This document shows positions 1 to 64,000 of a stretch of 64,000 nucleotides of DNA, one piece after another. The stretch spans positions 5,022,001 through 5,086,000 of the forward strand of contig NZ_CP011125.1 in the NCBI RefSeq assembly GCF_000737325.1, in the 5' to 3' direction. Under the pieces are notes generated by a model. The model worked only from the letters and a program-made list of their open reading frames with translations. It was not told where the DNA came from and ran no database searches. The position numbers and the translations under genes are program-made. This stretch comes from Sandaracinus amylolyticus (lineage in GTDB: Bacteria; Myxococcota_A; Polyangia; Polyangiales; Sandaracinaceae). Position 1 is the stretch's first letter; each line of letters opens with the position of its first letter.

Positions 1-2
1 GA

Positions 3-305
3 CTCGACCTCGAAGCGCTGACGACGCCCGCAGGACTCCGGCCGCTGCGCACCTACGAGCACGAGCTGCGTCGCGAGATCGCGCGCTGCGTGCGGGACCT
101 CGAGCGGCTCGCCGACACGCTCGACCTGAAGGACGCGCTTCGCGAGGCGATCGTGCGCACGTGTGACTGCTACGACGCTCGCATCCTCACTCGCGCCGCG
201 CCGGGCTCCGATGCGGACGTGAGCTGGGCGCTCTCGCTGCGCGAGCTCGAGCACGCGCTCACGTCGCGACCGCCCGCTCGAGAGATCATCGCGGCGGTGC
301 GCTGA
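3..305 (+). CDS. C-terminal end of an unidentified protein (cut by window edge)
   Basis: The frame is open from base 3 to a TGA at 303-305, giving about 100 residues with no upstream stop, so the true start lies before the window. The segment is predicted mostly helical, rich in Leu, Glu, Arg and Asp, with one Cys-Asp-Cys cluster near residue 58. No family was recognised. It converges on the receiver gene that ends 7 bp downstream on the opposite strand. The codon bias (G/C at third positions) matches the rest of the window, which supports real coding. Confidence 0.5.
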   Translation, partial: LDLEALTTPAGLRPLRTYEHELRREIARCVRDLERLADTLDLKDALREAIVRTCDCYDARILTRAAPGSDADVSWALSLRELEHALTSRPPAREIIAAVR

Positions 306-312
306 CGCGCTC

Positions 313-765
313 TCAGCTCGCGGTCTTTCCCTTCGGGGTGCCGTGCAGCCAGCGCGCGCCGGTCGCGGGCCGAGGGCGCGAGGACTTCCGCGGCCGCGCC
401 ATCACCGACTGCTCGATCGCCGCGACGAGCTCCATCACCTGGAAGGGCTTCGCGAGGCACGCGTCGAAGAGCTCGCGCTCGCTGCCCTCGACCGACAGCA
501 GCGACCGCGTGAGGAGCACGAAGCCGGGTCGCTCGTCACCCATCCGCTCGCGCGCGAGCGAGCTCAGCTGCGCGCCCGAGAGCTCCTTCATGCGGTGCTC
601 GGTGATCACCACGTCGAAGCGCCGCGGGACGAGGATCTCCAGCGCCGCGAGCGGCGAGCTGAAGCCGAGCGTACGGAAGCCGACATCACGCAACACGCCG
701 TTCACGCTCCGCACCGCCCACGGGTCCTCGTCGATCACCGCGACGAGCACGCCTCCACGATCCAC
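313..765 (-). CDS. Single-domain response-regulator-like protein with Glu at the phospho-acceptor site
   Basis: 150 residues with a CheY-like fold. The acidic pocket is at residues 12-14 (DED), a switch Thr lies in VLLTRS and the conserved Lys in CLAKPF. The residue that should be the phosphorylated Asp is Glu56, in VVITEHRM, and the codon GAG reads clearly. Glu here often mimics the phosphorylated state in engineered receivers, so this protein may be constitutively 'on' or act as a non-phosphorylatable partner; that is inference. A GTG start at 765 was chosen because a GGGGGA purine run precedes it at good spacing and the fold begins right after. About 30 residues follow the domain and end in a basic tail. 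No output domain is present. Confidence 0.8.
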   Translation of the reverse strand: MDRGGVLVAVIDEDPWAVRSVNGVLRDVGFRTLGFSSPLAALEILVPRRFDVVITEHRMKELSGAQLSSLARERMGDERPGFVLLTRSLLSVEGSERELFDACLAKPFQVMELVAAIEQSVMARPRKSSRPRPATGARWLHGTPKGKTAS

Positions 766-857
766 ATGCGGTGGTCCCCCCACTGTCGCCCCCTCGCTGC
801 TTTGGCCCGGAAGGCCCGTACGTGGGCACGCGCGGGGGCGCCACAAGGGGCAATCGA

Positions 858-1865
858 TCACTCCGCGAGGTGGCACGCGACGCGATGGCCCGAGCGCTTC
901 TCCTCGAGCGCCGGATCGCGGACGTCGCACAGCCCCTTCTTCGCGATCGGACAGCGCGGATGGAAGCGACACCCCGACGGCGGCGCGAGCGGGCTCGGCA
1001 CGTCGCCCTCGAGCACGATGCGCGCGCGGCGCGACCCGGGATCGGGCGTCGGCACTGCGCTGAGCAGCGCCTTCGTGTACGGGTGCTTCGGCGTCTCCCA
1101 GATCGCGTCGGACGACGCGACCTCGACGATGCGCCCGAGGTACATCACGGCGACGCGATGGCTCATCCAACGCACGACCGCGAGGTCGTGCGCGACGAAG
1201 AGGTACGAGAGCCCGAGCTCGTCCTGCAGGTCCTTCAGCAGGTTGACGATCTGCGCCTGGATCGAGACGTCGAGCGCGCTCACCGGCTCGTCGGCGACGA
1301 CGAAGCGCGGATCGACCGCGAGCGCGCGCGCGATGACGATGCGCTGGCGCTGGCCGCCCGAGAATTCGTGGGGATAGCGGCGCATGTGATCGGCGCGCAG
1401 GCCGACCTTCTCGAGCAGCTGCGCGATGCGCTCGCGCTCCTCGTACACGCCGCGCGCGAGCCCGTGGACGCGCAGCGCCTCGCCGATCGCGCTCTGGATC
1501 GTGAGCCGCGGATCGAGCGCGCCGTAGGGATCCTGAAACACGATCTGCATGCGCCGCCGCAGCGGGCGCATCTGCTCGCGAGAGAGCGTCGTGATCTCGC
1601 GGCCCTCGAAGCGGATGTGCCCCGACGTCGGCTCGATCAGGCGCAGCACGAGCCGGCCGAGCGTGCTCTTTCCGCAGCCCGACTCGCCGACGAGACCGAG
1701 CGTCTCGCCCGGCGCGACCTCGAGATCGACCCCGTCGACGGCGCGCACCGCGCGCGACGTCCGATCGAAGAGCCCGCGTCGCTGCGCGAAGTGCTTGGTC
1801 AGACGCTCGACCGCGATCAGCGGCGCGCGCTCGGTCTCCACGGCGGGGGCGAGCTCAGACAACAC
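858..1865 (-). CDS. Oligopeptide/dipeptide ABC transporter ATP-binding protein, DppF/OppF type
   Basis: Cytoplasmic ATPase of a peptide/nickel-type ABC importer, about 335 residues. It shows a Walker A motif (GESGCGKST), the Q-loop ([11 protein letters not shown]), the signature FSGGQRQR, Walker B ([11 protein letters not shown]) and the H-loop (FVAHDLAVV). The C-terminal oligopeptide-transporter extension carries the Cys-rich GCRFHPRCP motif. The start is GTG 1865; a TTG at 1862 is equally possible and sits 7 nt after AGGAG. The 5' end overlaps the paralogous ATPase upstream by 11 bp, so the two are co-translated and probably form one heterodimeric ATPase. The membrane and binding-protein genes are not in the window. 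Confidence 0.9.
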
Positions 1866-2901
1866 CCGTCTCCTGCGACTGCGTCGCGAGCGCGCCGGAC
1901 GCGAGCTCGCTCTCGCGCACGCACGCGACGCGATGACTCGAGAGCGCGTCGGGCGCAGCGCCCATCGTGAGCGCGACGAGCGCGGGATCGGCATCGCGAC
2001 ACGCGGGCGCAGCGTGCTCGCAGCGATCCTGGAACCGACATCCCGCGGGCAGCGCGCGCAGATCGGGCACGACGCCGCGGATCGTCGGCAGGCGCGCGGC
2101 GCGCGACACGGCCGTGCTCGAGGGCACGCTGCGCAGCAGGCCACGCGTGTACGGGTGTCGCGGCGAGGTGAAGAGCGCGCTCTTCTGCGCGCGCTCCACG
2201 ACGCGCCCCGCGTACATCACGACGACCTCGTCCGCGAGCTCCGCGACCACGCCGAGATCGTGGGTGATCAGGATCACGCTCGTACCGGTCTCCCGCTGCA
2301 GTGCGCCCAGGAGCTCGAGGATCTGCGCCTGGATCGTCACGTCGAGCGCGGTGGTCGGCTCGTCGGCGATCAGGAGCTCGGGCTCGCACGCGAGCGCGAT
2401 CGCGATCATCACGCGCTGCCGCATGCCGCCCGAGAGCTGGTGCGGATACGCGTCGATGCGCTCGCTGGGCGCGGGGATGCCGACCCTCGCGAGCAGCTCG
2501 ATCGCGCGCGCACGCGCGGCCTTCGCGCTCATCGCGAGGTGGGCGCGCAGCGTCTCCTCGATCTGCCGGCCCACCGTGTACACGGGGTTCAGCGAGCTCG
2601 ACGGATCCTGGAAGATCATCGAGATGCGCCGGCCGCGCAGCGCGCGCATCGCGCGCTCGTCCATCGTCGCGAGATCGCGCCCACCGAACAGGATGCGCCC
2701 GGCGGCGACGTGCCCGGGCTCGGGCACGAGCCCCATGATCGAGAGCGACGTGACGCTCTTGCCGCAGCCGCTCTCGCCGACGAGCGCGAGCGTGCCGCCG
2801 CGCGGCACCTCGAACGAGACTCCGTCGACCGCGCGCACCGGGCCCTCGTCGGTCTCGAACACCGTCACGAGGTCCTCGACGACGAGGAGCGGTTCCGCCA
2901 T
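1855..2901 (-). CDS. Oligopeptide/dipeptide ABC transporter ATP-binding protein, DppD/OppD type
   Basis: 348-residue ATPase partner of the downstream DppF-like gene. Walker A is at residues 42-49 (GESGCGKS), the signature reads LSGGMRQRV, Walker B is [12 protein letters not shown], and the H-loop is in [10 protein letters not shown]. The C-terminal extension contains [15 protein letters not shown], typical of the OppD branch. It starts at ATG 2901. A TAGATT box lies 10 nt upstream, so this is probably the first gene of a two-gene ATPase operon with a nearly leaderless mRNA. The substrate could be peptides or nickel and cannot be set without the binding protein. Confidence 0.9.
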
Positions 2902-2917
2902 CAGGCGCGCGAATCTA
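2902..2917 (-). promoter_or_regulatory. Short-leader promoter -10 element (TAGATT) for the ABC ATPase pair
   Basis: Read on the minus strand, TGGTAGATTCGCGCGCCTG leads straight into ATG. It almost matches the sequence before the kinase start at 16750 (TGGTAGACTCGCGCGCCTC then GTG). No clear -35 hexamer is present. Transcription would begin within a few bases of the start codon. Confidence 0.4.
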
Positions 2918-2926
2918 CCACGAGGG

Positions 2927-3763
2927 TCACTCGCACTGGACCGTCTCGACCTGCAAGCCCGGGCGGGCCTCCTGCACGAACGCATCGGCCGGGACCTCGG
3001 CGTTCAGATCGATCGACTCGAAGCGCACGAGCGTGTCGATCCCGCGCGAGGGCTGCTCGAACTGGATGCGGAACGGCATCGTGACCGCCGCGCCGCCGCT
3101 CGGGTCGCTCACCGCGCGGTAGTCGTCCCACGTCACGCGCCACTCGAGCGAGCCGTTCGCCGCGTTCACGCGCGACTCGCGCAGGCGCATCTGCTGCTGC
3201 TCGGGCGGCTGCTCGCGATCCTCGGGGCGCACCTCGAGCGCGAGGTGCTGCGTGCGGCCGTCGTTCCCGTGCAGCGTCACGTGGTAGGTCCCGCCGTCGC
3301 AGCGCATCTCGGATCGCGTCGACTCGATGCGCGGCGTCTGGCCCGTGAGCAGCAGCGCGACCTCATCGCCGGCGAGCGGGATCCCCAGCAGGCGCTCGAT
3401 GTTCGAGGGGCACGTCGGGCCCACGTAGAACCGATCTTCGCGCAGGTCCGTGAGCGCGAACGTGGTCCCGTCGCTCGTGAGGATCGCGGCCGGTCCCATC
3501 TGCGTCATCGCGTCGAAGCGCACACGATCGGGGCGCTCGAGGAACATCATCACCGTGCCGCGGATGCGACCCTCCTCGTCGCGCCGATCGACCCGCGCCT
3601 CCGCGCGCATCACACGCAGCGTCTCGCGCGATTGCTGATACGAGGCGAGCGCCGTCGCCGGATCCTCGATGCGCACCGCCGGGCAGACGCCACCGGGACA
3701 TCCCACGAGCGGGAGCGCGAGCGCGGCGCCCATCCACCGGAGCACGAAGGAGCGTGTCTTCAC
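2927..3763 (-). CDS. LolA/LolB-fold outer-membrane lipoprotein (DUF4292-like)
   Basis: 278 residues. A lipoprotein signal peptide with lipobox LVGC (Cys22) precedes a domain that reads like LolA/DUF4292: [48 protein letters not shown], then alternating strands up to the C terminus. This fold is a half beta-barrel that binds lipid or lipoprotein, so a role in envelope lipid or lipoprotein handling is plausible. GTG 3763 was chosen because the KTR-hydrophobic signal starts there; a longer start at 3799 would put an atypical extension in front. It lies just upstream of the ABC ATPases with a 25-bp gap, but a separate promoter before them argues for independent transcription. Confidence 0.7.
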
Positions 3764-3854
3764 GCGCGAATGGTTAGGCGCGCAGCACGCGCGGAGCAAA
3801 CGTGCGCGGGTAGAAGCATCCGCTCACCGCGTAGATGGCTCCGTGGAGATCGCG

Positions 3855-4523
3855 ATGCGCGCCACGCCCTCGTTCGCCGACCCTGCCCGTCCGGCCCCCG
3901 CGTTCCTCGACGCGACCGGCGGCGCACTGCTCTTCGGTCGCGTGCTCCTGTTCCGCGGCCTCGGCGACGCGTTCCTCGCGACGTGGGATCGCTGGCAGAC
4001 GATCGTCCCCGACGACCTCGCGCTCGTCCCCGCGCACGATCTCTCGCGCTTCGAGGAGTACCGCGGGTTCGACGGATGCTTCCGGGTCGCGGTGGGCGTC
4101 ACCGTCGCGATCGCGAGCGCCGACGAGGGTCCGTCCGCGCCCTTCGACGACGCCGCGATCCTGCGCGCGAGGGATCGCGCCGCGCAGTGCCTCGACGCGC
4201 GCATCGTGGGCGTGCTCGCCGCGACGCTCGGCGCGCACGACGCGCTCGCGCTGCACGGCCAACACACACGCGCGCTGCTCGTCCCATACGGACCCATCGC
4301 GTCCGTGCACCTCGCGCACGGCGTGATCGCGGCGGCGCTCTCCACCCCGCCGCCCGGGCTCGCGCGCGTCCGCGGTACCGACATGCGCGAGCGGCCGCAC
4401 CGCGACGTCGTGCACGGCTCGCTCGTCGCGAGCGCGTGCGACTGGGACATCGCCGAGCCCGACCTCCACGCGGTGCGGACCGCGCGCGGGCGCGCGTTCC
4501 ATCTCGTCGCGCGCTACGGCTGA
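3855..4523 (+). CDS. Conserved hypothetical protein
   Basis: 222 residues with no signal peptide or membrane segment and no recognised family. It has an even alpha/beta pattern, with stretches such as LLFGRVLLFRGLGDAFL and RVAVGVTVAIASADEG. The ATG at 3855 has GGAG six bases upstream. The third-position GC bias runs from this point to the stop, which supports coding. The last 10 bp overlap the 3' end of the convergent oxidoreductase gene. It is divergent from the LolA-like lipoprotein, with about 90 bp between the starts. Confidence 0.55.
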   Translation: MRATPSFADPARPAPAFLDATGGALLFGRVLLFRGLGDAFLATWDRWQTIVPDDLALVPAHDLSRFEEYRGFDGCFRVAVGVTVAIASADEGPSAPFDDAAILRARDRAAQCLDARIVGVLAATLGAHDALALHGQHTRALLVPYGPIASVHLAHGVIAAALSTPPPGLARVRGTDMRERPHRDVVHGSLVASACDWDIAEPDLHAVRTARGRAFHLVARYG

Positions 4524-5551
4524 GCCACGAGCACGAGCTTGCCGACGGTCGCGCCCGTCTCCAGCGCACGATGCGCGCTCGCGACGTCGTCGAGCGCGAA
4601 GCACGTGATCGGCGGCGCGACGAGCTCACCTCGTTCGAACGCGACGAGCAGATCGCGCATGCCCTCGTGGAGGATCGCGCGCTGCTCGAACAAGTAGCTG
4701 AGGTTCAGCGCGAGCACGCTGCGGTTCGTGCCCGTCATCGCGAGCGGGTCGAAGCGCGGCGTCGCGAGCCACGTGCGCGCGAGCCGTGCGAGCGAAGGAC
4801 GCCCACGACCTCGCGGCAGCATCGAGTGGAACCCGTAGATCACGAGGCGCCCCGGCGCGCAGAGCAGCTCGAAGCTCGCGCGCAGCGTCGACGCACCGTT
4901 CGCATCGAGCACGATCTCGTACCCGCGCGGCGAGAGCACGCGCGCCCGCGCGACCCAGTCGCCGCTCGACGCGTCGATCACTGCGTCGCACCCGAGCCCG
5001 CGTGCGACGTCGATCTTCTCGCGGCGACCGACCACGCCGATCACCCGCGCGCCCGCACGACGACCGAGCTGTGAGAGCGCACCACCGACGCCGCCGGCCG
5101 CCGAGTGCACGAGGATCGTCTCGCCCAGGCGCACCTTCGCGAGCCCGTGCAGCGCCCAGTGCGCTGTCAGGAAATTGGCAGGAATGCTCGCCGCCTCGTC
5201 GAACGAGAGCGCGCGCGGCTTCGCGAAGATCTGCGCGCGCGGCACGACGACGTGCGACGCGTATCCACCGAAGCGCGTCACCGCGATCACCTCGGTGCCG
5301 ATCGCGACGTCGCGCGCGAGCGAGCCGACCGCGTCGATCGTGCCCGCGACCTCGAAGCCCGGCGTGATCGGATATCCGACGTAGTGCTTCGCGGACTCGT
5401 AGAGCCCCATGCGGATCACGCAGTCCGCGTAGTTCACGCCGCTCGCGCGCACCCGCACGCGCACCTCGTCGAGCACGGGCTCGGGGTCGCGCGCCGCCTC
5501 GACGCGTAGTCGCTCGTACCCGCCCGGGCGGTCGACGACGACGCGCTTCAT
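4514..5551 (-). CDS. Zinc-independent medium-chain dehydrogenase, quinone oxidoreductase/VAT1-like
   Basis: 345 residues of the MDR superfamily, which transfers hydride from NADPH. The N-terminal catalytic domain has VNYADCVIRMGLY and PITPGFEVAGTIDAVG. The Rossmann domain carries HSAAGGVGGALSQLGR for the dinucleotide phosphates. No structural or catalytic zinc Cys/His set is visible, which fits the quinone-oxidoreductase/VAT1 branch rather than alcohol dehydrogenases. Its ATG overlaps the TGA of the upstream hydrolase in an ATGA arrangement, so the two are translationally coupled. The natural substrate is unknown. Confidence 0.85.
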   Translation of the reverse strand: MKRVVVDRPGGYERLRVEAARDPEPVLDEVRVRVRASGVNYADCVIRMGLYESAKHYVGYPITPGFEVAGTIDAVGSLARDVAIGTEVIAVTRFGGYASHVVVPRAQIFAKPRALSFDEAASIPANFLTAHWALHGLAKVRLGETILVHSAAGGVGGALSQLGRRAGARVIGVVGRREKIDVARGLGCDAVIDASSGDWVARARVLSPRGYEIVLDANGASTLRASFELLCAPGRLVIYGFHSMLPRGRGRPSLARLARTWLATPRFDPLAMTGTNRSVLALNLSYLFEQRAILHEGMRDLLVAFERGELVAPPITCFALDDVASAHRALETGATVGKLVLVAQP

Positions 5552-6333
5552 CCGTTCGCCGCGAGGTGCTCGGCGATCGCGCTCCCCACGACGTCGCCGT
5601 GGGTGATCGGTCCCATGTGCCCCGCGCCCTCGATCGCGCGCACCTTCGATCGCGCGATCGCGCGCCCGAGGATCGCGACGATGCGATGCGCGACGATCGG
5701 CGACCGCGCTCCGTGCATCAGCAGCGTGGGCGCGGTGATCGCGCGATAGGCCTCGGCGCGCGTCGCGTCGCGCATCAGCGATCGCACCTCGAGGTACACC
5801 TTCGCGCCGACGCGCAGGAACGACGCGCGTCGGTCCGCCGGCAGCGCGTCCCATGCGCCCTTCCCGTTCCAGAACTCGACGAACGCGCGGTACCACGCCT
5901 CGCCGCCGCCGCGCGTGTCGTCGGTGAAGATCGGATCGCGCGCCGCACGATCGAGATCGGCGAGCGCCTCGACGTCGTTCGCCTCGCGCACGAGCTCGAA
6001 CGCGACCGGGTCGTACACCGCGAGCGAGCGGATCGTCGACGGACGACGCCGCGCGACGGTGAGCGCGACGAGACCACCGTACGAGTGCCCGACGAGATGC
6101 ACCGCCCCGACACGATCGATCACGCGCTCGACCGCCTCGACGTCCTGCACGTGATCGAAGGGCTCGGCGTGCGGCGGGCTCTCGCCCGATCCCAGGAAAT
6201 CAGGCGTGATCACGTGGTGCGAGGGCGCGAGACGCTCCGCGATCTTGCGCCACTGGCGCGACGACATGCCGCCGCTGTGCAGGAGGACGACGGGATCGCC
6301 GGCGCCCATCGTCGAGACGTGGAGCTCGCTCAT
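5548..6333 (-). CDS. Alpha/beta-fold hydrolase
   Basis: 261 residues. The nucleophile elbow is GHSYGG with Ser84, the oxyanion region is LLHSGGMSS near residues 17-25, and the C-terminal catalytic His is in GAGHMGP. The usual acid after strand 6 (expected in GARSP) is not an Asp, so the acid must come from elsewhere or activity may be altered. The stop overlaps the start of the MDR gene by 4 bp. A small hydrolase with a reductase suggests processing of a carbonyl or ester compound. It begins 46 bp downstream of the methyltransferase/MTHFR gene on the same strand and may share its transcript. Confidence 0.8.
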   Translation of the reverse strand: MSELHVSTMGAGDPVVLLHSGGMSSRQWRKIAERLAPSHHVITPDFLGSGESPPHAEPFDHVQDVEAVERVIDRVGAVHLVGHSYGGLVALTVARRRPSTIRSLAVYDPVAFELVREANDVEALADLDRAARDPIFTDDTRGGGEAWYRAFVEFWNGKGAWDALPADRRASFLRVGAKVYLEVRSLMRDATRAEAYRAITAPTLLMHGARSPIVAHRIVAILGRAIARSKVRAIEGAGHMGPITHGDVVGSAIAEHLAANG

Positions 6334-6379
6334 CGAGGCGACGCATGGGGCCGCGACCCCGCGCCCGCCACCGCGGCGA

Positions 6380-8269
6380 TCACACCACGCCGTCGATCAC
6401 GCGCAGCGCGAGCTCGTATCGCCCGAGCGGCGGCATGATGTACGCGCCGGCGACGCGCGACTTCACGGCGAGCAACATCTCGCGCGCGATCGCGACGCCC
6501 TCGCGGCGCGCCTCTTCACCCGCGCCCGCCTTGCGCATCCGCTCGCGGATCTCGTGCGGCACGCTCATCCCCGGCACCTCGTTGTGCAGGAACTCCGCGT
6601 TGCGATAGCTCGCGAGCGGCAGGAGGCCGACGAGCACCGGCATGTCGAGCGGCGCGACGTCGCGCAGGAAACGATCGAGCACGTCCGGGTCGTAGACCGG
6701 CTGCGTCATCACGACCTCGGCGCCGGCCTCGCGCTTCTTCTTCAGGCGCTCGAGCTCGCGCTGATAGTCCTTCGCCGCCGGCTCCGCGCCGGTCGCGAGC
6801 AGGAAGCGCGTCGCCGCGCCGAGCGGCTTGCCACCGGGATCGAAGCCGCGGTTCATGCCGTCGATCAACCGGAGCAGCCCGACCGAGTCGACGTCGTAGA
6901 CCGGCGTCGCATCGGGGAAATCGCCCATCTTCGGCGGATCCCCGGTGATCACCACGAGGTTCGTGAGGCCGAGCTCGTGGCACCCGAGCAAGTGCGCGAC
7001 GAGCCCGAGCAGGTTCCGGTCGCGCGTCGTCACGTGCATGATCGCCGGCATCCCGAGCTCGTCCTGGATGCGGTGACAGAGCGCGAAATTGCCCATGCGC
7101 GCGGTCGCGCGCGCACCGTCGGCGACGTTGATCACGTCGACGCCTCCGTCGCGCAGCATGCGCGCCGCGTCGAGCGCCTTCTGCGGCGAGAGCCCGGCGG
7201 GCGGGTTCACCTCGACCGAGACGACGAACTTCTTGCCGATCTTCGCGCCGAGCGGGCCCTTCTCCGCGAGCGAGATCCGCGTCACACCGGGCGCGACCTG
7301 CGGCGTCGCCTCGCGCAGCTCGTGCGCCCCCGCGAGCGAGACGATCTCGGGACCGCCCGCCTCGCCCGTCGCGCCGACCATGCGCGCCGCGGCGGCCATC
7401 TGGCGCACGTGCTCGGGCGTGGTCCCGCAACAACCGCCGATGCCGCGCACGCCGGCCTTCAGCATCCGTCGCGCGAACACGAGGAAGTAGTCGGGCGTCG
7501 CCATGTACGCGAAGCGACCCTCGACGCGCCGCGGAAGACCCGCGTTGGGCTGCGCGACGATCGGCCTGCCCGCGCCGACCATCTTGGTCGCGGTCTCGTA
7601 GACGCCCGCAGGGCCGTCGGCGCAGTTCACGCCGATCACGTCGGCGCCCCACGCGACGAGGCGCTGCGCCATCTCCTCGGGCCCGGTTCCATCGGCCATC
7701 GTGCCGAACGAGTCGAACGACACGCTCGCGATGATCGGGCCGCGCTTCGCCTCGGGGGCCGCGTCGAGCGCGAGCTTCGCGCCTTCGATCGCGAGCCGCA
7801 CCTCCTCGGGCTGGCGGAACGTCTCGAGGATCAGCGCGTCGACGCCCTCGTCGAGAAGCACCGCGGCCTGATCGCGGAACGCCTCGCGGAGCTCGTCGAG
7901 CTCGCCGGCGCGCACGCTCTTCAGGATCTTCCCGCTCGGCCCGATCGAGCCCGCGACCCACGCCTGATCCCCCGCGACCTCGCGCGCGATGCGCACGCCC
8001 GCGCGGTTGATCGCGTCGAGCTGTCCCTCGAGGTTGTGCAGCGCGAGGCGGTACCGGTTCGCGCCGAACGTGTTCGTCTGGAGCACCTCGGCGCCCGCGG
8101 CGAGATACCCCGCGTGCACCGACTTCACGAGATCCGCGCGCGTGACGCAGAGCTGGTCGAAGTTCTGCGTGTAGAGCACGCCACGCTCGTAGATCTGCGT
8201 GCCCATCGCCCCGTCGAACACCACGGGACGCTGCGAGAGAGCGGTGAGGAGATCGCGTTCGCCAGCCAT
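6380..8269 (-). CDS. Bifunctional homocysteine S-methyltransferase / 5,10-methylenetetrahydrofolate reductase
   Basis: 629 residues in two domains. Residues about 1-305 form a homocysteine S-methyltransferase barrel with the three zinc Cys ligands in GVNCADGPA and GGCCGTT. Residues about 320-629 form a MetF-like MTHFR (VSVEVNPPAG, VITGDPPKMGDFP, EVVMTQPVYDP). This is the fused arrangement known from YitJ-type proteins. It links folate-bound one-carbon units to methionine synthesis, with FAD in the reductase half. The ATG at 8269 is placed at the start of the barrel. No S-box-type leader could be recognised in the 111 bp upstream. Confidence 0.9.
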   Translation of the reverse strand: MAGERDLLTALSQRPVVFDGAMGTQIYERGVLYTQNFDQLCVTRADLVKSVHAGYLAAGAEVLQTNTFGANRYRLALHNLEGQLDAINRAGVRIAREVAGDQAWVAGSIGPSGKILKSVRAGELDELREAFRDQAAVLLDEGVDALILETFRQPEEVRLAIEGAKLALDAAPEAKRGPIIASVSFDSFGTMADGTGPEEMAQRLVAWGADVIGVNCADGPAGVYETATKMVGAGRPIVAQPNAGLPRRVEGRFAYMATPDYFLVFARRMLKAGVRGIGGCCGTTPEHVRQMAAAARMVGATGEAGGPEIVSLAGAHELREATPQVAPGVTRISLAEKGPLGAKIGKKFVVSVEVNPPAGLSPQKALDAARMLRDGGVDVINVADGARATARMGNFALCHRIQDELGMPAIMHVTTRDRNLLGLVAHLLGCHELGLTNLVVITGDPPKMGDFPDATPVYDVDSVGLLRLIDGMNRGFDPGGKPLGAATRFLLATGAEPAAKDYQRELERLKKKREAGAEVVMTQPVYDPDVLDRFLRDVAPLDMPVLVGLLPLASYRNAEFLHNEVPGMSVPHEIRERMRKAGAGEEARREGVAIAREMLLAVKSRVAGAYIMPPLGRYELALRVIDGVV

Positions 8270-8326
8270 CGGGAGGACCGCGGTTGTCCCTCGGATGACG
8301 CGGCGCGTCCAGCCGACGGAACGCGA

Positions 8327-8355
8327 GCGGCCGGTGCCCCGAGGACACCGGCCGC
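8327..8355 (-). terminator. Strong GC hairpin downstream of the cytochrome lipoprotein gene
   Basis: A perfect 10-bp inverted repeat (GCGGCCGGTG and CACCGGCCGC) with a 9-base loop lies between the stop of the cytochrome lipoprotein (8381) and the start of the methyltransferase (8269), both on the minus strand. There is no U-run after the stem, so it may pause or stabilise RNA rather than terminate by itself. Confidence 0.5.
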
Positions 8356-8380
8356 CGCTGCGATCACGCGCCGAGCAGGC

Positions 8381-9379
8381 TCAGTTGTTCATCGCGCCGT
8401 CGGTGATCCACTGGCGGATGATGCCCACCTCTTCCTCCGAGAGCGGCGGCGGGCCGATCGGCATCGGCGTCTCGCACGACATCGGGTTGCCCATCTCGAC
8501 CTTGTGGACGAGCAGCGACGCGTCGGGATCGCCGGGGACCACGCGCACGCGGCCCATGCACGCGCCCGCGGGCTCCGACTCGACCTCGAACAGGTTCGCG
8601 TAGCCGGTCGCGGCGTCGGGCATCGCGAGCGCGCCGCCCATCGCGCCGCCGCCGTGGCACGCCGCGCTGGTGCACGTCTGATCCGCCTGGAAGAGGCACG
8701 TGTAGATCCACGACCACGTCGCCTGGGGCTCGCCCTCGCAGTCGACGCCGCCGCCGGCCGCGGGGACGATGTCGCCGACCGCCAGACACTGGTTGCGCGG
8801 GTCGATCTCGTCCGTCGGGTCGGGATCCTCGAGCACGCAGAAGTTCGTGACCGGGCACTCGCCGGGCGCGGTGCACGGCTGCGCGAGCGGGGTGGTCCGC
8901 TCGATCACCGGAGAGCCGCAGGCGAGCCAGTTGCGCAGCACCTCCTGGCCCTCGGCGGTGCGCAGGCTGGGCAGCACGTTGCCGTCGGCGTCGGCGTACG
9001 CCGAGTCGCCCGCCGGCACGAAGCCGCGCGGCGGCATCGCTCCGTTGACGACCTGCGAGTAGATGAGGTCGCGCTGGCGGTGCACGTTCGCCTGCGCCCA
9101 GAGCAGCCGGCGACCGCCCGAGATCGCCTGCTCACCCGCGCCGCTCACGAGGCCGACCGGGAAATTCAGGCCCTCGGGCGCGCCGAGCGCGGCGTCCTCG
9201 CCGTGGCAGCTGGCGCACTGCTCGACCATGTAGGCCTGGCCCGAGTACAGCGGGGATCCATTCCGGTCGTAGTAAGGAGTCCGCGCGAGCGCGTCGTCAC
9301 AGGCGTCACCGACGGTCGGCGAGCAGCCGGTCCCGATGGACAGCGCGAGGAGCGAAGCGAGCGCGAGGCGAATCCTCAT
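8381..9379 (-). CDS. Cytochrome c-type lipoprotein (planctomycete/myxobacterial family)
   Basis: 332 residues. The signal peptide ends at lipid Cys19 (IGTGC). A single c-type haem site CASCH is at residues 55-59. A second Cys-rich half contains SAACHGG, and the C terminus PPLSEEEVGIIRQWI is typical of haem-binding PSCyt-like proteins in myxobacteria and planctomycetes. It is probably a periplasmic or surface electron carrier, or a metal/haem-dependent sensor. GGAGG lies 9 bases before the ATG. The gene is divergent from the response regulator with 167 bp between them, and a GC hairpin follows its stop. Confidence 0.75.
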   Translation of the reverse strand: MRIRLALASLLALSIGTGCSPTVGDACDDALARTPYYDRNGSPLYSGQAYMVEQCASCHGEDAALGAPEGLNFPVGLVSGAGEQAISGGRRLLWAQANVHRQRDLIYSQVVNGAMPPRGFVPAGDSAYADADGNVLPSLRTAEGQEVLRNWLACGSPVIERTTPLAQPCTAPGECPVTNFCVLEDPDPTDEIDPRNQCLAVGDIVPAAGGGVDCEGEPQATWSWIYTCLFQADQTCTSAACHGGGAMGGALAMPDAATGYANLFEVESEPAGACMGRVRVVPGDPDASLLVHKVEMGNPMSCETPMPIGPPPLSEEEVGIIRQWITDGAMNN

Positions 9380-9489
9380 TCGGGGGTTCCTCCGGACATT
9401 GCGTCGCAGCGTGCTCTGCGGGATCCGTGTCGGTCAAGCGTGGGTAGCTTCACGCGAAACTTCCCGAAGGGAGGCGGCTCGCGAAGCCA

Positions 9490-9518
9490 TTGACAGGCGA
9501 GCCGTGCCCGCCGAGGAT
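9490..9518 (+). promoter_or_regulatory. Sigma70-type promoter for the response regulator
   Basis: A perfect -35 box TTGACA (9490-9495) is followed 17 bases later by GAGGAT (9513-9518), a weak -10. The predicted start site is about 22 bp before the ATG at 9547. GGAGG at 9530-9534 lies in the leader. Confidence 0.45.
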
Positions 9519-9546
9519 GCGGGCCGCTCGGAGGTTTCGCTCCCCG

Positions 9547-9945
9547 ATGGCCGACAAGAGCAGGCAGAAGCCGACCATCCTGGTCGCTGACGACGACATC
9601 GAGATCCTCGCGCTCGTGACGCGACACCTGCGTCGCCTCGACGCGACGATCCTCGAGGCGTCGGACGGCGAAGAGGCGCTGAAGGTCGCGCGTCGCGAGA
9701 AGCCCGATCTCGTCGTGCTCGACGTGATGATGCCGGGCATGAGCGGCTGGGAAGTGTGCCGCGCGATCCGCGAGGACGCGTCGCTCGAGGGCACCGGCGT
9801 CATCATGCTCACCGGCATCGGCGAGCGGCTCAACGAGATGACGTCGCCCCTGTATGGCGCCGACGATCACCTCGACAAGCCGTTCGACTTCGACGAGCTC
9901 GACAAGCGCGTCGAGAGCGTGCTGCAGAAGAAGGGCCATCGCTGA
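9547..9945 (+). CDS. Single-domain response regulator (CheY-like)
   Basis: 132 residues consisting only of a receiver domain. The acidic residues are in VADDDIE, the phospho-acceptor is Asp59 (VVLDVMMPG), the switch Thr is in MLTGIG, and the Lys is in LDKPFDF. All catalytic positions are intact, unlike the protein at 313-765. No output domain is present, so it must signal by protein contact. It stands alone between a divergent lipoprotein and a hairpin terminator. No cognate kinase is adjacent; the hybrid kinase at 38.6 kb has its own receiver. Confidence 0.9.
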   Translation: MADKSRQKPTILVADDDIEILALVTRHLRRLDATILEASDGEEALKVARREKPDLVVLDVMMPGMSGWEVCRAIREDASLEGTGVIMLTGIGERLNEMTSPLYGADDHLDKPFDFDELDKRVESVLQKKGHR

Positions 9946-9965
9946 GCGAGCGGCATCGCTCGCTC
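9944..9965 (+). terminator. Hairpin overlapping the response-regulator stop codon
   Basis: The arms GAGCGAGCG (9944-9952) and CGCTCGCTC (9957-9965) pair perfectly around a GCAT loop. The left arm begins inside the TGA stop. Two T bases follow, with no long U-run. Confidence 0.5.
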
Positions 9966-10003
9966 GCTTGACGGTTCCGTCGCGCTCGCGTCATGCCGAG
10001 CGC

Positions 10004-12319
10004 ATGCAGACACGTCGTGCGTGGGAAGCGGTTGCGCTGACGTGGATCTTCGCGTGCGCCGCGTGCGACGGCCCGCACGAGCAGGTCGACGCGGGGCTCG
10101 ACGCGAGCCACGCGCCGGACGGCGGCTCGGACGCGTGGGTCGCGCCGGATGCATGGGTCCCGGTCGATCCGCGGTGCGACGACCTCGACCCATGCACACG
10201 CGACGCGCTCGTGGGCGACGCTTGTGTGTCGACGCCGGCGCCCGACGGCACGCTGTGCGACGACGGCGACGGCTGTACGCTCGGTGATCGTTGCCAGTCC
10301 GGCGTGTGCAACGCGGGTGAGCGCGCGACGGCCGACGCCGCGCTGCTGTCGAGCGCGTCGGCGCCCTTCCCTGGCCCCGGGCTCGGGATCGGCGCGGACG
10401 AGCTCCTGTTCTTCCAGCCCGAGGGATCGGGGACCCGCGTGCGGCTCGTGCACGTCGTCGAGGACGGGCTGTTCGAGGTCGTCGACGAGCTGATGCTCGA
10501 GATCGCGGTCGGGACGAGCTGGTGGCTCGGAGAAGGGCTCGTCGTGTACGCCGGCGGGACCCACGTCGGGTTGCTCGAGGTGCGCGCGGACGAGCTCGTC
10601 GCGCGCGGCACGTTCGAGCTCGAGGGCGACGTGACCGGCGTCCGCCACGCCGCGGCGCTCGGCGACGCCCTGCTCCTGTGCTCGCTCGACCTCTATCTCG
10701 AGCCGTCGATCCTGCACGTCGTCGACGCGAGCGACCGCGACGTCCCCGTCGTGCAGAGCGAGGGCCTGGTCGGCCACGGAGACGATTGCGCCGCCCTCGC
10801 CGCGTCGACCGATCGCAGCCGCGCGTTCCTCGCGGGCCGCTTCAGGACCTTCGTCCTCGCGCCCGACGGGACGATCGAGCGCACGCTCGAGATCCCGTCC
10901 GAGTCGGTGCACGTCGGCGCCGGGTACGTGACGCTCGCCACGACGCGCGGCGTCCGTCTGCTCCGCGAGTCGGATCTGGTCGAAGTCGCGCGGCTCGATC
11001 TGCCCGTCATCGCGGCGCGGCACACGCGTCGCGGCCTCGAGGTCGTCGCGAACCGCGCGCGCGGCCCGGCGGAGCGCGTGTTCCTCGTGTTCGCGGTCCA
11101 CCCCGGCGCGGCCGACCCGCTCGAGCTGCTCTCGGACGAGGTGCTCGGCCCCGAGCGCATCGTGTCCGCCGCAGCTCCGTGGGCGAGCCACGACGACTCG
11201 ATGTACGACGACCTTCGCCTCTTCCGGATCCGCTCGAGCGCGCCCTACCTCGACGAGATCGGCGAGCCCCACCGCTTCTGGCCCGGATGGATGCGCGCGT
11301 CGGGCACGACGCTGCACCTGCGCGACGACGCCGCCGCGGTGGCGCTCGACGCGAGCGATCCGACGGCGCCCCGTGCGGTCGCAGGCGGCGCGCACGAAGG
11401 CACGCCGGGAGGCTTGACCGTGGAGGTTCCCAGCGAGGGCCCGATCGGCCTCTACGGTGCGCGATCGGCGAGCGGCAGCGTCCCGGGATCGATCGAGACG
11501 CACGGCTGGTGGCTTCGTGCGGACGTGATCGGACGCTCGTTCGACGCGGAGGAGCGACCGACGGACCTCGCGACGCACAGGCTGCCGGGGCTCGTCGTGC
11601 AGGTCGATGCGACGTACCGCAACGTCTATGCGGTCCGGCTCCACACCGCGCGGACGCGGCTCGACGTGCTGCGATGGACTGCGGAGCAATTCCTCCATCC
11701 GCAGGAGCTGGTCGCCGGCCTCGAGCAGCACGTCGAGGCGCCCGCGGGCCGCGTCGTGAGCGTCATCTCGCGTGTGCACGACGATCACGCGGTGGCGTTC
11801 GCGACGACCGACGAGAGCGACCAGCTCGCCGCGGTCCACTGGGTCGAGCTCGGCGGGAGCGAGCGCGTCGTGGGCCCGGCGCAGCTCGACGTCGGCGTCC
11901 AGGCGCTCGCGGTGCGTGGCGATCGGATCGTCGTGCTGGGATGGCATCCGAGCCCCGACGCGACGGGCGCGACGAGCACCACCGCGGACATCGTGCTCAT
12001 CACGCTCGAACGACGCGGCGACGAGCTGGTCGAGGTGAGCCGCGTGAGCTGGGCGACACCGCCGACGCCGCGGCTCGACGCGTCCGCGCCCGTGGCGCTG
12101 CTCCGCTTCGATGGTCAGGTCGTGTACGCCCAGCTTCCGTTCGGCGCTCCGGACGCGCCCGGCCCCGCGATCGTCGCGATGCGGGCGGGCGACCTCTCGC
12201 AGCGCTTCGTCTATCCGCTGCCCGACGCGCGACCGATCTGGTCCGCGAGCGACAGCGACGTCGGCCTGGCGTTCAGCGGTCCGGCGCGCGTGCACGTCGT
12301 GCGGCCGTGGTGCCCGTGA
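10004..12319 (+). CDS. Large secreted lipoprotein, Cys-rich module plus beta-propeller-like body (paralog 1)
   Basis: 771 residues. The signal peptide ends with lipobox Cys21, and an Asp/Ala/Gly/Ser-rich spacer follows. A short disulphide-rich module (CDDLDPCT, then CDDGDGCTLGDRCQSG) precedes a body of about 650 residues with repeating strand-turn units such as HVVDASDRDVPVV, RFWPGWMRASGTTLHLRDD and ALDASDPTAPRAVAGG. The body resembles secreted C-terminal beta-propeller (Beta_propel) proteins of myxobacteria; that is a tentative assignment. The next gene is a full-length paralog with the same order of motifs and the same C-terminal ending (RPWCP), so the pair arose by tandem duplication. ATG 10004 is the first start at the signal peptide. 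Confidence 0.7.
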   Translation: MQTRRAWEAVALTWIFACAACDGPHEQVDAGLDASHAPDGGSDAWVAPDAWVPVDPRCDDLDPCTRDALVGDACVSTPAPDGTLCDDGDGCTLGDRCQSGVCNAGERATADAALLSSASAPFPGPGLGIGADELLFFQPEGSGTRVRLVHVVEDGLFEVVDELMLEIAVGTSWWLGEGLVVYAGGTHVGLLEVRADELVARGTFELEGDVTGVRHAAALGDALLLCSLDLYLEPSILHVVDASDRDVPVVQSEGLVGHGDDCAALAASTDRSRAFLAGRFRTFVLAPDGTIERTLEIPSESVHVGAGYVTLATTRGVRLLRESDLVEVARLDLPVIAARHTRRGLEVVANRARGPAERVFLVFAVHPGAADPLELLSDEVLGPERIVSAAAPWASHDDSMYDDLRLFRIRSSAPYLDEIGEPHRFWPGWMRASGTTLHLRDDAAAVALDASDPTAPRAVAGGAHEGTPGGLTVEVPSEGPIGLYGARSASGSVPGSIETHGWWLRADVIGRSFDAEERPTDLATHRLPGLVVQVDATYRNVYAVRLHTARTRLDVLRWTAEQFLHPQELVAGLEQHVEAPAGRVVSVISRVHDDHAVAFATTDESDQLAAVHWVELGGSERVVGPAQLDVGVQALAVRGDRIVVLGWHPSPDATGATSTTADIVLITLERRGDELVEVSRVSWATPPTPRLDASAPVALLRFDGQVVYAQLPFGAPDAPGPAIVAMRAGDLSQRFVYPLPDARPIWSASDSDVGLAFSGPARVHVVRPWCP

Positions 12320-12390
12320 GGGCGCGGTCCGCGTTGGACGAGCACGGCATCGCGTGACGGACGTGTCGCGGTCCCACCACTCAACGGGGG

Positions 12391-14715
12391 ATGGCGAAAC
12401 ACGCGTGTTGGGCGTCGCTCACGCTGATGGCGTGGGCGTGCGTGGGATGCAGTCTCTCGCACACGCGAGATCGTTCCGACGAGCACACACTCGACGCACA
12501 CGTGCCCCTGCTCGACGCGGGCGCCGACGGCGGATTGCCCGACGCGTGGGTGCCGCCCGATGCGTCCGAGCCTCCCGGGTGCGACGACCTCGACCCTTGC
12601 ACGCGCGAGGCGATCGTGGGCGGCGTGTGCGTGTCGACGGCGGTGCGCGACGGCGCGCTGTGCGACGACGGCGACAGCTGCACGCTCGGTGATCGCTGCG
12701 TCGCGGGTCGCTGCCGAGGCGGGGCTCCTTCGACGGGCGGCGCCGGGCTCGTGTCGGTCCCGGTGCCGGCGTTCCGCGGGCGCTCGGTCGGCATCGGCGG
12801 CGACGACTTCCTGTTCTTCCGACCCGAGGGCACCGGCACCGCCGTCGTGCTGGCGCACGGCGAAGGCGGTCGGCTCGACGAGCTCGACGAGCTGCAGCTC
12901 CCGACGCCCGGGATCAGCCGTGCCTTCTCGCTCGGCGAGAAGCTCGTCGCCTACGTCGCGTTCCACGGCGGCGGGCTGCTCGAGATCTCCGGTGACGAGC
13001 TCTTCGCGCGAGGCACGTTCGACGTGGGACCGGTGCTCTCGGCGCACCACTTCGCGATGATCGAAGATCGCCTCTTCGTCTGCATGTCCGACCCGTTCGG
13101 CCCGAGCGATCTGCGCGTGCTCGACGCGAGCGCGCCCGACGTGCTCGTCGACCTCGGCACCGTGCCGATTCCCGACGGATGCCGGGCGCTCGCCGCATCG
13201 ACCGATCGACGGCGCGCGTATCTGTCGACTGGTACCGACACGCTGGTCGTGACGCCCGATGGGCTGATCGAGCGTGCGCTCGGGATCGCGTCGACCTCGG
13301 TGCACGTCTCGGACGGCTTCGTCACGCTCAACACCGAGCGGCGTGTTCAGCTGCTGCGCGAGGCCGATGGCGTCGAGCTCGCGCGCGTCGACGCGCCCGT
13401 CGTCCAGATCGCGCGGCACACGCGCCGCGGGCTCGAGGTGATGACCCACGAGGCGGGCATGCGCGTGCTCTCGTTCTACGAGATCCGCGCAGGCGCGCCG
13501 GTCGTGATCTCGCGCGAGGTCGTCGGGCCGGTGGACCCCGGGACCGGCCTCGCGGTGGAGACGACCTCGGTGTGGGCGAGCCACGAGGACGCGCTGCTCG
13601 ACGGGATGCGCCTCTTCCGGATGCGCGCGACGCCGCCGTTCCTCGAGGAGATCCGCGATCCGCGTCGCTTCTGGCCGTACTGGATGCGCGCCGCCGGGAC
13701 GACGTTGCACCTGCGCGACGACCACGGAGCGATCGCGATCGACCTGAGCGATCCCGCAGCGCCGCGCGCGGTCGCGGGCGGCGAGTTCCTCGGCACGGAC
13801 GGGATGACGATCGAGGTCCCGAACGACGGCGAGATCGGCCTCTACGGCGCGCGCTCGTGGTGGCCCACGCGCGGCCGTCATCGACCCGGATCGCTGTTCA
13901 CGCAGTCGCTCTCGCACGCGAACGTGATCGGACGCTCGTTCGACGCGGCGGAGCGACCGACGGATCACGCGACGCACGCGCTCCCTGGCGGTCCGACGTA
14001 CGTCCACGCGACGTACCGCCACGTGTACGCCGAGTCGCTCGACGCGTCGGGCGCGCACCTCGACGTCACGCGGTGGCGCGCCGAGCAGCTCTTCGCGCCC
14101 GAGCCGCTCGTCGCAGGGCTCGAGCAGCGCGTCGACGCGCCGCCCGGCGATCCGATCGCGCAGATCGCGCGCCTGCACGGCGACACCGCGACGGCGTTCG
14201 CCACGACGGCGGCCTGGGGGAGCGCCGACCTGCACTGGGTCGTGCTCGGCGGCGGCGAGCGCGTGGTCGGCCCGCTGCACCTCGACATCGAGGTCGAGGA
14301 TCTCGCGGTCGACGGCGATCGGATCGTCGCGATGGGCTGGCACGCCGATCCCGCGAGCCCGGGGAGCGCGCTGACGATCCACGACATCGTGTTCGTCACC
14401 GTCGAGCGCCGAGGCGATGCCCTCGTCGAGGTGAGCCGCGCCGGCTGGGCGACACCGGCGACGTCGCGCGTGAGCACGTACGCGCCGATCCAGCTGCTGC
14501 GCTTCGACGGGCGCGTGGTGTACGCGCAGCTCCCGTTCGGCACGCCCGACGAGCCGCGCCCGTCGATCGTCGCGCTCCTCGCGAGCGATCTCTCCGCGCG
14601 CGTCGGCTATCCGATGCGCGACCCGCTGCCGCTCTTCTCGGCGAGCGAGACCGACATGGGGCTCGTGTTCAGCGGACCGGCCGGCGTGTACGTGGCGCGT
14701 CCGTGGTGCCCGTGA
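12391..14715 (+). CDS. Large secreted lipoprotein, Cys-rich module plus beta-propeller-like body (paralog 2)
   Basis: 774 residues with the same architecture as the preceding gene: lipobox WACVGC (Cys20), an Asp/Ala-rich linker, Cys module CDDLDPCTREA and CDDGDSCTLGDRC, then the propeller-like body with RFWPYWMRAAGTTLHLRDD, AIDLSDPAAPRAVAGG and AERPTDHATHALPGG. The conserved tail is GPAGVYVARPWCP. Divergence from its neighbour is greatest in the first 120 residues and in surface-loop-like segments. The gap between the paralogs is 71 bp with no clear terminator, so co-transcription is possible. The 3' end converges on the FHA gene with 4 bp between stops. Its function is unknown; the two may form a heteromeric surface structure. 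Confidence 0.7.
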   Translation: MAKHACWASLTLMAWACVGCSLSHTRDRSDEHTLDAHVPLLDAGADGGLPDAWVPPDASEPPGCDDLDPCTREAIVGGVCVSTAVRDGALCDDGDSCTLGDRCVAGRCRGGAPSTGGAGLVSVPVPAFRGRSVGIGGDDFLFFRPEGTGTAVVLAHGEGGRLDELDELQLPTPGISRAFSLGEKLVAYVAFHGGGLLEISGDELFARGTFDVGPVLSAHHFAMIEDRLFVCMSDPFGPSDLRVLDASAPDVLVDLGTVPIPDGCRALAASTDRRRAYLSTGTDTLVVTPDGLIERALGIASTSVHVSDGFVTLNTERRVQLLREADGVELARVDAPVVQIARHTRRGLEVMTHEAGMRVLSFYEIRAGAPVVISREVVGPVDPGTGLAVETTSVWASHEDALLDGMRLFRMRATPPFLEEIRDPRRFWPYWMRAAGTTLHLRDDHGAIAIDLSDPAAPRAVAGGEFLGTDGMTIEVPNDGEIGLYGARSWWPTRGRHRPGSLFTQSLSHANVIGRSFDAAERPTDHATHALPGGPTYVHATYRHVYAESLDASGAHLDVTRWRAEQLFAPEPLVAGLEQRVDAPPGDPIAQIARLHGDTATAFATTAAWGSADLHWVVLGGGERVVGPLHLDIEVEDLAVDGDRIVAMGWHADPASPGSALTIHDIVFVTVERRGDALVEVSRAGWATPATSRVSTYAPIQLLRFDGRVVYAQLPFGTPDEPRPSIVALLASDLSARVGYPMRDPLPLFSASETDMGLVFSGPAGVYVARPWCP

Positions 14716-14719
14716 AGCG

Positions 14720-16690
14720 CTATTCGTCCTCGTCGACCGAGCGCGCGCGGGAGAGCGCGTCGATGCGCTGCCGCGCGCGCGAGTACGTCGCGCTGCTCGA
14801 AGGCACCATCGGAAGGATCGCGCGGTAGAGCGCGATCGCGCGGCTCGCGTCGTTGCGCTCGACACCCTGCGCTTCGCCGAGCAGCGACTGCGCGCGTTGC
14901 TCGCACTGCCGCCCCAGCGACGTCGCGCGCGCGCCATCGTCGAGGCGCAGCGCGAGCTGCACGCGGCGACACGCGTCCTGAGGGCGCGATCCGATCGAGG
15001 ACTGTGCGGAGTCGAGGTACGCCGCGACGAGCTGCGGACGCAACCGCGCGCCGTAGTGACCGCCGCGCACGATCTGGTTGTCGATCGCAATGGCGCGCTC
15101 GAGCGCGGAGATCGCCTGCGCCGAGCCGCGCGACGCGTTCTGCGCAGCGCGATAGTGCGTCGCGAACTGATCGATCTGCGTGGCGAGCGCGGCTTGCCCA
15201 CCGGCGCGTGCCGCGCGCGAAGCGCTCGCGAAGTCACCGCCGCGATACGCGGAGAGAACGGCATCGCCGCCGCGCGTCGGACGCGCCGGCTCCGCGCGCT
15301 CCGTGGTGCGAGTCGGCCTCGGAGCGCGCACCGGACGCACACCGCGCTCGCGCGGCGAGGGATCCGCTCCGCGCGCCGCCGGCGTCTCGCGCTCGCGCTC
15401 TTCGACGGCCGCTTCGGCGACCGGCTCGGGCGCCGCGACCGGCTGCACCGTCGCGACCGGCTGCACCGTCGCGACCGGCTGCGCAGGCGCGCCCGGCTGC
15501 ACCGTCGCGACCGGCTGCGCAGGCGGCACCGGCTGCACAGGCGGGACCTGTTGCGCCGTCGGGACCACCGTGGGCTGCGCGGGCGCGACCGTCGGGATCG
15601 TCGCGACGGGCGGCACGTACGCAGGCACCGCGACCGGCGTGCTCTCCACGGGGAGCGTCGACGCGACCGGCTGCGGCTGCGTCGTGCTGCTGCGCAGCAC
15701 CAGCGCCACCACGAGCGCGCCGAGCACGGCGGCACCGACCGCGATCCCCGCGGCCGCGAGCAGCAACGTCCGCCGATCCAGCACCACGTTGCCGGTCCGC
15801 TCCTGCGCACCGAGCCACGCGCTCGACGGCGCCGGCGGCGGCAGCGAGGGCCCACCGGCGGCGGGCGGAAGCGACGACCATTCGCTGTGCGTCGCGAGCG
15901 GCATCTCGAACGACGGCCCGGCGGACCGCACGTTCTCGTCCGTCGTGTGCTCGGGCGCGCGCGGCAGATCGGGCTCCGACTGCGCCGCGGCCGCGAGGTC
16001 CGCCCCCGGCACTCGCACCACCAGCACGGTCTCGCCGAGCTCGATGCGATCGCCGTCGGAGAGCGCCACCGAGCTCACGCGGCGCCCGTTGACCATCGTG
16101 CCGTTGCCGCTGCCCATGTCGCGCAGCACGAGCACGGCGGCCTCGCGCACCACCTTGAGGTGCCGCCGCGACACCGAGACGTCCGCGAGGATCACCTCGT
16201 TGTCGATGCCGCGACCGACCGTCGTCTCGCCCTCGACGAGCACGTACTCGCGGCCCTGATCGCGCCCCGACTCGACGAAGAGCACCGGCATCGGCGGGCC
16301 CTCGTCGTAGATCTGCGTGCTCTCGCTGAGCAGCGCGTCGCGATCGTCGATCGCGGTGTGCTCGTTGACGAGATCGTCCTCCTCGAACTCCGAGAAGGCG
16401 TCCGGCGGCTTCGACGGGCCGGCGGGAGGGAAGTCGATCGCGTCGTCGCGATCGTCGGGCATGCGGCGCACGTCGCTCGCCTCGACCGGGACCCGTGACC
16501 GCGGCGGGATCGTCTCGATCGCCGGCGCGTCGTCCGCCGTGGCGGGATCGAGCGGCGGTGGCGGATGCGACGCAGTGAGCCGATCGCCGAGGCGATCGAC
16601 GAACGCATCCCCTCGACGAGGCCCGACAGGAGGCTCGCCGTGCGAGGCATCGCCCATCGGCGAACCGGGCGCGCGCGTGGACCCGCTCAT
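14720..16690 (-). CDS. FHA-domain membrane protein with Pro/Val repeat linker
   Basis: 656 residues. An acidic disordered N terminus of about 130 residues leads to an FHA domain (about 133-225) with the phosphothreonine-binding motifs GRGIDN, SVSRRHL and GSGNGTMVNGR. A transmembrane helix follows near residues 309-331, then a Pro/Val/Gln-rich periplasmic linker of QPVATV-type repeats, an Arg/Pro/Glu-rich segment and a helical C-terminal domain with TPR-like spacing. The gene is divergent from a Ser/Thr kinase with 59 bp between the starts, so the FHA domain may read phosphothreonines made by that kinase. ATG 16690 is preferred over the in-frame TTG at 16702 because a likely -10 box (TAGGCT) ends at 16704. 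Confidence 0.85.
   Translation of the reverse strand: MSGSTRAPGSPMGDASHGEPPVGPRRGDAFVDRLGDRLTASHPPPPLDPATADDAPAIETIPPRSRVPVEASDVRRMPDDRDDAIDFPPAGPSKPPDAFSEFEEDDLVNEHTAIDDRDALLSESTQIYDEGPPMPVLFVESGRDQGREYVLVEGETTVGRGIDNEVILADVSVSRRHLKVVREAAVLVLRDMGSGNGTMVNGRRVSSVALSDGDRIELGETVLVVRVPGADLAAAAQSEPDLPRAPEHTTDENVRSAGPSFEMPLATHSEWSSLPPAAGGPSLPPPAPSSAWLGAQERTGNVVLDRRTLLLAAAGIAVGAAVLGALVVALVLRSSTTQPQPVASTLPVESTPVAVPAYVPPVATIPTVAPAQPTVVPTAQQVPPVQPVPPAQPVATVQPGAPAQPVATVQPVATVQPVAAPEPVAEAAVEERERETPAARGADPSPRERGVRPVRAPRPTRTTERAEPARPTRGGDAVLSAYRGGDFASASRAARAGGQAALATQIDQFATHYRAAQNASRGSAQAISALERAIAIDNQIVRGGHYGARLRPQLVAAYLDSAQSSIGSRPQDACRRVQLALRLDDGARATSLGRQCEQRAQSLLGEAQGVERNDASRAIALYRAILPMVPSSSATYSRARQRIDALSRARSVDEDE
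15441..15548 (-). repeat. Six 18-bp tandem repeats inside the FHA-protein linker
   Basis: Six in-frame 18-bp units of the form GGCTGCACCGTCGCGACC (plus-strand reading) encode the six-residue unit QPVATV and variants. Three units are identical, so the number of units may vary between strains by slippage. This is a coding minisatellite, not a CRISPR array. Confidence 0.8.
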
Positions 16691-16709
16691 GGAGAACGTC
16701 AACAGCCTA
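16691..16709 (-). promoter_or_regulatory. Short-leader -10 element (TAGGCT) of the FHA gene
   Basis: On the minus strand TAGGCT is followed by 13 bases and the ATG at 16690. The predicted transcript start is about 7 nt before the ATG. It lies back to back with the kinase -10 box at 16734. Confidence 0.3.
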
Positions 16710-16733
16710 TCATGCAGCCCTGGATCCGGGTGG

Positions 16734-16749
16734 TAGACTCGCGCGCCTC
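16734..16749 (+). promoter_or_regulatory. Short-leader -10 element (TAGACT) of the kinase gene
   Basis: TAGACT plus 10 bases (CGCGCGCCTC) leads to the GTG start at 16750. The segment is nearly identical to the minus-strand sequence before 2901. No good -35 box or Shine-Dalgarno is visible, which points to a near-leaderless mRNA. Confidence 0.4.
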
Positions 16750-18660
16750 GTGGCCGGCCCCAGGGAAGAGCTCGGACCCTATCGCATCGTCCGCAAGATC
16801 GCGGTCGGTGGGATGGCGGAGATCTATCTCGCGCGACAGCGCGGGATCGAGGGGCTCGAGCGCACGGTCGTGCTCAAGCAGATCCTCGAGAAGCACGAGC
16901 AGAACGAGGAATTCGTCACGATGTTCCTGGACGAGGCGCGCCTGATGGCCGCGCTCTCGCACCCGAACATCGCGCAGGTGTTCGACCTCGGGAAGGTCGA
17001 CGACACGCACTACCTCGTCATGGAGTACGTGCGTGGGCCGACGCTGCACCAGATCCTCGGTGCGGCCCAGCGCGCGTCGCTGCCGGGCCTGCCCGAGAAG
17101 CCCGCGCTCGGGATCGCGCTGCGCGTGGCGGAGGCGCTGCACTACGTGCACGAGCGCCGCGACGACCTGGGCCGGCCGCTCGGGATCGTGCACCGCGATC
17201 TGAACCCCGCGAACGTCGTCGTCTCGTACGACGGGTCGGTGAAGCTGATCGACTTCGGCATCGCGAAGGCCGCGACGAAGGTCTACGAGACGCGCACCGG
17301 CGTCATCAAAGGCACCTACGGGTACATCGCGCCCGAGGCGCTCACCGGCACCGCGCCCGTCGATCGTCGCGCGGACGTGTTCGCGCTCGGGATCCTCCTC
17401 TACGAGATGCTCGTCGGGAAGCATCCGTTCGACGTGAGCGACGAGCCGAACCTGCTCGATCGCATCCTCGAGGCTCGCTACAAGCGGCCGCGCGACGTGC
17501 GCCCGTCGATCCCCGGCGCGCTCGACCGACTGATCGCGCGCTGCCTCGCGCCGCACCCCGAGGGCCGCCCCGAGTCGGTGCAGAAGCTGATCGACGAGCT
17601 CGCCGCGCACATGAGCGAGCGCGGGATCGTGCCGACGCAGGTCGATCTCGCGGCGCTCGCGCGCGAGCTGGTGCCCGACGAAGAAGGCCCGCTGCCGCTG
17701 CGCCGGCCGACGTCGGTGAAGCCGCGGCCGGTCTTCCCGCGCGGCGAGGCGCGCGACGGCGGGACGCGGAAGGTGTCGAGCTCGGTCCCGCCGCCCGAGG
17801 ACGAGCCCACGCGCCGCGCGATGCCGATGCTGCGCGGCGAGGTGACGCCGCCGCGCGCGCTCGACGGCACGCGCAAGGTCGGCTTGCCGCGCAGCTCGTC
17901 GGTTCCCCCCGAGCCCACGCCGCACCCGCGGATCGACGAGTCGATCTCGCACGACGCCGCGACCCGCCCGCCGCGCCGCGGCCCGTCGCCCGCGACGATC
18001 AGCTCGGAGCTCGACGAGCCCACGGTGCCCGCCGGCAAGCGCCCTCCGATCGAGCCCGAGGAGCCCACCGTCGCGGTGCCCCCGCGCGAGCCGGTCCTCG
18101 CGCTGCCGCCGCCGCCGTTCGATCGCGCGGTCGAGACCACGATGCGTCTCCGGCCCGCGGCGCGGACGATCCCGCCGCTGCTCGGCGCGTTCGGGCTGAT
18201 CGCGGCGGGCACGCTCGCCTTCCTCGCGGCGCGCGTGCTCGCGGGCGGCACGCCGCCGCCCGAGGCATCGGCCGTGGTCCCGCCGGTCGGGCCCGAGGCG
18301 ACGCCGACCGAGCTCACGACCGACGACGCCGGGAGCTCGTCGGCGCGTGCGCTCCACGTGATCTCGGAGCCGCCGGGCGCGCACGTCGTGGTCGACGGAG
18401 TCGACGTCCAGGCGCGCACGCCCGCGGTGCTCTCCGCGGATCCGCGGCTCCCCGCGGTGTTCCTGCACGTGTCGCTCGAGGGATACGCGCCGCAGACGCG
18501 GCAGGTATCGACGACGATCGGCGAAGCGCGCTTCGTCCTCACGCCGCTCGCGTACGACGCGGGCACGACGGAGGTCGACGCGGGCACCACGACGACGACC
18601 GCGACGCGCGCGCCCGCTGCGCCGATGCGACGCGGCGGGCGCCGTGGTCAGCTCCGGTAG
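16750..18660 (+). CDS. Membrane-anchored Ser/Thr protein kinase with C-terminal PEGA domain
   Basis: 636 residues. Kinase domain residues 11-270: Gly-loop KIAVGGMAEIY, catalytic Lys43 (VVLKQIL), catalytic loop HRDLNPANV (Asp150), DFGIAKA, activation-segment end GTYGYIAPEAL. Asn152 replaces the usual catalytic-loop Lys, a change seen in some bacterial kinases. A Pro-rich cytoplasmic linker of about 200 residues follows, with repeated TRKV-type potential phospho-sites, then a transmembrane helix near residues 475-499. The extracytoplasmic PEGA domain is near 535-600 (VISEPPGAHVVVDG, LEGYAPQT). It is divergent from an FHA protein. The last 13 bp overlap the 3' end of argJ. Confidence 0.92.
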   Translation: MAGPREELGPYRIVRKIAVGGMAEIYLARQRGIEGLERTVVLKQILEKHEQNEEFVTMFLDEARLMAALSHPNIAQVFDLGKVDDTHYLVMEYVRGPTLHQILGAAQRASLPGLPEKPALGIALRVAEALHYVHERRDDLGRPLGIVHRDLNPANVVVSYDGSVKLIDFGIAKAATKVYETRTGVIKGTYGYIAPEALTGTAPVDRRADVFALGILLYEMLVGKHPFDVSDEPNLLDRILEARYKRPRDVRPSIPGALDRLIARCLAPHPEGRPESVQKLIDELAAHMSERGIVPTQVDLAALARELVPDEEGPLPLRRPTSVKPRPVFPRGEARDGGTRKVSSSVPPPEDEPTRRAMPMLRGEVTPPRALDGTRKVGLPRSSSVPPEPTPHPRIDESISHDAATRPPRRGPSPATISSELDEPTVPAGKRPPIEPEEPTVAVPPREPVLALPPPPFDRAVETTMRLRPAARTIPPLLGAFGLIAAGTLAFLAARVLAGGTPPPEASAVVPPVGPEATPTELTTDDAGSSSARALHVISEPPGAHVVVDGVDVQARTPAVLSADPRLPAVFLHVSLEGYAPQTRQVSTTIGEARFVLTPLAYDAGTTEVDAGTTTTTATRAPAAPMRRGGRRGQLR

Positions 18661-19877
18661 TTCGCGTTCACCGCGACGTAGTCGGGCCCGAGATCGCACG
18701 TCAGATAGTGCGCGCGGCCGCGGCCCTTCCCGAGCGTCACGCGGATCGTGTACTCGGCGGCCTGCAGGATCGTCGCGGCGCGCGCCTCGGCGTCCTTCCC
18801 GACCGGCATCCCGCCGCGCACGATGGTCTCGTCGCCGATCCGGATCTCGGCGCGATCCGGATCGAACACGACACCGGCGCGACCCGCGGCCGCGAGGATG
18901 CGGCCCCAGTTCGCGTCGCGCCCGTGCAGCGCGGTCTTCACCAGCGGCGAGGTCGCGATCGTGCGCGCGACGGCGCGCGCCGCGCGATCGTTCGCGAGCC
19001 CTTCGACCTCGATGCGCGCGACGTGTCGCGCGCCTTCGCCGTCGCGCACGATGCTCTTCGCGAGCGCGCCGAGCACCTCGGTCAGCGCGGCCTGGAGCGT
19101 CGCGGCTTCCTTCGATCCCGCGCGCACCGTGCCCGCCTTGCCCGACGCCATGAGGAGCACCGTGTCGTTCGTGCTGGTGTCACCGTCGACGCTCACCGCG
19201 TTGAACGTCGGATCGATCGCCGCCTTGAGGAGCTTCCTGAGCAGCGCCGGGCTCGCGCCCGCGTCGGTGATCACGAACCCGAGCGTCGTGGCCATGTCGG
19301 GATGGATCATCCCTGCGCCCTTCGCGATCCCGAGCACGGTCGCGGTCTCACGTCCGATCCGGATCTGCGCGCACGCGACCTTCGGCCACTGATCGGTCGT
19401 CATGATCGCGCGCGCGAAGTCCGCGCCGCCTTCGCTCGAGAGCGCCTCGATCAGGCGATCGCTCCCGCGCACGATCGTCTCCGCGGGGAGCACCGCGCCG
19501 ATCACGCCGGTCGAGGCGGGGAGCACCGCCTTCGCCGAGATGCCGAGGCGCTCCGCGACCGCTTCCGTCGTGCGCTTCGTCGCGTCGAGCCCCGCCTTGC
19601 CGGTGCACGCGTTCGCGTTGCCGCTGTTGACCAGCACCGCCCTCGCCTTGCCTGCCTTCGCGCGCTCCTTCGCGACGCGCACCGGCGCGGCCTGCACGCG
19701 GTTCTTCGTGAACACACCCGCGACGCTCACTGGCTCGTCGGCGACGATGAGCGCGAGGTCCGGGCGCCCGTTCGCCTTGATTCCCGCGCTGATCCCCGCG
19801 AGGCGGAACCCCGGCACGGGCAGCGGGCGGTCGGTCACGTCGATCGAGATGGGAGCTGTGCGTCGGGTGGTGGCCAT
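18648..19877 (-). CDS. argJ: Bifunctional glutamate N-acetyltransferase / amino-acid acetyltransferase (ArgJ)
   Basis: 409 residues, full family length. ArgJ transfers the acetyl group from N-acetylornithine to glutamate in the cyclic arginine pathway, and some members also use acetyl-CoA. Visible family marks are GFRLAGISAGIK, VNSGNANACTG, MTTDQWPK and the self-cleavage site GMIHPDMATTLGF, where the chain is cut before the nucleophilic Thr to give alpha and beta subunits. The C-terminal GRDANWGRILAAAGRAG and DLGPDYVAVNANYRS are typical. TAGAGT sits 10 bases before the ATG at 19877. No other arginine gene is nearby. Its 3' end overlaps that of the kinase. Confidence 0.95.
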   Translation of the reverse strand: MATTRRTAPISIDVTDRPLPVPGFRLAGISAGIKANGRPDLALIVADEPVSVAGVFTKNRVQAAPVRVAKERAKAGKARAVLVNSGNANACTGKAGLDATKRTTEAVAERLGISAKAVLPASTGVIGAVLPAETIVRGSDRLIEALSSEGGADFARAIMTTDQWPKVACAQIRIGRETATVLGIAKGAGMIHPDMATTLGFVITDAGASPALLRKLLKAAIDPTFNAVSVDGDTSTNDTVLLMASGKAGTVRAGSKEAATLQAALTEVLGALAKSIVRDGEGARHVARIEVEGLANDRAARAVARTIATSPLVKTALHGRDANWGRILAAAGRAGVVFDPDRAEIRIGDETIVRGGMPVGKDAEARAATILQAAEYTIRVTLGKGRGRAHYLTCDLGPDYVAVNANYRS

Positions 19878-19887
19878 GGGGCCGCGG

Positions 19888-19893
19888 ACTCTA
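19888..19893 (-). promoter_or_regulatory. Short-leader -10 element (TAGAGT) of argJ
   Basis: On the minus strand TAGAGT is followed by exactly 10 bases (CCGCGGCCCC) and the ATG. This is the same geometry as at 2912 and 16734. No Shine-Dalgarno is evident. Confidence 0.35.
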
Positions 19894-19991
19894 ACGGCTC
19901 ACGCTCTCGGATGCAGCGAGAACGCGACAAATCGCCACGTTTCACGCGTTGCCGACGGAGGGAAGCGTGCTACCCCACACCGCTTTTGCGC

Positions 19992-20441
19992 ATGCCGACG
20001 AGCCCCGACGAGCTGGAGCGCCGACTCGCGTTCGTCCGCCGCCTGATGGACGAGGCGATCCCGTTCAACCGCGTCCTCGGCCTGCGCGTCCGCGAGCTCA
20101 CCCGTGGGCGCGCGGTGCTCGAGGTGCCGTACAAGCCGGAGCTGATCGGCGATCCCGATCGCCCGGCGCTGCACGGCGGCGTGCTCTCCGCGGTCGCCGA
20201 CACCGCGGGTGGTTGCGCGGTGTGGACGACCGTCGGCGAGAGCGATCGTGTATCGACGATCGACCTGCGCGTGGACTACCTGCGACCGGGTCGGCTCGAG
20301 CCCTTCCACGCGATCGCGAGCGTGCTCCGGGTGGGGAACAGGGTCGGCGTCGCGAACGTCCTCCTCGTCCACCCGAGCGCGCCCGACGAGCCGATCGCCG
20401 AGGCGAAGGGCGTCTACTCCGTGAAGCGCGCGGGCGATTGA
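19992..20441 (+). CDS. PaaI-type hotdog-fold thioesterase
   Basis: 149 residues with a single hotdog domain. The motif ALHGGVLSAVADTAGG holds the HGG-x-D/E-type active-site helix of the PaaI/YbdB/DUF4442 group. The pattern STIDLRVDYLRPGR and the final VAEAKGVYSVKR-like strand also fit. It hydrolyses acyl-CoA thioesters of uncertain chain type. ATG 19992 is the first start after the intergenic region shared with argJ (114 bp, divergent). The helicase gene starts 21 bp downstream on the same strand, so an operon is likely. Confidence 0.85.
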   Translation: MPTSPDELERRLAFVRRLMDEAIPFNRVLGLRVRELTRGRAVLEVPYKPELIGDPDRPALHGGVLSAVADTAGGCAVWTTVGESDRVSTIDLRVDYLRPGRLEPFHAIASVLRVGNRVGVANVLLVHPSAPDEPIAEAKGVYSVKRAGD

Positions 20442-20462
20442 GCCCGCGCGGGATTGGTTGGC

Positions 20463-23114
20463 ATGCGCAGCACCGACTTGATCGAGCCCGGTCCCGTGGA
20501 CCGGAGCGAGCCCGGCTCCGACGAGGAGAAGACCCGCATCGTCGCCGAGGAGGAGCGCGTGCTCGCGCGCGTCCACAAGCACCTCGCCGCGCGCAAGATG
20601 CGCGTCTCGACGGACGGGATCGACTACGACGCCGAGCTGCTCTCGCTGCGCGATCAGATCAACGAAGCGCGCCTCGAGGACGTGCCGCCGCTCATCGAGG
20701 AGATGGAGCGCCTCAGCGAGGTCGCGGCGCGACGCGCGAAGGTCGTCGAGGGCGCGGTCGATCCCGACTCGCCGTACTTCGGTCGCCTCGTACTCGAGGA
20801 GGGGGATCGGCGTCGCGAGGTGCTGATCGGGCGCAGCACGTACCTCGATCCGCGCACCGGCGTGCGCATCGTCGACTGGCGCGACGCGCCGGTGAGCCGC
20901 GTCTACTACCGCTACGAAGAGGGCGACGCGTACGAGGAGAACTTCGGCGGGCGCGACGTGCACGGCGAGGTCGTCACGCGCCGCAGCCTCGCGATCTCGA
21001 GCACCGTGCTGCGCCGCATCGGCTCGCCGCAGGGCGTGTTCGTGCGTGCGATGGACGGCAGCTGGCGTCGCGCCGGCGAGTCCGCGAGCCGTCTCAAGGG
21101 TGGTCAGGGCGCGGCGATGCGGCCCGAGGGGCACCACTCGCCGGCCGACGGGAACGGCGCATCGCGCGGCAAGCTCGGCATGGGGCTCGAGGGGCGCGAG
21201 GATCGTTTCCTCCCCGAGATCACCGCGCTGATCGATCCGCGCCAGTTCGAGCTGATCACGAAGAGCGACGCGGGGCTCGTCGTCATCCAGGGCGGCGCGG
21301 GCTCGGGCAAGACGACGATCGGCCTGCACCGCCTCGCGTACCTCGCGTTCCAGGATCCGAAGCGCTTCCGGCCCGACCGGATGCTCGTGATCGTCTACAA
21401 CGACGCGCTCGTTCGATACATCTCGAAGGTGCTCCCTTCGCTGGGTCTCCCTCAGGCAGGCGCGACGGGCACGCCGGTCACGACGTACGAGCGCTGGGCC
21501 GCGAAGCAGCGCATCTCGCACCTGCGCGGCCTGCCCGAGGAGTACACCGAGGACACGCCGGGCGCGGTGACGCGCCTCAAGAAGCACCCGGTGATGCTGC
21601 GGATGATCGACGACATCGTCGCGCGCGCATCGGCGAAGTTCGAGAAGTGGCTCGAGCAGGCGCTCGAGAAGATCGAGGGCAAGGAGGAAGTGCTCGCGTT
21701 CTTCCGCGAGCAGGAGCGCGCACCGCTCGCCGTGCGGCTCATGCGCTTGTCGCGCTGGGTCGCGCCCGACGAGCTGAGCGAGGAGGACGCCGCGCTCGAG
21801 GCCGCGGCCGAGGCCTCGGGGGAGCCGAGCAAGCGCCCCGCGCCGAAGTCGGTCGCGATCCGTCATGCCGTCGAGCGCGTGGTGCAGCGCGCGCGTCGCG
21901 AGCTGCTCGACGTCAGCGCGGCATGGGCCGAGATGCTCACCGACGCGACCGCGCTGAGCGCGGCGTTCGAGAAGCACGCGCCGGGCGAGATCGATCCCGA
22001 CGATCTGCGCACCGCGGTCAACTGGTGCATCGAGCGCTGCGGCACGATCATGGGCGAGCTCGAGATCCGCCGGGACGAGGGCGATCGCGCGAAGGAGAAG
22101 CGCGATAGCAAGGCGCCCAACGACGACGTGCAGCGCGCGATCGACGAGGAGGTCCCGCAGCCGAAGCTCGTCGCGCGCAAGCGGGGCGGCGGCGACGACG
22201 ACGAGGACGACTTCGAGGACGGCGAGGACGACCGCTCGGTCGGCATCGACGGCGCGATCGAGACCGAGCCGCCGAAGCTCGATCGCGAGGACGACGCGCT
22301 CCTGCTGCGTCTGGTGCAGCGCCTGCGCGGTCCGCTCGTGAAGGGCCGCGAGCGCCTGCGCTACGAGCACATCCTGATCGACGAGGCGCAGGATCTCTCG
22401 CCGGTCGAGCTCGCGGTCGTCTTGGGCACGTCGACGAAGCAGCGCAGCGTCACGATGGCGGGCGACGTCGCGCAGCGCCTGCACATGGACAACGGCTTCA
22501 AGGGCTGGGCGGAGCTGCTCGACGCGATCCGCCCGCGCCGTGCGGGCGATGCGTCGGCGCCGGTCGAGCCGCTCACGGTCGAGCCGCTGAAGGTGCAGTA
22601 CCGCTCGACGCATCAGATCATCGAGTTCGCGCAGGACGTGCTCGGGCCGCTCGCCGACCCCCAGGGCGGCCACGCGATCCGCAGCGGCGCGCCGGTCGAG
22701 CTCTTCCGGTTCGCGCACAACGGCGAGGCGGTCGCGTTCCTCGGTGAAGCGCTGCGCGAGCTGATGCAGAGCGAGCCGCGCGCCTCGGTCGCGCTGATCG
22801 CGCGCTATCCCGAGCAGGCGGACCTCTACCACCGCGGGCTCGTGAACGCCGAGGTCCCGCACCTGCGCCGCATCGCGGAGCAGGACTTCCCGTTCAAGCC
22901 CGGCATCGACGTCACCGACGTGCGCCAGGTGAAGGGCCTCGAGTTCGACTACGTGGTGCTGCTCGAGGTCTCGCGCGCGTCGTACGGCAACAGCGACGAG
23001 GCGCGGCACCTGCTGCACATCGCGGCGACGCGCGCGGCGCACCAGCTCTGGGTGACGTGCAGCGGCGAGCCCTCGCCGCTCCTGCCCCAGTCGCTTCGCG
23101 ATCGCGCTTACTGA
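20463..23114 (+). CDS. UvrD/HelD-like superfamily 1 helicase
   Basis: 883 residues. A helical N-terminal arm of about 100 residues precedes domain 1A. Walker A is GGAGSGKTT near residue 277, Walker B is LIDEAQDLS near 638, and the late helicase motif VKGLEFDYVVLLE is near 823. The order and the long insertions match the HelD/helicase IV group, some members of which bind and recycle RNA polymerase rather than unwind DNA. An acidic insertion near residues 575-600 (GGDDDEDDFEDGEDD) is unusual and may be a disordered tether. ATG 20463 is used; a TTG 9 bp upstream is possible. The next gene starts 9 bp after the stop. Confidence 0.85.
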   Translation: MRSTDLIEPGPVDRSEPGSDEEKTRIVAEEERVLARVHKHLAARKMRVSTDGIDYDAELLSLRDQINEARLEDVPPLIEEMERLSEVAARRAKVVEGAVDPDSPYFGRLVLEEGDRRREVLIGRSTYLDPRTGVRIVDWRDAPVSRVYYRYEEGDAYEENFGGRDVHGEVVTRRSLAISSTVLRRIGSPQGVFVRAMDGSWRRAGESASRLKGGQGAAMRPEGHHSPADGNGASRGKLGMGLEGREDRFLPEITALIDPRQFELITKSDAGLVVIQGGAGSGKTTIGLHRLAYLAFQDPKRFRPDRMLVIVYNDALVRYISKVLPSLGLPQAGATGTPVTTYERWAAKQRISHLRGLPEEYTEDTPGAVTRLKKHPVMLRMIDDIVARASAKFEKWLEQALEKIEGKEEVLAFFREQERAPLAVRLMRLSRWVAPDELSEEDAALEAAAEASGEPSKRPAPKSVAIRHAVERVVQRARRELLDVSAAWAEMLTDATALSAAFEKHAPGEIDPDDLRTAVNWCIERCGTIMGELEIRRDEGDRAKEKRDSKAPNDDVQRAIDEEVPQPKLVARKRGGGDDDEDDFEDGEDDRSVGIDGAIETEPPKLDREDDALLLRLVQRLRGPLVKGRERLRYEHILIDEAQDLSPVELAVVLGTSTKQRSVTMAGDVAQRLHMDNGFKGWAELLDAIRPRRAGDASAPVEPLTVEPLKVQYRSTHQIIEFAQDVLGPLADPQGGHAIRSGAPVELFRFAHNGEAVAFLGEALRELMQSEPRASVALIARYPEQADLYHRGLVNAEVPHLRRIAEQDFPFKPGIDVTDVRQVKGLEFDYVVLLEVSRASYGNSDEARHLLHIAATRAAHQLWVTCSGEPSPLLPQSLRDRAY

Positions 23115-23123
23115 AGTGCTTCG

Positions 23124-24824
23124 ATGAGCGTCGAGCCGCTCGATCGCGCGCTCCGAGAGCGCGTCTTCGCGTGGCTCGACCCGCGGTGGATCGTCCACGA
23201 GGACGAGGACGTCATCGCGATCGACAAGCCCTCGGGCGTGCCGACACAAGAGGCGCGCGAGGGCGCGCAGGACGATCTGCCGACCCGTCTCGCGCGGTTC
23301 CTCGAGCAGCGCGACGGCGTCGACGAGGCGTACGTCGGCGTCCACCAGCGGCTCGACAAGGACACGTCGGGCGTCCTCCTCTACGCGAAGTCGCGCGCGG
23401 CGAACGTCGAGCTCGCGCCGCAGTTCACCCACCACGCGGTCCGGAAGATCTACCTCGCGTGCGTCGACGGCTGGCGCCACGGCGCGCGCACGACGTTCCG
23501 CGATCAGCTCGGCCCGCTACGCGGCGGCCGCGTCGAGGTCGTGAAGGACGGCGGCAAGCACGCGGTCACGCACGCGAGCGTCATCGAGCGCAGGGGATCG
23601 CGCGCGCTCCTCGAGATCACGATCGAGACCGGGCGCACCCACCAGATCCGCGCGCAGCTCGCGCACCACGGAGCGCCGATCGCGGGAGATCGCATCTACG
23701 AGGGCGCGCCCGCGCCGCGACTGATGCTGCACGCGTCGGAGCTCGAGCTGGTGCATCCGCGCTGGGAGCGACCGTTCCGTGTGAACGCGCCTCCGCCGCG
23801 CGCGCTCGATGCGTGTCTCGATGGTCGAGGGATCGCGTTCGAGGACGCGCTCGACGTGGCGGTGCAGCGACGCTTCGCGCTCGGGCGCGCGGCGCTGCGC
23901 GACGCCGAGTCGCGCACCACCGCGTTCCGCTTGGTGAACGAAGCGGGCGATGGCGCGCCCGGGGTCGCCGTCGATCTCTACGCGGACTGGGCGCTGCTCC
24001 ACACCTACGACGCGTCGATCGACGAGCGCGCGACCGTGCACGCGCTCGACGGGCTCGGCGTGCGCGGCGTCTACGTGAAGCGCCGGCCGCGTCAGGCGAA
24101 CGTGATGGACGACGAAGCGCGCGCGGAATTCGCGCCGCGCGAGCCGGTGCTCGGTGCCGCGGCGCCCGAGGAATTCGTGGTGCGCGAGCACGGCATGCGC
24201 TTCCTCGTGCGGCTCGGTGACGGCATGTCCACCGGGCTCTTCCTCGATCAGCGCGAGCACCGCGCGCGGGTGCGCGCGACGAGCGCCGGCGCGCGCGTGC
24301 TGAACCTCTTCTCGTACACGTGCGGGTTCACGGTCGCGGCGGTCGCGGGTGGTGCGGTGTCGAGCACGAGCGTCGACGCGAGCGGCGTCGCGCTCGATCG
24401 CGGTCGCGCGAACCTCGATCTCGCGGGCGCGGATCGCGACGCGCATCGCACGGTGCGCGCCGACGTGTTCGAGTGGCTCGCGCGCGCGGCGAAGCGCGGC
24501 GAGCAGTACGACCTCGTGTGCTGCGATCCGCCGACGTACTCCACCGCGAAGGGACGCAGCGGAAAGACGCAGCGCTGGTCCTCGGGCAAGCAGTGGCGCG
24601 CCCTCGCCGCGGCGTGCCTCCGAGTGCTCGCGCCGGGCGGGACGCTCCTCGCGACGTCGAACGATCGACGCATGACGCAGCGCGCGCTGCGCGCCGAGGT
24701 GCACGAAGGCGCGCGCGACGCGGGCGTCACGCTCGCGTCGCTGCGCGATCTCGGGCCGCCCGAGGACTTCCCGTTCGCGCCGGAGGACGGGCCGCACCTC
24801 AAGGGCGTGATCGCGACGCGCTGA
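23124..24824 (+). CDS. Fusion of an RluA-type pseudouridine synthase with an RlmI/RlmK-like RNA methyltransferase
   Basis: 566 residues. Residues about 10-215 are an RluA-family synthase: VIAIDKPSGVPT, the catalytic Asp in HQRLDKDTSGVLL near residue 75, and IETGRTHQIRAQLAHHG. Residues about 235-566 are a class I SAM-dependent methyltransferase of the RlmI/RlmK kind, with motif I VLNLFSYTCGFTVAA near 391 and CDPPTYS near 465, plus the preceding RlmI-type beta domain (DGMSTGLFLDQREHR). No stop or frameshift interrupts the join. One polypeptide could therefore both isomerise a uridine and methylate a nearby base in rRNA. The target nucleotides cannot be read from sequence. It lies 9 bp behind the HelD-like gene. 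Confidence 0.88.
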   Translation: MSVEPLDRALRERVFAWLDPRWIVHEDEDVIAIDKPSGVPTQEAREGAQDDLPTRLARFLEQRDGVDEAYVGVHQRLDKDTSGVLLYAKSRAANVELAPQFTHHAVRKIYLACVDGWRHGARTTFRDQLGPLRGGRVEVVKDGGKHAVTHASVIERRGSRALLEITIETGRTHQIRAQLAHHGAPIAGDRIYEGAPAPRLMLHASELELVHPRWERPFRVNAPPPRALDACLDGRGIAFEDALDVAVQRRFALGRAALRDAESRTTAFRLVNEAGDGAPGVAVDLYADWALLHTYDASIDERATVHALDGLGVRGVYVKRRPRQANVMDDEARAEFAPREPVLGAAAPEEFVVREHGMRFLVRLGDGMSTGLFLDQREHRARVRATSAGARVLNLFSYTCGFTVAAVAGGAVSSTSVDASGVALDRGRANLDLAGADRDAHRTVRADVFEWLARAAKRGEQYDLVCCDPPTYSTAKGRSGKTQRWSSGKQWRALAAACLRVLAPGGTLLATSNDRRMTQRALRAEVHEGARDAGVTLASLRDLGPPEDFPFAPEDGPHLKGVIATR

Positions 24825-24858
24825 GCAGCGCCTATGGTCGCGTGCGAGGAGGTGCCTC

Positions 24859-25257
24859 GTGCTCGATCACTTCGGCTGGAACGTTCGCGACCTCGCGCGC
24901 AGCGTCGCGTTCTACGAGCGCTGTCTCGCGCCGCTCGGGCTCACGAAGATCGATGCGGGCGACGGCTTCGCGATCTTCGGGGATCGCACGAGGGACGACG
25001 CGCCGTACCTGTGGATCGGCACGCTCGTGCCGTCGTTCTGGACGGGCGAGCACCGCCCCGGCGCCGCGCCGATCCACGTCGCGTTCCGCGCGCCCGACCA
25101 GCGCGCCGTCGACGCGTTCCACCGCGAAGGCCTCGCGGCGGGAGGACGCGACAACGGCGCGCCGGGGCGGCGCGAGGACGGCCTCACGTACTACGCGGCG
25201 TTCCTGATCGATCCCGACGGCAACAACGTCGAGGCCGCGGTCCGGCTCGCGCGCTGA
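24859..25257 (+). CDS. Glyoxalase/VOC-family protein
   Basis: 132 residues, one vicinal-oxygen-chelate domain. It begins LDHFGWNVRDLARSVAFYERCL and ends FLIDPDGNNVEAAVR, the usual start and finish of VOC proteins with His near the N terminus and Glu near the C terminus as metal ligands. The GTG start at 24859 has GGAGG ideally placed upstream. Function within the superfamily (lyase, dioxygenase or binding protein) cannot be told. The 3' end converges on the epimerase gene with a 12-bp gap. Confidence 0.88.
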   Translation: MLDHFGWNVRDLARSVAFYERCLAPLGLTKIDAGDGFAIFGDRTRDDAPYLWIGTLVPSFWTGEHRPGAAPIHVAFRAPDQRAVDAFHREGLAAGGRDNGAPGRREDGLTYYAAFLIDPDGNNVEAAVRLAR

Positions 25258-25269
25258 GATCGTTGGAGC

Positions 25270-26259
25270 TCAAACCATCCCGCGGCCGCGGAACCACGCG
25301 ACCGCGTCGCCGATCGTCTCCTCGATCGGCCGATACCGCGCGCCCAGCTCGCGCACCGACTTCGCGTTCGAGTAGTACGACGGCTTGAGCGAGTACTCGA
25401 AGAAGTCGCGCGCGAGCAGCGGCGGCTCACCGGTGCGCGCCGCCTGGGCCTCCATCGCGATCGCGATCCCGCGCGCTGCCGCGACCGGCAGGCGCAGCAG
25501 CGGCCGCTTGCGCCCGGTCACGCGATCGATCGCGCGGATGAGCTCTTCGTTCGTGAGGTTGTGCGCGGTCGCGAGGTAACGCTCGCCCTTCTTGCCCTTC
25601 TCCGCCGCGAGCACGTGCGCCTCCGCGGCGTCGCGCACGTCGACGTACGACGCGCCGCCCTCGTACACGACCGCGGGCCCCGGCGTCTTGAGCGAGCCGA
25701 GGATGAGGCCGCCGCTCGGCGTGGGGCGGATGTCGTTGGGCCCGAGCACGATGCCCGGGCACACGACGCGCACGTCGAGATCCCACGCGGCGAAGTACTC
25801 CGCGAGCTCGCGGCTGTGGAGCTTGCTGCGCGAGTACGGGAAGTCGAGATCCCACGCTTCGTACGGCGTCGTCTCGTCGCCGAGCGTGCCCGGCTTCGGC
25901 CGCCCTACCGAGACGATCGACGCGGTGTAGATCACGCGCTGCACGCCGGCGCGCCGCGCCGCCTCGATCACGTGGAACGTGCCGCGCAGGTTCACGTCGT
26001 ACATCGGCGCGGGATCGGGCGCCCAGTCCTTGTAGATCGCGGCCGCGTGGAAGACGGTGTCCATCCCTTCCACCGCGCGCTTGCACACGTCGACGCTGCG
26101 CACGTCGCCCTCGATCACGTCGACGTCGAGGCCCGTGACGTTGTCGCGTGGCTCGCCCTTCGCCGCGAGCACGCGCACCGCGACGCCGCGATCGATCAGC
26201 CGCCGCACCATCCAGCTGCCCAGGAACCCGCATCCCCCGGTGACCAGCGCGCGCTTCAT
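25270..26259 (-). CDS. NAD(P)-dependent epimerase/reductase, extended SDR (HpnA/dihydroflavonol-reductase-like)
   Basis: 329 residues. The dinucleotide motif is GGCGFLGS near residue 8, the Asp/Arg-region GDVRSVD follows, and the active-site pair is YSRSK (Tyr and Lys three residues apart) with the upstream Ser in TASIVSVG. The late motifs YVDVRDAAEAH and YLATAHNLTNEE resemble HpnA-type hopanoid-associated sugar epimerases and dihydroflavonol 4-reductases. A hopanoid link is only suggested by similarity, as no hopanoid gene is near. AGGAGG lies upstream of ATG 26259, and a TAGAGT box lies 28 bases before the start. Confidence 0.85.
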   Translation of the reverse strand: MKRALVTGGCGFLGSWMVRRLIDRGVAVRVLAAKGEPRDNVTGLDVDVIEGDVRSVDVCKRAVEGMDTVFHAAAIYKDWAPDPAPMYDVNLRGTFHVIEAARRAGVQRVIYTASIVSVGRPKPGTLGDETTPYEAWDLDFPYSRSKLHSRELAEYFAAWDLDVRVVCPGIVLGPNDIRPTPSGGLILGSLKTPGPAVVYEGGASYVDVRDAAEAHVLAAEKGKKGERYLATAHNLTNEELIRAIDRVTGRKRPLLRLPVAAARGIAIAMEAQAARTGEPPLLARDFFEYSLKPSYYSNAKSVRELGARYRPIEETIGDAVAWFRGRGMV

Positions 26260-26287
26260 CCGTGCCGCCTCCTCGTTTCGCGCGCGG

Positions 26288-26293
26288 ACTCTA
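26288..26293 (-). promoter_or_regulatory. -10 element (TAGAGT) upstream of the epimerase gene
   Basis: TGGTAGAGTCCGCGCGCG on the minus strand repeats the TGGTAGANTCGCGCGC pattern of other promoters here, but lies 28 bases before the ATG and leaves room for the AGGAGG ribosome site. Confidence 0.3.
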
Positions 26294-26405
26294 CCAGCGC
26301 GCGAAACGTTCTCGCGATCACTGTAACAGCGAACGATGTCACGTGCTCGTGGCGCATCACGATTCCGTCGCCGATGCGTGTCCGAGCCGGTCTCGCCTTT
26401 CGCGC

Positions 26406-26411
26406 TATGGT
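26406..26411 (+). promoter_or_regulatory. Short-leader -10 element (TATGGT) of the flavoprotein oxidase gene
   Basis: TATGGT ends 9 bases before ATG 26421 and 6 bases before an in-frame GTG at 26418. No Shine-Dalgarno precedes either start, consistent with a leaderless or near-leaderless mRNA. Confidence 0.3.
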
Positions 26412-26420
26412 CGCGCGGTG

Positions 26421-27740
26421 ATGCGGAGCTTCCGGACCTGGTCCGGCTACCACACGACGATCCCCGCGCGATGGGCGACGCCGGGCTCGGAGGCCGAGAT
26501 CGCCGCGCTCCTGCGCGAGGCGGATCGCGCGGGCCGGCGCGTGAAGGTGATCGGCTCGGGGCACTCGTGGTCGGACATCGCGCTGCCCGACGACGTCTGC
26601 GTCGATCTGCGGCGCATGCGTCGCGTGCTCGCGATCGACGCCGCGGCGCGCACCATCCGCGTGCAGGCCGGGATCCGGCTCGAGGAGATCACCGACGCGC
26701 TCGATCGCGTCGGCATGGCGCTGCCGATCCTCGGCTCGATCGCGAAGCAGACGATCGCCGGCGCGATCGCGACCGGCACCCACGGCAGCTCGCTGCGGCA
26801 CGGCAACCTCGCGAGCCTCGTCGTCGCGATGCGGCTCGTGACGCCGCGCGGCGAGATCGTGGAGCTCGGCCCCGAGCACCCGTGGCTGCCCGCGGCGCGC
26901 GTGTCGCTCGGCGCGCTCGGGATCGTCACCGAGGTCACGCTCTCGACGACGCCCGCGTTCCGCCTCGAGGAGTCGCTCGAGACGCGCCCGATCGAGCGCG
27001 TCGCGCGCGAGCTGCGCACGATCGCGCAGAGCGCCGAGTACGTGAAGATCTGGTGGCTGCCGACCCAGGGCGATGCGCTGATCTTCCGCTATGCGCGAAC
27101 GCCGCTGCGCGCCGTCGCGCGCCCGCTCGCGCGCTTCGTGGACGAGAAGATCGTCAACCAGACGCTCTTCGAGCTCGCGCTGCGCGCCGCCGGTCGTTAC
27201 CCGTCGCTCACGCGACATGTGAATTCGATCGTGATGGGCGCGTACTTCCGCGCCGGGACGCGCGTCGATCGCAGCGATCGCTGCTTCAACCTCGCGATGC
27301 CGCCGATCCATCGCGAGACCGAGCTCGCGCTCGAGCTCGACGACGCGGGCGCGCTGCTCTCGGAGGTCGCGGGCGCGATCCACGAGGACGGGCTCGTCGT
27401 GAACTTCCCGTGCGAGGTGCGCTTCGTCGCGGGCGACGACGCGTGGATGAGCCCGGCGTACGGTCGCGACACCTGCCAGATCGGGTTCTATCAAGCGGAG
27501 AGCCCGCACCTCGCGAAGTACTTCGCGCGCGTCGAGGAGATCGGCGCGCGGTACGACGCGCGGCCGCACTGGGGCAAGGAGTTCTCGACGCCCGGCGAGC
27601 GCGTGCGCGCCGCGTACCCGATGGCGCCCGCGTTCCTCGCGCTGCGTCGCGAGCTCGATCCGCGCGGCACCGTGCAGAACCGCTTCCTCCTCCGCGTGCT
27701 GGGTCCGATCGACCGCGCAGAAGCGATGGCGGCGGAGTGA
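26421..27740 (+). CDS. FAD-linked oxidase, D-arabinono-1,4-lactone / L-gulonolactone oxidase family
   Basis: 439 residues. The PP-loop for FAD is VIGSGHSWSDI near residues 51-61, with His as the usual site of covalent flavin attachment. IAGAIATGTHGSS follows, then the ALO-type C-terminal domain ending in ARPHWGKEF. The family oxidises aldonolactones or polyols such as xylitol with O2 or another acceptor. There is no signal peptide. The stop overlaps the start of the next gene by one base (TGATG), so a phosphatase lipoprotein is made from the same mRNA. GTG 26418 is an alternative start three bases upstream. Confidence 0.85.
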   Translation: MRSFRTWSGYHTTIPARWATPGSEAEIAALLREADRAGRRVKVIGSGHSWSDIALPDDVCVDLRRMRRVLAIDAAARTIRVQAGIRLEEITDALDRVGMALPILGSIAKQTIAGAIATGTHGSSLRHGNLASLVVAMRLVTPRGEIVELGPEHPWLPAARVSLGALGIVTEVTLSTTPAFRLEESLETRPIERVARELRTIAQSAEYVKIWWLPTQGDALIFRYARTPLRAVARPLARFVDEKIVNQTLFELALRAAGRYPSLTRHVNSIVMGAYFRAGTRVDRSDRCFNLAMPPIHRETELALELDDAGALLSEVAGAIHEDGLVVNFPCEVRFVAGDDAWMSPAYGRDTCQIGFYQAESPHLAKYFARVEEIGARYDARPHWGKEFSTPGERVRAAYPMAPAFLALRRELDPRGTVQNRFLLRVLGPIDRAEAMAAE

Positions 27741-29335
27741 TGCGCCGCGCGCTCGTGCTCTTCATGGTGCTCGTCGGATGCGGGAGCACACCGCCACGGA
27801 CGAGCGCGCCGAGCGCGCGACCGCGCCTCGTCGTGGTCGCGGTCTACGATCAGCTCGGCAGCGACGTACTCGCCGCGCACCTGCCGCACCTCGATCCCGA
27901 CGGCGCGATCCGCAGCGCGATCGCCCGCGGCCGCTACGTGCAGCGCGCGCGTTATGCGTACAGCGCGACGCTCACCGCGCCGGGCCATGCGGCGATCCAC
28001 TCGGGCGCGTCGCCGCGCGACAGCGGGATCGGAAGCAATCGCGTGTTCGTGCTCGGACGTGGTCGCGTGAGCGCGATGGACGACGGAACGCACCGCGTGT
28101 GGGGCCGCGACGATGCGGGCGCGAGCCCGTTCCGGCTGCAGGCCGAGACCGTCGCCGACGTGATCCAGAGCGAACGTCCTGCGTCGCTCGTCGTGTCGCT
28201 CGCGCTGAAGGATCGCTCCGCGATCCTTCCCGGCGGGCAGCACCCCGATGTCTGCGTGTGGTTCGACGCCGAGGCCGGCGGGTTCACGAGCTCGACGTGG
28301 TACGCGCCTGCGATGCCCGAGTGGCTCGCGTCGTGGCGCGCGCGCGAGCCCTTCGAGGCGGCGATGGAGACGCCGTGGACGCCGCGCGATCCCGCTGCGC
28401 TCGAGGCGCGCTTCGGGCCCGACGTGCAGCCGGGCGAAGGCGCGTACGGGTTCGACGCGAGCTTCCCGCACGACGCGCGTGGGCTCGAGGACGCGGATGC
28501 GTTCCGCTCGTTGCCGTCGAGCACCGATCACATGCTCGCGCTCGGGCGCGAGATCGCCGCGCGCTTCGAGCTGGGCGAGGACGACGAGCCCGATCTCCTC
28601 GCGCTCTCGATCTCGACGACCGACTACGTCGGGCACGCGTTCGGCCCGTCATCGTGGGAGTACGCGGACGTGCTGCTGCGCGTCGATCGCGCGCTCGGGG
28701 ACTTCGTGCGGGAGCTCGAGGCGCGCGTCGGACCGATCGCGCTCGTGATCACGTCGGACCACGGCGCGGCGGAGCTCGTCGAGCGCACGCACGCGAGCGG
28801 GCACACCGACGCAGTGCGCTTCACGAGCGAGTCGTCGCTGCCTCGCCTCGAGGCGCACCTGCGCGAGACGCTCGGCGCGCCGCCGGAGGGCGCGACCGCG
28901 TGGGCCGAGGGCTGGGTGCAACCGTACGTGTACCTCGGCATGCGCGAGCCGCGCGTGATCGAGGCAGCGCTCGCGTGGCTGCGCGCGCAGCCGGGGATCG
29001 GCGCGGCGGTGGACGCGCGCGCGGTCGCGGCGGCGCCGGTGCCCGAGGGCGAGTCGCTCGACGCGCTGATCGCGCGCGCGATCCCGCGGGATCCGCCGGG
29101 CGACATCTACGTGATGCCCGCCGAGCGCTCGGTCGCGATGGAGGACATGCCCGAGGGCGTCGGCACGTCGCACGGCTCGGCGTGGCTCTACGATCGCGAC
29201 GTGCCGGTGATCGTCGTGGGACCGCAGTTCGCGCGCGAAGAGATCACCGACGTGATGCCGCAGTGCCGCGTCGCGGGGACCATCGCCGAGCTCGCCGGCG
29301 TGCGGGCGCCGCGCTTCGCGTGCGGCGCGCTCTGA
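27740..29335 (+). CDS. Alkaline-phosphatase-superfamily lipoprotein (PafA-like phosphodiesterase/phosphatase)
   Basis: 531 residues. A signal peptide with lipobox LVGC places it in the periplasm or outer membrane. Superfamily metal and catalytic motifs are VVVAVYDQLGSD, the Thr nucleophile region ATLTAPGHAAIHSG near residues 77-90, SISTTDYVGHAFGP, VITSDHGAAE and GVGTSHGS. These fit the type I phosphodiesterase/PafA group that cleaves phosphomonoesters with two metal ions and a Thr nucleophile. It is translationally coupled to the oxidase upstream. The stop is immediately followed by the stop of a convergent gene (29336). Confidence 0.85.
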   Translation: MRRALVLFMVLVGCGSTPPRTSAPSARPRLVVVAVYDQLGSDVLAAHLPHLDPDGAIRSAIARGRYVQRARYAYSATLTAPGHAAIHSGASPRDSGIGSNRVFVLGRGRVSAMDDGTHRVWGRDDAGASPFRLQAETVADVIQSERPASLVVSLALKDRSAILPGGQHPDVCVWFDAEAGGFTSSTWYAPAMPEWLASWRAREPFEAAMETPWTPRDPAALEARFGPDVQPGEGAYGFDASFPHDARGLEDADAFRSLPSSTDHMLALGREIAARFELGEDDEPDLLALSISTTDYVGHAFGPSSWEYADVLLRVDRALGDFVRELEARVGPIALVITSDHGAAELVERTHASGHTDAVRFTSESSLPRLEAHLRETLGAPPEGATAWAEGWVQPYVYLGMREPRVIEAALAWLRAQPGIGAAVDARAVAAAPVPEGESLDALIARAIPRDPPGDIYVMPAERSVAMEDMPEGVGTSHGSAWLYDRDVPVIVVGPQFAREEITDVMPQCRVAGTIAELAGVRAPRFACGAL

Positions 29336-30541
29336 TCACCCGAAGCACACGCCGTCGCCGCGATACGTCGGCTCGCGCGCTTCGATCACCCCGCCACGCA
29401 CCATCAGGTACTCGCGGAAGCGCTCGGCCATCTCGCCGGCCTTCGCGTGGCGGAAGATCACGGGATCGCCGACGCGCGGCCTGCGCTCCGCGCGATCGAC
29501 GCGCAGCGGCGACTGCACCTCGCCCGCGCCCTCGAGCCCGATCCACGCGAGCCCGCGCGGCGACCACGGCATCGGCAGCCGATCGAGCCCCGGCGTGCCC
29601 GACGCGACGTAACCGCCGTACGCGCACGTCACGTGATCACGATCGGGCACGCGCGCGACCTCGAGCGCGAAGAACTGCGCGGGCTCGAGATCGAGCCCCG
29701 CGTACCCGTCGAACAAGTGCGAGCAGAGGAACCCCGAGCCCACCGCGACCTCGGTGACGACGGGGTCCGCCGCGGTGATCTCGATGCTGCCCGTGCCGCC
29801 GCCGTCGACGAGCGCTGCGTCGGGGCACTCGACGCGCATGGCGCTCACCGCCGCGCCGCGCAGCGCGCGCACCGCGGGGATCGCGAGCGACTTCAGCGCG
29901 CGCGCCGCCGCGTTCTTCGCCGCACCCGCGCTCGCGCTCGCATCGGGCAGCCCCGCGACGTGCGCCTCGTACGCCATGAGCCCGACCATGCGCACGCCGG
30001 GGACCGACTTCGCCGCGCGCGCCAGCGCGCCCACGTCGTCCGCGCTGCGGAGCGGGCTGCGCCGGACGCCGAGGTGCGCGCGCCCTCCGAGCGGCCGGTA
30101 CGACACGTCGAGATCGAGCACCGCATCGAGCGTGATCGACGCACGACGGGCGGCGGCACCCAGCGCCTCGAGGTGATCGCTCGAGTCGACGATGCAGCGA
30201 ATGTTGGCACCGAGTGCCACTTTCTGCGCGACCGCGTCGAGCGATGCGTGCTGCACCGTCGGGTACGCGATCAGCAGATCGTCGAAGCCCTGCGACGCGA
30301 GCCACGCTGCTTCGTCCGCCGAGTAGCAGAGGAGCCCGCGGAACGCGTCCCCGCCGCGCTCGAGCACGCGCCGCAGCACACCGCGGTGCCGCACCGACTT
30401 CGACGCGACGCGCACGGTGCGGCCGGTCCCCGCGATGCGCGCGCGCACCCGATCGACGTTGCGCTCCAGCGCGTCGAGGTCGACGAGCGCGCACGGGAGG
30501 CGCTCGGACGCGAGCGCGCGGCGGAAATCATCCCAGTCCAT
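29336..30541 (-). CDS. PLP-dependent alanine-racemase-fold enzyme (D-threonine aldolase/D-serine dehydratase-like)
   Basis: 401 residues. The N-terminal TIM barrel begins LPCALVDLDALERN, and the PLP Lys is Lys48 in VRVASKSVRH. Later parts (VGLMAYEAHVAG, VDGGGTGSIE, GSGFLCSHLFDGYAG) match the D-threonine aldolase/DSD1-like branch, whose members act on D-amino acids. The C-terminal strand domain carries the DPVIFRHAKAGE segment that includes the expected metal-binding His. The ATG at 30541 is set by the barrel start. It is divergent from the first antiporter with 69 bp between starts. Confidence 0.85.
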   Translation of the reverse strand: MDWDDFRRALASERLPCALVDLDALERNVDRVRARIAGTGRTVRVASKSVRHRGVLRRVLERGGDAFRGLLCYSADEAAWLASQGFDDLLIAYPTVQHASLDAVAQKVALGANIRCIVDSSDHLEALGAAARRASITLDAVLDLDVSYRPLGGRAHLGVRRSPLRSADDVGALARAAKSVPGVRMVGLMAYEAHVAGLPDASASAGAAKNAAARALKSLAIPAVRALRGAAVSAMRVECPDAALVDGGGTGSIEITAADPVVTEVAVGSGFLCSHLFDGYAGLDLEPAQFFALEVARVPDRDHVTCAYGGYVASGTPGLDRLPMPWSPRGLAWIGLEGAGEVQSPLRVDRAERRPRVGDPVIFRHAKAGEMAERFREYLMVRGGVIEAREPTYRGDGVCFG

Positions 30542-30610
30542 CTGCGCATCGTACCCGCGGCGAAGCGCAAGGAACGAGCACGCGAGCACGTCGTGCCTAG
30601 ATCCCGGTCC

Positions 30611-32617
30611 GTGCACGAGCTCCCGCTCCTGACCACGACCGGCGTCGCGCTGCTCACCGCGCTGTTCGGGGGCCTCGTCGCGCGCCGCATCGGGCTGCCG
30701 CCGATCGTCGGGTACATGCTCGCGGGCATCGCGATCGCGCCGCGCACGCCGGGCTTCGTGGGCGACACGGAGACGATGGCGCAGCTCGCGGAGCTCGGCG
30801 TCGTGCTGCTGATGTTCGGGGTCGGCGCGCACTTCTCGTTCCGCGATCTCTGGCGCGTGCGCAGCGTCGCGGTGCCGGGCGCGATCGTGCAGATGCTCGC
30901 GTCGACCGCGCTCGCCTACGGCATCGTGCGCGCGTGGGGTTGGAGCCCCGGGTCGAGCATCCTGCTCGGGATCGCAGTCTCGATCGCGAGCACGGTGGTG
31001 CTGCTGCGCGCGCTGATGGAGCGGGGGCTGCTCGACACGGCGCACGGGCGCGTCGCGGTCGGATGGCTGGTGTTCGAGGATCTCGCGACCGTCGTGATCC
31101 TCGTGATGCTGCCCGCGATCTTCGGGCACCGCGACGTCGGCCTGGAGGACCTCGCATGGGCCGTCGGGAGGGCGATCGCGTTCGTCGTGCTGATGGTCAC
31201 GATCGGTGGGCGGCTCGTGTCCGCGGTGCTGCGCGCGGTCGCGCGCACGCGCTCGCACGAGCTCTTCGTGCTCGCGGCGCTCACGCTCGCGCTCGGTACC
31301 GCGCTCGCGTCGGCGCACTTCTTCGGGGTCTCGCTCGCGCTCGGCGCGTTCGTCGCGGGCGTGATCGTCGGCGAGTCGCGCTTCGGTCATCAGGTGAGCG
31401 CCGATCTCGTGCCCTTCCGAGATGCGTTCGCGGTGCTCTTCTTCGTGTCGATCGGGATGCTGGTCGAGCCCGCGTACCTCGCGGCGCACGCGCTCGAGGT
31501 CGTCGCGCTCACCGCGATCGTGGTCCTCGGCAAGCTCGCGATCGCCGGCGCGATCGTGCTCGCGCTCGGCGGCCCGCTGCGCACCGCGCTCGTGGTCGGC
31601 GCGGGGCTCGCGCAGATCGGTGAATTCTCGTTCATCGTCGGCCAGGCGGGCGTGCGGCTGGGCATCCTCGAGGGCGAGCAGTACTCGCTGATCCTCGCGG
31701 TCGCGATCGTGTCGATCACCCTGAACCCGTTGGTGTTCCGCGTCGTCGAGAAGCTCGAGGGCGCGCTCGCGGGCACGCGCCTCGCTCGCGCGCGGCCGCG
31801 CGCACCGCGCGACGTGCCCCCGGAGACCACCACGCTCGACGGGCACGTGGTGATCGTCGGCTACGGGCGCGTCGGCGCGCACGTGGTGGACGTGCTCGAC
31901 ACGCTGCGGATCCCGATGCTCGTCGTCGAGAACGACACCGAGCGCTTCGACGCGATCACGAAGCGCGGCTGCGCGGTGACGCTCTTCGGCGACGCGTCGA
32001 GCCCCGAGCTGCTCGAGCGCTGCGGGCTCGAGCATGCGCGCGCCGTCGTCGTCGCGCTCTCGAACGACGCGACGACCGAGCTCGTGGTGACACGCGCGAG
32101 AGAGGCCGCGTCGTCGCTGAACATCCTCGCGCGCGCGTCGTCTCGCGAGCACGCGGAGAGCGTCGTCGCGCTCGGCGCGTCCGAGAGCGTCGACCCTCAG
32201 CTCGAAGGCGGGCTCGAGCTCGTGCGCCGCTTGCTCGTGTCGCTGCACGTGCCGCTCGAGGTCGCGCAGCGGCAGGCCGATGCGCTGCGCATCCGCGAGC
32301 AGCGTCACAGCAGCGAGCGCGCGCGCGTGCTCGAGCAGCTCCTCCGCGGCGCGCCGGGCCTCGAGGTCGCGTGGGTGCGCGTGCAGCCCGAGAGCGAGGT
32401 CGTCGGTCGCAGCCTCGCCGAGACGCAGCTGCGCACGCGCACCGGAGTCTCCGCGGTCGCGATCGCGCGCGACGAAGACGTCCTGCCGAACCCCAGCCCC
32501 ACGACGCGCCTGCGCGCCGATGACAGCATCGCGGTCATCGGCGCGCGCGAGCAGATCGACGCCGCGATCCGCTGGTTGACCGAGCTGCGCCCGCCCGTCG
32601 GCACGAGCGAGACCTGA
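30611..32617 (+). CDS. CPA2 monovalent cation:proton antiporter with RCK domains (YbaL-like)
   Basis: 668 residues. About twelve transmembrane segments cover residues 1-390, beginning GLVARRIGLPPIVGYMLAG with the family's Gln/Glu-rich loops (FEDLATVVI, GAGLAQIGEFSFIVG). A TrkA-N/RCK-N domain (VVIVGYGRVGAHVVD, FGDASSPELLERCG) begins near residue 410, and a TrkA-C domain lies near the C terminus (PESEVVGRSLAETQL). It exchanges K+ or Na+ for protons under nucleotide control. GTG 30611 follows a weak -10-like CTAGAT and was chosen because the first membrane helix begins within 10 residues. A second antiporter of the KefB/KefC kind follows after 48 bp. Confidence 0.9.
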   Translation: MHELPLLTTTGVALLTALFGGLVARRIGLPPIVGYMLAGIAIAPRTPGFVGDTETMAQLAELGVVLLMFGVGAHFSFRDLWRVRSVAVPGAIVQMLASTALAYGIVRAWGWSPGSSILLGIAVSIASTVVLLRALMERGLLDTAHGRVAVGWLVFEDLATVVILVMLPAIFGHRDVGLEDLAWAVGRAIAFVVLMVTIGGRLVSAVLRAVARTRSHELFVLAALTLALGTALASAHFFGVSLALGAFVAGVIVGESRFGHQVSADLVPFRDAFAVLFFVSIGMLVEPAYLAAHALEVVALTAIVVLGKLAIAGAIVLALGGPLRTALVVGAGLAQIGEFSFIVGQAGVRLGILEGEQYSLILAVAIVSITLNPLVFRVVEKLEGALAGTRLARARPRAPRDVPPETTTLDGHVVIVGYGRVGAHVVDVLDTLRIPMLVVENDTERFDAITKRGCAVTLFGDASSPELLERCGLEHARAVVVALSNDATTELVVTRAREAASSLNILARASSREHAESVVALGASESVDPQLEGGLELVRRLLVSLHVPLEVAQRQADALRIREQRHSSERARVLEQLLRGAPGLEVAWVRVQPESEVVGRSLAETQLRTRTGVSAVAIARDEDVLPNPSPTTRLRADDSIAVIGAREQIDAAIRWLTELRPPVGTSET

Positions 32618-32665
32618 CCGAGCACTGGACGTCGCAGGGCGCGTCCCCATGCCTGCGGTCCCACC

Positions 32666-34444
32666 ATGCTCGCGCTCACGGCGGTGTTCCTCGCGGCGGC
32701 GGTCGTCGCCGTGCCCGTGTTCAAACGGCTCGGGCTCGGATCCGTGCTCGGATATCTCGTGGGCGGCGCGATCATCGGGCCGTCCGGGCTCGGGCTCGTC
32801 GAGGACGTGCAGTCGACGCTGCACTTCGCCGAGTTCGGCGTGGTGCTGCTGCTCTTCATCATCGGGCTCGAGCTCCAGCCCGCGCGCCTCTGGCGCATGC
32901 GCGGCGCGGTGTTCGGGCTCGGCGGCGCGCAGGTCCTCGCGACCGCCGCGATCGTGGGCGGCATCGCGATCGCGCTCGGTCTCGACTGGCGCGCCGCGCT
33001 CGTCGCGGGCTTCGCGCTCGCGATGTCGTCGACCGCGTTCGCGACGCAGATGCTCGGCGAGAAGCACGAGCTGTCGACGCCGCACGGGCGCGCGGCGTTC
33101 GGCGTCCTGCTCTTCCAGGACGTCGCGGCGATCCCGCTGCTCGCGATCGTGCCGATGCTCGGCGCGGCGCCCACCGACAGCGGCTCGCCGTGGATGCGGT
33201 TCGGCCTCGCCGCGGGCGTGATCGTCGCGCTCGTGATCGGCGGGCGCATGCTGCTGCGCCCGATGTTCCGGCTGATCGCGCAAGCGCGCAGCCACGAGCT
33301 CTCGGTCGCGTCGGCGCTGCTCGTCGTGGTCGCGACCGCGATCCTGATGGAGCACGTGGGCCTCTCGATGGCGCTCGGCGCGTTCATCGCGGGCGTGCTC
33401 CTCGCCGACTCCGAGTACCGCCACGAGCTCGAGGCGAACATCGAGCCCTTCAAGGGCCTCTTGCTCGGCCTCTTCTTCATGGCGGTCGGCATGTCAGCGA
33501 ACCTCGGCGTGCTCCTCGCGCACCCGCTGCTGATCGTCGGGCTCGCGCTCGCGCTGGTCGCCGCGAAGTTCGCGGTGCTCGTGATCCTCGCGCGCCTGAC
33601 CGGTCACTCGACGGAGTCGAGCGCGAGCCTCGGCGTCGCGATCTCGCAGGGCGGCGAGTTCGCGTTCGTGATCTTCGGCGTCGCGACCCAGTCGAGCGTG
33701 CTGCGCGGCGACGTCGTCGAGATCCTCGTCGTCGTCGTGACCATCTCGATGGCGGTCACGCCGCTGCTCTTCCTCGCGCGCGACCGCGTGCAGCAGCGCC
33801 TCGAGCGCGCGAGCGAGCAGCGCGCGTTCGACGAGATCGACGGCGACGAGAGCCAGGTGATCATCGCGGGGTTCGGTCGGTTCGGGCAGATCGTGGGACG
33901 CGTGCTGCGCCTGCGGCGCATCCCGTTCACCGCGCTCGACGTGAGCCCCGAGCACGTCGACTTCCTCCGCCGCTTCGGCAACAAGATCCACTACGGCGAC
34001 GCGTCACGCCTCGATCTCCTGCGCGCGGCGAAGGCGGAGAGCGCGAAGGTGCTCGTGCTCGCGATCGACGACGTCGAGGCCTCGATGCGCACGCTCCACC
34101 TCGTGAAGGAGCACTTCCCGCACCTCAAGGTCGTCGCGCGCGCGCGCAACCGGCAGCACGCGTACGCGCTGCTCGGCGTAGGTGTCGACACCGTGATCCG
34201 CGAGACCTTCGCGGGCAGCGTCGAGGCCGCGCAGCGCACGCTCGAGGAGCTCGGCCTCGCGCACTCCGACGCGAAGCGCGCGGTGCGCCGCTTCGCCGAG
34301 TACGACGAGCGCATGGTGCGCGAGATGTTCGTGCACCGCGAGGACGAGAAGAAGCTGATCGAGAGCGCGAAGCTCTACGGCAAGGAGCTCGAGCGCATCT
34401 TCGACGACGACGCGCGCTCGAGCCCCGTGCGCGAGGCGAGCTGA
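32666..34444 (+). CDS. KefB/KefC-type K+ efflux antiporter with RCK-N domain
   Basis: 592 residues. The membrane part covers about residues 1-375 (FKRLGLGSVLGYLVGGAIIGP, GLELQPARLWRMRG, LLFQDVAAIPLL, AISQGGEFAFVIFG). One RCK-N domain begins near residue 393 (VIIAGFGRFGQIVGRVL, HYGDASRLDLLRAA). The C-terminal helical tail after the RCK domain is as in Kef proteins, where glutathione adducts gate K+ efflux; whether that applies here is unknown. It has no TrkA-C domain, unlike the antiporter just upstream, so the two are not simple duplicates. The stop faces PhoU across a 101-bp gap that holds a structured repeat. Confidence 0.9.
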   Translation: MLALTAVFLAAAVVAVPVFKRLGLGSVLGYLVGGAIIGPSGLGLVEDVQSTLHFAEFGVVLLLFIIGLELQPARLWRMRGAVFGLGGAQVLATAAIVGGIAIALGLDWRAALVAGFALAMSSTAFATQMLGEKHELSTPHGRAAFGVLLFQDVAAIPLLAIVPMLGAAPTDSGSPWMRFGLAAGVIVALVIGGRMLLRPMFRLIAQARSHELSVASALLVVVATAILMEHVGLSMALGAFIAGVLLADSEYRHELEANIEPFKGLLLGLFFMAVGMSANLGVLLAHPLLIVGLALALVAAKFAVLVILARLTGHSTESSASLGVAISQGGEFAFVIFGVATQSSVLRGDVVEILVVVVTISMAVTPLLFLARDRVQQRLERASEQRAFDEIDGDESQVIIAGFGRFGQIVGRVLRLRRIPFTALDVSPEHVDFLRRFGNKIHYGDASRLDLLRAAKAESAKVLVLAIDDVEASMRTLHLVKEHFPHLKVVARARNRQHAYALLGVGVDTVIRETFAGSVEAAQRTLEELGLAHSDAKRAVRRFAEYDERMVREMFVHREDEKKLIESAKLYGKELERIFDDDARSSPVREAS

Positions 34445-34458
34445 GCTAGGGTCCGAAC

Positions 34459-34539
34459 ATCGGCTCGCCCGGTCAGCGCCCCCCGTCCACGTGCTCCGCA
34501 CGCTCCCGTGCGGGCCCTGCGCCGACGAGCACTCCAGCC
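34459..34539 (-). repeat. Structured 81-nt intergenic repeat, copy A (after phoU)
   Basis: On the minus strand this begins 6 nt after the phoU stop. It matches copy B (54466-54546) at 72 of 81 aligned positions without gaps. The core hairpin is CCGCAC-GGGAGC-GTGCGG. An outer stem pairs CTCGTC with GGGCGAG plus further bases with small bulges. The end reads GCCGATGTTCGGACC, and the similarity to copy B continues some 15 nt past the element. It lies between two convergent genes, so a terminator role is reasonable. It may equally be a REP-like or mobile element. Confidence 0.75.
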
Positions 34540-34545
34540 ACGAGA

Positions 34546-35232
34546 TCAGGACGACGACGATCGCGACACGAAGTGCCGCACGTCGTCGCCGGAGACCATG
34601 TAGATCACCATCTCCGCGATGTTCGTCGCGTGGTCCGCGATGCGCTCGAGGTACTTCGCGCAGCTCGCGATGCGCATCCCGTCCTCGACGCGCTCCGGCT
34701 GGCTCCGGATGAACTGCATGCTCATCCGCAGGAGCTCGCCGTAGAGCGCGTCGACCGCGTCGTCCTCGCGCAGGACGCGACGCGCCATGTTCGCGTCCTC
34801 CTCGACGAACGAGTCGAGCGCCATGCGCACCATCCGCGACGCCGCGTCCGCCATCTCCGCGAGCTTCGGCTGCAGGTTCGCGATCGGCGGGTGCGCGGCG
34901 AGCTCGACCGTGCGCTCGGCGACGTTCACCGCTTCGTCGCCGATGCGCTCGAGGTCGGTCACGACCTTCAGCGCGGTGACGAGGAAGCGCAGGTCGCGCC
35001 CGACGGGCTGACGGAGCGCGAGGATGCGCACCGTCATCTGGTCGATCGCCATCTCCTCGATGTTGAGGGTGCGATCGCTCTCCTCGACCTCGTGGGCGAG
35101 CGCGCTGTCGAGGTTCTCGAACGCGCGGCTCGCCATGTGGATCAGGCTCTCGCAGCGCGCTCCCATCGCGAGCAGTCGCGCCTTGAGATCGCGTAGCTCC
35201 TGCTCGTACGCGCGGCTGGTGTGAGTGCCCAT
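34546..35232 (-). CDS. phoU: PhoU-family phosphate regulator
   Basis: 228 residues forming two three-helix bundles. Both metal-binding repeats are visible: VVTDLERIGDEAVNVAE near residue 88 and AKYLERIADHATNIAEM near residue 192. The family dampens the Pho regulon through the Pst transporter and the PhoR kinase, and may bind iron or manganese. No pst, phoR or phoB gene is adjacent. Its mRNA would end with the structured repeat that starts 6 nt after the stop. The neighbouring antiporters on the opposite strand are not an obvious functional partner. Confidence 0.92.
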   Translation of the reverse strand: MGTHTSRAYEQELRDLKARLLAMGARCESLIHMASRAFENLDSALAHEVEESDRTLNIEEMAIDQMTVRILALRQPVGRDLRFLVTALKVVTDLERIGDEAVNVAERTVELAAHPPIANLQPKLAEMADAASRMVRMALDSFVEEDANMARRVLREDDAVDALYGELLRMSMQFIRSQPERVEDGMRIASCAKYLERIADHATNIAEMVIYMVSGDDVRHFVSRSSSS

Positions 35233-35321
35233 GCTGGTCTCGCCGAGACCTCAGAGCTTACTCGACCGGGGCGCGGCCGCTCGTTCCGAGTCGCACGATC
35301 GCGAAGAGAACCTGTGACGAG

Positions 35322-35585
35322 TCAGTCCGCAGCGTCCTCGTCCGCGGCTGCGTCCATGCCCTCCGCGGCGCCGGAATCCTCCGGATTTCCCGCGTCTTCC
35401 GTGGTCTGACCGCCGTCGGGCGTGCCCGCGTCGGTCGTGCTCGCGTCCTGGCGCGGCGGCCCGGCATCGCACTCCGGGTGCGGATCCGCGCGATCGCAGA
35501 GATCGTACTCGTTCCGGAGACACCCCGCGCTCGAGCCCGCGATCGCGAGCGCCAGCAAGGCCACGAGCCCTCCGCGCGCACGCAT
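35322..35585 (-). CDS. Small Asp/Ala-rich lipoprotein
   Basis: 87 residues. The signal peptide ends in lipobox SSAGC (Cys22). One short Cys pair follows (YDLCDRADPHPECD), then an acidic low-complexity tail of Asp, Ala, Gly, Thr and Glu with no predicted fold. Its ATG overlaps the TGA of the upstream gene by one base (TGATG), so it is co-translated with it. Such tails resemble the linkers that follow the lipobox in other lipoproteins of this window, so it could be a surface spacer. No function is known. Confidence 0.65.
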   Translation of the reverse strand: MRARGGLVALLALAIAGSSAGCLRNEYDLCDRADPHPECDAGPPRQDASTTDAGTPDGGQTTEDAGNPEDSGAAEGMDAAADEDAAD

Positions 35586-36481
35586 CAGAACTGCCCTCGC
35601 AAGCCGACGTTTCCGGGCCCGAGCACGACGTCGATGCGCGCCGTGTCCGTGACGAACGCGCCGGTCACGAACCACACGACGCCGCCTCCGAGCGCGAGGA
35701 TGCCCGCGACCGTGAGCGTCACGCCGACGGGCACGTTGGGGTCCTCGCCGCGCAGGCACGTGCCCGAAGGCGCGCGGTTCTCGCAGGTGCCATCGAGCAG
35801 CGCGTACACGCCGAGCCCGATGCCTGCCGCGCCGAACGCGGCGAGCATCGTCGGCCCGATGAAGTCGAACCCGGGCGTCGTATCGCCCTGCACGTCGCCG
35901 CCGGCGCGCCCGGCCGCGACGTCGACGTCGGTGGTCGCCGTCGGGCTCGTGCTCGTCTCCGGCTCGGCGCGCGACGCGCCGTCGATGCCCGCGCCCTCGA
36001 TCAGCACCGCGCGCGTCTGCTGCTGCCGCACGTCGCGCGTCGCCTCGGTCGCTGCCGCTGCGAGCCCCGGCTCGCCGATCGATCGCGTCGCCGAGTAGCT
36101 GCGCGATCCCGCGAGCGCCGAGACGACGACCGAGTCCGCGACCTGCGCGTCGCCCTCGGCGCGCATCCACACCGCGACGCCGACGATCGTGCGCGCCTCG
36201 AGCTCGAACGCGAGCGCGCGCGCGTCCGCGAGCGACGTCATCGCGCGCAGCCGCGCGGGCGGGACGCGCAGCGCGATCTCCGCCTCGGGCACCACCACGA
36301 CGCCGTCGCCGCTCAGCGCGGCGATCACGGCGTCGCGCGCCTCGCGCGCCGTCGCATCGGGCGCGTCACCGCCGATCGAGAGCACGATCGCGTCGGCCGC
36401 GGACGCCCGCGCTGGCAGCGCGGCCGCGCACGCGATCACGACCGCCGCGAGAACCGATCGACGCGCACCGCTCCCAGGCAC
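35585..36481 (-). CDS. Exported protein with C-terminal hydrophobic segments, unknown function
   Basis: 298 residues. A cleavable signal peptide (VLAAVVIACAAALPARASA) is followed by an alpha/beta N-terminal domain with DAVIAALSGDGVVVVPEAE and RTIVGVAVWMRAEGD, typical of myxobacterial exported proteins that compute over a two-strand/helix unit. After a Thr/Asp/Gly-rich linker two hydrophobic helices occur (TMLAAFGAAGIGLGVYALL and VGVTLTVAGILALGGGVV), suggesting a C-terminal membrane hairpin. It is coupled to the small lipoprotein downstream. It is divergent from the acyl-CoA dehydrogenase with 110 bp between starts. Confidence 0.6.
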   Translation of the reverse strand: MPGSGARRSVLAAVVIACAAALPARASAADAIVLSIGGDAPDATAREARDAVIAALSGDGVVVVPEAEIALRVPPARLRAMTSLADARALAFELEARTIVGVAVWMRAEGDAQVADSVVVSALAGSRSYSATRSIGEPGLAAAATEATRDVRQQQTRAVLIEGAGIDGASRAEPETSTSPTATTDVDVAAGRAGGDVQGDTTPGFDFIGPTMLAAFGAAGIGLGVYALLDGTCENRAPSGTCLRGEDPNVPVGVTLTVAGILALGGGVVWFVTGAFVTDTARIDVVLGPGNVGLRGQF

Positions 36482-36591
36482 GGGCGCGAAGGTCGCACGC
36501 GCACGGAGTCACGTCCACTGGCCCGATACGCTTGAGGTTCCGCACGAGCGGCGGGTGGCCTGCGACAGGTCGGTCACGGTATCTAGCCCCC

Positions 36592-37752
36592 ATGCAGACC
36601 CCCGCCTCCGACCTCCTCTTCAACCCCACCGACGAGCACCGGATGCTGCGGCAGACCGTCGCGGAGTTCGCCCGTCGCGAGGTCGATCCGCAGGCCGCCG
36701 AGCACGACGCGAGCGGCGAGCTCAACAAGCCGCTCTTCCGCACGCTCGGCGAGCTGGGTCTGCTCGGGATCACCGTGCCCGGCGAGGACGGCGGCGCGGG
36801 CATGGACACGGTCGCGGCGGTGATCGTCCACCACGAGCTCGCGAAGTACGACCCGGGCTTCACGCTCGCGTACCTCGCGCACTCGATGCTGTTCGTGAAC
36901 AACTTCTACCACTGCTCGAACGCGGAGCAGCGCAAGCGCTACCTCGCGAAGACGATCAGCGGCGAGTGGATCGCGGGCATGGGCATGACCGAGCCCGGCG
37001 CGGGCACCGACGTGCTCGGCATGAAGACCACCGCGCGCCTCGACGGCGACCACTGGGTGCTGAACGGCACGAAGACGTACATCACGAACGGCGTCGAGGG
37101 TTACTGCTTCCTCGTCTACGCGAAGGTCGATGGTCGCGTGACCGCGTTCGTCGTCGATCGCGACTGCCCCGGGTTCTCGACGTCGAACCACATCGACAAG
37201 CTCGGCATGCGCGGCTCGACGATGTCGGAGCTGATCTTCGACAACTGCCGCGTCCCGAAGACGAACCTGCTCGGCGACATCGGCGGAGGCGTCACGCACA
37301 TGATGCGGAACCTCGAGATCGAGCGCCTCACGCTCGCGGCCATGAGCGTCGGCATCGCGGAGCGCTGCGTCGAGATCATGATCGACTACGCGAACGAGCG
37401 TCAGACGTTCGGCAAGCCGCTCTCGGAGTACGGCCAGATCCAGCGCTACGTCGCGGACGGCTACGCGGCGATGGAGGCCGCGAAGGCGCTCGTCTACAAC
37501 GTCGCGCGCGACGTCTCGCCGGAGACGCGCAACCGCATCGGCTCGGACGCCGCGAAGCTCTTCGCCGCGCCGGTCGGGAAGATGTGCGCGGACTACGCGA
37601 TCCAGGTGATGGGCGGCGCGGGCTACTGCCGCGAGTACCCGGTCGAGCGGCTGTGGCGCGACGCGAAGCTGATCGAGATCGGCGGCGGCACGCTCGAGGC
37701 GCACCAGAAGAACATGACGAAGGATCTCGTGCGCGCGCGCAGGACCGCGTGA
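36592..37752 (+). CDS. Acyl-CoA dehydrogenase (isovaleryl-CoA-dehydrogenase-like)
   Basis: 386 residues, the usual length. The FAD flavoprotein folds are marked by MGMTEPGAGTDVLGMKTTA, LNGTKTYITNG, the middle beta domain, and FGKPLSEYGQIQRYVAD. The C-terminal motif is AKLIEIGGGTLEAHQ, where Gly occupies the place of the Glu base used by medium-chain enzymes. A Glu in LEIERLTLAA sits where isovaleryl-CoA dehydrogenase has its base, which suggests a branched-chain or related substrate. The stop overlaps the next GTG by 4 bp (GTGA). A TATCTA box lies six bases before the ATG, hinting at a leaderless transcript. Confidence 0.88.
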   Translation: MQTPASDLLFNPTDEHRMLRQTVAEFARREVDPQAAEHDASGELNKPLFRTLGELGLLGITVPGEDGGAGMDTVAAVIVHHELAKYDPGFTLAYLAHSMLFVNNFYHCSNAEQRKRYLAKTISGEWIAGMGMTEPGAGTDVLGMKTTARLDGDHWVLNGTKTYITNGVEGYCFLVYAKVDGRVTAFVVDRDCPGFSTSNHIDKLGMRGSTMSELIFDNCRVPKTNLLGDIGGGVTHMMRNLEIERLTLAAMSVGIAERCVEIMIDYANERQTFGKPLSEYGQIQRYVADGYAAMEAAKALVYNVARDVSPETRNRIGSDAAKLFAAPVGKMCADYAIQVMGGAGYCREYPVERLWRDAKLIEIGGGTLEAHQKNMTKDLVRARRTA

Positions 37753-38555
37753 GCGCGCCGCGCGGCCTGATCGGCGTGATCCATCTGCCCGCGATGCCCG
37801 GCGATCCCGGGCACGCGGGCGGTGGCTTCGAGGCCGTCTACGCGCACGCGATGCGCGACGCGGACGCGCTCGCCGAGGGCGGCGTCGAGCACGTCGTCGT
37901 CGAGAATTTCGGCTCGCGTCCGTTCGTGAAGGGCGATGCGCGCGATCCGCTGCCGCCGCACCAGGTCGCGGCGATCACGGTGGTCGCGCGCGCGCTGCGC
38001 GATCGGTTCGCGCGTGTCGGCGTGAATTGCCTGCGCAACGACGTCGTCGCCGCGCTCGGGATCGCGGCCGCGACGGGCGCGTCGTTCGTGCGCGTGAACG
38101 TGCACGTCGGCGCGTACGTGACCGACCAGGGCGTGATCGAGGGCGAGGCCGCGCGCTCGCTCCGCTACCGGCACGCGCTCGGCGCGCACGACGTCGCGAT
38201 CTGCGCGGACGTGCTCGTGAAGCACGCGACGCCGCTCGCGCCGATCGACGCGACGCAGGCGACGAAGGACACGCTGGATCGCGGCATGGCGGATGCCGTC
38301 GTGGTCACCGGCACCGCGACCGGCGCGCCGGTCGATCTCGCGACGCTCGAGAAGGTGCGCGAGGCGGCGGGCACACGCGCGGTGCTGCTCGGGTCGGGGC
38401 TCACACCGGACGACGCGGAGCGACTGCTCCGATATGCGGACGGCGCCATCGTGGGGACGTGGGTGAAGGCCGGCGGAGACGTGCGTGCAGCGGTCGACGC
38501 GTCGCGCGTGCGTGCGCTCGTGCAGGCCTGTGCAGGACGCTTCCGCGACGCTTGA
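37749..38555 (+). CDS. BtpA/SgcQ-family TIM-barrel protein
   Basis: 268 residues. The sequence matches the BtpA family from end to end: LIGVIHLPAMPGDP, VEHVVVENFGSRPF, GVNCLRNDVVAALGIA, FVRVNVHVGAYVTDQG, ADAVVVTGTATGAP and VLLGSGLTPDDAERLL. BtpA was named for a role in photosystem I biogenesis in cyanobacteria, while SgcQ is a putative nucleoside-triphosphatase or aldolase-type relative. No photosynthesis gene is present here, so its role must be different. The GTG start overlaps the acyl-CoA dehydrogenase stop by 4 bp, so the two are made together. Confidence 0.85.
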   Translation: MSAPRGLIGVIHLPAMPGDPGHAGGGFEAVYAHAMRDADALAEGGVEHVVVENFGSRPFVKGDARDPLPPHQVAAITVVARALRDRFARVGVNCLRNDVVAALGIAAATGASFVRVNVHVGAYVTDQGVIEGEAARSLRYRHALGAHDVAICADVLVKHATPLAPIDATQATKDTLDRGMADAVVVTGTATGAPVDLATLEKVREAAGTRAVLLGSGLTPDDAERLLRYADGAIVGTWVKAGGDVRAAVDASRVRALVQACAGRFRDA

Positions 38556-38601
38556 CGCCGGGGAGCCCGAAGCGGGAGGGTGACCCTCTCGGCCTCCCCG
38601 C

Positions 38602-41600
38602 ATGAGCGACGCACCCGGCAGGCGGATCACTCCCTCCGTCCACGACTCTCGTCCGCTCGATCGCGGGCTCGCGGTCCTGCTCGATCTGAGCCGTCGCATC
38701 GCCAGCTCGGGCGGCGTCGACGCGACGCTGCGCGCGGTGGTCGACACGGTCGTGCCCGCGCTCGCCGACAACGCGACGATCGATCTCCTCGATGACGACG
38801 GCACGACGACGCGCCACGCCGCGGCGATCGCGCCGCCGCACGACGCGCACACGCCCGCGCTGCGCGCGCTCGCGCTCGAAGCTGCGCTCGCGGCGACGCT
38901 CCGCACGGGCGCGCCGCTCTGGTCGTCGGCGAGCGGAGGCGCGCCGCCCGAGGAGCTCGCGAGCACCCCGGAGAGCGCGCGCCTGCACGCCGCGCTCGGC
39001 ACGCGCGCCGTGCTCGCCGTGCCGCTGCGGACCCACGACGGAGTGTTCGGCGTGCTCACGCTCGGACGGCGCGCCGACCGCTCGGAGCTCTCCGACGCGC
39101 ACGTCGAGATCGCGATGGCGGTCGCGATCCGCGCGGGGCTCGCGATCGGCGCGACGCGCGCGCAGCTCCAGGAGCGACGCGCGCGCGAAGCCGCCGAGCG
39201 CAACGCGTCGCGGCTCGAGTCGCTGCGCCGCCTCGCGATCGACATCGCGGGCGCGTCGACCGCGCACGACGTGCTGGAGGCCATCTCGGGCCACGCGCGC
39301 ACGCTGCTCGGCGCGCAGCGCGCCGGGTTCGCCCTGCCCTCGGTGCGGCCGGGGTGGCTCGAGCTCGTCGCCTCGGACGCGCTCGCGCACGAAGCGACGC
39401 GCGCGCGCTGGGCGACGTTCCCGATCGGCGCGCCGCTCCCGCTCGCGGTCGCGTTCCGCGAAGGGCGCGCGCTGCTGCACGAGACGCAGGCCTCGATGCT
39501 CGAGGCGTACCCCGATCTCGCCGCCTACCACGACATGAAGCACGTGAGCGCGGCCGTCGCGGTCCCGCTGCGCTCCACGGATCGCGTGATCGGCGCGATG
39601 GTGCTCGGCTTCGAGGCGCCGCATCGCTTCGACGCGGACGACGTCGCGCTGGTCGAGACGATCGCGAGCCAGACCGCGACCGTGCTCGAGCGGGTCTCGC
39701 TGTACGAGCGCTCGCTGCGCGAGGCCGAGCGCCAGCGCCTGCTCGCGCGCGCGAGCGAGCTCCTCGCGAGCTCGCTCGACTACGCGCGAACGCTCCGTGC
39801 GATGGCGGAGCTGGCGATCCCGACGTTCGCCGACTGGTCCGCGGTCGACCTGTTCGACGACGACGGCACGGTCCGCCGCGTCGCGGTGCACCACGCCGAT
39901 CCCGCGAAGGTCGAGCTCGTCCGCTCGATGTTCGAGCGCTGGCCCACGCCGCGCGCGCAGATCGATGCGTTCATCGCGAGCGCGCAGCCGATCCTCATCC
40001 CCGAGATGACCGACGACGTGCTCGTGCAAGGCGCGCAGGGCGACGCCGAGTACCTGCGCCTCAGCCGCGAGCTCGAGCTGCGCTCGTATCTTTCGGCGCC
40101 GATCCGGGTGCGCGGCGAGGTGCGCGGCGCGATCACGTTCGCGTGGGCCGAGTCGCCTCGCTACTACGGCGAGGACGACGTCGAGGTCGCGCTCGATCTC
40201 GCGCGCCGCGCGGGCACCGCGCTCGAGCACGCGACGCTCTACACCGAGGTGCGCGCGGCGGAGCGCCAGGCCGAGATGTCGCGCCGCCTCTTCGAGCAGA
40301 TGGCGAGCGCGAGCCCCGACACGATCTTCGTCGTCGACGCGAAGACCGGGCGCAACGTCTACGTGAACCGCTTCCTCGATCACGGCGTCGAGTGGGTGCG
40401 CTCGCTCGGCCCGGCGCTGCTTCCGACGCTGGTGCACCCCGACGACCTGCCCGGCGTGCTCGATCGGATGTCGCGCATCCCCACGATGCGCGACGGCGAG
40501 GCGCTCGAGGAGTCGTACCGCATGCGCCACGCGGACGGCTCGTACCGCTGGCTCGACGTGCGCTCGGTCGTGTTCACGCGCGACGAAGAGGGACGTCCCG
40601 CGGAGCTCCTCGGCGTCGCGCGCGACGTGACGATCGAGCGCGCGCGCGACGAAGCGCTGCGGCGCAGCGAGGAGACGCATCGCCTCGCGACGCAGGCCGT
40701 GCGCGGCCTCGTGTACGAGTGGGACTTCGAGACCGCCTCGGTCCACCGGTCGCCCGGCATCCGCGACATCGTCGGGTTCGACGTCGACGAGGTCCCGACG
40801 GATCCCTCGTGGTGGCGCGACCGCATCCACCCCGACGACGTGCACCACGCCGACGCGCGGTGGCAGCAGCTGCAGCGCGAGGAGACCGAGGTCGCCGACA
40901 CCGAGTACCGCGTGCTCCATCGCGACGGGTCGTACCGCCACGTGTGGGATCGCGCGTGCGTGCTGCGCGACGACGCGAGCGGGCGCGTCTTGCGCCTCGT
41001 CGGCTGCACCATCGACGTGACCGAGCGCGTGCGCGCGCGGAACGCGATCGAGGAGGCGGACCGCCGCAAGACGGAGTTCCTCGCGCTGCTGGGGCACGAG
41101 CTGCGCAACCCGCTCGCCGCGATCAGCAGCGCGGTGCAGGTGCTCGAGCTGCTCGGTCCGCCCGAGCCGCGCCTCACCCGCGCGCGCGGCGTGATCGTGC
41201 GTCAGGTGGGCCACATGGCGCGCCTGCTCGACGATCTCCTGGATCTCTCGCGCATCGCACGCGGGAAGCTCTCGCTCGAGCTGCAGCCCCTCGATCTGTG
41301 CGAGCTCGTGCGCGACTGCGTCGAGGATCATCGCAGCGAGATCGAGCGCTCCGGCGCGTCGCTCGCGCTCGAGCTCCCGAGCGAGGCGATGTCGAGCGCA
41401 GGCGATCCCACGCGTCTCGCGCAGGTGCTCGGCAACCTGCTGCACAACGCGGCGAAGTTCACGAGCCCCGGAGGGCACATCGACGTCGCGCTACGCGCCG
41501 ACGACGGGCGCGCGGTGCTCTCGGTGCGCGACGACGGGATCGGCATCGCGCCCGCGGCGATCGAGCGCATCTTCGAGCCGTTCGTGCAGGACGAGCGCCG

Positions 41601-42144
41601 CACCGATCGCAGCCAGGGCGGGCTCGGCCTCGGGCTCGCGCTGGTGCGCGGCCTCGTCGAGCTCCACGGCGGCACCGTCCGCGCGCAGAGCGAGGGGCAC
41701 GGACGCGGCGCCGAGCTCACGATCACGCTCCCGCTGCGCGAGCCCGCGCCGAGCGCGGAGCTCGCGAGCGCGCCCGCCGAGACGCGCCCGCGGCGCGTGC
41801 TGATCGTCGAGGACAACGAGGACGCCGCGGAGATGCTCCGCATGGTGCTCGAGAGCGGCGGCCATCACGTCGAGGTCGCGCACACCGGGAGCGAAGCGAT
41901 CGCGCGGGCGCGCGCGCTCGCCCCCGAGGTCGTGCTCTGCGACATCGGCCTGCCGGGCGTGATGGACGGCTACGACGTCGCGCGCGCACTACGTCGCGAC
42001 GCGGCCACGAAGGGCGCGCGCCTCGTCGCGCTCACCGGCTACGGGCAGGAAGAAGACCAGCGCCGCGCGATGGACGCAGGCTTCGATCGCCACGTGACGA
42101 AGCCCGTCGATCCGCGCGCGCTGGGCTCGCTCGTCGGTTCTTGA
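38602..42144 (+). CDS. Hybrid sensor histidine kinase with three GAF and two PAS domains
   Basis: 1180 residues, no membrane segment, so cytoplasmic. Order: GAF (about 25-180), GAF (about 205-370, LEAISGHARTLLGAQRAGFA), GAF (about 395-545), PAS (about 565-690, TIFVVDAKTGRNVYVN), PAS (about 690-810, RSPGIRDIVGFDVDEVP), HisKA with His832 in LLGHELRNPLAAI, HATPase with VLGNLLHNAAKF, DDGIGIAP and GGLGLGLALVRGL, and a receiver with phospho-acceptor Asp1114 (VLCDIGLPG) and Lys in VTKPVD. It begins 46 bp after the BtpA gene but probably has its own promoter. No DNA-binding partner is adjacent. The signal is unknown. Confidence 0.93.
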   Translation: MSDAPGRRITPSVHDSRPLDRGLAVLLDLSRRIASSGGVDATLRAVVDTVVPALADNATIDLLDDDGTTTRHAAAIAPPHDAHTPALRALALEAALAATLRTGAPLWSSASGGAPPEELASTPESARLHAALGTRAVLAVPLRTHDGVFGVLTLGRRADRSELSDAHVEIAMAVAIRAGLAIGATRAQLQERRAREAAERNASRLESLRRLAIDIAGASTAHDVLEAISGHARTLLGAQRAGFALPSVRPGWLELVASDALAHEATRARWATFPIGAPLPLAVAFREGRALLHETQASMLEAYPDLAAYHDMKHVSAAVAVPLRSTDRVIGAMVLGFEAPHRFDADDVALVETIASQTATVLERVSLYERSLREAERQRLLARASELLASSLDYARTLRAMAELAIPTFADWSAVDLFDDDGTVRRVAVHHADPAKVELVRSMFERWPTPRAQIDAFIASAQPILIPEMTDDVLVQGAQGDAEYLRLSRELELRSYLSAPIRVRGEVRGAITFAWAESPRYYGEDDVEVALDLARRAGTALEHATLYTEVRAAERQAEMSRRLFEQMASASPDTIFVVDAKTGRNVYVNRFLDHGVEWVRSLGPALLPTLVHPDDLPGVLDRMSRIPTMRDGEALEESYRMRHADGSYRWLDVRSVVFTRDEEGRPAELLGVARDVTIERARDEALRRSEETHRLATQAVRGLVYEWDFETASVHRSPGIRDIVGFDVDEVPTDPSWWRDRIHPDDVHHADARWQQLQREETEVADTEYRVLHRDGSYRHVWDRACVLRDDASGRVLRLVGCTIDVTERVRARNAIEEADRRKTEFLALLGHELRNPLAAISSAVQVLELLGPPEPRLTRARGVIVRQVGHMARLLDDLLDLSRIARGKLSLELQPLDLCELVRDCVEDHRSEIERSGASLALELPSEAMSSAGDPTRLAQVLGNLLHNAAKFTSPGGHIDVALRADDGRAVLSVRDDGIGIAPAAIERIFEPFVQDERRTDRSQGGLGLGLALVRGLVELHGGTVRAQSEGHGRGAELTITLPLREPAPSAELASAPAETRPRRVLIVEDNEDAAEMLRMVLESGGHHVEVAHTGSEAIARARALAPEVVLCDIGLPGVMDGYDVARALRRDAATKGARLVALTGYGQEEDQRRAMDAGFDRHVTKPVDPRALGSLVGS

Positions 42145-42152
42145 TCAGTCGC

Positions 42153-44360
42153 TCAAGAAAAGCCGAGCGCGCGTCCGACCTGGAACACGAGCAGCGACGC
42201 CAGGTACGCCAGCGTGTTCATGTAGACGACCATGAGCACGGGCCATTTCCACGAGCCCGACTCGCGCTTCACCATCGCGAACGTGCTCATGCACTGCGCC
42301 GCGAGCACGAAGAAGACCATCAGCGAGAGCCCGACGAGCGGCGTGAACACGCGCGTCCCGTCCGCATGTCGCGCCGCGCGCAGCTCGCCGCGCAGCGTGT
42401 CGTTCTCCTCGTCCGTGTCCTCGCCCGCGCCGTACACGATGCCGAGGGTGCTCACGAGCACCTCGCGCGCCGCGAACGACGCGATCAGCCCGACGCCGAT
42501 CTTCCAGTCGAACCCGAGCGGCGCGATCGCGGGCTCGATCGCGCGACCGACCTGCCCCGCGAGGCTCTGCTCCATGCGCTCCGCCGCGTTCTCGGCGTCG
42601 ATGCTCGCGACGCGCACGTCGAGCGCCTCGCCCTCGAGCGTCGCTTCCGCCTCGGCGCGCATCGCGTCGTAGCGCGCCTCGAGCGCGCCATCGCGCGGAT
42701 ACGAGAGCAGCCCCCACAGCACGATCGTGATCGCGAGGATCAGCGTGCCCGCGTCGACGACGAACGTGCGCGCGCGATCCCACGTCGCGAGCATCACGTT
42801 GCGCAGCACCGGCACGCGATACGGCGGCAGCTCGAGCACCAGCGCGGGCTTCGGACCGCGGAGCACGGTGCGTCGCATCACCGCCGCGGCGCCGAGCGTC
42901 GTGATCACCGAGAGCGCGTACATCGCGAGCAGCGCGACGGCGCCCACCGCGATCCCGCCCGGCAGCGTCGCCGACGCGGGGAACGCGACCGCGATCACCA
43001 GCGTGTACACCGGCAGTCGCGCGCTGCACGACATCAGCGGCAGCGCGAGCATCGTGACGAGGCGGTCCTTGCGGTTCTCGATCGTGCGCGTCGCGAGGAT
43101 CGCGGGCACGGCGCACGCGAACCCCGAGAGCAGCGGCACGAACGCGCGCCCATGCAGCCCGACGCCGCTCATCACACGATCGATCACGAACGCGACGCGC
43201 GCGAGGTAGCCGGAGTCCTCGAGCACCGCGATGAACAGCGAGAGCAGCGCGATCTGCGGCACGAACACGATCACGTTGCCGACGCCCGCGATCACTCCGT
43301 CGACGAGCAGATCGCGCAGCGGCCCCGCGGGCGCGTAGCTGCGCAGCACGTCCTGCGCGCCCGCGACCATCGCCTCGATCGCGCCGACCATCGGCTCCGA
43401 CCACGTGAAGAGCGCCTGGAACAGCGCGCCCATCACCAGCGTGAACACGACGAGCCCGGCGAACGGATGCGTCAGCACCGCGTCGATGCGATCCGTGACG
43501 CTCCGCTTCGCAGCGCCCGGCGTCACGCGGATCGCGTCGCGCGCGAGCGCGTCGATGCGCGCATAGCGCGTCGCGATGATCTCGCGATCGATCGAGCGCC
43601 CTTCCGCATCGGCGCGCCCGCGCACTTCCGCGACGGCCTCGCGCACCGCGGCGGGCACACCGCGCAGCTCGTCGTCGCCGATCGAGAGGATCGCCCACAG
43701 CGCGCGCGCGCGCGCCATCGACGCACGGTGCGCGGGGTCGACGTCGCGGCGCACCATCGGCGCGATCGTCTTCTCGACGTGCTCCACGTCGCGCAGCGTC
43801 GCGCCCTCGAGCGCGAGCATGCTCGCGGACGCATCGCGCGCCGACGTCACCGTGAGCGCACGCGTGAGCGCAGCGCGCAGCGCGGGCAGCCCTTCCCCGC
43901 TGCGCGCGACCACCGGCACCACGTCCGCGCCGAGGTCCTGCGCGAGGTGCGCGACGTCCACGTCGATCCCCGCGCCGCGCGCCTCGTCCATCATGTTGAG
44001 CGCGATCACGACGGGCAGGCCCGTCTCGAGGATCTGCAGCGCGAGGTAGAGGTGCCGCTCGAGCGCGCTCGCGTCGCACACGACGATCACCGCGTCGGGC
44101 GGAGGCCCCGCGAGCGGGAGCAGCGCGTCGACCGCGACCTGCTCCTCCGGCGAGCGCGCGGTGAGGCTGTACGTGCCCGGCAGATCGACGAGATCGACGC
44201 GCGCGCCGTCCGCCAGCGCGACCTTGCCCACGCGGCGCTCGACGGTGACCCCCGGATAGTTGCCGGTGCGCGCGCGAGCGCCGGTCAGCGCGTTGAAGAG
44301 CGTCGTCTTGCCCGCGTTCGGATTGCCCGCGAGGACGACGGTGCGCGGTGCTTCGCTCAC
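42153..44360 (-). CDS. feoB: Ferrous iron transporter B (FeoB)
   Basis: 735 residues. The N-terminal G domain has GNPNAGKT near residue 12, VDLPGTYSL and NMMDEARG, followed by the helical regulatory domain. The membrane part from about residue 280 contains the two Gate motifs with family Cys and Gly residues (LLSGFACAVPAILATR, LMSCSARLPVYTL). It moves Fe2+ into the cell driven by nucleotide hydrolysis. Its ATG overlaps the FeoA stop by 4 bp. No FeoC-like gene follows. The 3' end lies 8 bp from that of the hybrid kinase gene. Confidence 0.95.
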   Translation of the reverse strand: MSEAPRTVVLAGNPNAGKTTLFNALTGARARTGNYPGVTVERRVGKVALADGARVDLVDLPGTYSLTARSPEEQVAVDALLPLAGPPPDAVIVVCDASALERHLYLALQILETGLPVVIALNMMDEARGAGIDVDVAHLAQDLGADVVPVVARSGEGLPALRAALTRALTVTSARDASASMLALEGATLRDVEHVEKTIAPMVRRDVDPAHRASMARARALWAILSIGDDELRGVPAAVREAVAEVRGRADAEGRSIDREIIATRYARIDALARDAIRVTPGAAKRSVTDRIDAVLTHPFAGLVVFTLVMGALFQALFTWSEPMVGAIEAMVAGAQDVLRSYAPAGPLRDLLVDGVIAGVGNVIVFVPQIALLSLFIAVLEDSGYLARVAFVIDRVMSGVGLHGRAFVPLLSGFACAVPAILATRTIENRKDRLVTMLALPLMSCSARLPVYTLVIAVAFPASATLPGGIAVGAVALLAMYALSVITTLGAAAVMRRTVLRGPKPALVLELPPYRVPVLRNVMLATWDRARTFVVDAGTLILAITIVLWGLLSYPRDGALEARYDAMRAEAEATLEGEALDVRVASIDAENAAERMEQSLAGQVGRAIEPAIAPLGFDWKIGVGLIASFAAREVLVSTLGIVYGAGEDTDEENDTLRGELRAARHADGTRVFTPLVGLSLMVFFVLAAQCMSTFAMVKRESGSWKWPVLMVVYMNTLAYLASLLVFQVGRALGFS

Positions 44361-44593
44361 GACGCGTCCGCCGTCACGTACACGCCGCGCGCCTCGGCGC
44401 GACGGATCGAGAGCGAGTAGCTGCGCACGCGGATCTCGATCGGATCCCCGAGCGGCGCGACGCGCGCGATGCGCACCCTCGTCCCCGGCAGGACACCCAT
44501 CTCCATGAGCCGTCGCGCGACGCCGCGGTCACCTCCCACGTCGGAGACCACTGCTTCGTCGCCAACCCGAAGATCCGCCAGCGTTTTCGCCAT
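44357..44593 (-). CDS. feoA: Ferrous iron transport protein A (FeoA)
   Basis: 78 residues with the SH3-like fold of FeoA: TLADLRVGDEAVVSDVGG, RRLMEMGVLPGTRVRIARVAPLGDP and EIRVRSYSLSIRRAEA. FeoA binds FeoB's cytoplasmic part and is needed for Fe2+ uptake. It is the first gene of a two-gene feoAB operon. The start ATG at 44593 has a GGCTGGA purine stretch just before it. A 19-bp palindromic box lies 10 bp further upstream, a plausible place for iron-dependent repression. Confidence 0.92.
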   Translation of the reverse strand: MAKTLADLRVGDEAVVSDVGGDRGVARRLMEMGVLPGTRVRIARVAPLGDPIEIRVRSYSLSIRRAEARGVYVTADAS

Positions 44594-44602
44594 TCCAGCC
44601 GA

Positions 44603-44621
44603 GTTGACAATGGTTCTCGAC
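44603..44621 (-). promoter_or_regulatory. Candidate Fur-like 19-bp operator before feoAB
   Basis: GTTGACAA-TGG-TTCTCGAC is an inverted repeat with six of eight pairs matching and the 19-bp, AT-richer character of Fur boxes in an otherwise GC-rich region. The distance to the feoA ATG is 10 bp, so a bound repressor would block the transcript start. The fit to the classical Fur sequence is only partial. Confidence 0.35.
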
Positions 44622-44669
44622 TACTGGAAACGCAAGCCGCTCGGCGCGGCGTTCCGCACGCTCCGAGGC

Positions 44670-45593
44670 TCAGCCCGTGCGCTCGAAGCAGTCGTCGGCG
44701 ATCGCGAGCCTGCGGCGCAGCAGCGCCGTCGCCTCGACGAAGCGCGCGGTGACGGGATCGTGGTACCCGCTCGCGACGGGCAGCGCGGGCTCGTGCGCGC
44801 GATAGAAGCGCCCCTGTCGCTCGACGAGCAGCTCGCGCACGTACTTGCCGAGCATCGACGCCAGCGCGACGGGCGGGTGCAGCGCGTCGCAGTCGACCTC
44901 GAAGCGCAGCTCGCCGAGCTCGGGCGCCCGGTAGATCGATCGACGACGGCTCTCCTCGATCACCTCGAGCCGCGTCGCGTCGATGCGCGCGAGGTACGGC
45001 GCGTAGCGACGGATGCCGCCGACCATCCCGCAGATCGCGAGCAGGTCGTCCTCGGAGATCGCGCGCGCGTCGATCAGCAGGCGCTCGAACAGCTCGAGGT
45101 CGACGCACAGCTTGCTGCCGCGCCGCGCGAGCTCGCGGTTGTAGACGCGCACGCACGCGATCGCGCTCCGCGCGTGCACGGGCGTCATCCCTGCGCGCTC
45201 GATCCGCGCGAGGAGCGCGCGCCCGCTCGCGATCGATCCGCCGAACGCCGGCAGCGGCATCGCCGCGCCCCAGCAGTGCGGTCGGCTCGACTCGTCACAC
45301 GGTGCGCGCATGCCCTCCGGGGGCTCGAGCGCGATCGCGTCGAGCAGCGCGTCGACGTCGTCGACCACGCGCCCACACGCGCGCTCGACCAGCGCGAGCG
45401 CGATGCCCTCGGCGTGCGCCATCTCGCCGAACGCGCTCGTCGCTTTGCTGTCGCCGATCCCCGCGCGCGTCGCGATGCGGCGCACGCGCGCTGGATCGTA
45501 CCCGCGCGCGTCGAGCTCGAACGTCACCGCGGTCGCCACCAGCGGGCCGAGGCGTGGCCCGAGCCCGTTCTCGTCGACACCGACCACTCGCAC
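44670..45593 (-). CDS. RNase HII-like protein with extra C-terminal and internal segments
   Basis: 307 residues. The start VVGVDENGLGPRLGPLV copies the RNase HII signature with Asp7 and Glu8, and GIGDSK (Asp48) matches the DSK of the active site. A late Asp-rich helix-strand (LRFEVDCDALHPPVALASMLGKY) fits the last acidic residue region. Classical RNase HII is about 200 residues; this one has an extra Cys-containing insertion near residues 85-130 and a long tail. It may cleave RNA-DNA hybrids or be an inactive relative. GTG 45593 has a TAGATT box seven bases upstream; a second GTG lies at 45587. Confidence 0.7.
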   Translation of the reverse strand: MRVVGVDENGLGPRLGPLVATAVTFELDARGYDPARVRRIATRAGIGDSKATSAFGEMAHAEGIALALVERACGRVVDDVDALLDAIALEPPEGMRAPCDESSRPHCWGAAMPLPAFGGSIASGRALLARIERAGMTPVHARSAIACVRVYNRELARRGSKLCVDLELFERLLIDARAISEDDLLAICGMVGGIRRYAPYLARIDATRLEVIEESRRRSIYRAPELGELRFEVDCDALHPPVALASMLGKYVRELLVERQGRFYRAHEPALPVASGYHDPVTARFVEATALLRRRLAIADDCFERTG

Positions 45594-45677
45594 GCGCGCG
45601 AATCTATCCGAGCTGCCCGAATGTGCAGCATCGGATTCGCTCCCACTTCCACCCACGGAAGAGAATGCCGGTCTCGC

Positions 45678-45706
45678 TTGAGGCCTCGAGAGCGCGCGCC
45701 TATGAT
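45678..45706 (+). promoter_or_regulatory. Sigma70-type promoter TTGAGG-17-TATGAT
   Basis: TTGAGG (45678-45683) and TATGAT (45701-45706) are separated by exactly 17 bases, the best bipartite promoter in the window. The predicted start site is near 45713. It makes an upstream in-frame ATG at 45702 impossible as a start and supports ATG 45789 for the gene downstream. Confidence 0.55.
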
Positions 45707-45788
45707 GCCCGGGTCGACCAAGGCGTGCGTGACGCGCCGTCCCGTCGCGCCCCGGGGCGCGCGCCCGGCGAGGAGACGTTCGCCCTCG

Positions 45789-46664
45789 ATGATGTCCGCG
45801 CATCCCACACCCGACGCCCCGGTAGCCCGCGCGCTCGAGGAGGCCCTCGAGGCGGTCGCGACCGAGCCGGTCCGCATCGCGGTGATCGCGCGGGCGCTGC
45901 GCGACGCGGGGCGCGCGTCGATCCCCGAGCGCGGGCCGGAAGTCCTCGAGTTCGCCGAGGGCCCGTTCCGTCGTGCGCTCGCGACGCGCATCGGCGACGA
46001 CGTCGCGGACGAGGTGCTCGATCAGCTGCGCCCCGTGCTCCAGCGCGCGGCGCGTCGCAGCTCGATGCAGCCGATCAGCAGCGCGCAGCTCCAGTCGCCC
46101 GCGCAGTCGCGCGCGGCCGAGCCGGTGCCGACCCCGACGTTCGTGCCGCTGCGCACCACGAGCCCGCCGCAGCCGCTCGAGCTCTTCCTCGACGACGAGG
46201 AGTTCCAGGCGCCCGGCGATCTCGGCGAAGAGCCAGGATCGGGCGTGTACGTATCGGCGCGCCCGCGGACCGACCCTGCGCCCGGCGGGCCTCTGCCGCT
46301 CGTGTTCTTCGCGACGCAGGACGCGTCGGCGTCGGGAGCGCTCGCGCATGCGCTCGGTGGGCGCGCGACGGTGCGCGTCGTGGAGGGACTGCTCGAGCTG
46401 CTCGACGCGCTCGAGGAGGATCCCGAGGCCGCGCGGGTGTTGATCCTCGATGGCGGCTATCCGTCGATCCAGATCCCGTCGCTGATCACCGTCGCGCCGG
46501 AGCTCGCGGGGCGCACGCGCGTCGTCGTGTGGCGCGCGTTCGAGGGCGATCGCGCGGCGCTCGCGAGCGCGCCGAGCGACGTGACCAGCGCGTGGATCCG
46601 CTGCCATTCGCGCGGGCTCGACGAGCTCGCCGAGCTCTGCGCGCGCACCCTCGCGTTGCCCTAA
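45789..46664 (+). CDS. Unknown protein with a degenerate receiver-like C-terminal half
   Basis: 291 residues. The N-terminal 90 residues are helical (ALEEALEAVATEPVRIAVIA, FRRALATRIGDDVADEVLDQ). A Pro/Ser/Thr-rich linker follows. Residues about 165-290 read like a CheY fold: PLPLVFFATQDASASGALAHA, VRVVEGLLELLDALEE, RVLILDGGYPSI and TRVVVWRAFEG. An Asp sits in VLILDGG where phosphorylation could occur, but the N-terminal acidic pocket is missing, so it is probably a pseudo-receiver. ATG 45789 is chosen over upstream ATGs because the promoter overlaps them. The 3' end overlaps MepA by 4 bp. Confidence 0.6.
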   Translation: MMSAHPTPDAPVARALEEALEAVATEPVRIAVIARALRDAGRASIPERGPEVLEFAEGPFRRALATRIGDDVADEVLDQLRPVLQRAARRSSMQPISSAQLQSPAQSRAAEPVPTPTFVPLRTTSPPQPLELFLDDEEFQAPGDLGEEPGSGVYVSARPRTDPAPGGPLPLVFFATQDASASGALAHALGGRATVRVVEGLLELLDALEEDPEAARVLILDGGYPSIQIPSLITVAPELAGRTRVVVWRAFEGDRAALASAPSDVTSAWIRCHSRGLDELAELCARTLALP

Positions 46665-47530
46665 CGCGTCGAGACCAGCGGACGTGCGCGCGGCGCGTCG
46701 CCGCCGGCGGCCGGGTCGTCGCCGTCGAGCAGCGCGGCGAGCAGCGAGGCATCGTCGAGCCCGGCTCCGTCGCGCCCCGCGATCGCCTCGACGTCGGGCC
46801 GCAGCCACGGCCAGCGCGGGCCTACGTCGCGACAGCCCGACGCGCGATCGTGCGCGCTGCAGAACACGCGCACGTGGAAGTGATCGTCGTGCGGCGCCGC
46901 GCGCTCGGGCTGCTGCACCACGTACGCCGCGCGCACCAGCGCCTCCGCGCTCGTCTCGTGCGCGAGCGCGTACTCGAGGAGGCGCGTCTTCAGCCCGCGG
47001 CTCACGAAGATCCACTGCACGTCGGCCTCGGGATCGAGCAGCAGCGTGCGGACGAAGTGCCAGTTGCGCGCGTCGTCGAAGAAGAAGAGATCGCCGCTCG
47101 ACTCCTCGATCGCGTGGCCGTAGCGACCGAACGCGAGCCACCCGCGCGGCGTGGTCGCGCGCCCATCGGGGTCGGTCAGATAGAAGATGACGTCGACGTC
47201 GCGGCCGGTGCGGTGGCTGCGGTGTCGCGTGTGCCGCCCGCCGCCGGGCGCGGAGAGATCGCCGACGCGCGCCGGCACCGAGCCCGGGAACGTCCGCGCG
47301 ACCGACGCGAACGCGCGCTGCAGCGCGCCGACGAGCCCCGGCGTGCCCCACCGCGTCTCCTCGCCGGGCCGCGCGCGCACGAAGCCGGGGCCGCGCTCCG
47401 GCAGCGCCACGCCGTGCGCGAGGATCCCCGAGGACGTCGTGCCGATCGACGTGGCCTCGCGGGGGCCCGGCACGGCGCCGTAGCAGCCGGCCGCGAGCAG
47501 CAGCGCGAACGCAGGCAGCGCGCGTCGCAT
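46661..47530 (-). CDS. Penicillin-insensitive murein endopeptidase (MepA) family lipoprotein
   Basis: 289 residues. A lipoprotein signal (LLLAAGC, Cys16) directs it to the outer membrane. The LAS-metallopeptidase motifs of MepA are present: GDLSAPGGGRHTRHRSHRTGRDVDV carries the His and Asp zinc ligands, and HDDHFHVRVFC the second pair. The enzyme cuts D-alanyl-meso-diaminopimelyl crosslinks in peptidoglycan. A TATCCT box lies seven bases before the ATG, so the message may be leaderless. The C-terminal 60 residues are Asp/Ala-rich and outside the fold. Confidence 0.88.
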   Translation of the reverse strand: MRRALPAFALLLAAGCYGAVPGPREATSIGTTSSGILAHGVALPERGPGFVRARPGEETRWGTPGLVGALQRAFASVARTFPGSVPARVGDLSAPGGGRHTRHRSHRTGRDVDVIFYLTDPDGRATTPRGWLAFGRYGHAIEESSGDLFFFDDARNWHFVRTLLLDPEADVQWIFVSRGLKTRLLEYALAHETSAEALVRAAYVVQQPERAAPHDDHFHVRVFCSAHDRASGCRDVGPRWPWLRPDVEAIAGRDGAGLDDASLLAALLDGDDPAAGGDAPRARPLVSTR

Positions 47531-47575
47531 GCTGGCCAGGATAGCAGCATTTCCGCGGAGTTGGGGCATGCTCGC

Positions 47576-47603
47576 TTGACCCAGGACGCGGTCCTCGTAC
47601 GTT
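47576..47603 (+). promoter_or_regulatory. Promoter TTGACC-16-TACGTT for the TPR gene
   Basis: TTGACC at 47576-47581 and TACGTT at 47598-47603 are spaced by 16 bases. The predicted start site is near 47610, which leaves room for AAAGG before ATG 47645 and makes that start more likely than ATG 47621. Confidence 0.4.
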
Positions 47604-47644
47604 CCGGGGCCGCGCTCCACATGCCCTCCCCCGACAAAGGTCCG

Positions 47645-48646
47645 ATGGACCAGCTCAGCGCCCACCTCGATCGTGCGTGGGACCTCGTCTCGCGCGGAGA
47701 CTTCTCGGGGGCGATGCGCTCCGCCGAGAAGTCGCTCGAGATCGACCCGGACTCGCCCGAGGTGCACAACCTCATGGGCTACATCCGCGCGCAGGAGGGC
47801 CACGCCGAGGAGGCGCTCGAGCACTACGAGCGCGCGATCGAGCTCGACGAGAGCTTCGTCGAGGCGATGCTCAACGCGGCCGAGGTGTGCATCCACCCGC
47901 TGCAGGACTGGGACGGCGCGATCGCGCGCATCGAGTCCGCGCTCGACTGGATCGAGGATCCCGAGGAGCAGGCCGACGCGATGCTCCTCAAGATCGACGC
48001 GCTGCTCGGCAAGGGCGATCGCGCGGGCGCGGCCGTCGTGGTGAACGCGCTGCCCGAAGGGCCCTTCGAGAGCGCGGGGATCGCGTTCTCGATCGGGCGC
48101 GCGCGGTTCGAGACCGGCGACGTGCGCGGCGCCGAGCCGTGGCTGCGTCGTGCGATCGAGAAGGAGACGCGCCACGCGGAGGCGCACTACTACCTCGGCC
48201 TCGTGCTGCAGGAGCGCAGCGACGCGCGCGGCGCGGCCCTCGCGTTCCTGCACTCGCGGCACGCGGAGGTGCGCGGTGGCGCGCCGGCGCCGATGGTGAG
48301 CTCCGAGACGTTCGAGCGGCGCGTGCAGTCGGCGATCGGTCGCTTGCGCGAGAACGTCGCGCGCGTGATCGAGGGCGCGCTGGTGATCGTCGGTGACGTG
48401 CCGGGCGCCGAGGTGGTCGCCGAGGGCGTGGACCCGCGCATCCCGGTGCTGCTCGACGATCTGGGCGCGGAGGACGAGCCGCCGCGCGCTGGGCGTGTGT
48501 TCGTGTACCAGCGCAACGTGGAGCGCATCGCCGCGGGGCCGATGGAGCTCGAAGAGGAGATCGCGCGCTCGATCACCGAAGAGGTCGAGCACGTGTTCCC
48601 CGAGGTCGCGGGCGCGCCGGCGACCGAGAGCGAGATCCAGAACTAG
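47645..48646 (+). CDS. TPR protein with a degenerate minimal-zincin C terminus
   Basis: 333 residues. Residues 1-215 hold TPR units (AWDLVSRGDFSGAMRSAEKSL, VHNLMGYIRAQEGHAEEALEHYERAIEL, AHYYLGLVLQERSDARGAALAF). The last 110 residues resemble the small zincin family PF06262: a strand-helix region (ALVIVGDVPGAEVV), a FVYQRNVERIA-type segment, then ARSITEEVEHVF. The helix should read HExxH, but here EEVEH replaces HEVGH, so the first zinc ligand is lost and catalysis is unlikely. The TPR half may bring in a partner while the zincin half binds without cutting. The stop overlaps the next gene by 4 bp, convergently. Confidence 0.75.
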   Translation: MDQLSAHLDRAWDLVSRGDFSGAMRSAEKSLEIDPDSPEVHNLMGYIRAQEGHAEEALEHYERAIELDESFVEAMLNAAEVCIHPLQDWDGAIARIESALDWIEDPEEQADAMLLKIDALLGKGDRAGAAVVVNALPEGPFESAGIAFSIGRARFETGDVRGAEPWLRRAIEKETRHAEAHYYLGLVLQERSDARGAALAFLHSRHAEVRGGAPAPMVSSETFERRVQSAIGRLRENVARVIEGALVIVGDVPGAEVVAEGVDPRIPVLLDDLGAEDEPPRAGRVFVYQRNVERIAAGPMELEEEIARSITEEVEHVFPEVAGAPATESEIQN

Positions 48647-49395
48647 ATCACGAGCGCCCCGGGATCGCCGCCGAGGCCGGCCCACGTGCGCGCGAGATCG
48701 TCCGGCGCGGGCGCGACGAGCTCGAGCGATCCGCCGTGCGCGACGTCGGGCAGCACGAGCCGCGCGCAGTGCAGCATCGGACGACGCGCGCCGATCACGC
48801 GGCCGTCGTCGAGCACGACGCGCGGCGCGCCGCCGTAGGTCACGTCACCGAGGATCGGATGGCCCGCCGCCGCGCAGTGGACGCGCAGCTGGTGCGTGCG
48901 GCCGGTCTCGGGGAAGAGCGCGAGCGCGGCGTAGCCGCTCGCGATTCCGCGCCGCTCGTAGCGCGAGCTCGCGTCCTGCGCGCGCTCACCGGTCTCGCTT
49001 TCCTGGAGCGCGATGCGCCGCGTCGCGTCACGCGGATCGATCGCGATGCCCCACGTCCAGCGGCCGCGCTCCTCGGGCACCCCGCCGACCAGCGCGAGGT
49101 AGGTGCGCTCGTAGCGCCCTTCGCGACGCGCCTCGAGCAGCGCGTCGATCGCGCGATCGGTGCGCGCGAACGTGACGAGCCCGGTCACGTCGCGATCGAG
49201 GCGCGAGCTCGGATGCATCTTCGGCGCGCCGGGATCGAGCGAGCGCGCGATCGACGTGAGCGTGATCGTGCTCGCGTCGGGCGCCGTGGTCGGCAGCGCG
49301 GGCGGCTTCACCAGCACGAGCAGGTGCGCGTCGCGATGCGCGATCCGCACCTCGGGGGGCGGCGCGGGGCGGCGATCACGCCCGCGGGGTCGCAT
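48643..49395 (-). CDS. RluA-family RNA pseudouridine synthase
   Basis: 250 residues. Motifs are VLVKPPALPT near residue 25, the catalytic Asp in SSRLDRDVTGLVTFAR, ALFPETGRTHQLRVHCA and the final HCARLVLPDVAHGG. No S4 domain precedes it. The target uridine in rRNA or tRNA is unknown. ATG 49395 lies inside the 3' end of the preceding PEP-utilising gene (20-bp overlap), so the two are translationally coupled. This is a second RluA-type enzyme beside the fused one at 23.1 kb. Confidence 0.85.
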   Translation of the reverse strand: MRPRGRDRRPAPPPEVRIAHRDAHLLVLVKPPALPTTAPDASTITLTSIARSLDPGAPKMHPSSRLDRDVTGLVTFARTDRAIDALLEARREGRYERTYLALVGGVPEERGRWTWGIAIDPRDATRRIALQESETGERAQDASSRYERRGIASGYAALALFPETGRTHQLRVHCAAAGHPILGDVTYGGAPRVVLDDGRVIGARRPMLHCARLVLPDVAHGGSLELVAPAPDDLARTWAGLGGDPGALVI

Positions 49396-52105
49396 CGCGG
49401 GCGTGCTCCTCGCGATCGCGCGTCGCGTGCGCGCGCTCGACGATGCGGACCGTGCCCGCGTCTCCGTCGACCTCGACGCGATCACCGGTGCGGATCACGC
49501 GCGTGCCGTGCCGCACGTTGACGACCGCGGGCACGCCGAACTCGCGCGCGACCACGCTCGCGTGCGAGAGCGGCCCACCGAGGTCGGTCACGATCGCCGC
49601 CGCGGCGAGGAAGAGCGGCGTCCAGCCCACGTCGGCCTGCTGCACCACGAGCACCTCGCCGGGCGCGAGCGCGGTCGCGTCGCTCGCGGTCTCGACCACG
49701 CGCGCGGTGCCGATCACGCGGCCCGTCGACGCGCCGAGCCCGCGCAGCGCGCCGTCCGGCAGCGCTTCGGCTTCGACGGGCGGCGGGAACCCGACGAACG
49801 TGTCGGGCGGCGGTGGCAGCGCACGATCTCGCTCGTACTGCAGACGCCGGCGCCGGATGAGCACCGAGACCGGCCCCACGTCGCCCTTGAGCAGCGCGTG
49901 CAGCTCGTCGACGGTCAGGAAGAACCCGCCGTCGGGCCCGCAGCCGGGCTCCATCGCGGCGAGCCGCCGCGACGCGTCGAGCACGACCTCGCGATAGAGC
50001 CCGAGCACCGTCACGACGTGACCGCGGAGGTGCTCGCGCAGCCGCATGAAGTCCTGCACGAGCGTGAGCAGCTTGCGCACCGCGAGCGCGCCGCCCGAGA
50101 GGCGCACCGGCAGCGGCAAGAGGCCCTCGAGCTCCGCCTGGGCGCGCTCGCGCACTTCGAGCTGGCGCCGCTGCACCTCCTCGGGGCCTTCGTCGTGCTC
50201 GCTCATCAGGTGCAAGCGCAGCGTCGTGAAGGGCAGCGTCGGATCCTCGCGCCAGCGCGGCTCCGCGATCTCCGCCTCGCGCGCGCCCCGTCCGCCGTAG
50301 CGCGCGAAGAAGTCGAGCAGCGCGCGGCGCGTGGGGCCCTCGGGGATCGACGCGACACGGAGCTCGGCGGGCGGCGTGCGCAGGATGTGATCGCGGGCGC
50401 GCAGATCGCCCCGCGCGATGCGCGCGATGCGATAGAGCGCGAGCCCGGGCGCGGCGCTGTCGACGTCGTCGAGGCCGGTGAGCAGCTCGCGCATGAGCGA
50501 GTCCGCGCGCGGCTCGTCCGCGACGGCGCTCACGAGCGCGCGCAGCGCGACGACGCACGCGAGCAGGTTCCCGTACACGTTGAGCAGCACCTCGCCGGTC
50601 GGATCGAGCAGGCGCTCGACCTCTCCGAGCACGCGGTGCAGCGCGGTCGCGCTCAGCACGCGGAAGTCGATCGCGTCGATGCGCGCGCGCTCCGCCTCGA
50701 ACCACTTCTCGAACTGCGCGACGCGCTCGCCGAGCCGCGCGTTCTCGCGCACGTAGCGCGACGCGGTCATCGGAAGGCGCGCGAGGAACGCGGCGGAACC
50801 GCGGCGCTCCACGTCGTGCTCGAGGCGATCGATCTCGCCACCGCCGCCGAGCGAGAGGAGCACGCGCGGGCGCAGGCCGGGCACCTGCGACGCGATCGCG
50901 GTGAACTCGCTCATGTTGAGGTAGATGCGGCCGCGGAAGTTGCCGACGAGCTCGGCGTCCTTCGGCACGCTGCACCCGAGCGCGCCGAACGCGCGGCGGA
51001 ACCCGCGATCGCTGAAGCCGCTCAGCACCGACCACGTGAACGGCGTCGCGACCCCGGGCAGCGCCTCGCCGACGTTCACGTTCGACCAGACGATGCGCGC
51101 GCGATCGGCGCGGCGCGCACGTCGCGAGCTCGCCCGGCGCGGCGGCGTCACGATCGCGGTCACCGGCCGCGCCTGCAGCACGTAGACGTTGCGCCCGACG
51201 ACCGCCCACTCGATGTCGCGCGCGTCGCCGAAGTGATCCTCGATGCGCACGCCGAGCTCGATCAGCCGATCGAGCACGTCGTCCGAGAGCGACTCCTGCG
51301 CGCGTGCCTCGGCGGGCACGTCCTCCTCGATCACGCCGCGCTCGTCGTCCCACTTGATCGCGCGCGCCTTGTCGCCGATCACGCGATCGCGCACCCAGCC
51401 GCTCGCCTTGTCGACGCGGTACGTGTCGGGCGAGACGCTGCCGTCGACGACGGTCTTGCCGAGGCCGAGCGACGCGTTGATCACCATCTCGCCGGGATCC
51501 GCGGAGAGCGGGTTCACCGTGAAGAGCACACCCGCGACGTCGGCGGGCACGAGCGCCTGCAGCACCACGCCCATTCCGAGCCCGGCCTCCGCGCTCGCGC
51601 TTCCGAGCGCGCGCAGGTAGCCGAGCACGCGCGGATCGAACGAGCTCGCCCACACCGCGCGCAGCGCGTCGTCGAGCGCGTCCTCGTGCTCCACGCCGAG
51701 CACGGTGTCGTGGAGGCCCGCGGCGGAGCGCGCCTGCTCGTCCTCTCGGAGCGACGACGAGCGCACCGCGATGGCGCGCGCGCCTTCCTTGCGCAGCGTC
51801 GCGAACGCGGCGTGGACGTCCGCGGCGATCGCACGCGTGAGCGGCGCGCGGCGCACGCGCGCGGCGATGTCCGCGAGGCGCTCGGGCGTGACGTCGCGCG
51901 AGGGCGCGGCGAGCAGCGCGGCAGGTTGCTCGTCGGGCGCGAGCGTCGCGCGCAAGAAGTCGTCGCAGACCTCGGCCGCGACCGCGAACGCTGCGGGCAC
52001 CGGGAAGCCGGCGCGCGCGAGCGCCGCGAGGTTCTTCGCCTTGCCGCCGAACGCCGGTGTGCGGCGCGGGACGAGCGATTCGATCCGTCGGACGTGCGGC
52101 CCCAT
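49376..52105 (-). CDS. PEP-utilising enzyme resembling PEP synthase / rifamycin phosphotransferase
   Basis: 909 residues. The N-terminal ATP-grasp domain (PPDK-N) shows GGKAKNLAALARAGFPVP, AVRSSSLREDE, ADVAGVLFTVNPLSAD and the DIEWAVVGRNVYVLQARPV ending. A long middle region with SNVNVGEALPGVATPFTW follows. The C-terminal swivelling domain carries the phospho-His His848 in GGPLSHASVVAREFGVP. The order ATP-binding, middle, His-domain is that of rifamycin phosphotransferases and PEP synthase-like proteins. No PEP-binding TIM barrel is present, so it is not a standard PEP synthase. The substrate is unknown and antibiotic resistance cannot be claimed. TACACT lies 12 bases before the ATG. Confidence 0.85.
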   Translation of the reverse strand: MGPHVRRIESLVPRRTPAFGGKAKNLAALARAGFPVPAAFAVAAEVCDDFLRATLAPDEQPAALLAAPSRDVTPERLADIAARVRRAPLTRAIAADVHAAFATLRKEGARAIAVRSSSLREDEQARSAAGLHDTVLGVEHEDALDDALRAVWASSFDPRVLGYLRALGSASAEAGLGMGVVLQALVPADVAGVLFTVNPLSADPGEMVINASLGLGKTVVDGSVSPDTYRVDKASGWVRDRVIGDKARAIKWDDERGVIEEDVPAEARAQESLSDDVLDRLIELGVRIEDHFGDARDIEWAVVGRNVYVLQARPVTAIVTPPRRASSRRARRADRARIVWSNVNVGEALPGVATPFTWSVLSGFSDRGFRRAFGALGCSVPKDAELVGNFRGRIYLNMSEFTAIASQVPGLRPRVLLSLGGGGEIDRLEHDVERRGSAAFLARLPMTASRYVRENARLGERVAQFEKWFEAERARIDAIDFRVLSATALHRVLGEVERLLDPTGEVLLNVYGNLLACVVALRALVSAVADEPRADSLMRELLTGLDDVDSAAPGLALYRIARIARGDLRARDHILRTPPAELRVASIPEGPTRRALLDFFARYGGRGAREAEIAEPRWREDPTLPFTTLRLHLMSEHDEGPEEVQRRQLEVRERAQAELEGLLPLPVRLSGGALAVRKLLTLVQDFMRLREHLRGHVVTVLGLYREVVLDASRRLAAMEPGCGPDGGFFLTVDELHALLKGDVGPVSVLIRRRRLQYERDRALPPPPDTFVGFPPPVEAEALPDGALRGLGASTGRVIGTARVVETASDATALAPGEVLVVQQADVGWTPLFLAAAAIVTDLGGPLSHASVVAREFGVPAVVNVRHGTRVIRTGDRVEVDGDAGTVRIVERAHATRDREEHARDATPRA

Positions 52106-52225
52106 TCGCGAGGCGCGAGTGTAGCGCGCGTCCGGGTGTGTGCTCTCGCACGTTCGCGCGAACCGTGGGTCGATGGCTCCGGGGGCCATCGACTACCGTG
52201 CTTTCGACGTCCCGGGGGGCCGGCC

Positions 52226-53263
52226 ATGTTCGTCGCGCGTTCGATCTCGTTCTCGTCGTGGTCGCTGATCGTGGCGACGATGCTCGCGGGCTGCGCGACG
52301 GGCGGAGGCGGCACGACGCCCGGTGGTCGGGACGGGTCGAGCCAGGCGTTCGACGGCAGCGCGCAGGGCACGGACGCGAGCACGAGCAGCGAGGACGCGA
52401 GCGTCGGGATCGATGCCGGCATGGTGCCGTGCAGCACCGCGGAGGAGTGCTCCGATGGCGCGGCGTGCAACGGCGTCGAGCGCTGCGAGCTGAACCGCTG
52501 CATGCCCGGGACGCCGCCTTCGTGCGACGACGGAGTCGCGTGCACGATGGATCGCTGCGTCGAGCCGGGGACGTGCGAGTACGTGCCGCAGGACGCGATG
52601 TGCCCGAGCGGTCAGACGTGCGGCGCGACCGGGTGCAGCGCGACGTCGACCTGCTCGGAGTCGCCGTGTCGGCTCGTCGGCCCGCAGTGCGGATGTGCGA
52701 CCGGACAGGCTTGTTACCACTCGGGCGCGACGGCGCTGTGCGCGACGGCGGGCGGCGGCACGGAGGGCGCGAGCTGCACGTCGCCGACGAGCTGCGCCGC
52801 GGGCCACACCTGCATCGACTACTCGCGCGAAGCGGCGATCGATCTGCCGATGTGCACGCGCTACTGCGCGAGCGACGCGGACTGCAGCGGCATCGGCTCG
52901 TTGTGCCTCGGCGCGATCGACGACGGCAGCGGCGGCGAGCGCGCGGACGTACGGCTCTGCACGCGATCGTGCGATCCGATCGACGGCACCGGGTGCTCGC
53001 CGCAGACGACGTGTCACGTGTTCCGCGAGAGCGAGGGCGCGATGCGCTTCCTGACCGACTGCAGCGGTCCGATCGGCGGCGGGCGCTCCTACGACCTCTG
53101 CGGCGACGACGGCGACTGCGCGCGCAACTACGCGTGCGTGAGCGGCCGGTGCCGCCGGTGGTGCCTCGTCGCGACCGACGAGGGCTGCGCGTTCGACGAG
53201 ATCTGCGTGTCGCCGTCGCCGACGATCATCCTCGGCGGCGTGCAGTACGGGTTCTGCGCCTAG
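52226..53263 (+). CDS. Cys-rich secreted lipoprotein
   Basis: 345 residues. Lipobox TMLAGC gives lipid Cys23. An Asp/Ser/Ala/Gly-rich linker leads to a Cys-rich body with about 30 Cys: CSTAEECSDGAACNG, CDDGVACTMDRC, CGCATGQACYHSG, CASDADCSGIGSLCLG, CGDDGDCARNYACVSGRC. The CDDG-x-x-CT-x-x-x-C pattern also occurs in the two large lipoproteins at 10-14.7 kb. Such modules are disulphide-stabilised and surface-exposed in myxobacteria. GGGGGG six bases before ATG 52226 is the ribosome site. It is divergent from the PEP-utilising enzyme. Confidence 0.75.
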   Translation: MFVARSISFSSWSLIVATMLAGCATGGGGTTPGGRDGSSQAFDGSAQGTDASTSSEDASVGIDAGMVPCSTAEECSDGAACNGVERCELNRCMPGTPPSCDDGVACTMDRCVEPGTCEYVPQDAMCPSGQTCGATGCSATSTCSESPCRLVGPQCGCATGQACYHSGATALCATAGGGTEGASCTSPTSCAAGHTCIDYSREAAIDLPMCTRYCASDADCSGIGSLCLGAIDDGSGGERADVRLCTRSCDPIDGTGCSPQTTCHVFRESEGAMRFLTDCSGPIGGGRSYDLCGDDGDCARNYACVSGRCRRWCLVATDEGCAFDEICVSPSPTIILGGVQYGFCA

Positions 53264-53280
53264 CGGGCAGCTCGCGAGGC

Positions 53281-54138
53281 TCAGCGCGCCGCACGACCAC
53301 GCGGGACGGCGCCGATCTCGCGCAGCGCGGACGCCATCGCCGACGCGCTCGCGTGACGATCCTGCGGTCGCTTCGAGAGCGCGACGGTGATCGCCGCGTC
53401 GAGCGCCGCGGGCACGTCCGGGACGAGCGTGCGCACCGGCGCGGGCGACTTCGCGATCACCGCGTGCAGCACCTCGAGCGCGCCGCTCGCGCGAAACGGT
53501 GCGCGCCCGACGAGCATCTCGTAGAGCAAGCCGCCGACGGCCCACACGTCGGCCCGCACGTCGATCTGCGGCACGCCGCGCGCTTGCTCCGGGCTCATGT
53601 ACACGGGCGTGCCGATGCGCGCGCCCTCGCGCGTGACGCGCTGCGTGCCGTCGAGAAGGCACGCGAGGCCGAAATCGAGCAGCACCACGCGATCGCCGCG
53701 CAGCTCCTTCACGAGCATCACGTTCGACGGCTTCACGTCGCGATGCACGAGCCCGTGCGCGTGCACCGCGGAGAGCGCGTCGAGGAGCGGTACCGCGATC
53801 GCGAGCGCTTCCTCGTGGCCGAGCCGACCGACGCGCGCGAGCCGCGTCGCGAGCGTCTCGCCGTAGAACAGCTCCATCACGAGGTACGGCGCGCCGCCGT
53901 CCTCCTCGGCGAGCTCGCTCACGCGCACGACGCCGGGGTGTCGCAGCGTGACGATGGCGCGCCCTTCGCGGCGGAGCCGCGCGCGCCACTCCTCGACGCT
54001 CGCGAGCGCGGGGCGCAGGCGCTTGACCGCCACGAGATTGCCCGACGCGCTGTCGAGCGCGCGCCACACGACCGCGTTCGCGCCCTCACCGAGGACGTCG
54101 AGCAGCTGGTAGCGACCCGCGAGCATCACGTCGGTCAC
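53281..54138 (-). CDS. Small soluble Ser/Thr protein kinase
   Basis: 285 residues, kinase domain only. Gly-loop VLGEGANAVVW, catalytic Lys39 (VAVKRL), HRDVKPSN with the canonical Lys (near residue 130), DFGLACLLDG, the activation segment GTPVYMSPEQARG and the C-lobe signature DVWAVGGLLYEML. There is no transmembrane helix or sensor domain, so substrate choice must come from contacts. It is the last gene of a possible six-gene minus-strand run starting at 59277. The catalytic loop is complete, unlike that of the large membrane kinase at 16.8 kb. Confidence 0.92.
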   Translation of the reverse strand: MTDVMLAGRYQLLDVLGEGANAVVWRALDSASGNLVAVKRLRPALASVEEWRARLRREGRAIVTLRHPGVVRVSELAEEDGGAPYLVMELFYGETLATRLARVGRLGHEEALAIAVPLLDALSAVHAHGLVHRDVKPSNVMLVKELRGDRVVLLDFGLACLLDGTQRVTREGARIGTPVYMSPEQARGVPQIDVRADVWAVGGLLYEMLVGRAPFRASGALEVLHAVIAKSPAPVRTLVPDVPAALDAAITVALSKRPQDRHASASAMASALREIGAVPRGRAAR

Positions 54139-54259
54139 GCGCGCCGCACCAGCAGCGCGCGTGCCATCTCCGTTTCACCGATGGATCGCACGAGGGCAGC
54201 ACAGCGCGCGTGCGCAGATCCGCACGGAGGGTGCGCATCGTGACGCGCCGCGCGGCCCG

Positions 54260-54436
54260 TCATCGCCGACCCTTGTACTCCATCATGCCCTGCACGGCGC
54301 GCTCGCTCGCCTCGGCGACCTCGCCCTCTTCGCGCGCGCGATCCGCGCAGTCCTCGCACATCTTCTTGGTCTTCCCGCCGACCTTCACCGCGACGAGCTC
54401 CTCGACCTCTTCGCCACACGTCTTGCAGACCGCCAT
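54260..54436 (-). CDS. Small zinc-ribbon protein
   Basis: 58 residues. Two Cys pairs, Cys4/Cys7 (CKTCG) and Cys27/Cys30 (CEDCAD), form a zinc ribbon, followed by a charged helical tail ending MEYKGRR. AGGAGG sits eight bases before the ATG, one of the best ribosome sites in the window. Its family is not recognised; zinc ribbons of this size often bind nucleic acid or a partner protein. Immediately upstream on the same strand lies structured repeat copy B, 29 nt from the start codon, so its translation or transcription could be modulated by that element. Confidence 0.75.
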   Translation of the reverse strand: MAVCKTCGEEVEELVAVKVGGKTKKMCEDCADRAREEGEVAEASERAVQGMMEYKGRR

Positions 54437-54465
54437 GCGCGCGACCTCCTGAGAGAGTGTCCAAA

Positions 54466-54546
54466 ATCGGCTCGCCGGCGCAGAGCCTTCCGTCCACGTG
54501 CTCCGCACGCTCCGGTGCGGGCCCTGCGCCAGCGAGCACTCCAGCC
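54466..54546 (-). repeat. Structured 81-nt intergenic repeat, copy B (after the HupE-like gene, before the zinc ribbon)
   Basis: This is the clearest copy. On the minus strand the stem CTCGCTGGCGCAG pairs over 13 bases (one U-G) with CTGCGCCGGCGAG. It encloses the inner hairpin CCGCAC-CGGAGC-GTGCGG and a GGGCCC palindrome. The stem is followed by GCCGATTTTGG, a short U-run. The copy starts 18 nt after the stop of the HupE-like gene and ends 29 nt before the zinc-ribbon ATG. Confidence 0.75.
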
Positions 54547-54564
54547 GGGCTGAGCGCGCGGAGT

Positions 54565-55638
54565 CTACGGTGCGGTCGCGCGCTCGACGAGCCAGACGAG
54601 CGCGAGCAGCGCGATCGCGATGGATCCGCCGCGCACGATCCACGTGCGATAGCCCGGCTTGCCCGCGAGCCACGCGAGCGGTGCGAGCATCACCGCGACG
54701 AACGCGAGCTGCGCGAGCTCGATGCCGACGTTGAACGCGAGCAACGAGAGCACGCGCGCCTGCGCAGGAAGGCCGAGCTCCGCGAGCACGCCGGAGAACC
54801 CGAAGCCGTGGACGAGGCCGAAGCCGAGCGCGAGCCACGGCATCGAGCGGCGCTCGTCGGGGCGCCACACGTTGAGGAGCGCGACCACCGCGATCGAACC
54901 GGCGATCACGCTCTCGACGAGCCTCGAAGGCAGCACGATCACGCCGAGCGCCGCAGCGATCAGCGTGACGCTGTGCCCGAGCGTGAACGCGGTGACGACG
55001 ATCGCGACGTCGCGCAGCGCGACCCGCATCCCTTCGCGCCGCGCGAGCCCGCCCGCGGTGAGCACCAGCGAGAGCAAGAAGAGCAGATGGTCGTAGCCGG
55101 TGACGAGGTGCAGCACGCCTTCGACGAGGAAGCGACCCAGCAGCGACGGGATCGACGGGGGCTCGCCGAGCGCGACCTCTTGGCGTCCGGCGCGGAGCAC
55201 GCGCGCGTCGGAGTCGTCGGCGAAGCGGATGCGCACGAACGCTTCGTGCTGCGCGTCGGTCGGGAAGATCGTGTCGTCGCGCAGGACGAGATCACCCGGA
55301 GGGCACGCGTAGTCGATCGACAGCGAGAGCCGCGGCGGGCCATCCTCGCCCTCGACTTCGCTCGGTGCGCCGGCGTGCGCGCTGCACGCGCTCGTTCCGT
55401 CGCCGATCGTGATCCCACGCGCGAGCAGCGCGCCCAGGTCGTCACCGCGCGCGAGCACCGCCGACGCGGGCGCGTCCTCGCCGAGCCCGAGCTCCATCGC
55501 GGCGTCGACCACCTCGAGCTCCACGTCGATCGACGCGCCCTCGCTCGTGCGCTCGACCACGACGTACTTCGCGGATCCGCGATGGGCGTGCGCCGTCGAC
55601 GCGCACGCGAGGATTCCCAGGACGACGACCCGCCACAT
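54565..55638 (-). CDS. HupE/UreJ-family membrane protein
   Basis: 357 residues. A signal peptide (LACASTAHAH) precedes an exported N-terminal domain of about 160 residues with Cys pair CSAHAG/YACPPG. Then comes the HupE/UreJ membrane domain: HLVTGYDHLLFLLSLV, FTLGHSVTLIAAALG and GLVHGFGFSGVL contain the His and Asp residues typical for the family. Relatives are proposed nickel or metal permeases, but many myxobacterial members have no nickel context and their role is unknown. TACCCT sits seven bases before the ATG. Structured repeat copy B begins 18 nt after the stop. Confidence 0.8.
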   Translation of the reverse strand: MWRVVVLGILACASTAHAHRGSAKYVVVERTSEGASIDVELEVVDAAMELGLGEDAPASAVLARGDDLGALLARGITIGDGTSACSAHAGAPSEVEGEDGPPRLSLSIDYACPPGDLVLRDDTIFPTDAQHEAFVRIRFADDSDARVLRAGRQEVALGEPPSIPSLLGRFLVEGVLHLVTGYDHLLFLLSLVLTAGGLARREGMRVALRDVAIVVTAFTLGHSVTLIAAALGVIVLPSRLVESVIAGSIAVVALLNVWRPDERRSMPWLALGFGLVHGFGFSGVLAELGLPAQARVLSLLAFNVGIELAQLAFVAVMLAPLAWLAGKPGYRTWIVRGGSIAIALLALVWLVERATAP

Positions 55639-55653
55639 CGCGCGGAGGGTAGA

Positions 55654-56241
55654 TCACACGGCGCGTCGATCGAGCTCGTTGCTCATCACCGCGATCGCGT
55701 CGTCCGCGTGGACGCTCACCGGACCGATCGAGATCGGCGCGCAGGGCTCGATCGCGGCGCGCGCCGCGTCGTCGAGGCCGAGGTGATCCCCGACGAAGAT
55801 CGCGAGATCGTCGGTCGCGATCCCTGCGGTCCGCACGTCGGCGCCGTGCTGCTCGAGCACGTAGCGCGGCACACCTCCGAGATCCGCGAGCACCACCTCG
55901 AGCCCGCCGTCCGCGATCGACACGCCGTTGCGCAGCGCGGTGAAGCCCGGTCCTCGCGCGTCGTGCGCGAGCGCTTTCTGGATCACCGTCGCGACGTAGC
56001 GCTCGCCCGGTCGCACGTAGCGCGCGACGCGCCCGTCGATGCGCACCACGCGCGGCGCACGACGCCCTCCGAGCAGCACGAGATCGACGATCGTGTCGCG
56101 CCGCACGCCGTTCGAGACGAGCAGCGCGGCGCGCACGCAGCGCACGAGCACGTCGAGCCGCCCGCTCGATCCCGGGAGATCGATCAGCGAGAACTCGGGC
56201 GACGCCGTCGCGGTGCGCCCGATCACGACCCAGCGCCGCAC
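55654..56241 (-). CDS. TrmY-like SPOUT RNA methyltransferase (DUF358)
   Basis: 195 residues. The sequence follows the archaeal TrmY (tRNA pseudouridine-54 N1-methyltransferase) pattern throughout: TASPEFSLIDLPGSSGRLDVL, RAALLVSNGVRRDTIVDLVLLGG, YVRPGERYVATVIQKAL, the SAM-knot segment AIFVGDHLGLDD and ISIGPVSVHADDAIAVMSNELDR. All knot residues appear intact. The family is mainly archaeal, so this is either a transferred gene or a bacterial branch with another substrate. The start is GTG 56241. The HupE-like gene begins 15 bp downstream, and the DUF1552 gene ends 13 bp upstream, so it sits inside an operon. Confidence 0.82.
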   Translation of the reverse strand: MRRWVVIGRTATASPEFSLIDLPGSSGRLDVLVRCVRAALLVSNGVRRDTIVDLVLLGGRRAPRVVRIDGRVARYVRPGERYVATVIQKALAHDARGPGFTALRNGVSIADGGLEVVLADLGGVPRYVLEQHGADVRTAGIATDDLAIFVGDHLGLDDAARAAIEPCAPISIGPVSVHADDAIAVMSNELDRRAV

Positions 56242-56254
56242 GGCGCGTGGTCTA

Positions 56255-57556
56255 TCAGATCAGGAGGCCCTCGAGCCCGCCGCTGCCGTGCCCCGAGTAC
56301 CCGTACGTGTCGACCGGCACGCCGACCGCCTGCGCGATCGACACGAGAAGCTTCGAGTGCGCCTCGTTCTCGCCGCCGTGCCCACCGCGGTAGTCGATGA
56401 AGCGATTGCCGCGCAGCCGCACGCCCGCGCCGCCCGCGACGACGAACGGCACGCGCTTGTGATCGTGCGCGTTCGAGTCGCCGAGCTCGCTGCACAACAT
56501 CACGACCGTCGAGTCGAGCAGCGTGCCCTCGCCGTCGGGCGTGGTCGCGAGCTTCTCGATCAGCTCTGCGAAGCGCTCCGCGAACCAGCGCTTCAGCGCG
56601 ACGAACTGCCGCGCAGTGTCGCTGTCCGCGTTGCCGTAGTGCGACGCGTCGTGGTTGCCGAGCGTCGCCGTCGTGTCGCGCACGTGCGTGGGGCTCACCG
56701 GATGCGACCACATGATCGACGCGACGCGCGTGATCCCGCAGCCGAGCGAGAGCACCGCGAGGTCCTGCTGCAGGCGCCCGACGGTCAGGAAGTTGTCTTC
56801 CTTGTGATAGGTCTTCGGGTAGTAGTCGGTCTCGACGTTGCGATAGCCGCCCGCGTTGAACGCGACGTCGCTGCAGCTGCCGCCCACCGGCGCCATCAGC
56901 CTTCGCTCGAGCTCGCGCAGCGACTCGGTGTGCACGTCGAGCTTCGTGCGCTCCACCGCGCCGAGCCGCGCGCGCAGCGCGGTCAGGTCACCGCTGATCG
57001 CGTCGAGCACGCTGCGGCGACGACGGATGCGCAGCTCCTCCGCGCTCGTGTCGGTCATCTCGCGCCCGCCGAACAAGCGCGAGAACGCGTTGAGCGGATC
57101 GTCGTCGGGCTTCACCTCGGTGCCCATCAGGCGCGAGAAGCTGCCGCTGCCGTTCTCGAAGTTCGCGCCCACGCCGAGGTGCACGCTCGGGTGCGGCACG
57201 CCCTCGCGCAGCGTCTGGCCGAGGAACACGTCGAGCGACGTCGGGTCGGTGCCGGTGAGCACCTTCGCGCAGCCGCCCTCGTGCGTCGGCCCGCCCGCGT
57301 ACATGTCGAGCCCGTCGAGGAACGTGAGGTGCTGCCGCACGCGCTCGAGCGGCGCGCTCATCTCCGGCAGCGTGAACGTGCTGCTCCCCGAGCTGCCGCG
57401 CGGGTGCCAGCGATCCGGGATGCAGCCGTCGGGGATGTAGACGAAGAGCGCCCTGCCCTCGCCCGCCGCGCGCGCGCTGCGCGCGAACGTGTGGATCCCG
57501 ATCGGCGCGAGCGCCGCGCCCGCCGCGAGCCCCTTCAGGAACGAACGACGCTTCAT
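56255..57556 (-). CDS. DUF1552 Tat-exported protein
   Basis: 433 residues. A twin-Arg signal KRRSFLKGLAAGAALAP starts the protein, so it is exported folded. The rest matches DUF1552: ALFVYIPDGCIPDRWHP, MYAGGPTHEGGCAKVLTG, ASIMWSHPVSPTHVRDTT, VVMLCSELGDSNAHDHKRVPFV and GGHGGENEAHSKLLVSIAQA. Related proteins are found beside DUF1587/1592 cytochromes in planctomycetes and myxobacteria; their chemistry is unknown, though the fold is alkaline-phosphatase-like. ATG 57556 overlaps the TGA of the upstream gene by one base; a GTG at 57559, better spaced from AGGAGG, may be the real start. Confidence 0.85.
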   Translation of the reverse strand: MKRRSFLKGLAAGAALAPIGIHTFARSARAAGEGRALFVYIPDGCIPDRWHPRGSSGSSTFTLPEMSAPLERVRQHLTFLDGLDMYAGGPTHEGGCAKVLTGTDPTSLDVFLGQTLREGVPHPSVHLGVGANFENGSGSFSRLMGTEVKPDDDPLNAFSRLFGGREMTDTSAEELRIRRRRSVLDAISGDLTALRARLGAVERTKLDVHTESLRELERRLMAPVGGSCSDVAFNAGGYRNVETDYYPKTYHKEDNFLTVGRLQQDLAVLSLGCGITRVASIMWSHPVSPTHVRDTTATLGNHDASHYGNADSDTARQFVALKRWFAERFAELIEKLATTPDGEGTLLDSTVVMLCSELGDSNAHDHKRVPFVVAGGAGVRLRGNRFIDYRGGHGGENEAHSKLLVSIAQAVGVPVDTYGYSGHGSGGLEGLLI

Positions 57557-59277
57557 CACGGCGCCACCTCCTCTGCCGCACGACGGATCCGGAACGAGGG
57601 CTGCGTCACGACCGCGACCATCAGATCGCGCAGGTCACCTCCGCTCTCCTCGAAGCGCGTCGCGAGCGCGCGCACCGAGCACGCATCGCCTGCGTCGCGC
57701 TCGATCGTGCCGCGCGCCCAGCGCCACCACTGGCGCGCCATGCAATCGCGCGCGGTGTCGCTCTCCGCGATCTGCGCCGCGAGCTCTTGCGGGCCCGCGA
57801 GCGCGAGGCGCGCGCCGTCGCTCAGCGCCTCGACGCCGATCAGCTCGCCGCTCGTGTCGATCGCGAGGCCGTTCTCCTGCTCGCGATACGCGCCGACCGC
57901 GTCGAAGCGCTCGAAGGGGAAGCCCACTCCGTCGATGAATTGGTGGCACGCCGAGCACACCGGATCGTCGGTGTGGCGGCGGAAGCGCTCGCGCGTCGTG
58001 AGCGTGGGATCGAGCCCCGGCGGCGTGGTGTCGGCGTCGGCGGGAGGCGGCGGGAGATCCTGGCAGAGCAGGCGATCGCGCACGAAGAGACCGCGCCGGA
58101 TCGGCGAGCTCTCGTTCGAGTGCGCATGGCTCGCCATGACGCTGCCCATCACCAGCAGACCACCGACACGCTCGGGCGGCGCGCTCACACGATCGAACGC
58201 CGCGCTCCCCCCCGCGCCGAGCCCGTAGTAGGTGCGCAGGTTCGCGTCGACCATCACGTAGTCGGCGCTGAAGAGCTCGCTGAACCGACCCGTGCGCTCG
58301 AACATCACGTGGCGCACGAACGCGCGCTCCTCCGCGAGCATCGACTCGCGCACCGGGCCGGTGAACGCGGGGAAGAGCGTCGCGTCGCGGTTCGTGCCGA
58401 GCAGGCGCGTGGTGCCGAGCCAGCGCGACACGAACGCGGCGACCGCGTCCTCGCTGCGCGGATCGTCGAGCATGCGGCGCGCCTCGCGCTCGATGATCGC
58501 GGGGTCGCGCAGCGAGTCGCTCTCCGCGAGCGCGAAGAGCGTCTCGTCCGGCATCGTGCCCCAGAAGAGATAGGAGAGCGCGGTCGCGATCTCCCACGAG
58601 GTGAGCGCGAACGTTCCGTCCGCCTGCGCCTCACCGACCTCGCTGCGATAGAGGAACGAAGGCGACGCGAGCATCGCCTCCATCGCGAGCCGCGCGCCCA
58701 CGCGCGCGTCACCGACGATCAGATCGCTCGCGAAGAGCGCGACGTAGCGATCCACTTCGTCGCTCGCGAGCGGACGGCGGAACGCGCGGCGACCGAACGC
58801 CTCGACGAGCTGGCGCTGGCAGTCGCTGCTCGAGAGGTCGCACGCCGCGAAGCGCGCCGGGTCCACGGTCGCGACGAGCGTCTCGGCCGCGCTCGCGTAC
58901 GCGTCCGCGTGGCGACCGGTGACGAGCTGCGCGTTCGACTCGTTGTCGTAGCCGCGCACGGAGGTCTCGACCGGAAACGAGTCGACGTCGGGCGCCGCGA
59001 TGCCGAGCAGATCGGCGACGGTCGCGCGGTACTCGTCGCGCGTCAGCAAGCGCAGCGAGCGTCGGCCCGGCGCCTCGCCCTCGCACACGATCGGCTCACC
59101 CGGCTCGACAGGATCGCTCGGGTCGATCGGGTTGCCACCGGGATCGCGCGGACCGTCGCCTGGGCCTGGGCCGACGCCGTCGGGGCCGGCGGCTGCCTCG
59201 CCGAGCAGGCCGGTGCACGCCGTCGCGAAGGCGAGCACGAGCGCGGAGAGCAGAGACGACGGTGAGCGGAAGCGCAT
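57556..59277 (-). CDS. DUF1592/DUF1588 haem-binding lipoprotein-like exported protein
   Basis: 573 residues. A signal with Cys near residue 21 (AFATACTG) is followed by a Gly/Pro/Asp linker. Domains in order: DUF1587-type RRLLTRDEYRATVADLLG, DUF1595 (FGRRAFRRPL), DUF1592 (FLYRSEVGEAQADGTFALTSWEIATALSYLFWG), DUF1588 with a c-type haem site CSACHQFIDGVGFPFERFD, and a DUF1585 tail. The pair with DUF1552 is a known gene neighbourhood. It is probably an extracytoplasmic redox system on an unknown polymer. GGAGG precedes ATG 59277 at ideal spacing. It heads the minus-strand run that continues to 53281. Confidence 0.88.
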   Translation of the reverse strand: MRFRSPSSLLSALVLAFATACTGLLGEAAAGPDGVGPGPGDGPRDPGGNPIDPSDPVEPGEPIVCEGEAPGRRSLRLLTRDEYRATVADLLGIAAPDVDSFPVETSVRGYDNESNAQLVTGRHADAYASAAETLVATVDPARFAACDLSSSDCQRQLVEAFGRRAFRRPLASDEVDRYVALFASDLIVGDARVGARLAMEAMLASPSFLYRSEVGEAQADGTFALTSWEIATALSYLFWGTMPDETLFALAESDSLRDPAIIEREARRMLDDPRSEDAVAAFVSRWLGTTRLLGTNRDATLFPAFTGPVRESMLAEERAFVRHVMFERTGRFSELFSADYVMVDANLRTYYGLGAGGSAAFDRVSAPPERVGGLLVMGSVMASHAHSNESSPIRRGLFVRDRLLCQDLPPPPADADTTPPGLDPTLTTRERFRRHTDDPVCSACHQFIDGVGFPFERFDAVGAYREQENGLAIDTSGELIGVEALSDGARLALAGPQELAAQIAESDTARDCMARQWWRWARGTIERDAGDACSVRALATRFEESGGDLRDLMVAVVTQPSFRIRRAAEEVAP

Positions 59278-59343
59278 GCGGTCCTCCGTGCGGTACGTGG
59301 CGGGACGAGGTCGGACCGGGTCACGCGAAGCACACGAAATTGT

Positions 59344-59362
59344 TGGAACATTCGCCGTTCCA
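59344..59362. promoter_or_regulatory. Inverted repeat TGGAAC-n7-GTTCCA in the purF divergent promoter region
   Basis: A perfect 6-bp inverted repeat with a 7-base spacer lies in the locally AT-richer middle of the 163-bp region between purF and the DUF1592 gene. It could be a regulator site for either gene. It does not match the enteric PurR site. Confidence 0.4.
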
Positions 59363-59370
59363 TCCGCGGA

Positions 59371-59388
59371 GCGCGGAGCGCTCCGCGC
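59371..59388. promoter_or_regulatory. 18-bp perfect palindrome GCGCGGAGCGCTCCGCGC
   Basis: The 18-bp palindrome lies nine bases past the TGGAAC inverted repeat, 53 bp before the purF ATG. It could be a protein site or an RNA hairpin in the purF leader. High GC makes palindromes more likely by chance, so confidence is limited. Confidence 0.35.
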
Positions 59389-59440
59389 GCCACCCCGCAC
59401 CCCTCGACATGGTCCAGGTGCGGCGCTACAAGCCGGGCCC

Positions 59441-60853
59441 ATGTGCGGCGTCGTCGGCATCTGGGGCGCCCCGCAGGCGTCCAACCTGACCTACCTCGGG
59501 CTCCACGCGCTGCAGCATCGCGGCCAGGAGAGCGCAGGCATCGTCAGCAGCGACGGAGGGCGCCTCTTCGCGCACAAGTCGCTCGGCCTCGTGCAGGACG
59601 CGTTCTCGCAGCCGGTGCTCGAGGCGCTCCCCGGTGACCGCGCGATCGGCCACGTGCGCTACTCCACCGCCGGCGGCGGTGGGCTCAAGAACGCGCAGCC
59701 GATCGCGGTGGACTACGCGATGGGCTCGCTGGCCGTCGGGCACAACGGCAACTTCACGAACTTCGAGGAAGTGCGGACGCGCCTCGAGGCCGCGGGCTCG
59801 ATCTTCAACAGCTCGAGCGACACGGAGGTGCTCGTCCACCTCATCGCGCGCAGCCGCGAGGCCACGACGGTCGGGCGCGTGAGCGACGCGCTCAAGCAGA
59901 TGCAGGGCGCCTACTCGATCGTGTTCCTCACGACCGACGAGCTCATCGCGGTGCGCGATCCCCACGGCTTCCGCCCGCTCTGCCTCGGCACACTGAGCTC
60001 GTATCCCGGCCTGCCGGGCGCGACCGTCGTCGCGAGCGAGCCCTCCGCGTTCGAGCTGATCGGCGCCGAGTACGTGCGCGACCTCGAGCCCGGCGAGATG
60101 ATCGTCGCGGATCGCGAGGGCGTGCGCTCGCTGCGTCCGTTCGAGACGCGCGCGCAGCGCATGTGCATCTTCGAGTACGTCTACTTCGCGCGGCCGGACT
60201 CGAAGCTGAACGGCATCAGCGTGTACGACACGCGCAAGCGGCTCGGCGCGATCCTCGCGGAGGAGTGCCCGGCCGACGTCGACGTCGTGATCCCGGTGCC
60301 CGACAGCGGCGTCGCGTCGGCGCTGGGCTACGCGGGGCGATTGGGAATTCCGTTCGAGCTCGGCCTGATCCGCAGCCACTACGTGGGCCGCACGTTCATC
60401 GAGCCGAGCCAGTCGATCCGACACTTCGGCGTGAAGCTGAAGCTCTCGCCGGTGCGCGCCGTGCTCGAGGGCAAGCGCGTCGCGGTGATCGACGACTCGA
60501 TCGTGCGCGGCACGACGAGCCGCAAGATCGTGAAGATGCTGCGCGACGCGGGCGCGAAGGAAGTGCACCTGCGCATCAGCTCGCCGCCGACGCGCTGGCC
60601 TTGTTACTACGGCATCGACACGCCCTCGCGGAACGAGCTGATCGCGGCGAGCCACAGCCCCGCCGAGGTCGCGAAGTACGTGACGAGCGACACGGTCGGG
60701 TACCTCTCGATCGACGGTCTGCATCGCGCGGTGCGCGGTGAGGGCCCGGGTCGCCAGGGGTTCTGCGATGCGTGCTTCAGCGGCGACTATCCCGTCCCGT
60801 TCGCGACCGAGAACGGCACCGGGAAGCGCTCGCTGCCGCTCGCGAGCGTTTGA
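59441..60853 (+). CDS. purF: Amidophosphoribosyltransferase (PurF), Fe-S type
   Basis: 470 residues. It makes 5-phosphoribosylamine from PRPP and glutamine, the first step of purine synthesis. The catalytic Cys is Cys2 (MCGVVGIWG), so little or no propeptide precedes it, unlike the short propeptide of Bacillus PurF. The glutaminase motifs are LQHRGQESAG, HVRYSTAG and GHNGNFTN. The PRPP loop is VAVIDDSIVRGTTS. Cys residues in RMCIFEYVYFARPDS and FCDACFSGDY match the ligands of the 4Fe-4S cluster in Bacillus-type enzymes. Structured repeat copy C follows the stop by 3 nt. No other pur gene is nearby. Confidence 0.96.
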   Translation: MCGVVGIWGAPQASNLTYLGLHALQHRGQESAGIVSSDGGRLFAHKSLGLVQDAFSQPVLEALPGDRAIGHVRYSTAGGGGLKNAQPIAVDYAMGSLAVGHNGNFTNFEEVRTRLEAAGSIFNSSSDTEVLVHLIARSREATTVGRVSDALKQMQGAYSIVFLTTDELIAVRDPHGFRPLCLGTLSSYPGLPGATVVASEPSAFELIGAEYVRDLEPGEMIVADREGVRSLRPFETRAQRMCIFEYVYFARPDSKLNGISVYDTRKRLGAILAEECPADVDVVIPVPDSGVASALGYAGRLGIPFELGLIRSHYVGRTFIEPSQSIRHFGVKLKLSPVRAVLEGKRVAVIDDSIVRGTTSRKIVKMLRDAGAKEVHLRISSPPTRWPCYYGIDTPSRNELIAASHSPAEVAKYVTSDTVGYLSIDGLHRAVRGEGPGRQGFCDACFSGDYPVPFATENGTGKRSLPLASV

Positions 60854-60856
60854 TCA

Positions 60857-60935
60857 GCCGGAGCGCTCGCCCGTGCAGGCCCGCACGGAGCGGGCGGAGC
60901 GCGCGGACGGCAGGGCCCGGAGCGGGCGAGCCGAT
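60857..60935 (+). repeat. Structured ~80-nt intergenic repeat, copy C (after purF)
   Basis: This copy starts 3 nt after the purF stop, in the same strand sense. It aligns with copies A and B over their whole length with two single-base gaps. The outer stem CTCGCCCG/CGGGCGAG is perfect, although its sequence differs from copy B (CTCGCTGG/CCGGCGAG). The inner hairpin is CCGCAC-GGAGC-GGGCGG with one mismatch. It ends GCCGATGTTGACC, 34 nt before the next gene. Confidence 0.7.
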
Positions 60936-60951
60936 GTTGACCATCACGTTC

Positions 60952-60960
60952 TGCTAGAGT
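60952..60960 (+). promoter_or_regulatory. Extended -10 element (TGCTAGAGT) of the lipoprotein gene
   Basis: TGC-TAGAGT ends 9 bases before ATG 60970, the same short-leader layout as elsewhere in the window. A TTGACC at 60937-60942 is only 12 bases upstream, too close to act as a normal -35. Confidence 0.35.
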
Positions 60961-60969
60961 CGCGCGCAT

Positions 60970-61725
60970 ATGCGCGGACCGACACGCACTTTCGCCGCTG
61001 GTCTCCTCACTGCTGCGCTCGCCGCGTGTGGCGGCGGCACCCAGGCCGGTGCGGGTGGGACGACGCCGCAAGCGCGCGCGGTGGAGCCATGCCCGACGAC
61101 AGGCGAGCTGCGGCTCGGTCGCGTGTGCTGGAACCCGATCGGAAGCCGCTGGCACCTCACTGCGATGGCGCCGGGCGGCGAGTACGCGTTCGACGTCGAG
61201 CTGCTCGCGGCGAACCGACTGCGCTCGACGGATCACCCGGCCGCGTCGCCCGCGACCGACGAGTGGTACGTCGACGGCAACACGATCCGGCTGTTCCTGC
61301 AGAACCGGTTCGTCGAGTACCGCGCGGACGTCTCGAACGGCACCGTGATGGTCGGCGACGCGCAGAACGTCCGCGGCGAGACGTGGCAGTGGCGCGGCGA
61401 TCGGATGCAGGTCGGCGGCGGGTGTCATCCCGACGAGACCCAGCAGGGCGAGTCGTGCATCAACCTCTCGGGCACGCAGTGGACGCTGCGCACGTCGAGC
61501 GGCGAGCGCGTGATCCACTTCGAGGCGGGCGGCGCGCTGCTCACCGATCAGGGCGCGATCAGCGAGCGCAACCGCTGGTCGCAGCAGGGCGCGCAGCTGA
61601 CGTTCTCGCTCGACGGCGTCGACTACACCGCGACGGTCGAGCGCGGCGACGCGCTGAGCGGAACGGCCGGCGGTGCGCAGTGGAGCGCCGCGCCGGTGCA
61701 GCTGTTCGCGCCGCCGATGCACTGA
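60970..61725 (+). CDS. Lipoprotein with two repeated beta-strand domains
   Basis: 251 residues. The lipobox is in TAALAAC (Cys20). After a Gly/Thr linker two similar halves occur: GSRWHLTAMAPGGEYAFDVE ... DEWYVDGNTIRLFLQNRFVEYRAD and GTQWTLRTSSGERVIHFEAG ... NRWSQQGAQLTFSLDGVDYTA. Each looks like a small antiparallel beta-barrel with W-x-L starts, similar in style to avidin- or META-like domains. An internal Cys pair (CWNP, GGCHPDET) links them. Function is unknown. It lies 34 nt behind repeat copy C. Confidence 0.65.
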   Translation: MRGPTRTFAAGLLTAALAACGGGTQAGAGGTTPQARAVEPCPTTGELRLGRVCWNPIGSRWHLTAMAPGGEYAFDVELLAANRLRSTDHPAASPATDEWYVDGNTIRLFLQNRFVEYRADVSNGTVMVGDAQNVRGETWQWRGDRMQVGGGCHPDETQQGESCINLSGTQWTLRTSSGERVIHFEAGGALLTDQGAISERNRWSQQGAQLTFSLDGVDYTATVERGDALSGTAGGAQWSAAPVQLFAPPMH

Positions 61726-61867
61726 CCGGCTCGAACGATTGTCTGCGACGCGCCGACACCACGCGCGTCTCCTCGGGGCGACGTGCCCGCGTCGTCGGGC
61801 GCGACGACCGCAGTGCGATCGAAGCAGGAGTCACAACCAAGTGACTTCGAGTGAGAGTGGCAGTCCG
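61726..61867. other. Non-coding stretch at the edge of the lower-GC region
   Basis: No gene, RNA, terminator or repeat was seen here. Base composition becomes visibly less GC-rich toward the right, which marks the boundary of the toxin locus. Together with the decayed ORF to its right it makes up the only gap of more than 300 bp without an intact gene. Confidence 0.4.
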
Positions 61868-62066
61868 TCAGGGCCGATCTCGCCCGAGCGCCTGCAGAAA
61901 CGCTCCCACTCCGTGCTCGCGGCGCGCTCCCTCAGGGGAGACCTCGTCGCCCACGAACACTTCGCGATGGGACCGACGGATACCCGAGCGCCCCGTCTGA
62001 GCTTGCGATCGCGCACCCGGCGAGTCAGCGGCTCGCAAGTGCGCGGGCGAATCTCTCGCCGGTCAC
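61868..62066 (-). pseudogene. Possible decayed third gene of the toxin locus
   Basis: A GTG at 62066 overlaps the TGA of the immunity-like gene in a GTGA arrangement, the layout of coupled genes. It reads MTGERFARALASR and then meets a stop. Past that stop the same frame continues LAGCAIASSDGALGYPSVPS. A +1 shift then gives EVFVGDEVSPEGARREHG and AFLQALGRDRP before a TGA at 61868-61870. One nonsense change and one frameshift would restore an ORF of about 65 residues. It could be an old immunity gene. This reading is tentative. Confidence 0.25.
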
Positions 62067-62608
62067 CGCGCACCCGCCGTCTTCATTTCGCGCAGGATCG
62101 TTTCGATCAGCGCCGAGTCCGAGAGGTCGTCGGCGATCGCCAGCGCCGTTACGATTCGCGCAGCGCTGAAGAACACTGCGGCGTTCGACCCGATCACCGC
62201 GTGGGCGGCGTGGATGATCCGGATCGTGCTCGGGGCCATGATCCCCGACGCCACGACGCTCACTCCGTCGAGCACGGCGTCGTGGTATTCGTTCGGAAGT
62301 CCGATGTACGCCTCGTCCGGAGGCATGACGAGCGGACTCTGCCATCGTCGCTCGTCCACGCCACCTCCCGGCATTTCCACGCACACCTCGTTTCGCGCGA
62401 GCTCATCGCAGCGCACGCCGAGGAGCGCGTAGTCGATGCGGCCGCCACGAGGAATCATCAGCTCCACGCCGACGTGTCGATGTCGCGGCACGAGCGCGCC
62501 GGGCGCAAGCCGAGCGGCGATGAACGGAGGCGCGACGAGCCCGCTGCCGAGATCTTCGTCGATCCACACGCGCGCAACGCGGTGCTGCGAAAGGTCGAGA
62601 CGTCGCAT
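62063..62608 (-). CDS. Candidate immunity protein for the RHS toxin
   Basis: 181 residues, no signal and no membrane helix. Features include an acidic-hydrophobic N-terminal half (ARVWIDEDLGSGLVAPPFIAA, VELMIPRGGRIDYALLGV) and a helical C terminus. No known immunity family was recognised. Its ATG overlaps the TGA of the RHS gene by one base (TGATG), the typical position of a cognate immunity gene, and codon usage is less GC-biased than in the chromosomal genes, as in the toxin tip. It may equally be an accessory or effector protein. Confidence 0.6.
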   Translation of the reverse strand: MRRLDLSQHRVARVWIDEDLGSGLVAPPFIAARLAPGALVPRHRHVGVELMIPRGGRIDYALLGVRCDELARNEVCVEMPGGGVDERRWQSPLVMPPDEAYIGLPNEYHDAVLDGVSVVASGIMAPSTIRIIHAAHAVIGSNAAVFFSAARIVTALAIADDLSDSALIETILREMKTAGAR

Positions 62609-64000
62609 CAGAGCCCCCAGAAGGCGCGCCAGGCGAGATTGAAGTGCTGAGGCATCGCGGCGACCACGGACGCATGATAGACGCTGAACGCGTGCACTTG
62701 GTATTTCGCAAGCGCAGCCTCGTGCGCCACGAGCTGAGCCGTCCCGCGGGCCACCATCGTGGCTTCCGATATTTCGTGCAGATAGAACACGGCATCGGCT
62801 CCTTGCACCATTCCCCCACTACTGAGCGCTCCTCGCAGTCGGTTCACCATCGCTGCATTCGCTTCGAACGCTTCGAACGTAGCCAAGTGCCGTTCGACGA
62901 TCGCTAGACCACGCTCGGTTACACGGATCGAGCGACCGGCCAACCGACCCAAGCCTTCCCCCGCGCCCCGTGCACCTTCGGCGAACGCGCCCGTAACTCG
63001 CGGCATCGACGCCGAGGCCGCACGCATCCCCGCAAGGCCTCTGAGGCCTGCCCGCCCGAGTCCGACGATGCCCCGCACGGCTCCGGGAAGCGACACGAGG
63101 ACACCCGCGACTTCGCCGCGGCCGTAGGCCGCGCTCGTGGTGTCCACGACCGCGGAATCGCCCGTGAGATCCCGGAAACGTCGCGTCAGCCCGAACGAGA
63201 GGAAGTCCCCAGCGCCCGCGGCGAAGTCGTCAACGCCGTGCGAATCGAGCCAGTTCGCCGCATCCAGCCAGGGATCTCGCACCTGGCGCTCGCTGCCCGA
63301 GGCGTATCCCGCAGCAGGCGGCGCTCCCGCGGGCACGACCGTCCGCGAGGCAGATCTCGTCACAGCCGCACTGCTCGTCGCCGCGCCCTGGCCGTCCACC
63401 ACTCGACTCGGCGAGCTCTGCACCGGGCGCGTGGCTCGTGACCCGCTGCCCGAGCTGAGTCCCTCGCGCTCGAACGACCCCGAGCCAGGGTCGTGGGAGC
63501 TGCCACGCGACAGGCTATCGATCGCGGCCCCGATCGCCCCGAAAGCGAGCGATCCAAAGAGGGCTACGTCACTGTCGTAGCAATTCCCGAACGGGTCACA
63601 ACACGGGACCAGACCACTGGGGTCCGTCCACGTCAGCGGGCGGTTCTCGACGTAGCTGTACGCGTTGAGGCTCTGACGATTGTACGGGCTACGAATGAGC
63701 GGGTCGGGCGTGAGGAACCGGCCGCTCCTCGGGTCGTACACTCGCCCTCGAGCATTGATCAGGCCGGTGTCGTCGTGCTCGTGCCCGGTGAAGCCCGCGG
63801 AGAAGTCGGTATCATCCGCCGCTTGATCGATTCGGTGCTCTCGTGCGCCGAACGGCTCGTAGCGATATCGCTCGACGACGTTGCCCGACTCGTCCGTGAC
63901 CGACTCGACGCTCCCGAGATGATCGGAGTGGACGTAGAACAGAGCATTCCCCAGCTCCTTCGTGCTGTGACGCTCCGCGATGAGCTCGCCTTCCGCGTAG
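62608..64000 (-). CDS. C-terminal part of an RHS-repeat polymorphic toxin (cut by window edge)
   Basis: The frame is open to the window end, so only the last 463 residues are seen. RHS/YD repeats come first (HSDHLGSVESVTDESGNVV, YRYEPFGA, GFTGHEHDDTGLINARGRVYD). The core end GRFLTPDPLIRSPYNRQSLNAY and NRPLTWTDPSGL then mark the cleavage-type boundary near residue 128. The C-terminal 330 residues are the variable part: a Ser/Gly-rich linker, a Gly/Ala-rich helix (VAGVLVSLPGAVRGIVGLGRAG) and a last domain of about 110 residues ending SVYHASVVAAMPQHFNLAW. No known nuclease, deaminase or ADP-ribosyltransferase motif was found. GC content is clearly lower over the tip, a sign of transfer. Confidence 0.85.
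   Translation of the reverse strand, partial: YAEGELIAERHSTKELGNALFYVHSDHLGSVESVTDESGNVVERYRYEPFGAREHRIDQAADDTDFSAGFTGHEHDDTGLINARGRVYDPRSGRFLTPDPLIRSPYNRQSLNAYSYVENRPLTWTDPSGLVPCCDPFGNCYDSDVALFGSLAFGAIGAAIDSLSRGSSHDPGSGSFEREGLSSGSGSRATRPVQSSPSRVVDGQGAATSSAAVTRSASRTVVPAGAPPAAGYASGSERQVRDPWLDAANWLDSHGVDDFAAGAGDFLSFGLTRRFRDLTGDSAVVDTTSAAYGRGEVAGVLVSLPGAVRGIVGLGRAGLRGLAGMRAASASMPRVTGAFAEGARGAGEGLGRLAGRSIRVTERGLAIVERHLATFEAFEANAAMVNRLRGALSSGGMVQGADAVFYLHEISEATMVARGTAQLVAHEAALAKYQVHAFSVYHASVVAAMPQHFNLAWRAFWGL

Follow-up and report, generated by a model that had tools for sequence, protein, structure and literature searches.

What is the roughly 80-nt structured repeat that lies directly behind the stop codons of three unrelated genes in this DNA, and how did it come to be there? 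The first-pass annotation of the window (the whole 64-kb stretch of DNA analysed) had placed copies A, B and C behind phoU, a HupE-like gene and purF, each on the strand of its gene, and had named a conserved 3'-UTR RNA, a terminator and a REP-like mobile repeat as candidate explanations. Sequence inspection together with a covariance model confirmed all three copies where they had been placed (Table 1). The genes upstream, which encode PhoU, a HupE/UreJ protein and a PurF-like amidophosphoribosyltransferase, and the distances given to their stop codons were confirmed as well. The reported gap-free identity of A and B was reproduced at 72 of 81 positions, and copy C can indeed be aligned with small gaps. 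Window members number exactly three, because the best unrelated site reached only 20.6 bits in a covariance-model search with filters off, compared with 67.2–91.7 bits for the copies; a fourth copy was not found anywhere in the window with this model. A gapped core pattern matched twice in the window (A and B) and not at all in 100 shuffles. Copy A also adjoins a second stop codon, that of a convergent gene (32666–34444), while the CTCAG pair flanking copy B forms a 5-nt direct repeat that is a putative target duplication. Elsewhere in the window, two long imperfect direct repeats 2.4 kb apart (10168–12286 and 12573–14682) are probably tandem paralogous genes, and an 18-nt tandem repeat lies within a probable coding region (15399–15578).

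Table 1 Repeat copies and adjoining features in the window, and retron loci of the host genome (host contig positions).
Feature	Position	Strand	Evidence or relation
Copy A, 82-nt repeat core, subfamily I	34456..34537	-	cmsearch 85.8 bits, E 2.5e-17
Copy B, 82-nt repeat core, subfamily I	54463..54544	-	cmsearch 91.7 bits, E 1.2e-18
Copy C, 81-nt repeat core, subfamily I-like, diverged	60858..60938	+	cmsearch 67.2 bits, E 4.2e-13
phoU stop codon TGA	34546..34548	-	8 nt upstream of copy A
Convergent Na+/H+ exchanger gene, stop codon TGA	34442..34444	+	11 nt beyond copy A 3' end
CTCAG, 5' side of copy B	54550..54554	-	Read from sequence
CTCAG, 3' side of copy B	54449..54453	-	Read from sequence
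purF-like gene stop codon TGA	60851..60853	+	4 nt upstream of copy C
Host retron locus	4488000-4493000		RT search and typing
Host retron locus	7365500-7370500		RT search and typing
Host retron locus	8766500-8771500		RT search and typing

The three copies belong to a large dispersed family. Thirty genomic copies were used to build a covariance model, which recovered at least 150 copies (E <= 1.8e-4) from the host genome, a single contig of 10,327,335 bases in which a DNA search recovered 63. Among the matches listed, these copies (at least 150) group into 96 arrays, with 66 single-copy clusters and two to five copies in the remainder. Nearly all of them lie outside genes called by codon usage. 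Tandem arrays run head-to-tail on one strand with a period of mostly 82–101 nt; the sole mixed-strand cluster among the matches listed consists of two copies 0.7 kb apart. Spacers within arrays often repeat the left flank, at 4974694 with the stop codon included (CGAGTAGTCAG), a sequence pattern that fits local tandem duplication. Arrays are spread unevenly along the chromosome, with 23 of the 96 (among the matches listed) in the tenth at 8.26–9.29 Mb (chi-square p 6e-5).

Outside the host the family is narrowly distributed. The covariance model detected at least 119 copies in the congener G002 and none in a third congener (a fragmented 6-Mb genome) or in the other 35 relatives searched. Across a class sample of 290 genomes, the only carrier beyond the host and G002 was a Nannocystis-labelled MAG with a single copy. 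An exact-pattern scan of 84,980 species returned 19 stretches, of which one, on the contig of this MAG, was a true member (68 bits); three viral contigs carrying the pattern were chance matches. The MAG copy (L156:68-147) lies near a contig end, 7 nt behind a TGA stop codon, and a second copy was not found in that MAG genome. It may reflect either horizontal transfer or mis-binning. Near-absence outside one genus, with this single MAG copy elsewhere, points to a recent, lineage-specific expansion and not to an old conserved RNA.

Each element comprises an imperfect-palindrome core of ~80 nt with short ends, about 95–100 nt of inserted DNA. The consensus folds into a single long hairpin interrupted by internal loops (z -6.2; 0/200 shuffles), and 94% of pair cells are standard pairs in 150 copies among the matches listed. 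Fourteen of 25 pairs are changed on both sides, compared with a shuffled mean of 7.3 and none as high in 500 shuffles, counts to be read with caution, since the covariance alignment had itself been fitted to the structure of the model; the signal is lost when the partner strand is slid. One orthologous pair displays a compensatory exchange directly, with CTCGCTCGCGCAG/CTGAGCGGGCGAG in the host and CTCGCTGGCGGAG/CTGCGCCGGCGAG in G002. The hairpin is maintained by compensatory changes. The fold drawn in the first-pass annotation was right in its outer-stem pairing and the covariation of that stem, but its inner hairpin CCGCAC/GTGCGG is not the most stable fold: on the consensus it is a weaker alternative (-43.6 vs -52.9 kcal/mol) to a model inner helix of CGTGC(G)/(G)GCACG and GGGCCC/GGGCCC. 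A near-invariant motif, GGAG-TGCTCG, marks the 5' side, and the apical stem separates two subfamilies, GCGTGC/GCACGC in subfamily I and GCGCGC/GCGCGC in subfamily II. This split dominates MI with APC calculated on one copy per array; the top pair is nevertheless a stem pair.

Position relative to genes is as distinctive as the fold. Using gene ends from a home-made codon-usage caller, not standard annotation, 73 of the 96 arrays (among the matches listed) adjoin a stop codon and 23 lack an adjoining called stop, where only 6.6% of random intergenic positions lie within 12 nt after a stop (p 1.5e-65). The same register recurs in G002, where 12 of 15 adjoin a stop, and in the MAG copy. In the genome search with a covariance model, a check named beforehand, the position at stop codons, the structure and the covariation all proved to be real. 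The own-strand placement noted for the three copies does not extend to the whole family, however: among the matches listed, 45 arrays have a stop on their own strand and 41 have one on the other strand. Own-strand stops lie 4–8 nt upstream of the element, peaking at 6–7 nt (mode 7), and other-strand stops mostly 8–12 nt beyond its 3' end, peaking at 8–11 nt. Orientation follows subfamily (Fisher p 9e-7). Among the matches listed, subfamily II has an own-strand stop only in 25 cases vs an opposite-strand stop only in five, and subfamily I an opposite-strand stop only in 23 vs an own-strand stop only in five. Arrays between divergently transcribed genes number only seven among the matches listed.

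The flanks share a short motif, TSAG (S = C or G), which corresponds to the stop codon TGA plus G, or to the complement. Among the matches listed, 43 arrays have it in their left flank and 41 in their right, against a background of 6–9%. As many as 42% of TSAG motifs outside genes are at stops, and the excess of arrays at stops remains when this is taken as the baseline (p 2e-11). This excess indicates that the motif and avoidance of genes are not the whole story, and transcription-end context may contribute to stop-codon targeting.

Comparison with G002 provides direct evidence of movement. Twenty-nine orthologous loci, fetched via short gene pieces that are 88–99% identical, carry a full-length element in 10 cases; several others are empty or retain deletion remnants. 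Insertions occurred after the host and G002 separated. At 9082993 the host reads GCTTGCTCTCAG-element-CTCTCAGGCCC where G002 has the empty site GCTTGCTCTCAGGCCC, so that CTCTCAG is doubled in one and single in the other. Relative to their empty sites in G002, TGAG is doubled at 9115716, TGATCG at 4165228 and a 14-nt stretch including the gene's end at 4174691. A reverse case was also found, in which the element is present in G002 with TCAGTCGGT on both sides and the host site is empty. At 8980109 a short host stretch was seemingly replaced, not duplicated. As for the window, copy C is common to host and G002 at the same site, the G002 ortholog of copy B is an internally deleted copy, and the phoU intergenic region, which holds copy A in the host, contains two repeats in opposite orientation in G002, which suggests independent insertions at this site.

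Direct repeats are also in excess across the family. Isolated copies are flanked by direct repeats of 4–14 nt, commonly starting TSAG. Repeats of at least 7 nt number 13 in the 61 isolated arrays among the matches listed, compared with 2.4 expected from swapped flanks (0/1000 as high), and for repeats of 6–11 nt likewise none of 1000 swapped-flank shuffles was as high. Several arrays have no clear direct repeat. Some direct repeats are T-rich or have no TSAG, so the TSAG target is a preference.

The explanation we favor, and regard as very probable, assigns A, B and C to a lineage-specific family of non-autonomous mobile palindromic repeats that are moved in trans and survive at stop codons. 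Under this explanation a trans-acting enzyme would recognise the hairpin as folded single-stranded DNA or RNA and make a staggered cut, often starting at TSAG. At gene ends TSAG would often be the stop codon itself, read as TGAG, or as CTCA from the other strand. Since the target duplication would then rebuild the stop codon, we propose that an insertion there does the gene no harm and persists, whereas selection would purge those within genes. Any influence on mRNA 3' ends would then be a side effect. Cut-and-paste transposases do not usually leave direct repeats of variable length, which counts against this explanation. A different possibility is a SINE-like hairpin element that homes to stop codons, with unrecognised, possibly RNA-templated insertion at TSAG, a target duplication that would rebuild the stop codon and two subfamilies specialised to approach the stop from opposite sides; we consider it unlikely.

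Reverse transcription could account for the same target duplications of variable length and for the conserved RNA-like fold, if an RNA hairpin were copied by a reverse transcriptase (RT) and inserted at nicked targets. The host encodes three retron RTs with likely counterparts in G002, and none was found in the repeat-free congener, although that genome is an 820-contig assembly. Two of the three were typed as PADLOC type XIII (one with an upstream SWIM_XIII gene) and one as RT_other/outgroup, and in two of the three cases the region upstream forms long msr-msd hairpins of the retron kind. However, local alignments of both subfamily consensuses with the upstream (msr-msd) regions of the three retrons and their G002 counterparts remained at shuffle level. 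These regions do not resemble the repeat, and descent from the resident msd sequences is therefore not supported. The covariance model found no parental copy beside the retron RTs, the two strong matches there being known copies. Copies truncated at the 5' end are not in excess. Eight further host RTs with nearly equal scores (6480714, 1463274, 9737454, 10316101, 2237593, 9086747, 8587925 and 172012) are probably group II introns, but no comparably intact counterpart of them was found in G002. We judge a reverse-transcribed origin of this kind quite unlikely, while mobilisation in trans by the retron RTs is possible.

A longer relative that might move the repeat was also searched for. Pattern searches with the left and right ends, which diverged ends may escape, did not find a longer element with conserved ends; the matches fetched were short or internally deleted copies and chance matches in coding DNA. 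Three copies (L233, L236 and L237) are internally deleted, and L237 keeps the basal stem without the loop part.

A role at transcript ends was suggested by the position a few nucleotides behind stop codons, by the strong GC-rich hairpin with covariation and by a weak T-rich tail, GATNTT, on the sense side. If selected for such a role, the repeat would be a structured 3'-UTR element or intrinsic terminator that spread via occasional duplication. Neither form of this proposal agrees with the family as a whole. A conserved 3'-UTR RNA is contradicted by confinement to one genus (one stray copy apart), by the frequently empty orthologous sites in the congener and by opposite-strand stops being about as frequent as own-strand stops. 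For the terminator, TTTT follows the stem in 9 of 45 same-strand cases and 0 of 39 opposite-strand cases among the matches listed, so no T-run faces the opposite gene, and a terminator scan of copy B was empty; with TTTT so scarce behind the stem, intrinsic termination is not a common property. The window yielded no Rfam match at the gathering threshold, and a lax Rfam search with three copies turned up only a chance CRISPR repeat elsewhere. We consider selection for a transcript-end role improbable as the origin of the family. By analogy with REPs, the hairpin may still protect or mark mRNA ends after insertion.

Among mobile repeats, bacterial MITEs such as Correia, RUP and ERIC are short, non-autonomous and structured, with target duplication. 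The host repeat shares each of these features. It differs in that its inverted repeats fill the whole element, its outermost ends mismatch and there is no TA target; furthermore, no partner transposon with the same ends was found in the host genome.

The first-pass suggestion of a REP-like mobile repeat was supported in kind, but the REP hallmarks tested are not all present. Like REP/BIME elements, the family consists of high-copy extragenic palindromes (more than 100 intergenic copies) with a tetranucleotide before the hairpin, clustering and genus-restricted expansion (PMC2817692, PMC3733652). The hairpin is preceded by GGAG and followed by CGAT, an arrangement that recalls REPs of Pseudomonas, e.g. 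GTAGGAGCGG...CCGCGAT (PMC2817692). In contrast to REPs, the host hairpin has a core of 80 nt instead of 20–40 nt and no GTAG/CGTC tag, and its copies form same-strand arrays bordered by direct repeats, in a head-to-tail order that is absent or under-represented in REP dimers (PMC3733652). Movement of such an element by a RAYT would involve a Y1 tyrosine transposase, and at the sensitivity of its model Y1_Tnp (PF01797) was detected in none of three Sandaracinus genomes (the host and two congeners), while the E. coli control was positive. A RAYT-mobilised REP/BIME element thus appears decidedly improbable as the identity of the family. We find it scarcely credible that the copies are attC-like recombination sites disseminated by an integron or other tyrosine recombinase. 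Several traits recall such sites: imperfect palindromes directly after stops, head-to-tail arrays with spacers that duplicate the left flank, and in some copies a 3'-end GTTGGAC that fits GTTRRRY. But the GTTRRRY motif is not conserved across the family, the arrays have no cassettes, and integron integrase (TIGR02249) stayed below cut-off in all three Sandaracinus genomes, with only Xer-like matches of a kind also raised in 13 of 14 control genomes.

Two further systems resemble the repeat by description only. In behaviour the closest appears to be YPAL/RU-2 of Yersinia, 168-bp palindromic intergenic repeats with target duplications of 3–26 bp whose mobility was deduced from empty and filled sites (PMC2229807). 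Both are small, non-coding and intergenic, contain internal inverted repeats, are not A+T-rich and have variable duplications and filled/empty sites, whereas the host element is about 95–100 nt long, targets stop codons/TSAG and forms head-to-tail arrays. The msDNA-like repeats of Nannocystis exedens, for which retrotransposition was proposed (Lampson and Rice 1997, as cited in PMC6868368), are likewise a hairpin-capable myxobacterial family (also Lampson et al. 2002, via PMC6868368), although the host repeat shows no similarity to the msd regions of the three resident retrons.

Given these likenesses, and the REP and MITE features that the repeat lacks, we file the family among the small mobile palindromic repeats. 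It is a variant of them, and its unusual traits are the stop-codon register and the subfamily-specific orientation. Bacterial genomes commonly contain small palindromic repeats. The family carries a caution for reading them: a functional 3'-UTR RNA is not proved by structure, covariation and a position directly behind stop codons alone. It also offers filled and empty pairs in close relatives and a sharp stop-codon target together with no obvious transposase, and the search for its mobiliser is therefore a defined problem.

Follow-up and report, generated by a model that had tools for sequence, protein, structure and literature searches.

Which RNA would a methyltransferase of archaeal type modify in a bacterium, and which enzyme would supply its substrate? 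In tRNA, Pus10 makes the pseudouridine at position 54 (Psi54) that is the substrate of TrmY, and TrmFO makes m5U54. Methylation by TrmY of the Psi54 made by Pus10, as well as its activity on an isolated T-arm, are described in PMC7912444 and PMC9508554. The question is raised here by a gene of Sandaracinus amylolyticus, located on the minus strand at positions 55654–56241 of the 64,000-nucleotide stretch of DNA that was analysed (the window), and encoding a protein of 195 amino acids from a GTG start codon. The genome, a single contig of 10,327,335 bases, has only one copy of the gene, whose GC content (72.8%, compared with 72.3% in the window) is like that of its surroundings.

The protein matched the Pfam family PF04013 (Methyltrn_RNA_2) with 140.2 bits (cut-off 25.5) along residues 1–193, corresponding to profile positions 1–196 of 198 and thus to nearly the full length of the family. 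PF04013 was the sole family at E ≤ 0.001, and no Pfam match to Nep1 (COG1756) or to RlmH (PF02590) was obtained. Against the TrmY equivalog of NCBIfam (NF002560), the score of 157.2 bits fell under the cut-off of 183. Sequence searches of the PDB recovered AF_1056 (6.3e-28), MJ1640 (4.1e-21), and Vibrio VCA1059 (1.3e-6), and comparison of its AlphaFold model (pLDDT 84.2, pTM 0.86) with known structures placed the same three proteins first, AF_1056 (2qmm) with Z 28.5, MJ1640 (3aia) with Z 26.4, and VCA1059 with Z 23.0; the next family after DUF358 was Nep1, with Z 14.6. Judged by its sequence and by this predicted model, the protein is a DUF358 SPOUT methyltransferase, TrmY-like and filed apart from TrmY proper, so that the initial annotation of the locus as a TrmY-like (DUF358, COG1901) gene was borne out, also by the structural overlay that it had proposed. 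The coding sequence bears the mark of purifying selection, with a pairwise dN/dS of 0.16 against the counterpart in a genome of the same genus (G192).

It had also been stated that the full archaeal TrmY pattern is preserved in this protein, which held for the two knot segments, GDHLG (residues 151–155, positions 55777–55791, minus strand) and SIGPVSVHAD (residues 171–180, positions 55702–55731, minus strand), both present in the alignment. G151, D152, and G155 of the former were invariant among 20 aligned sequences, and by analogy with the SPOUT fold, this segment is predicted to form part of the SAM site. At least 90% conservation in both bacterial and archaeal rows was found for G27, R28, D30, S43, R47, P78, E80, G106, D152, and D191, among others. 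The statement needs qualification at other positions. At residue 181 (codon at 55699–55701, minus strand), diagnostic of the bacterial clade, all 34 bacterial rows have Asp, which none of the 97 archaeal ones has (H 68, Q 17, S 7, A 4, V 1), and R37 and R77 were present in all 34 bacterial rows compared with less than 10% of the archaeal rows. In addition, the Sandaracinus protein carries H44N and D79G, at positions where archaea have H in 95 and D in 97 of the 97 rows; N44 and G79 were found in no other of the 34 bacterial rows, and the same-genus protein of G192, which is outside these rows, has both. The changes at these five positions may reflect an altered substrate pocket or partner. A missing Cys after HADH was also considered as a sign of the bacterial clade and dropped, as the archaeal column itself is variable (C 73, A 13, T 10, S 1 in 97 rows).

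Profile searches detected PF04013 in 21 of the 240 genomes of the class of S. amylolyticus, all of them within its own order, in 2 of 187 genomes from a sample of the phylum, both from this order too, and in 124 of 148 genomes of one archaeal phylum. A pattern scan across 84,980 species, each represented by a single genome, was biased to the motifs of the clade of Sandaracinus and bound to miss Vibrio-type proteins; it revealed 147 relatives, the best 80 of which were kept and corresponded to 33 bacterial and 47 archaeal loci. These 33 bacterial loci were titled Myxococcota, Deltaproteobacteria, Proteobacteria, or genera of these. Carriers are patchy among Myxococcota, and a single order has been seen with the gene. 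A phage or plasmid origin was rejected within the limits of the collections and methods used, since the protein showed no match at E 1e-5 among phages and plasmids, nor any match by pattern among viral contigs.

For the phylogenetic analysis, an input of 132 rows, assembled without two truncated archaeal loci, was reduced to 101 rows sharing less than 85% identity. All the 32 bacterial rows other than Vibrio grouped as one clade with support 100/98, and this clade was nested among archaeal rows when the tree was rooted on the single and very long branch of Vibrio, the one row that represents the VCA1059 group. Removal of nine long-branched rows (92 rows left) kept the 31 bacterial rows together with support 100/100. 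The sister group of the clade, by contrast, changed without the long branches and had a support of 64–70 in this second tree, for which reason Methanothrix, first suggested as the donor by identity, was discarded. Similar TrmY genes are present on two contigs (L070 and L074) that belong to the same Methanosaeta MAG (PtaB.Bin018), which may be a mixture of strains. Neither was the VCA1059 group the closest relative, as archaeal proteins were nearer by at least 14 orders of magnitude in E-value, and nearer in the tree as well.

Because archaeal TrmY is nearest to the single clade of the bacterial carriers, transfer of the gene from archaea is likely, its direction being read from the distribution and from the long-branch root. 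The simplest reading is that the gene passed once from archaea to bacteria and was then lost or exchanged further, and a few bacterial members of COG1901 were regarded as transfers in PMC1829167. The initial annotation would have been contradicted by a large bacterial family known for long and with a definite function outside tRNA, and no such family emerged: apart from the gammaproteobacterial VCA1059 type, whole-genome carriers were confined to one order of Myxococcota, and no assigned function for bacterial carriers was found in the open-access literature searched.

As for the surroundings of the gene, it lies on the minus strand together with three incidental neighbours, the two adjoining ones tightly spaced. 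A gene for a HupE/UreJ_2 membrane protein (54565–55638, minus strand) follows it after 15 bases, and a DUF1552 (HXXSHH) gene (56255–57559, minus strand), whose product has a Tat-like signal of 21.1 bits, under the cut-off of 22.7 of the Tat model, precedes it by 13 bases; further upstream comes a gene for a DUF1587/1595/1592/1588/1585 (PSD/PSCyt) protein (57556–59298, minus strand). This DUF1552/HupE operon had been pointed out in the initial annotation, and despite the tight spacing, we rejected it as a functional clue, as it was not conserved outside Sandaracinus: among the 20 other loci of the order compared, HupE adjoined the TrmY-like gene only in L040, from the same genus. There, two gene calls separate the DUF1552 and TrmY-like genes, one of them kinase-like and clustering with the kinase gene of the window. 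In L035, homologues of the DUF1552 and DUF1592-type genes are located several genes away. No RNA-modification family appeared among the 25 most frequent of the 87 Pfam families found in 88 neighbour ORFs, scanned out of 121 after leaving out 10 from four loci with TruC-like genes as well as 23 more, most of which were the ORFs picked farthest out at their locus. The leading families in these neighbours, whose gene calls are rough in such GC-rich DNA, were kinases, oxidoreductases, and GST domains, and GreA/GreB and a general methyltransferase family appeared twice each. The telling neighbours are those in other genomes, TruC-like and DTW genes.

Patchy distribution and unlike neighbours in most carriers would fit a drifted enzyme or a hitch-hiker, namely a methyltransferase acting on another target, or a protein with a non-methylating RNA-binding role, without any fixed partner. 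The clade-specific D181, R37, and R77 and the H44N and D79G changes of Sandaracinus point in the same direction, and bacterial COG1901 proteins are tabulated as methylases of unknown function in PMC5041015. However, purifying selection on the gene and the tight clusters in which it is found in some relatives speak against a passive passenger, and we regard this explanation as unlikely, with a small but appreciable chance of being correct.

If the protein were a TrmY in the strict sense, its substrate should be provided by Pus10. A profile search of 27 genomes, S. amylolyticus included (7 non-carriers and all but one of the 21 carriers of the class), detected Pus10 in none of them, whereas the four archaeal genomes used as controls all matched, three of them over the cut-off. 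TrmFO, on the other hand, was found in all 27 genomes, in 26 of them over the cut-off, the match in G233 being split in two pieces. On account of both results, the textbook m1Psi54 role is unlikely for this TrmY-like protein, and the doubt about a role at tRNA position 54 expressed in the initial annotation was probably right, in that the enzyme is likely to have a target different from the Psi54 of archaea. We know of no bacterial Psi54 synthase. Yet a synthase other than Pus10 could isomerise U54 before TrmFO acts on it, so that m1Psi54 would be formed in some tRNAs, or the equivalent in another T-loop RNA. The closest characterised relatives are indeed TrmY enzymes active on the isolated T-arm (PMC7912444), and Pyrococci, according to PMC2584109, carry COG1901 despite their expected m5U54, a precedent for coexistence. 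Against this canonical target stand the patterns of Pus10 and TrmFO themselves and the score under the TrmY equivalog cut-off, and we consider it improbable.

TruC makes Psi65 in the tRNA of gammaproteobacteria, and TapT makes acp3U47 in tRNA. A search for pseudouridine synthases in 27 genomes showed that in G219 one of them immediately adjoins the TrmY-like gene, and among the 33 bacterial loci of the pattern scan, a TruC-like synthase gene was found directly downstream of the TrmY-like gene in four, L048, L050, L051 (a contig of G219, the same as L032), and L060. In L048, L050, and L060, the gene order is a class-I methyltransferase (PF13679), the TrmY-like protein, the TruC-like synthase, a DTW protein (DTW1), and a second DTW protein (DTW2), whose gene in L048 runs off the end of the contig. 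With start codons chosen among in-frame candidates, the TrmY-like and TruC-like genes overlap by 4 bases in the four loci, the overlaps between the first methyltransferase and TrmY-like genes, between TrmY-like and TruC-like genes, and between TruC-like and DTW1 genes are each of 4 bases (ATGA or GTGA) in L048, L050, and L060, and DTW1 and DTW2 overlap by 4 bases in L050, L060, and L051, a second, downstream start being possible for DTW2 in L048 and L050. In L051, the overlapping TrmY-like and TruC-like genes are followed by 2,023 bases and then by the overlapping DTW pair. Co-transcription of the genes in these clusters is presumed from their arrangement. The tree places L048, L050, and L051 near one another, and L060 branches elsewhere with modest support. 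The other 29 bacterial loci had different neighbours or lay on short contigs.

The two operon synthases that were tested had TruC (NF008321) as their best NCBIfam model, with 183.5 and 188.7 bits; as the cut-off of 328 was not reached, specificity for Psi65 is not established. The HRLDR motif, which we take to be the catalytic motif of pseudouridine synthases of this kind, was kept in the four TruC-like operon proteins. Two DTW1 proteins (152.3 and 152.7 bits) and one DTW2 protein (167 bits) exceeded the gathering score of PF03942 (33.7), and DTW1 retained the Asp and Trp of its motif in six of six aligned sequences. The conserved class-I methyltransferase that opens the cluster (L048:5312–6001, L050:5318–6001, and L060:5333–5998) bears an LPCCHEK motif, and its L048 version showed no match up to E 1 among solved structures.

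The window itself contains a gene for an RluA-family pseudouridine synthase (48643–49485, minus strand), 6 kb downstream of the TrmY-like gene. It was not adopted as a partner, as the protein is 36% identical over the alignment to a TruC-like operon synthase and scores better on the general RluA model than on TruC (NCBIfam). This synthase is of a divergent type, and L040 (G192) has a 92% identical homologue about as far from its own TrmY-like gene. No tRNA or Rfam genes were detected in the 64-kb window. Among 11 loci with partner genes, one tRNA-Pro was called, in L246, inside an ORF of 551 amino acids; this call is probably false, because the counterpart of the ORF in L244 is a methylmalonyl-CoA mutase.

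Beyond the clusters, DTW proteins were found in 187 of the 240 genomes of the class, S. amylolyticus having two. In family f2, which comprises 56 genomes of the sample by hand count and which we call Polyangiaceae-type because its named loci carry such titles, a TruC-like subgroup with scores above 320 bits was represented in 8 of the 12 carriers of the TrmY-like gene versus 4 of the 44 non-carriers (Fisher 1.3e-4, uncorrected for kinship, and with queries taken from Labilithrix-like genomes, a choice that by itself raises the scores of their kin). Two further members of this subgroup were found outside f2, in G046 and G086. The TruC-like gene of S. amylolyticus is located at 75,458–76,102 of the contig, 5 Mb away from the TrmY-like gene. 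Within the family of this species, TruC-like genes occur both with and without a TrmY-like one (without it in G216 and G184, for example). A TruC-like gene beside a DTW gene and away from TrmY was observed in four carriers (L244 to L247) and in two non-carriers (L251, from G193, and L252, from G086), the remaining 14 of the 20 stretches centred on TruC-like genes having no DTW gene beside them. Since the pair exists in G193 and G086 without the TrmY-like gene, it may be an older unit that the latter joined in some lineages.

Neighbourhood of this kind has a precedent in archaea, where clustering of COG1901 and Pus10 genes in several genomes was noted before TrmY was tested (PMC2584109). In the available text of the analysis of DTW neighbourhoods by Burroughs and Aravind (PMC4275035), which describes links with tRNA genes, the word pseudouridine is absent and no precedent for pairing with TruC was found. 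Likewise, neither this gene cluster nor a TrmY from myxobacteria was found described in the open-access literature searched.

As the best explanation, held tentatively and with a chance slightly below even, we propose that the TrmY-like enzyme N1-methylates a pseudouridine made by a bacterial synthase, with the tRNA T-arm as the candidate site. The gene, most likely of archaeal origin, would have been kept by selection in some genomes of the order Polyangiales, and its product would methylate N1 of an RNA pseudouridine with SAM as the donor, as its archaeal relatives do, this substrate coming from a bacterial synthase and not being the Psi54 made by Pus10. The T-arm would be the best candidate route, with the TruC-like enzyme as supplier of the pseudouridine, because in relatives the TrmY-like gene directly precedes genes for a TruC-like synthase and DTW acp-transferase-like proteins. 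In support of this proposal are the family and fold of the protein, the single bacterial clade, Pus10 in none and TrmFO in all of the 27 genomes, the 4-base overlaps, the co-occurrence in f2, and the dN/dS of 0.16. N1-methylation of pseudouridine, tRNA as the substrate, the TruC-like supplier, the co-transcription, and the operation of the same route in Sandaracinus are what we infer. Against the T-arm and TruC route, the cluster was found in 4 of 33 bacterial loci, three of the four being close relatives, the TruC-like gene of Sandaracinus is 5 Mb away, and TruC–DTW pairs exist without the TrmY-like gene; the H44N and D79G changes, at positions conserved in the family, also weigh against the proposal.

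The content of the cluster admits another explanation. The Nep1–Tsr3 route gives m1acp3Psi in eukaryotic 18S rRNA, and the three chemistries of this route are encoded in the cluster, so the TruC-like, TrmY-like, and DTW enzymes could act on one and the same nucleotide to yield m1acp3Psi in a bacterial RNA. In such a pathway, the TruC-like enzyme would make the pseudouridine, the TrmY-like enzyme would methylate its N1, and a DTW enzyme would add the acp group at N3. The Asp and Trp kept in DTW1 agree with it, and so does the relationship of DTW proteins with Tsr3, which adds acp to m1Psi (PMC7026641). However, two DTW genes and an extra methyltransferase fit several separate tRNA sites equally well, and the bacterial DTW enzymes described in the available portions of PMC7026641, PMC6895100, PMC10962704, and PMC12588516 act on U in tRNA, with acp added to U47 (PMC7026641, PMC6895100) and a TapT homologue confirmed in the tRNA map of P. 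aeruginosa (PMC10962704). We find this explanation quite improbable, and we see an equally slight prospect that some bacteria of the order Polyangiales run a pathway to m1acp3Psi, or at least to m1Psi, from one overlapping cluster, with the activities dispersed in Sandaracinus.

A different kind of substrate was considered from the distribution of RlmH, a SPOUT methyltransferase responsible for m3Psi1915 of 23S rRNA. RlmH, widespread in bacteria, was undetected in 20 of the 56 genomes of f2, over 11 genera. Within this family, it was undetected in 11 of 12 carriers of the TrmY-like gene versus 9 of 44 non-carriers (Fisher 1.1e-5), and by genus, carriers were found in 7 of 11 genera without RlmH versus 1 of 18 genera with it (p 1.4e-3), these counts having been made by hand, with 16 unlisted genomes without RlmH taken as outside the order, as the list is sorted by kinship. 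The TrmY-like protein could then replace RlmH and methylate the same pseudouridine of helix 69 at another nitrogen. Yet this cannot be its general role, because all nine carriers of the sample outside f2 keep RlmH, including S. amylolyticus, whose sole PF02590 match lies away from the TrmY-like locus. In addition, nine genomes of f2 without the TrmY-like gene also lack a detectable RlmH, and the genera without RlmH may be a single lineage, so kinship may explain the link. The absence of RlmH and the presence of the TrmY-like gene in f2 may be a matter of plain co-inheritance in one lineage, and we consider replacement very unlikely.

If our preferred reading is true, the formation of m1Psi in bacteria with the help of a bacterial pseudouridine synthase would constitute a new pathway. 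It would bear on the old puzzle of the role of COG1901 in organisms with m5U54, posed by Pyrococci (PMC2584109) and by Vibrio (PMC12588516), and now by these myxobacteria. In the tRNA map of Vibrio cholerae, m5U54 made by TrmA and Psi65 made by TruC are reported, with no mention of TrmY, VCA1059, or methylpseudouridine in the available main text (PMC12588516). The packing of the TrmY-like gene with bacterial RNA-modifying genes in a few relatives makes the possible new route testable, and the Labilithrix-like cluster names its concrete partners, a pseudouridine synthase, two methyltransferases, and two acp-transferase-like proteins.

Compared with known systems, the Sandaracinus protein resembles RlmH as a SPOUT enzyme, RlmH being one that acts on a bacterial pseudouridine, but it belongs to another family, and RlmH has its own locus in S. 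amylolyticus. With Nep1/EMG1, the N1-methyltransferase of a pseudouridine in small-subunit rRNA, it shares a related SPOUT fold (Z 14.6 or lower) and presumably the chemistry, whereas their identity is only 10–14%, with no Pfam match at E ≤ 0.001. The gammaproteobacterial DUF358 protein VCA1059 of Vibrio has the same fold and family, and it is also found in a bacterium; nevertheless, it shows 21% identity in the structural alignment, an E-value of 1.3e-6, and a very long, separate branch. Finally, Sandaracinus differs from archaea with TrmY in the absence of a detected Pus10, the presence of TrmFO, the score under the equivalog cut-off, and residues D181, R37, and R77, while its protein is like archaeal TrmY in the full-length match to PF04013, in the SPOUT fold (Z 28.5 and 26.4), and in the GDHxG and SxGPxSxHAD segments.
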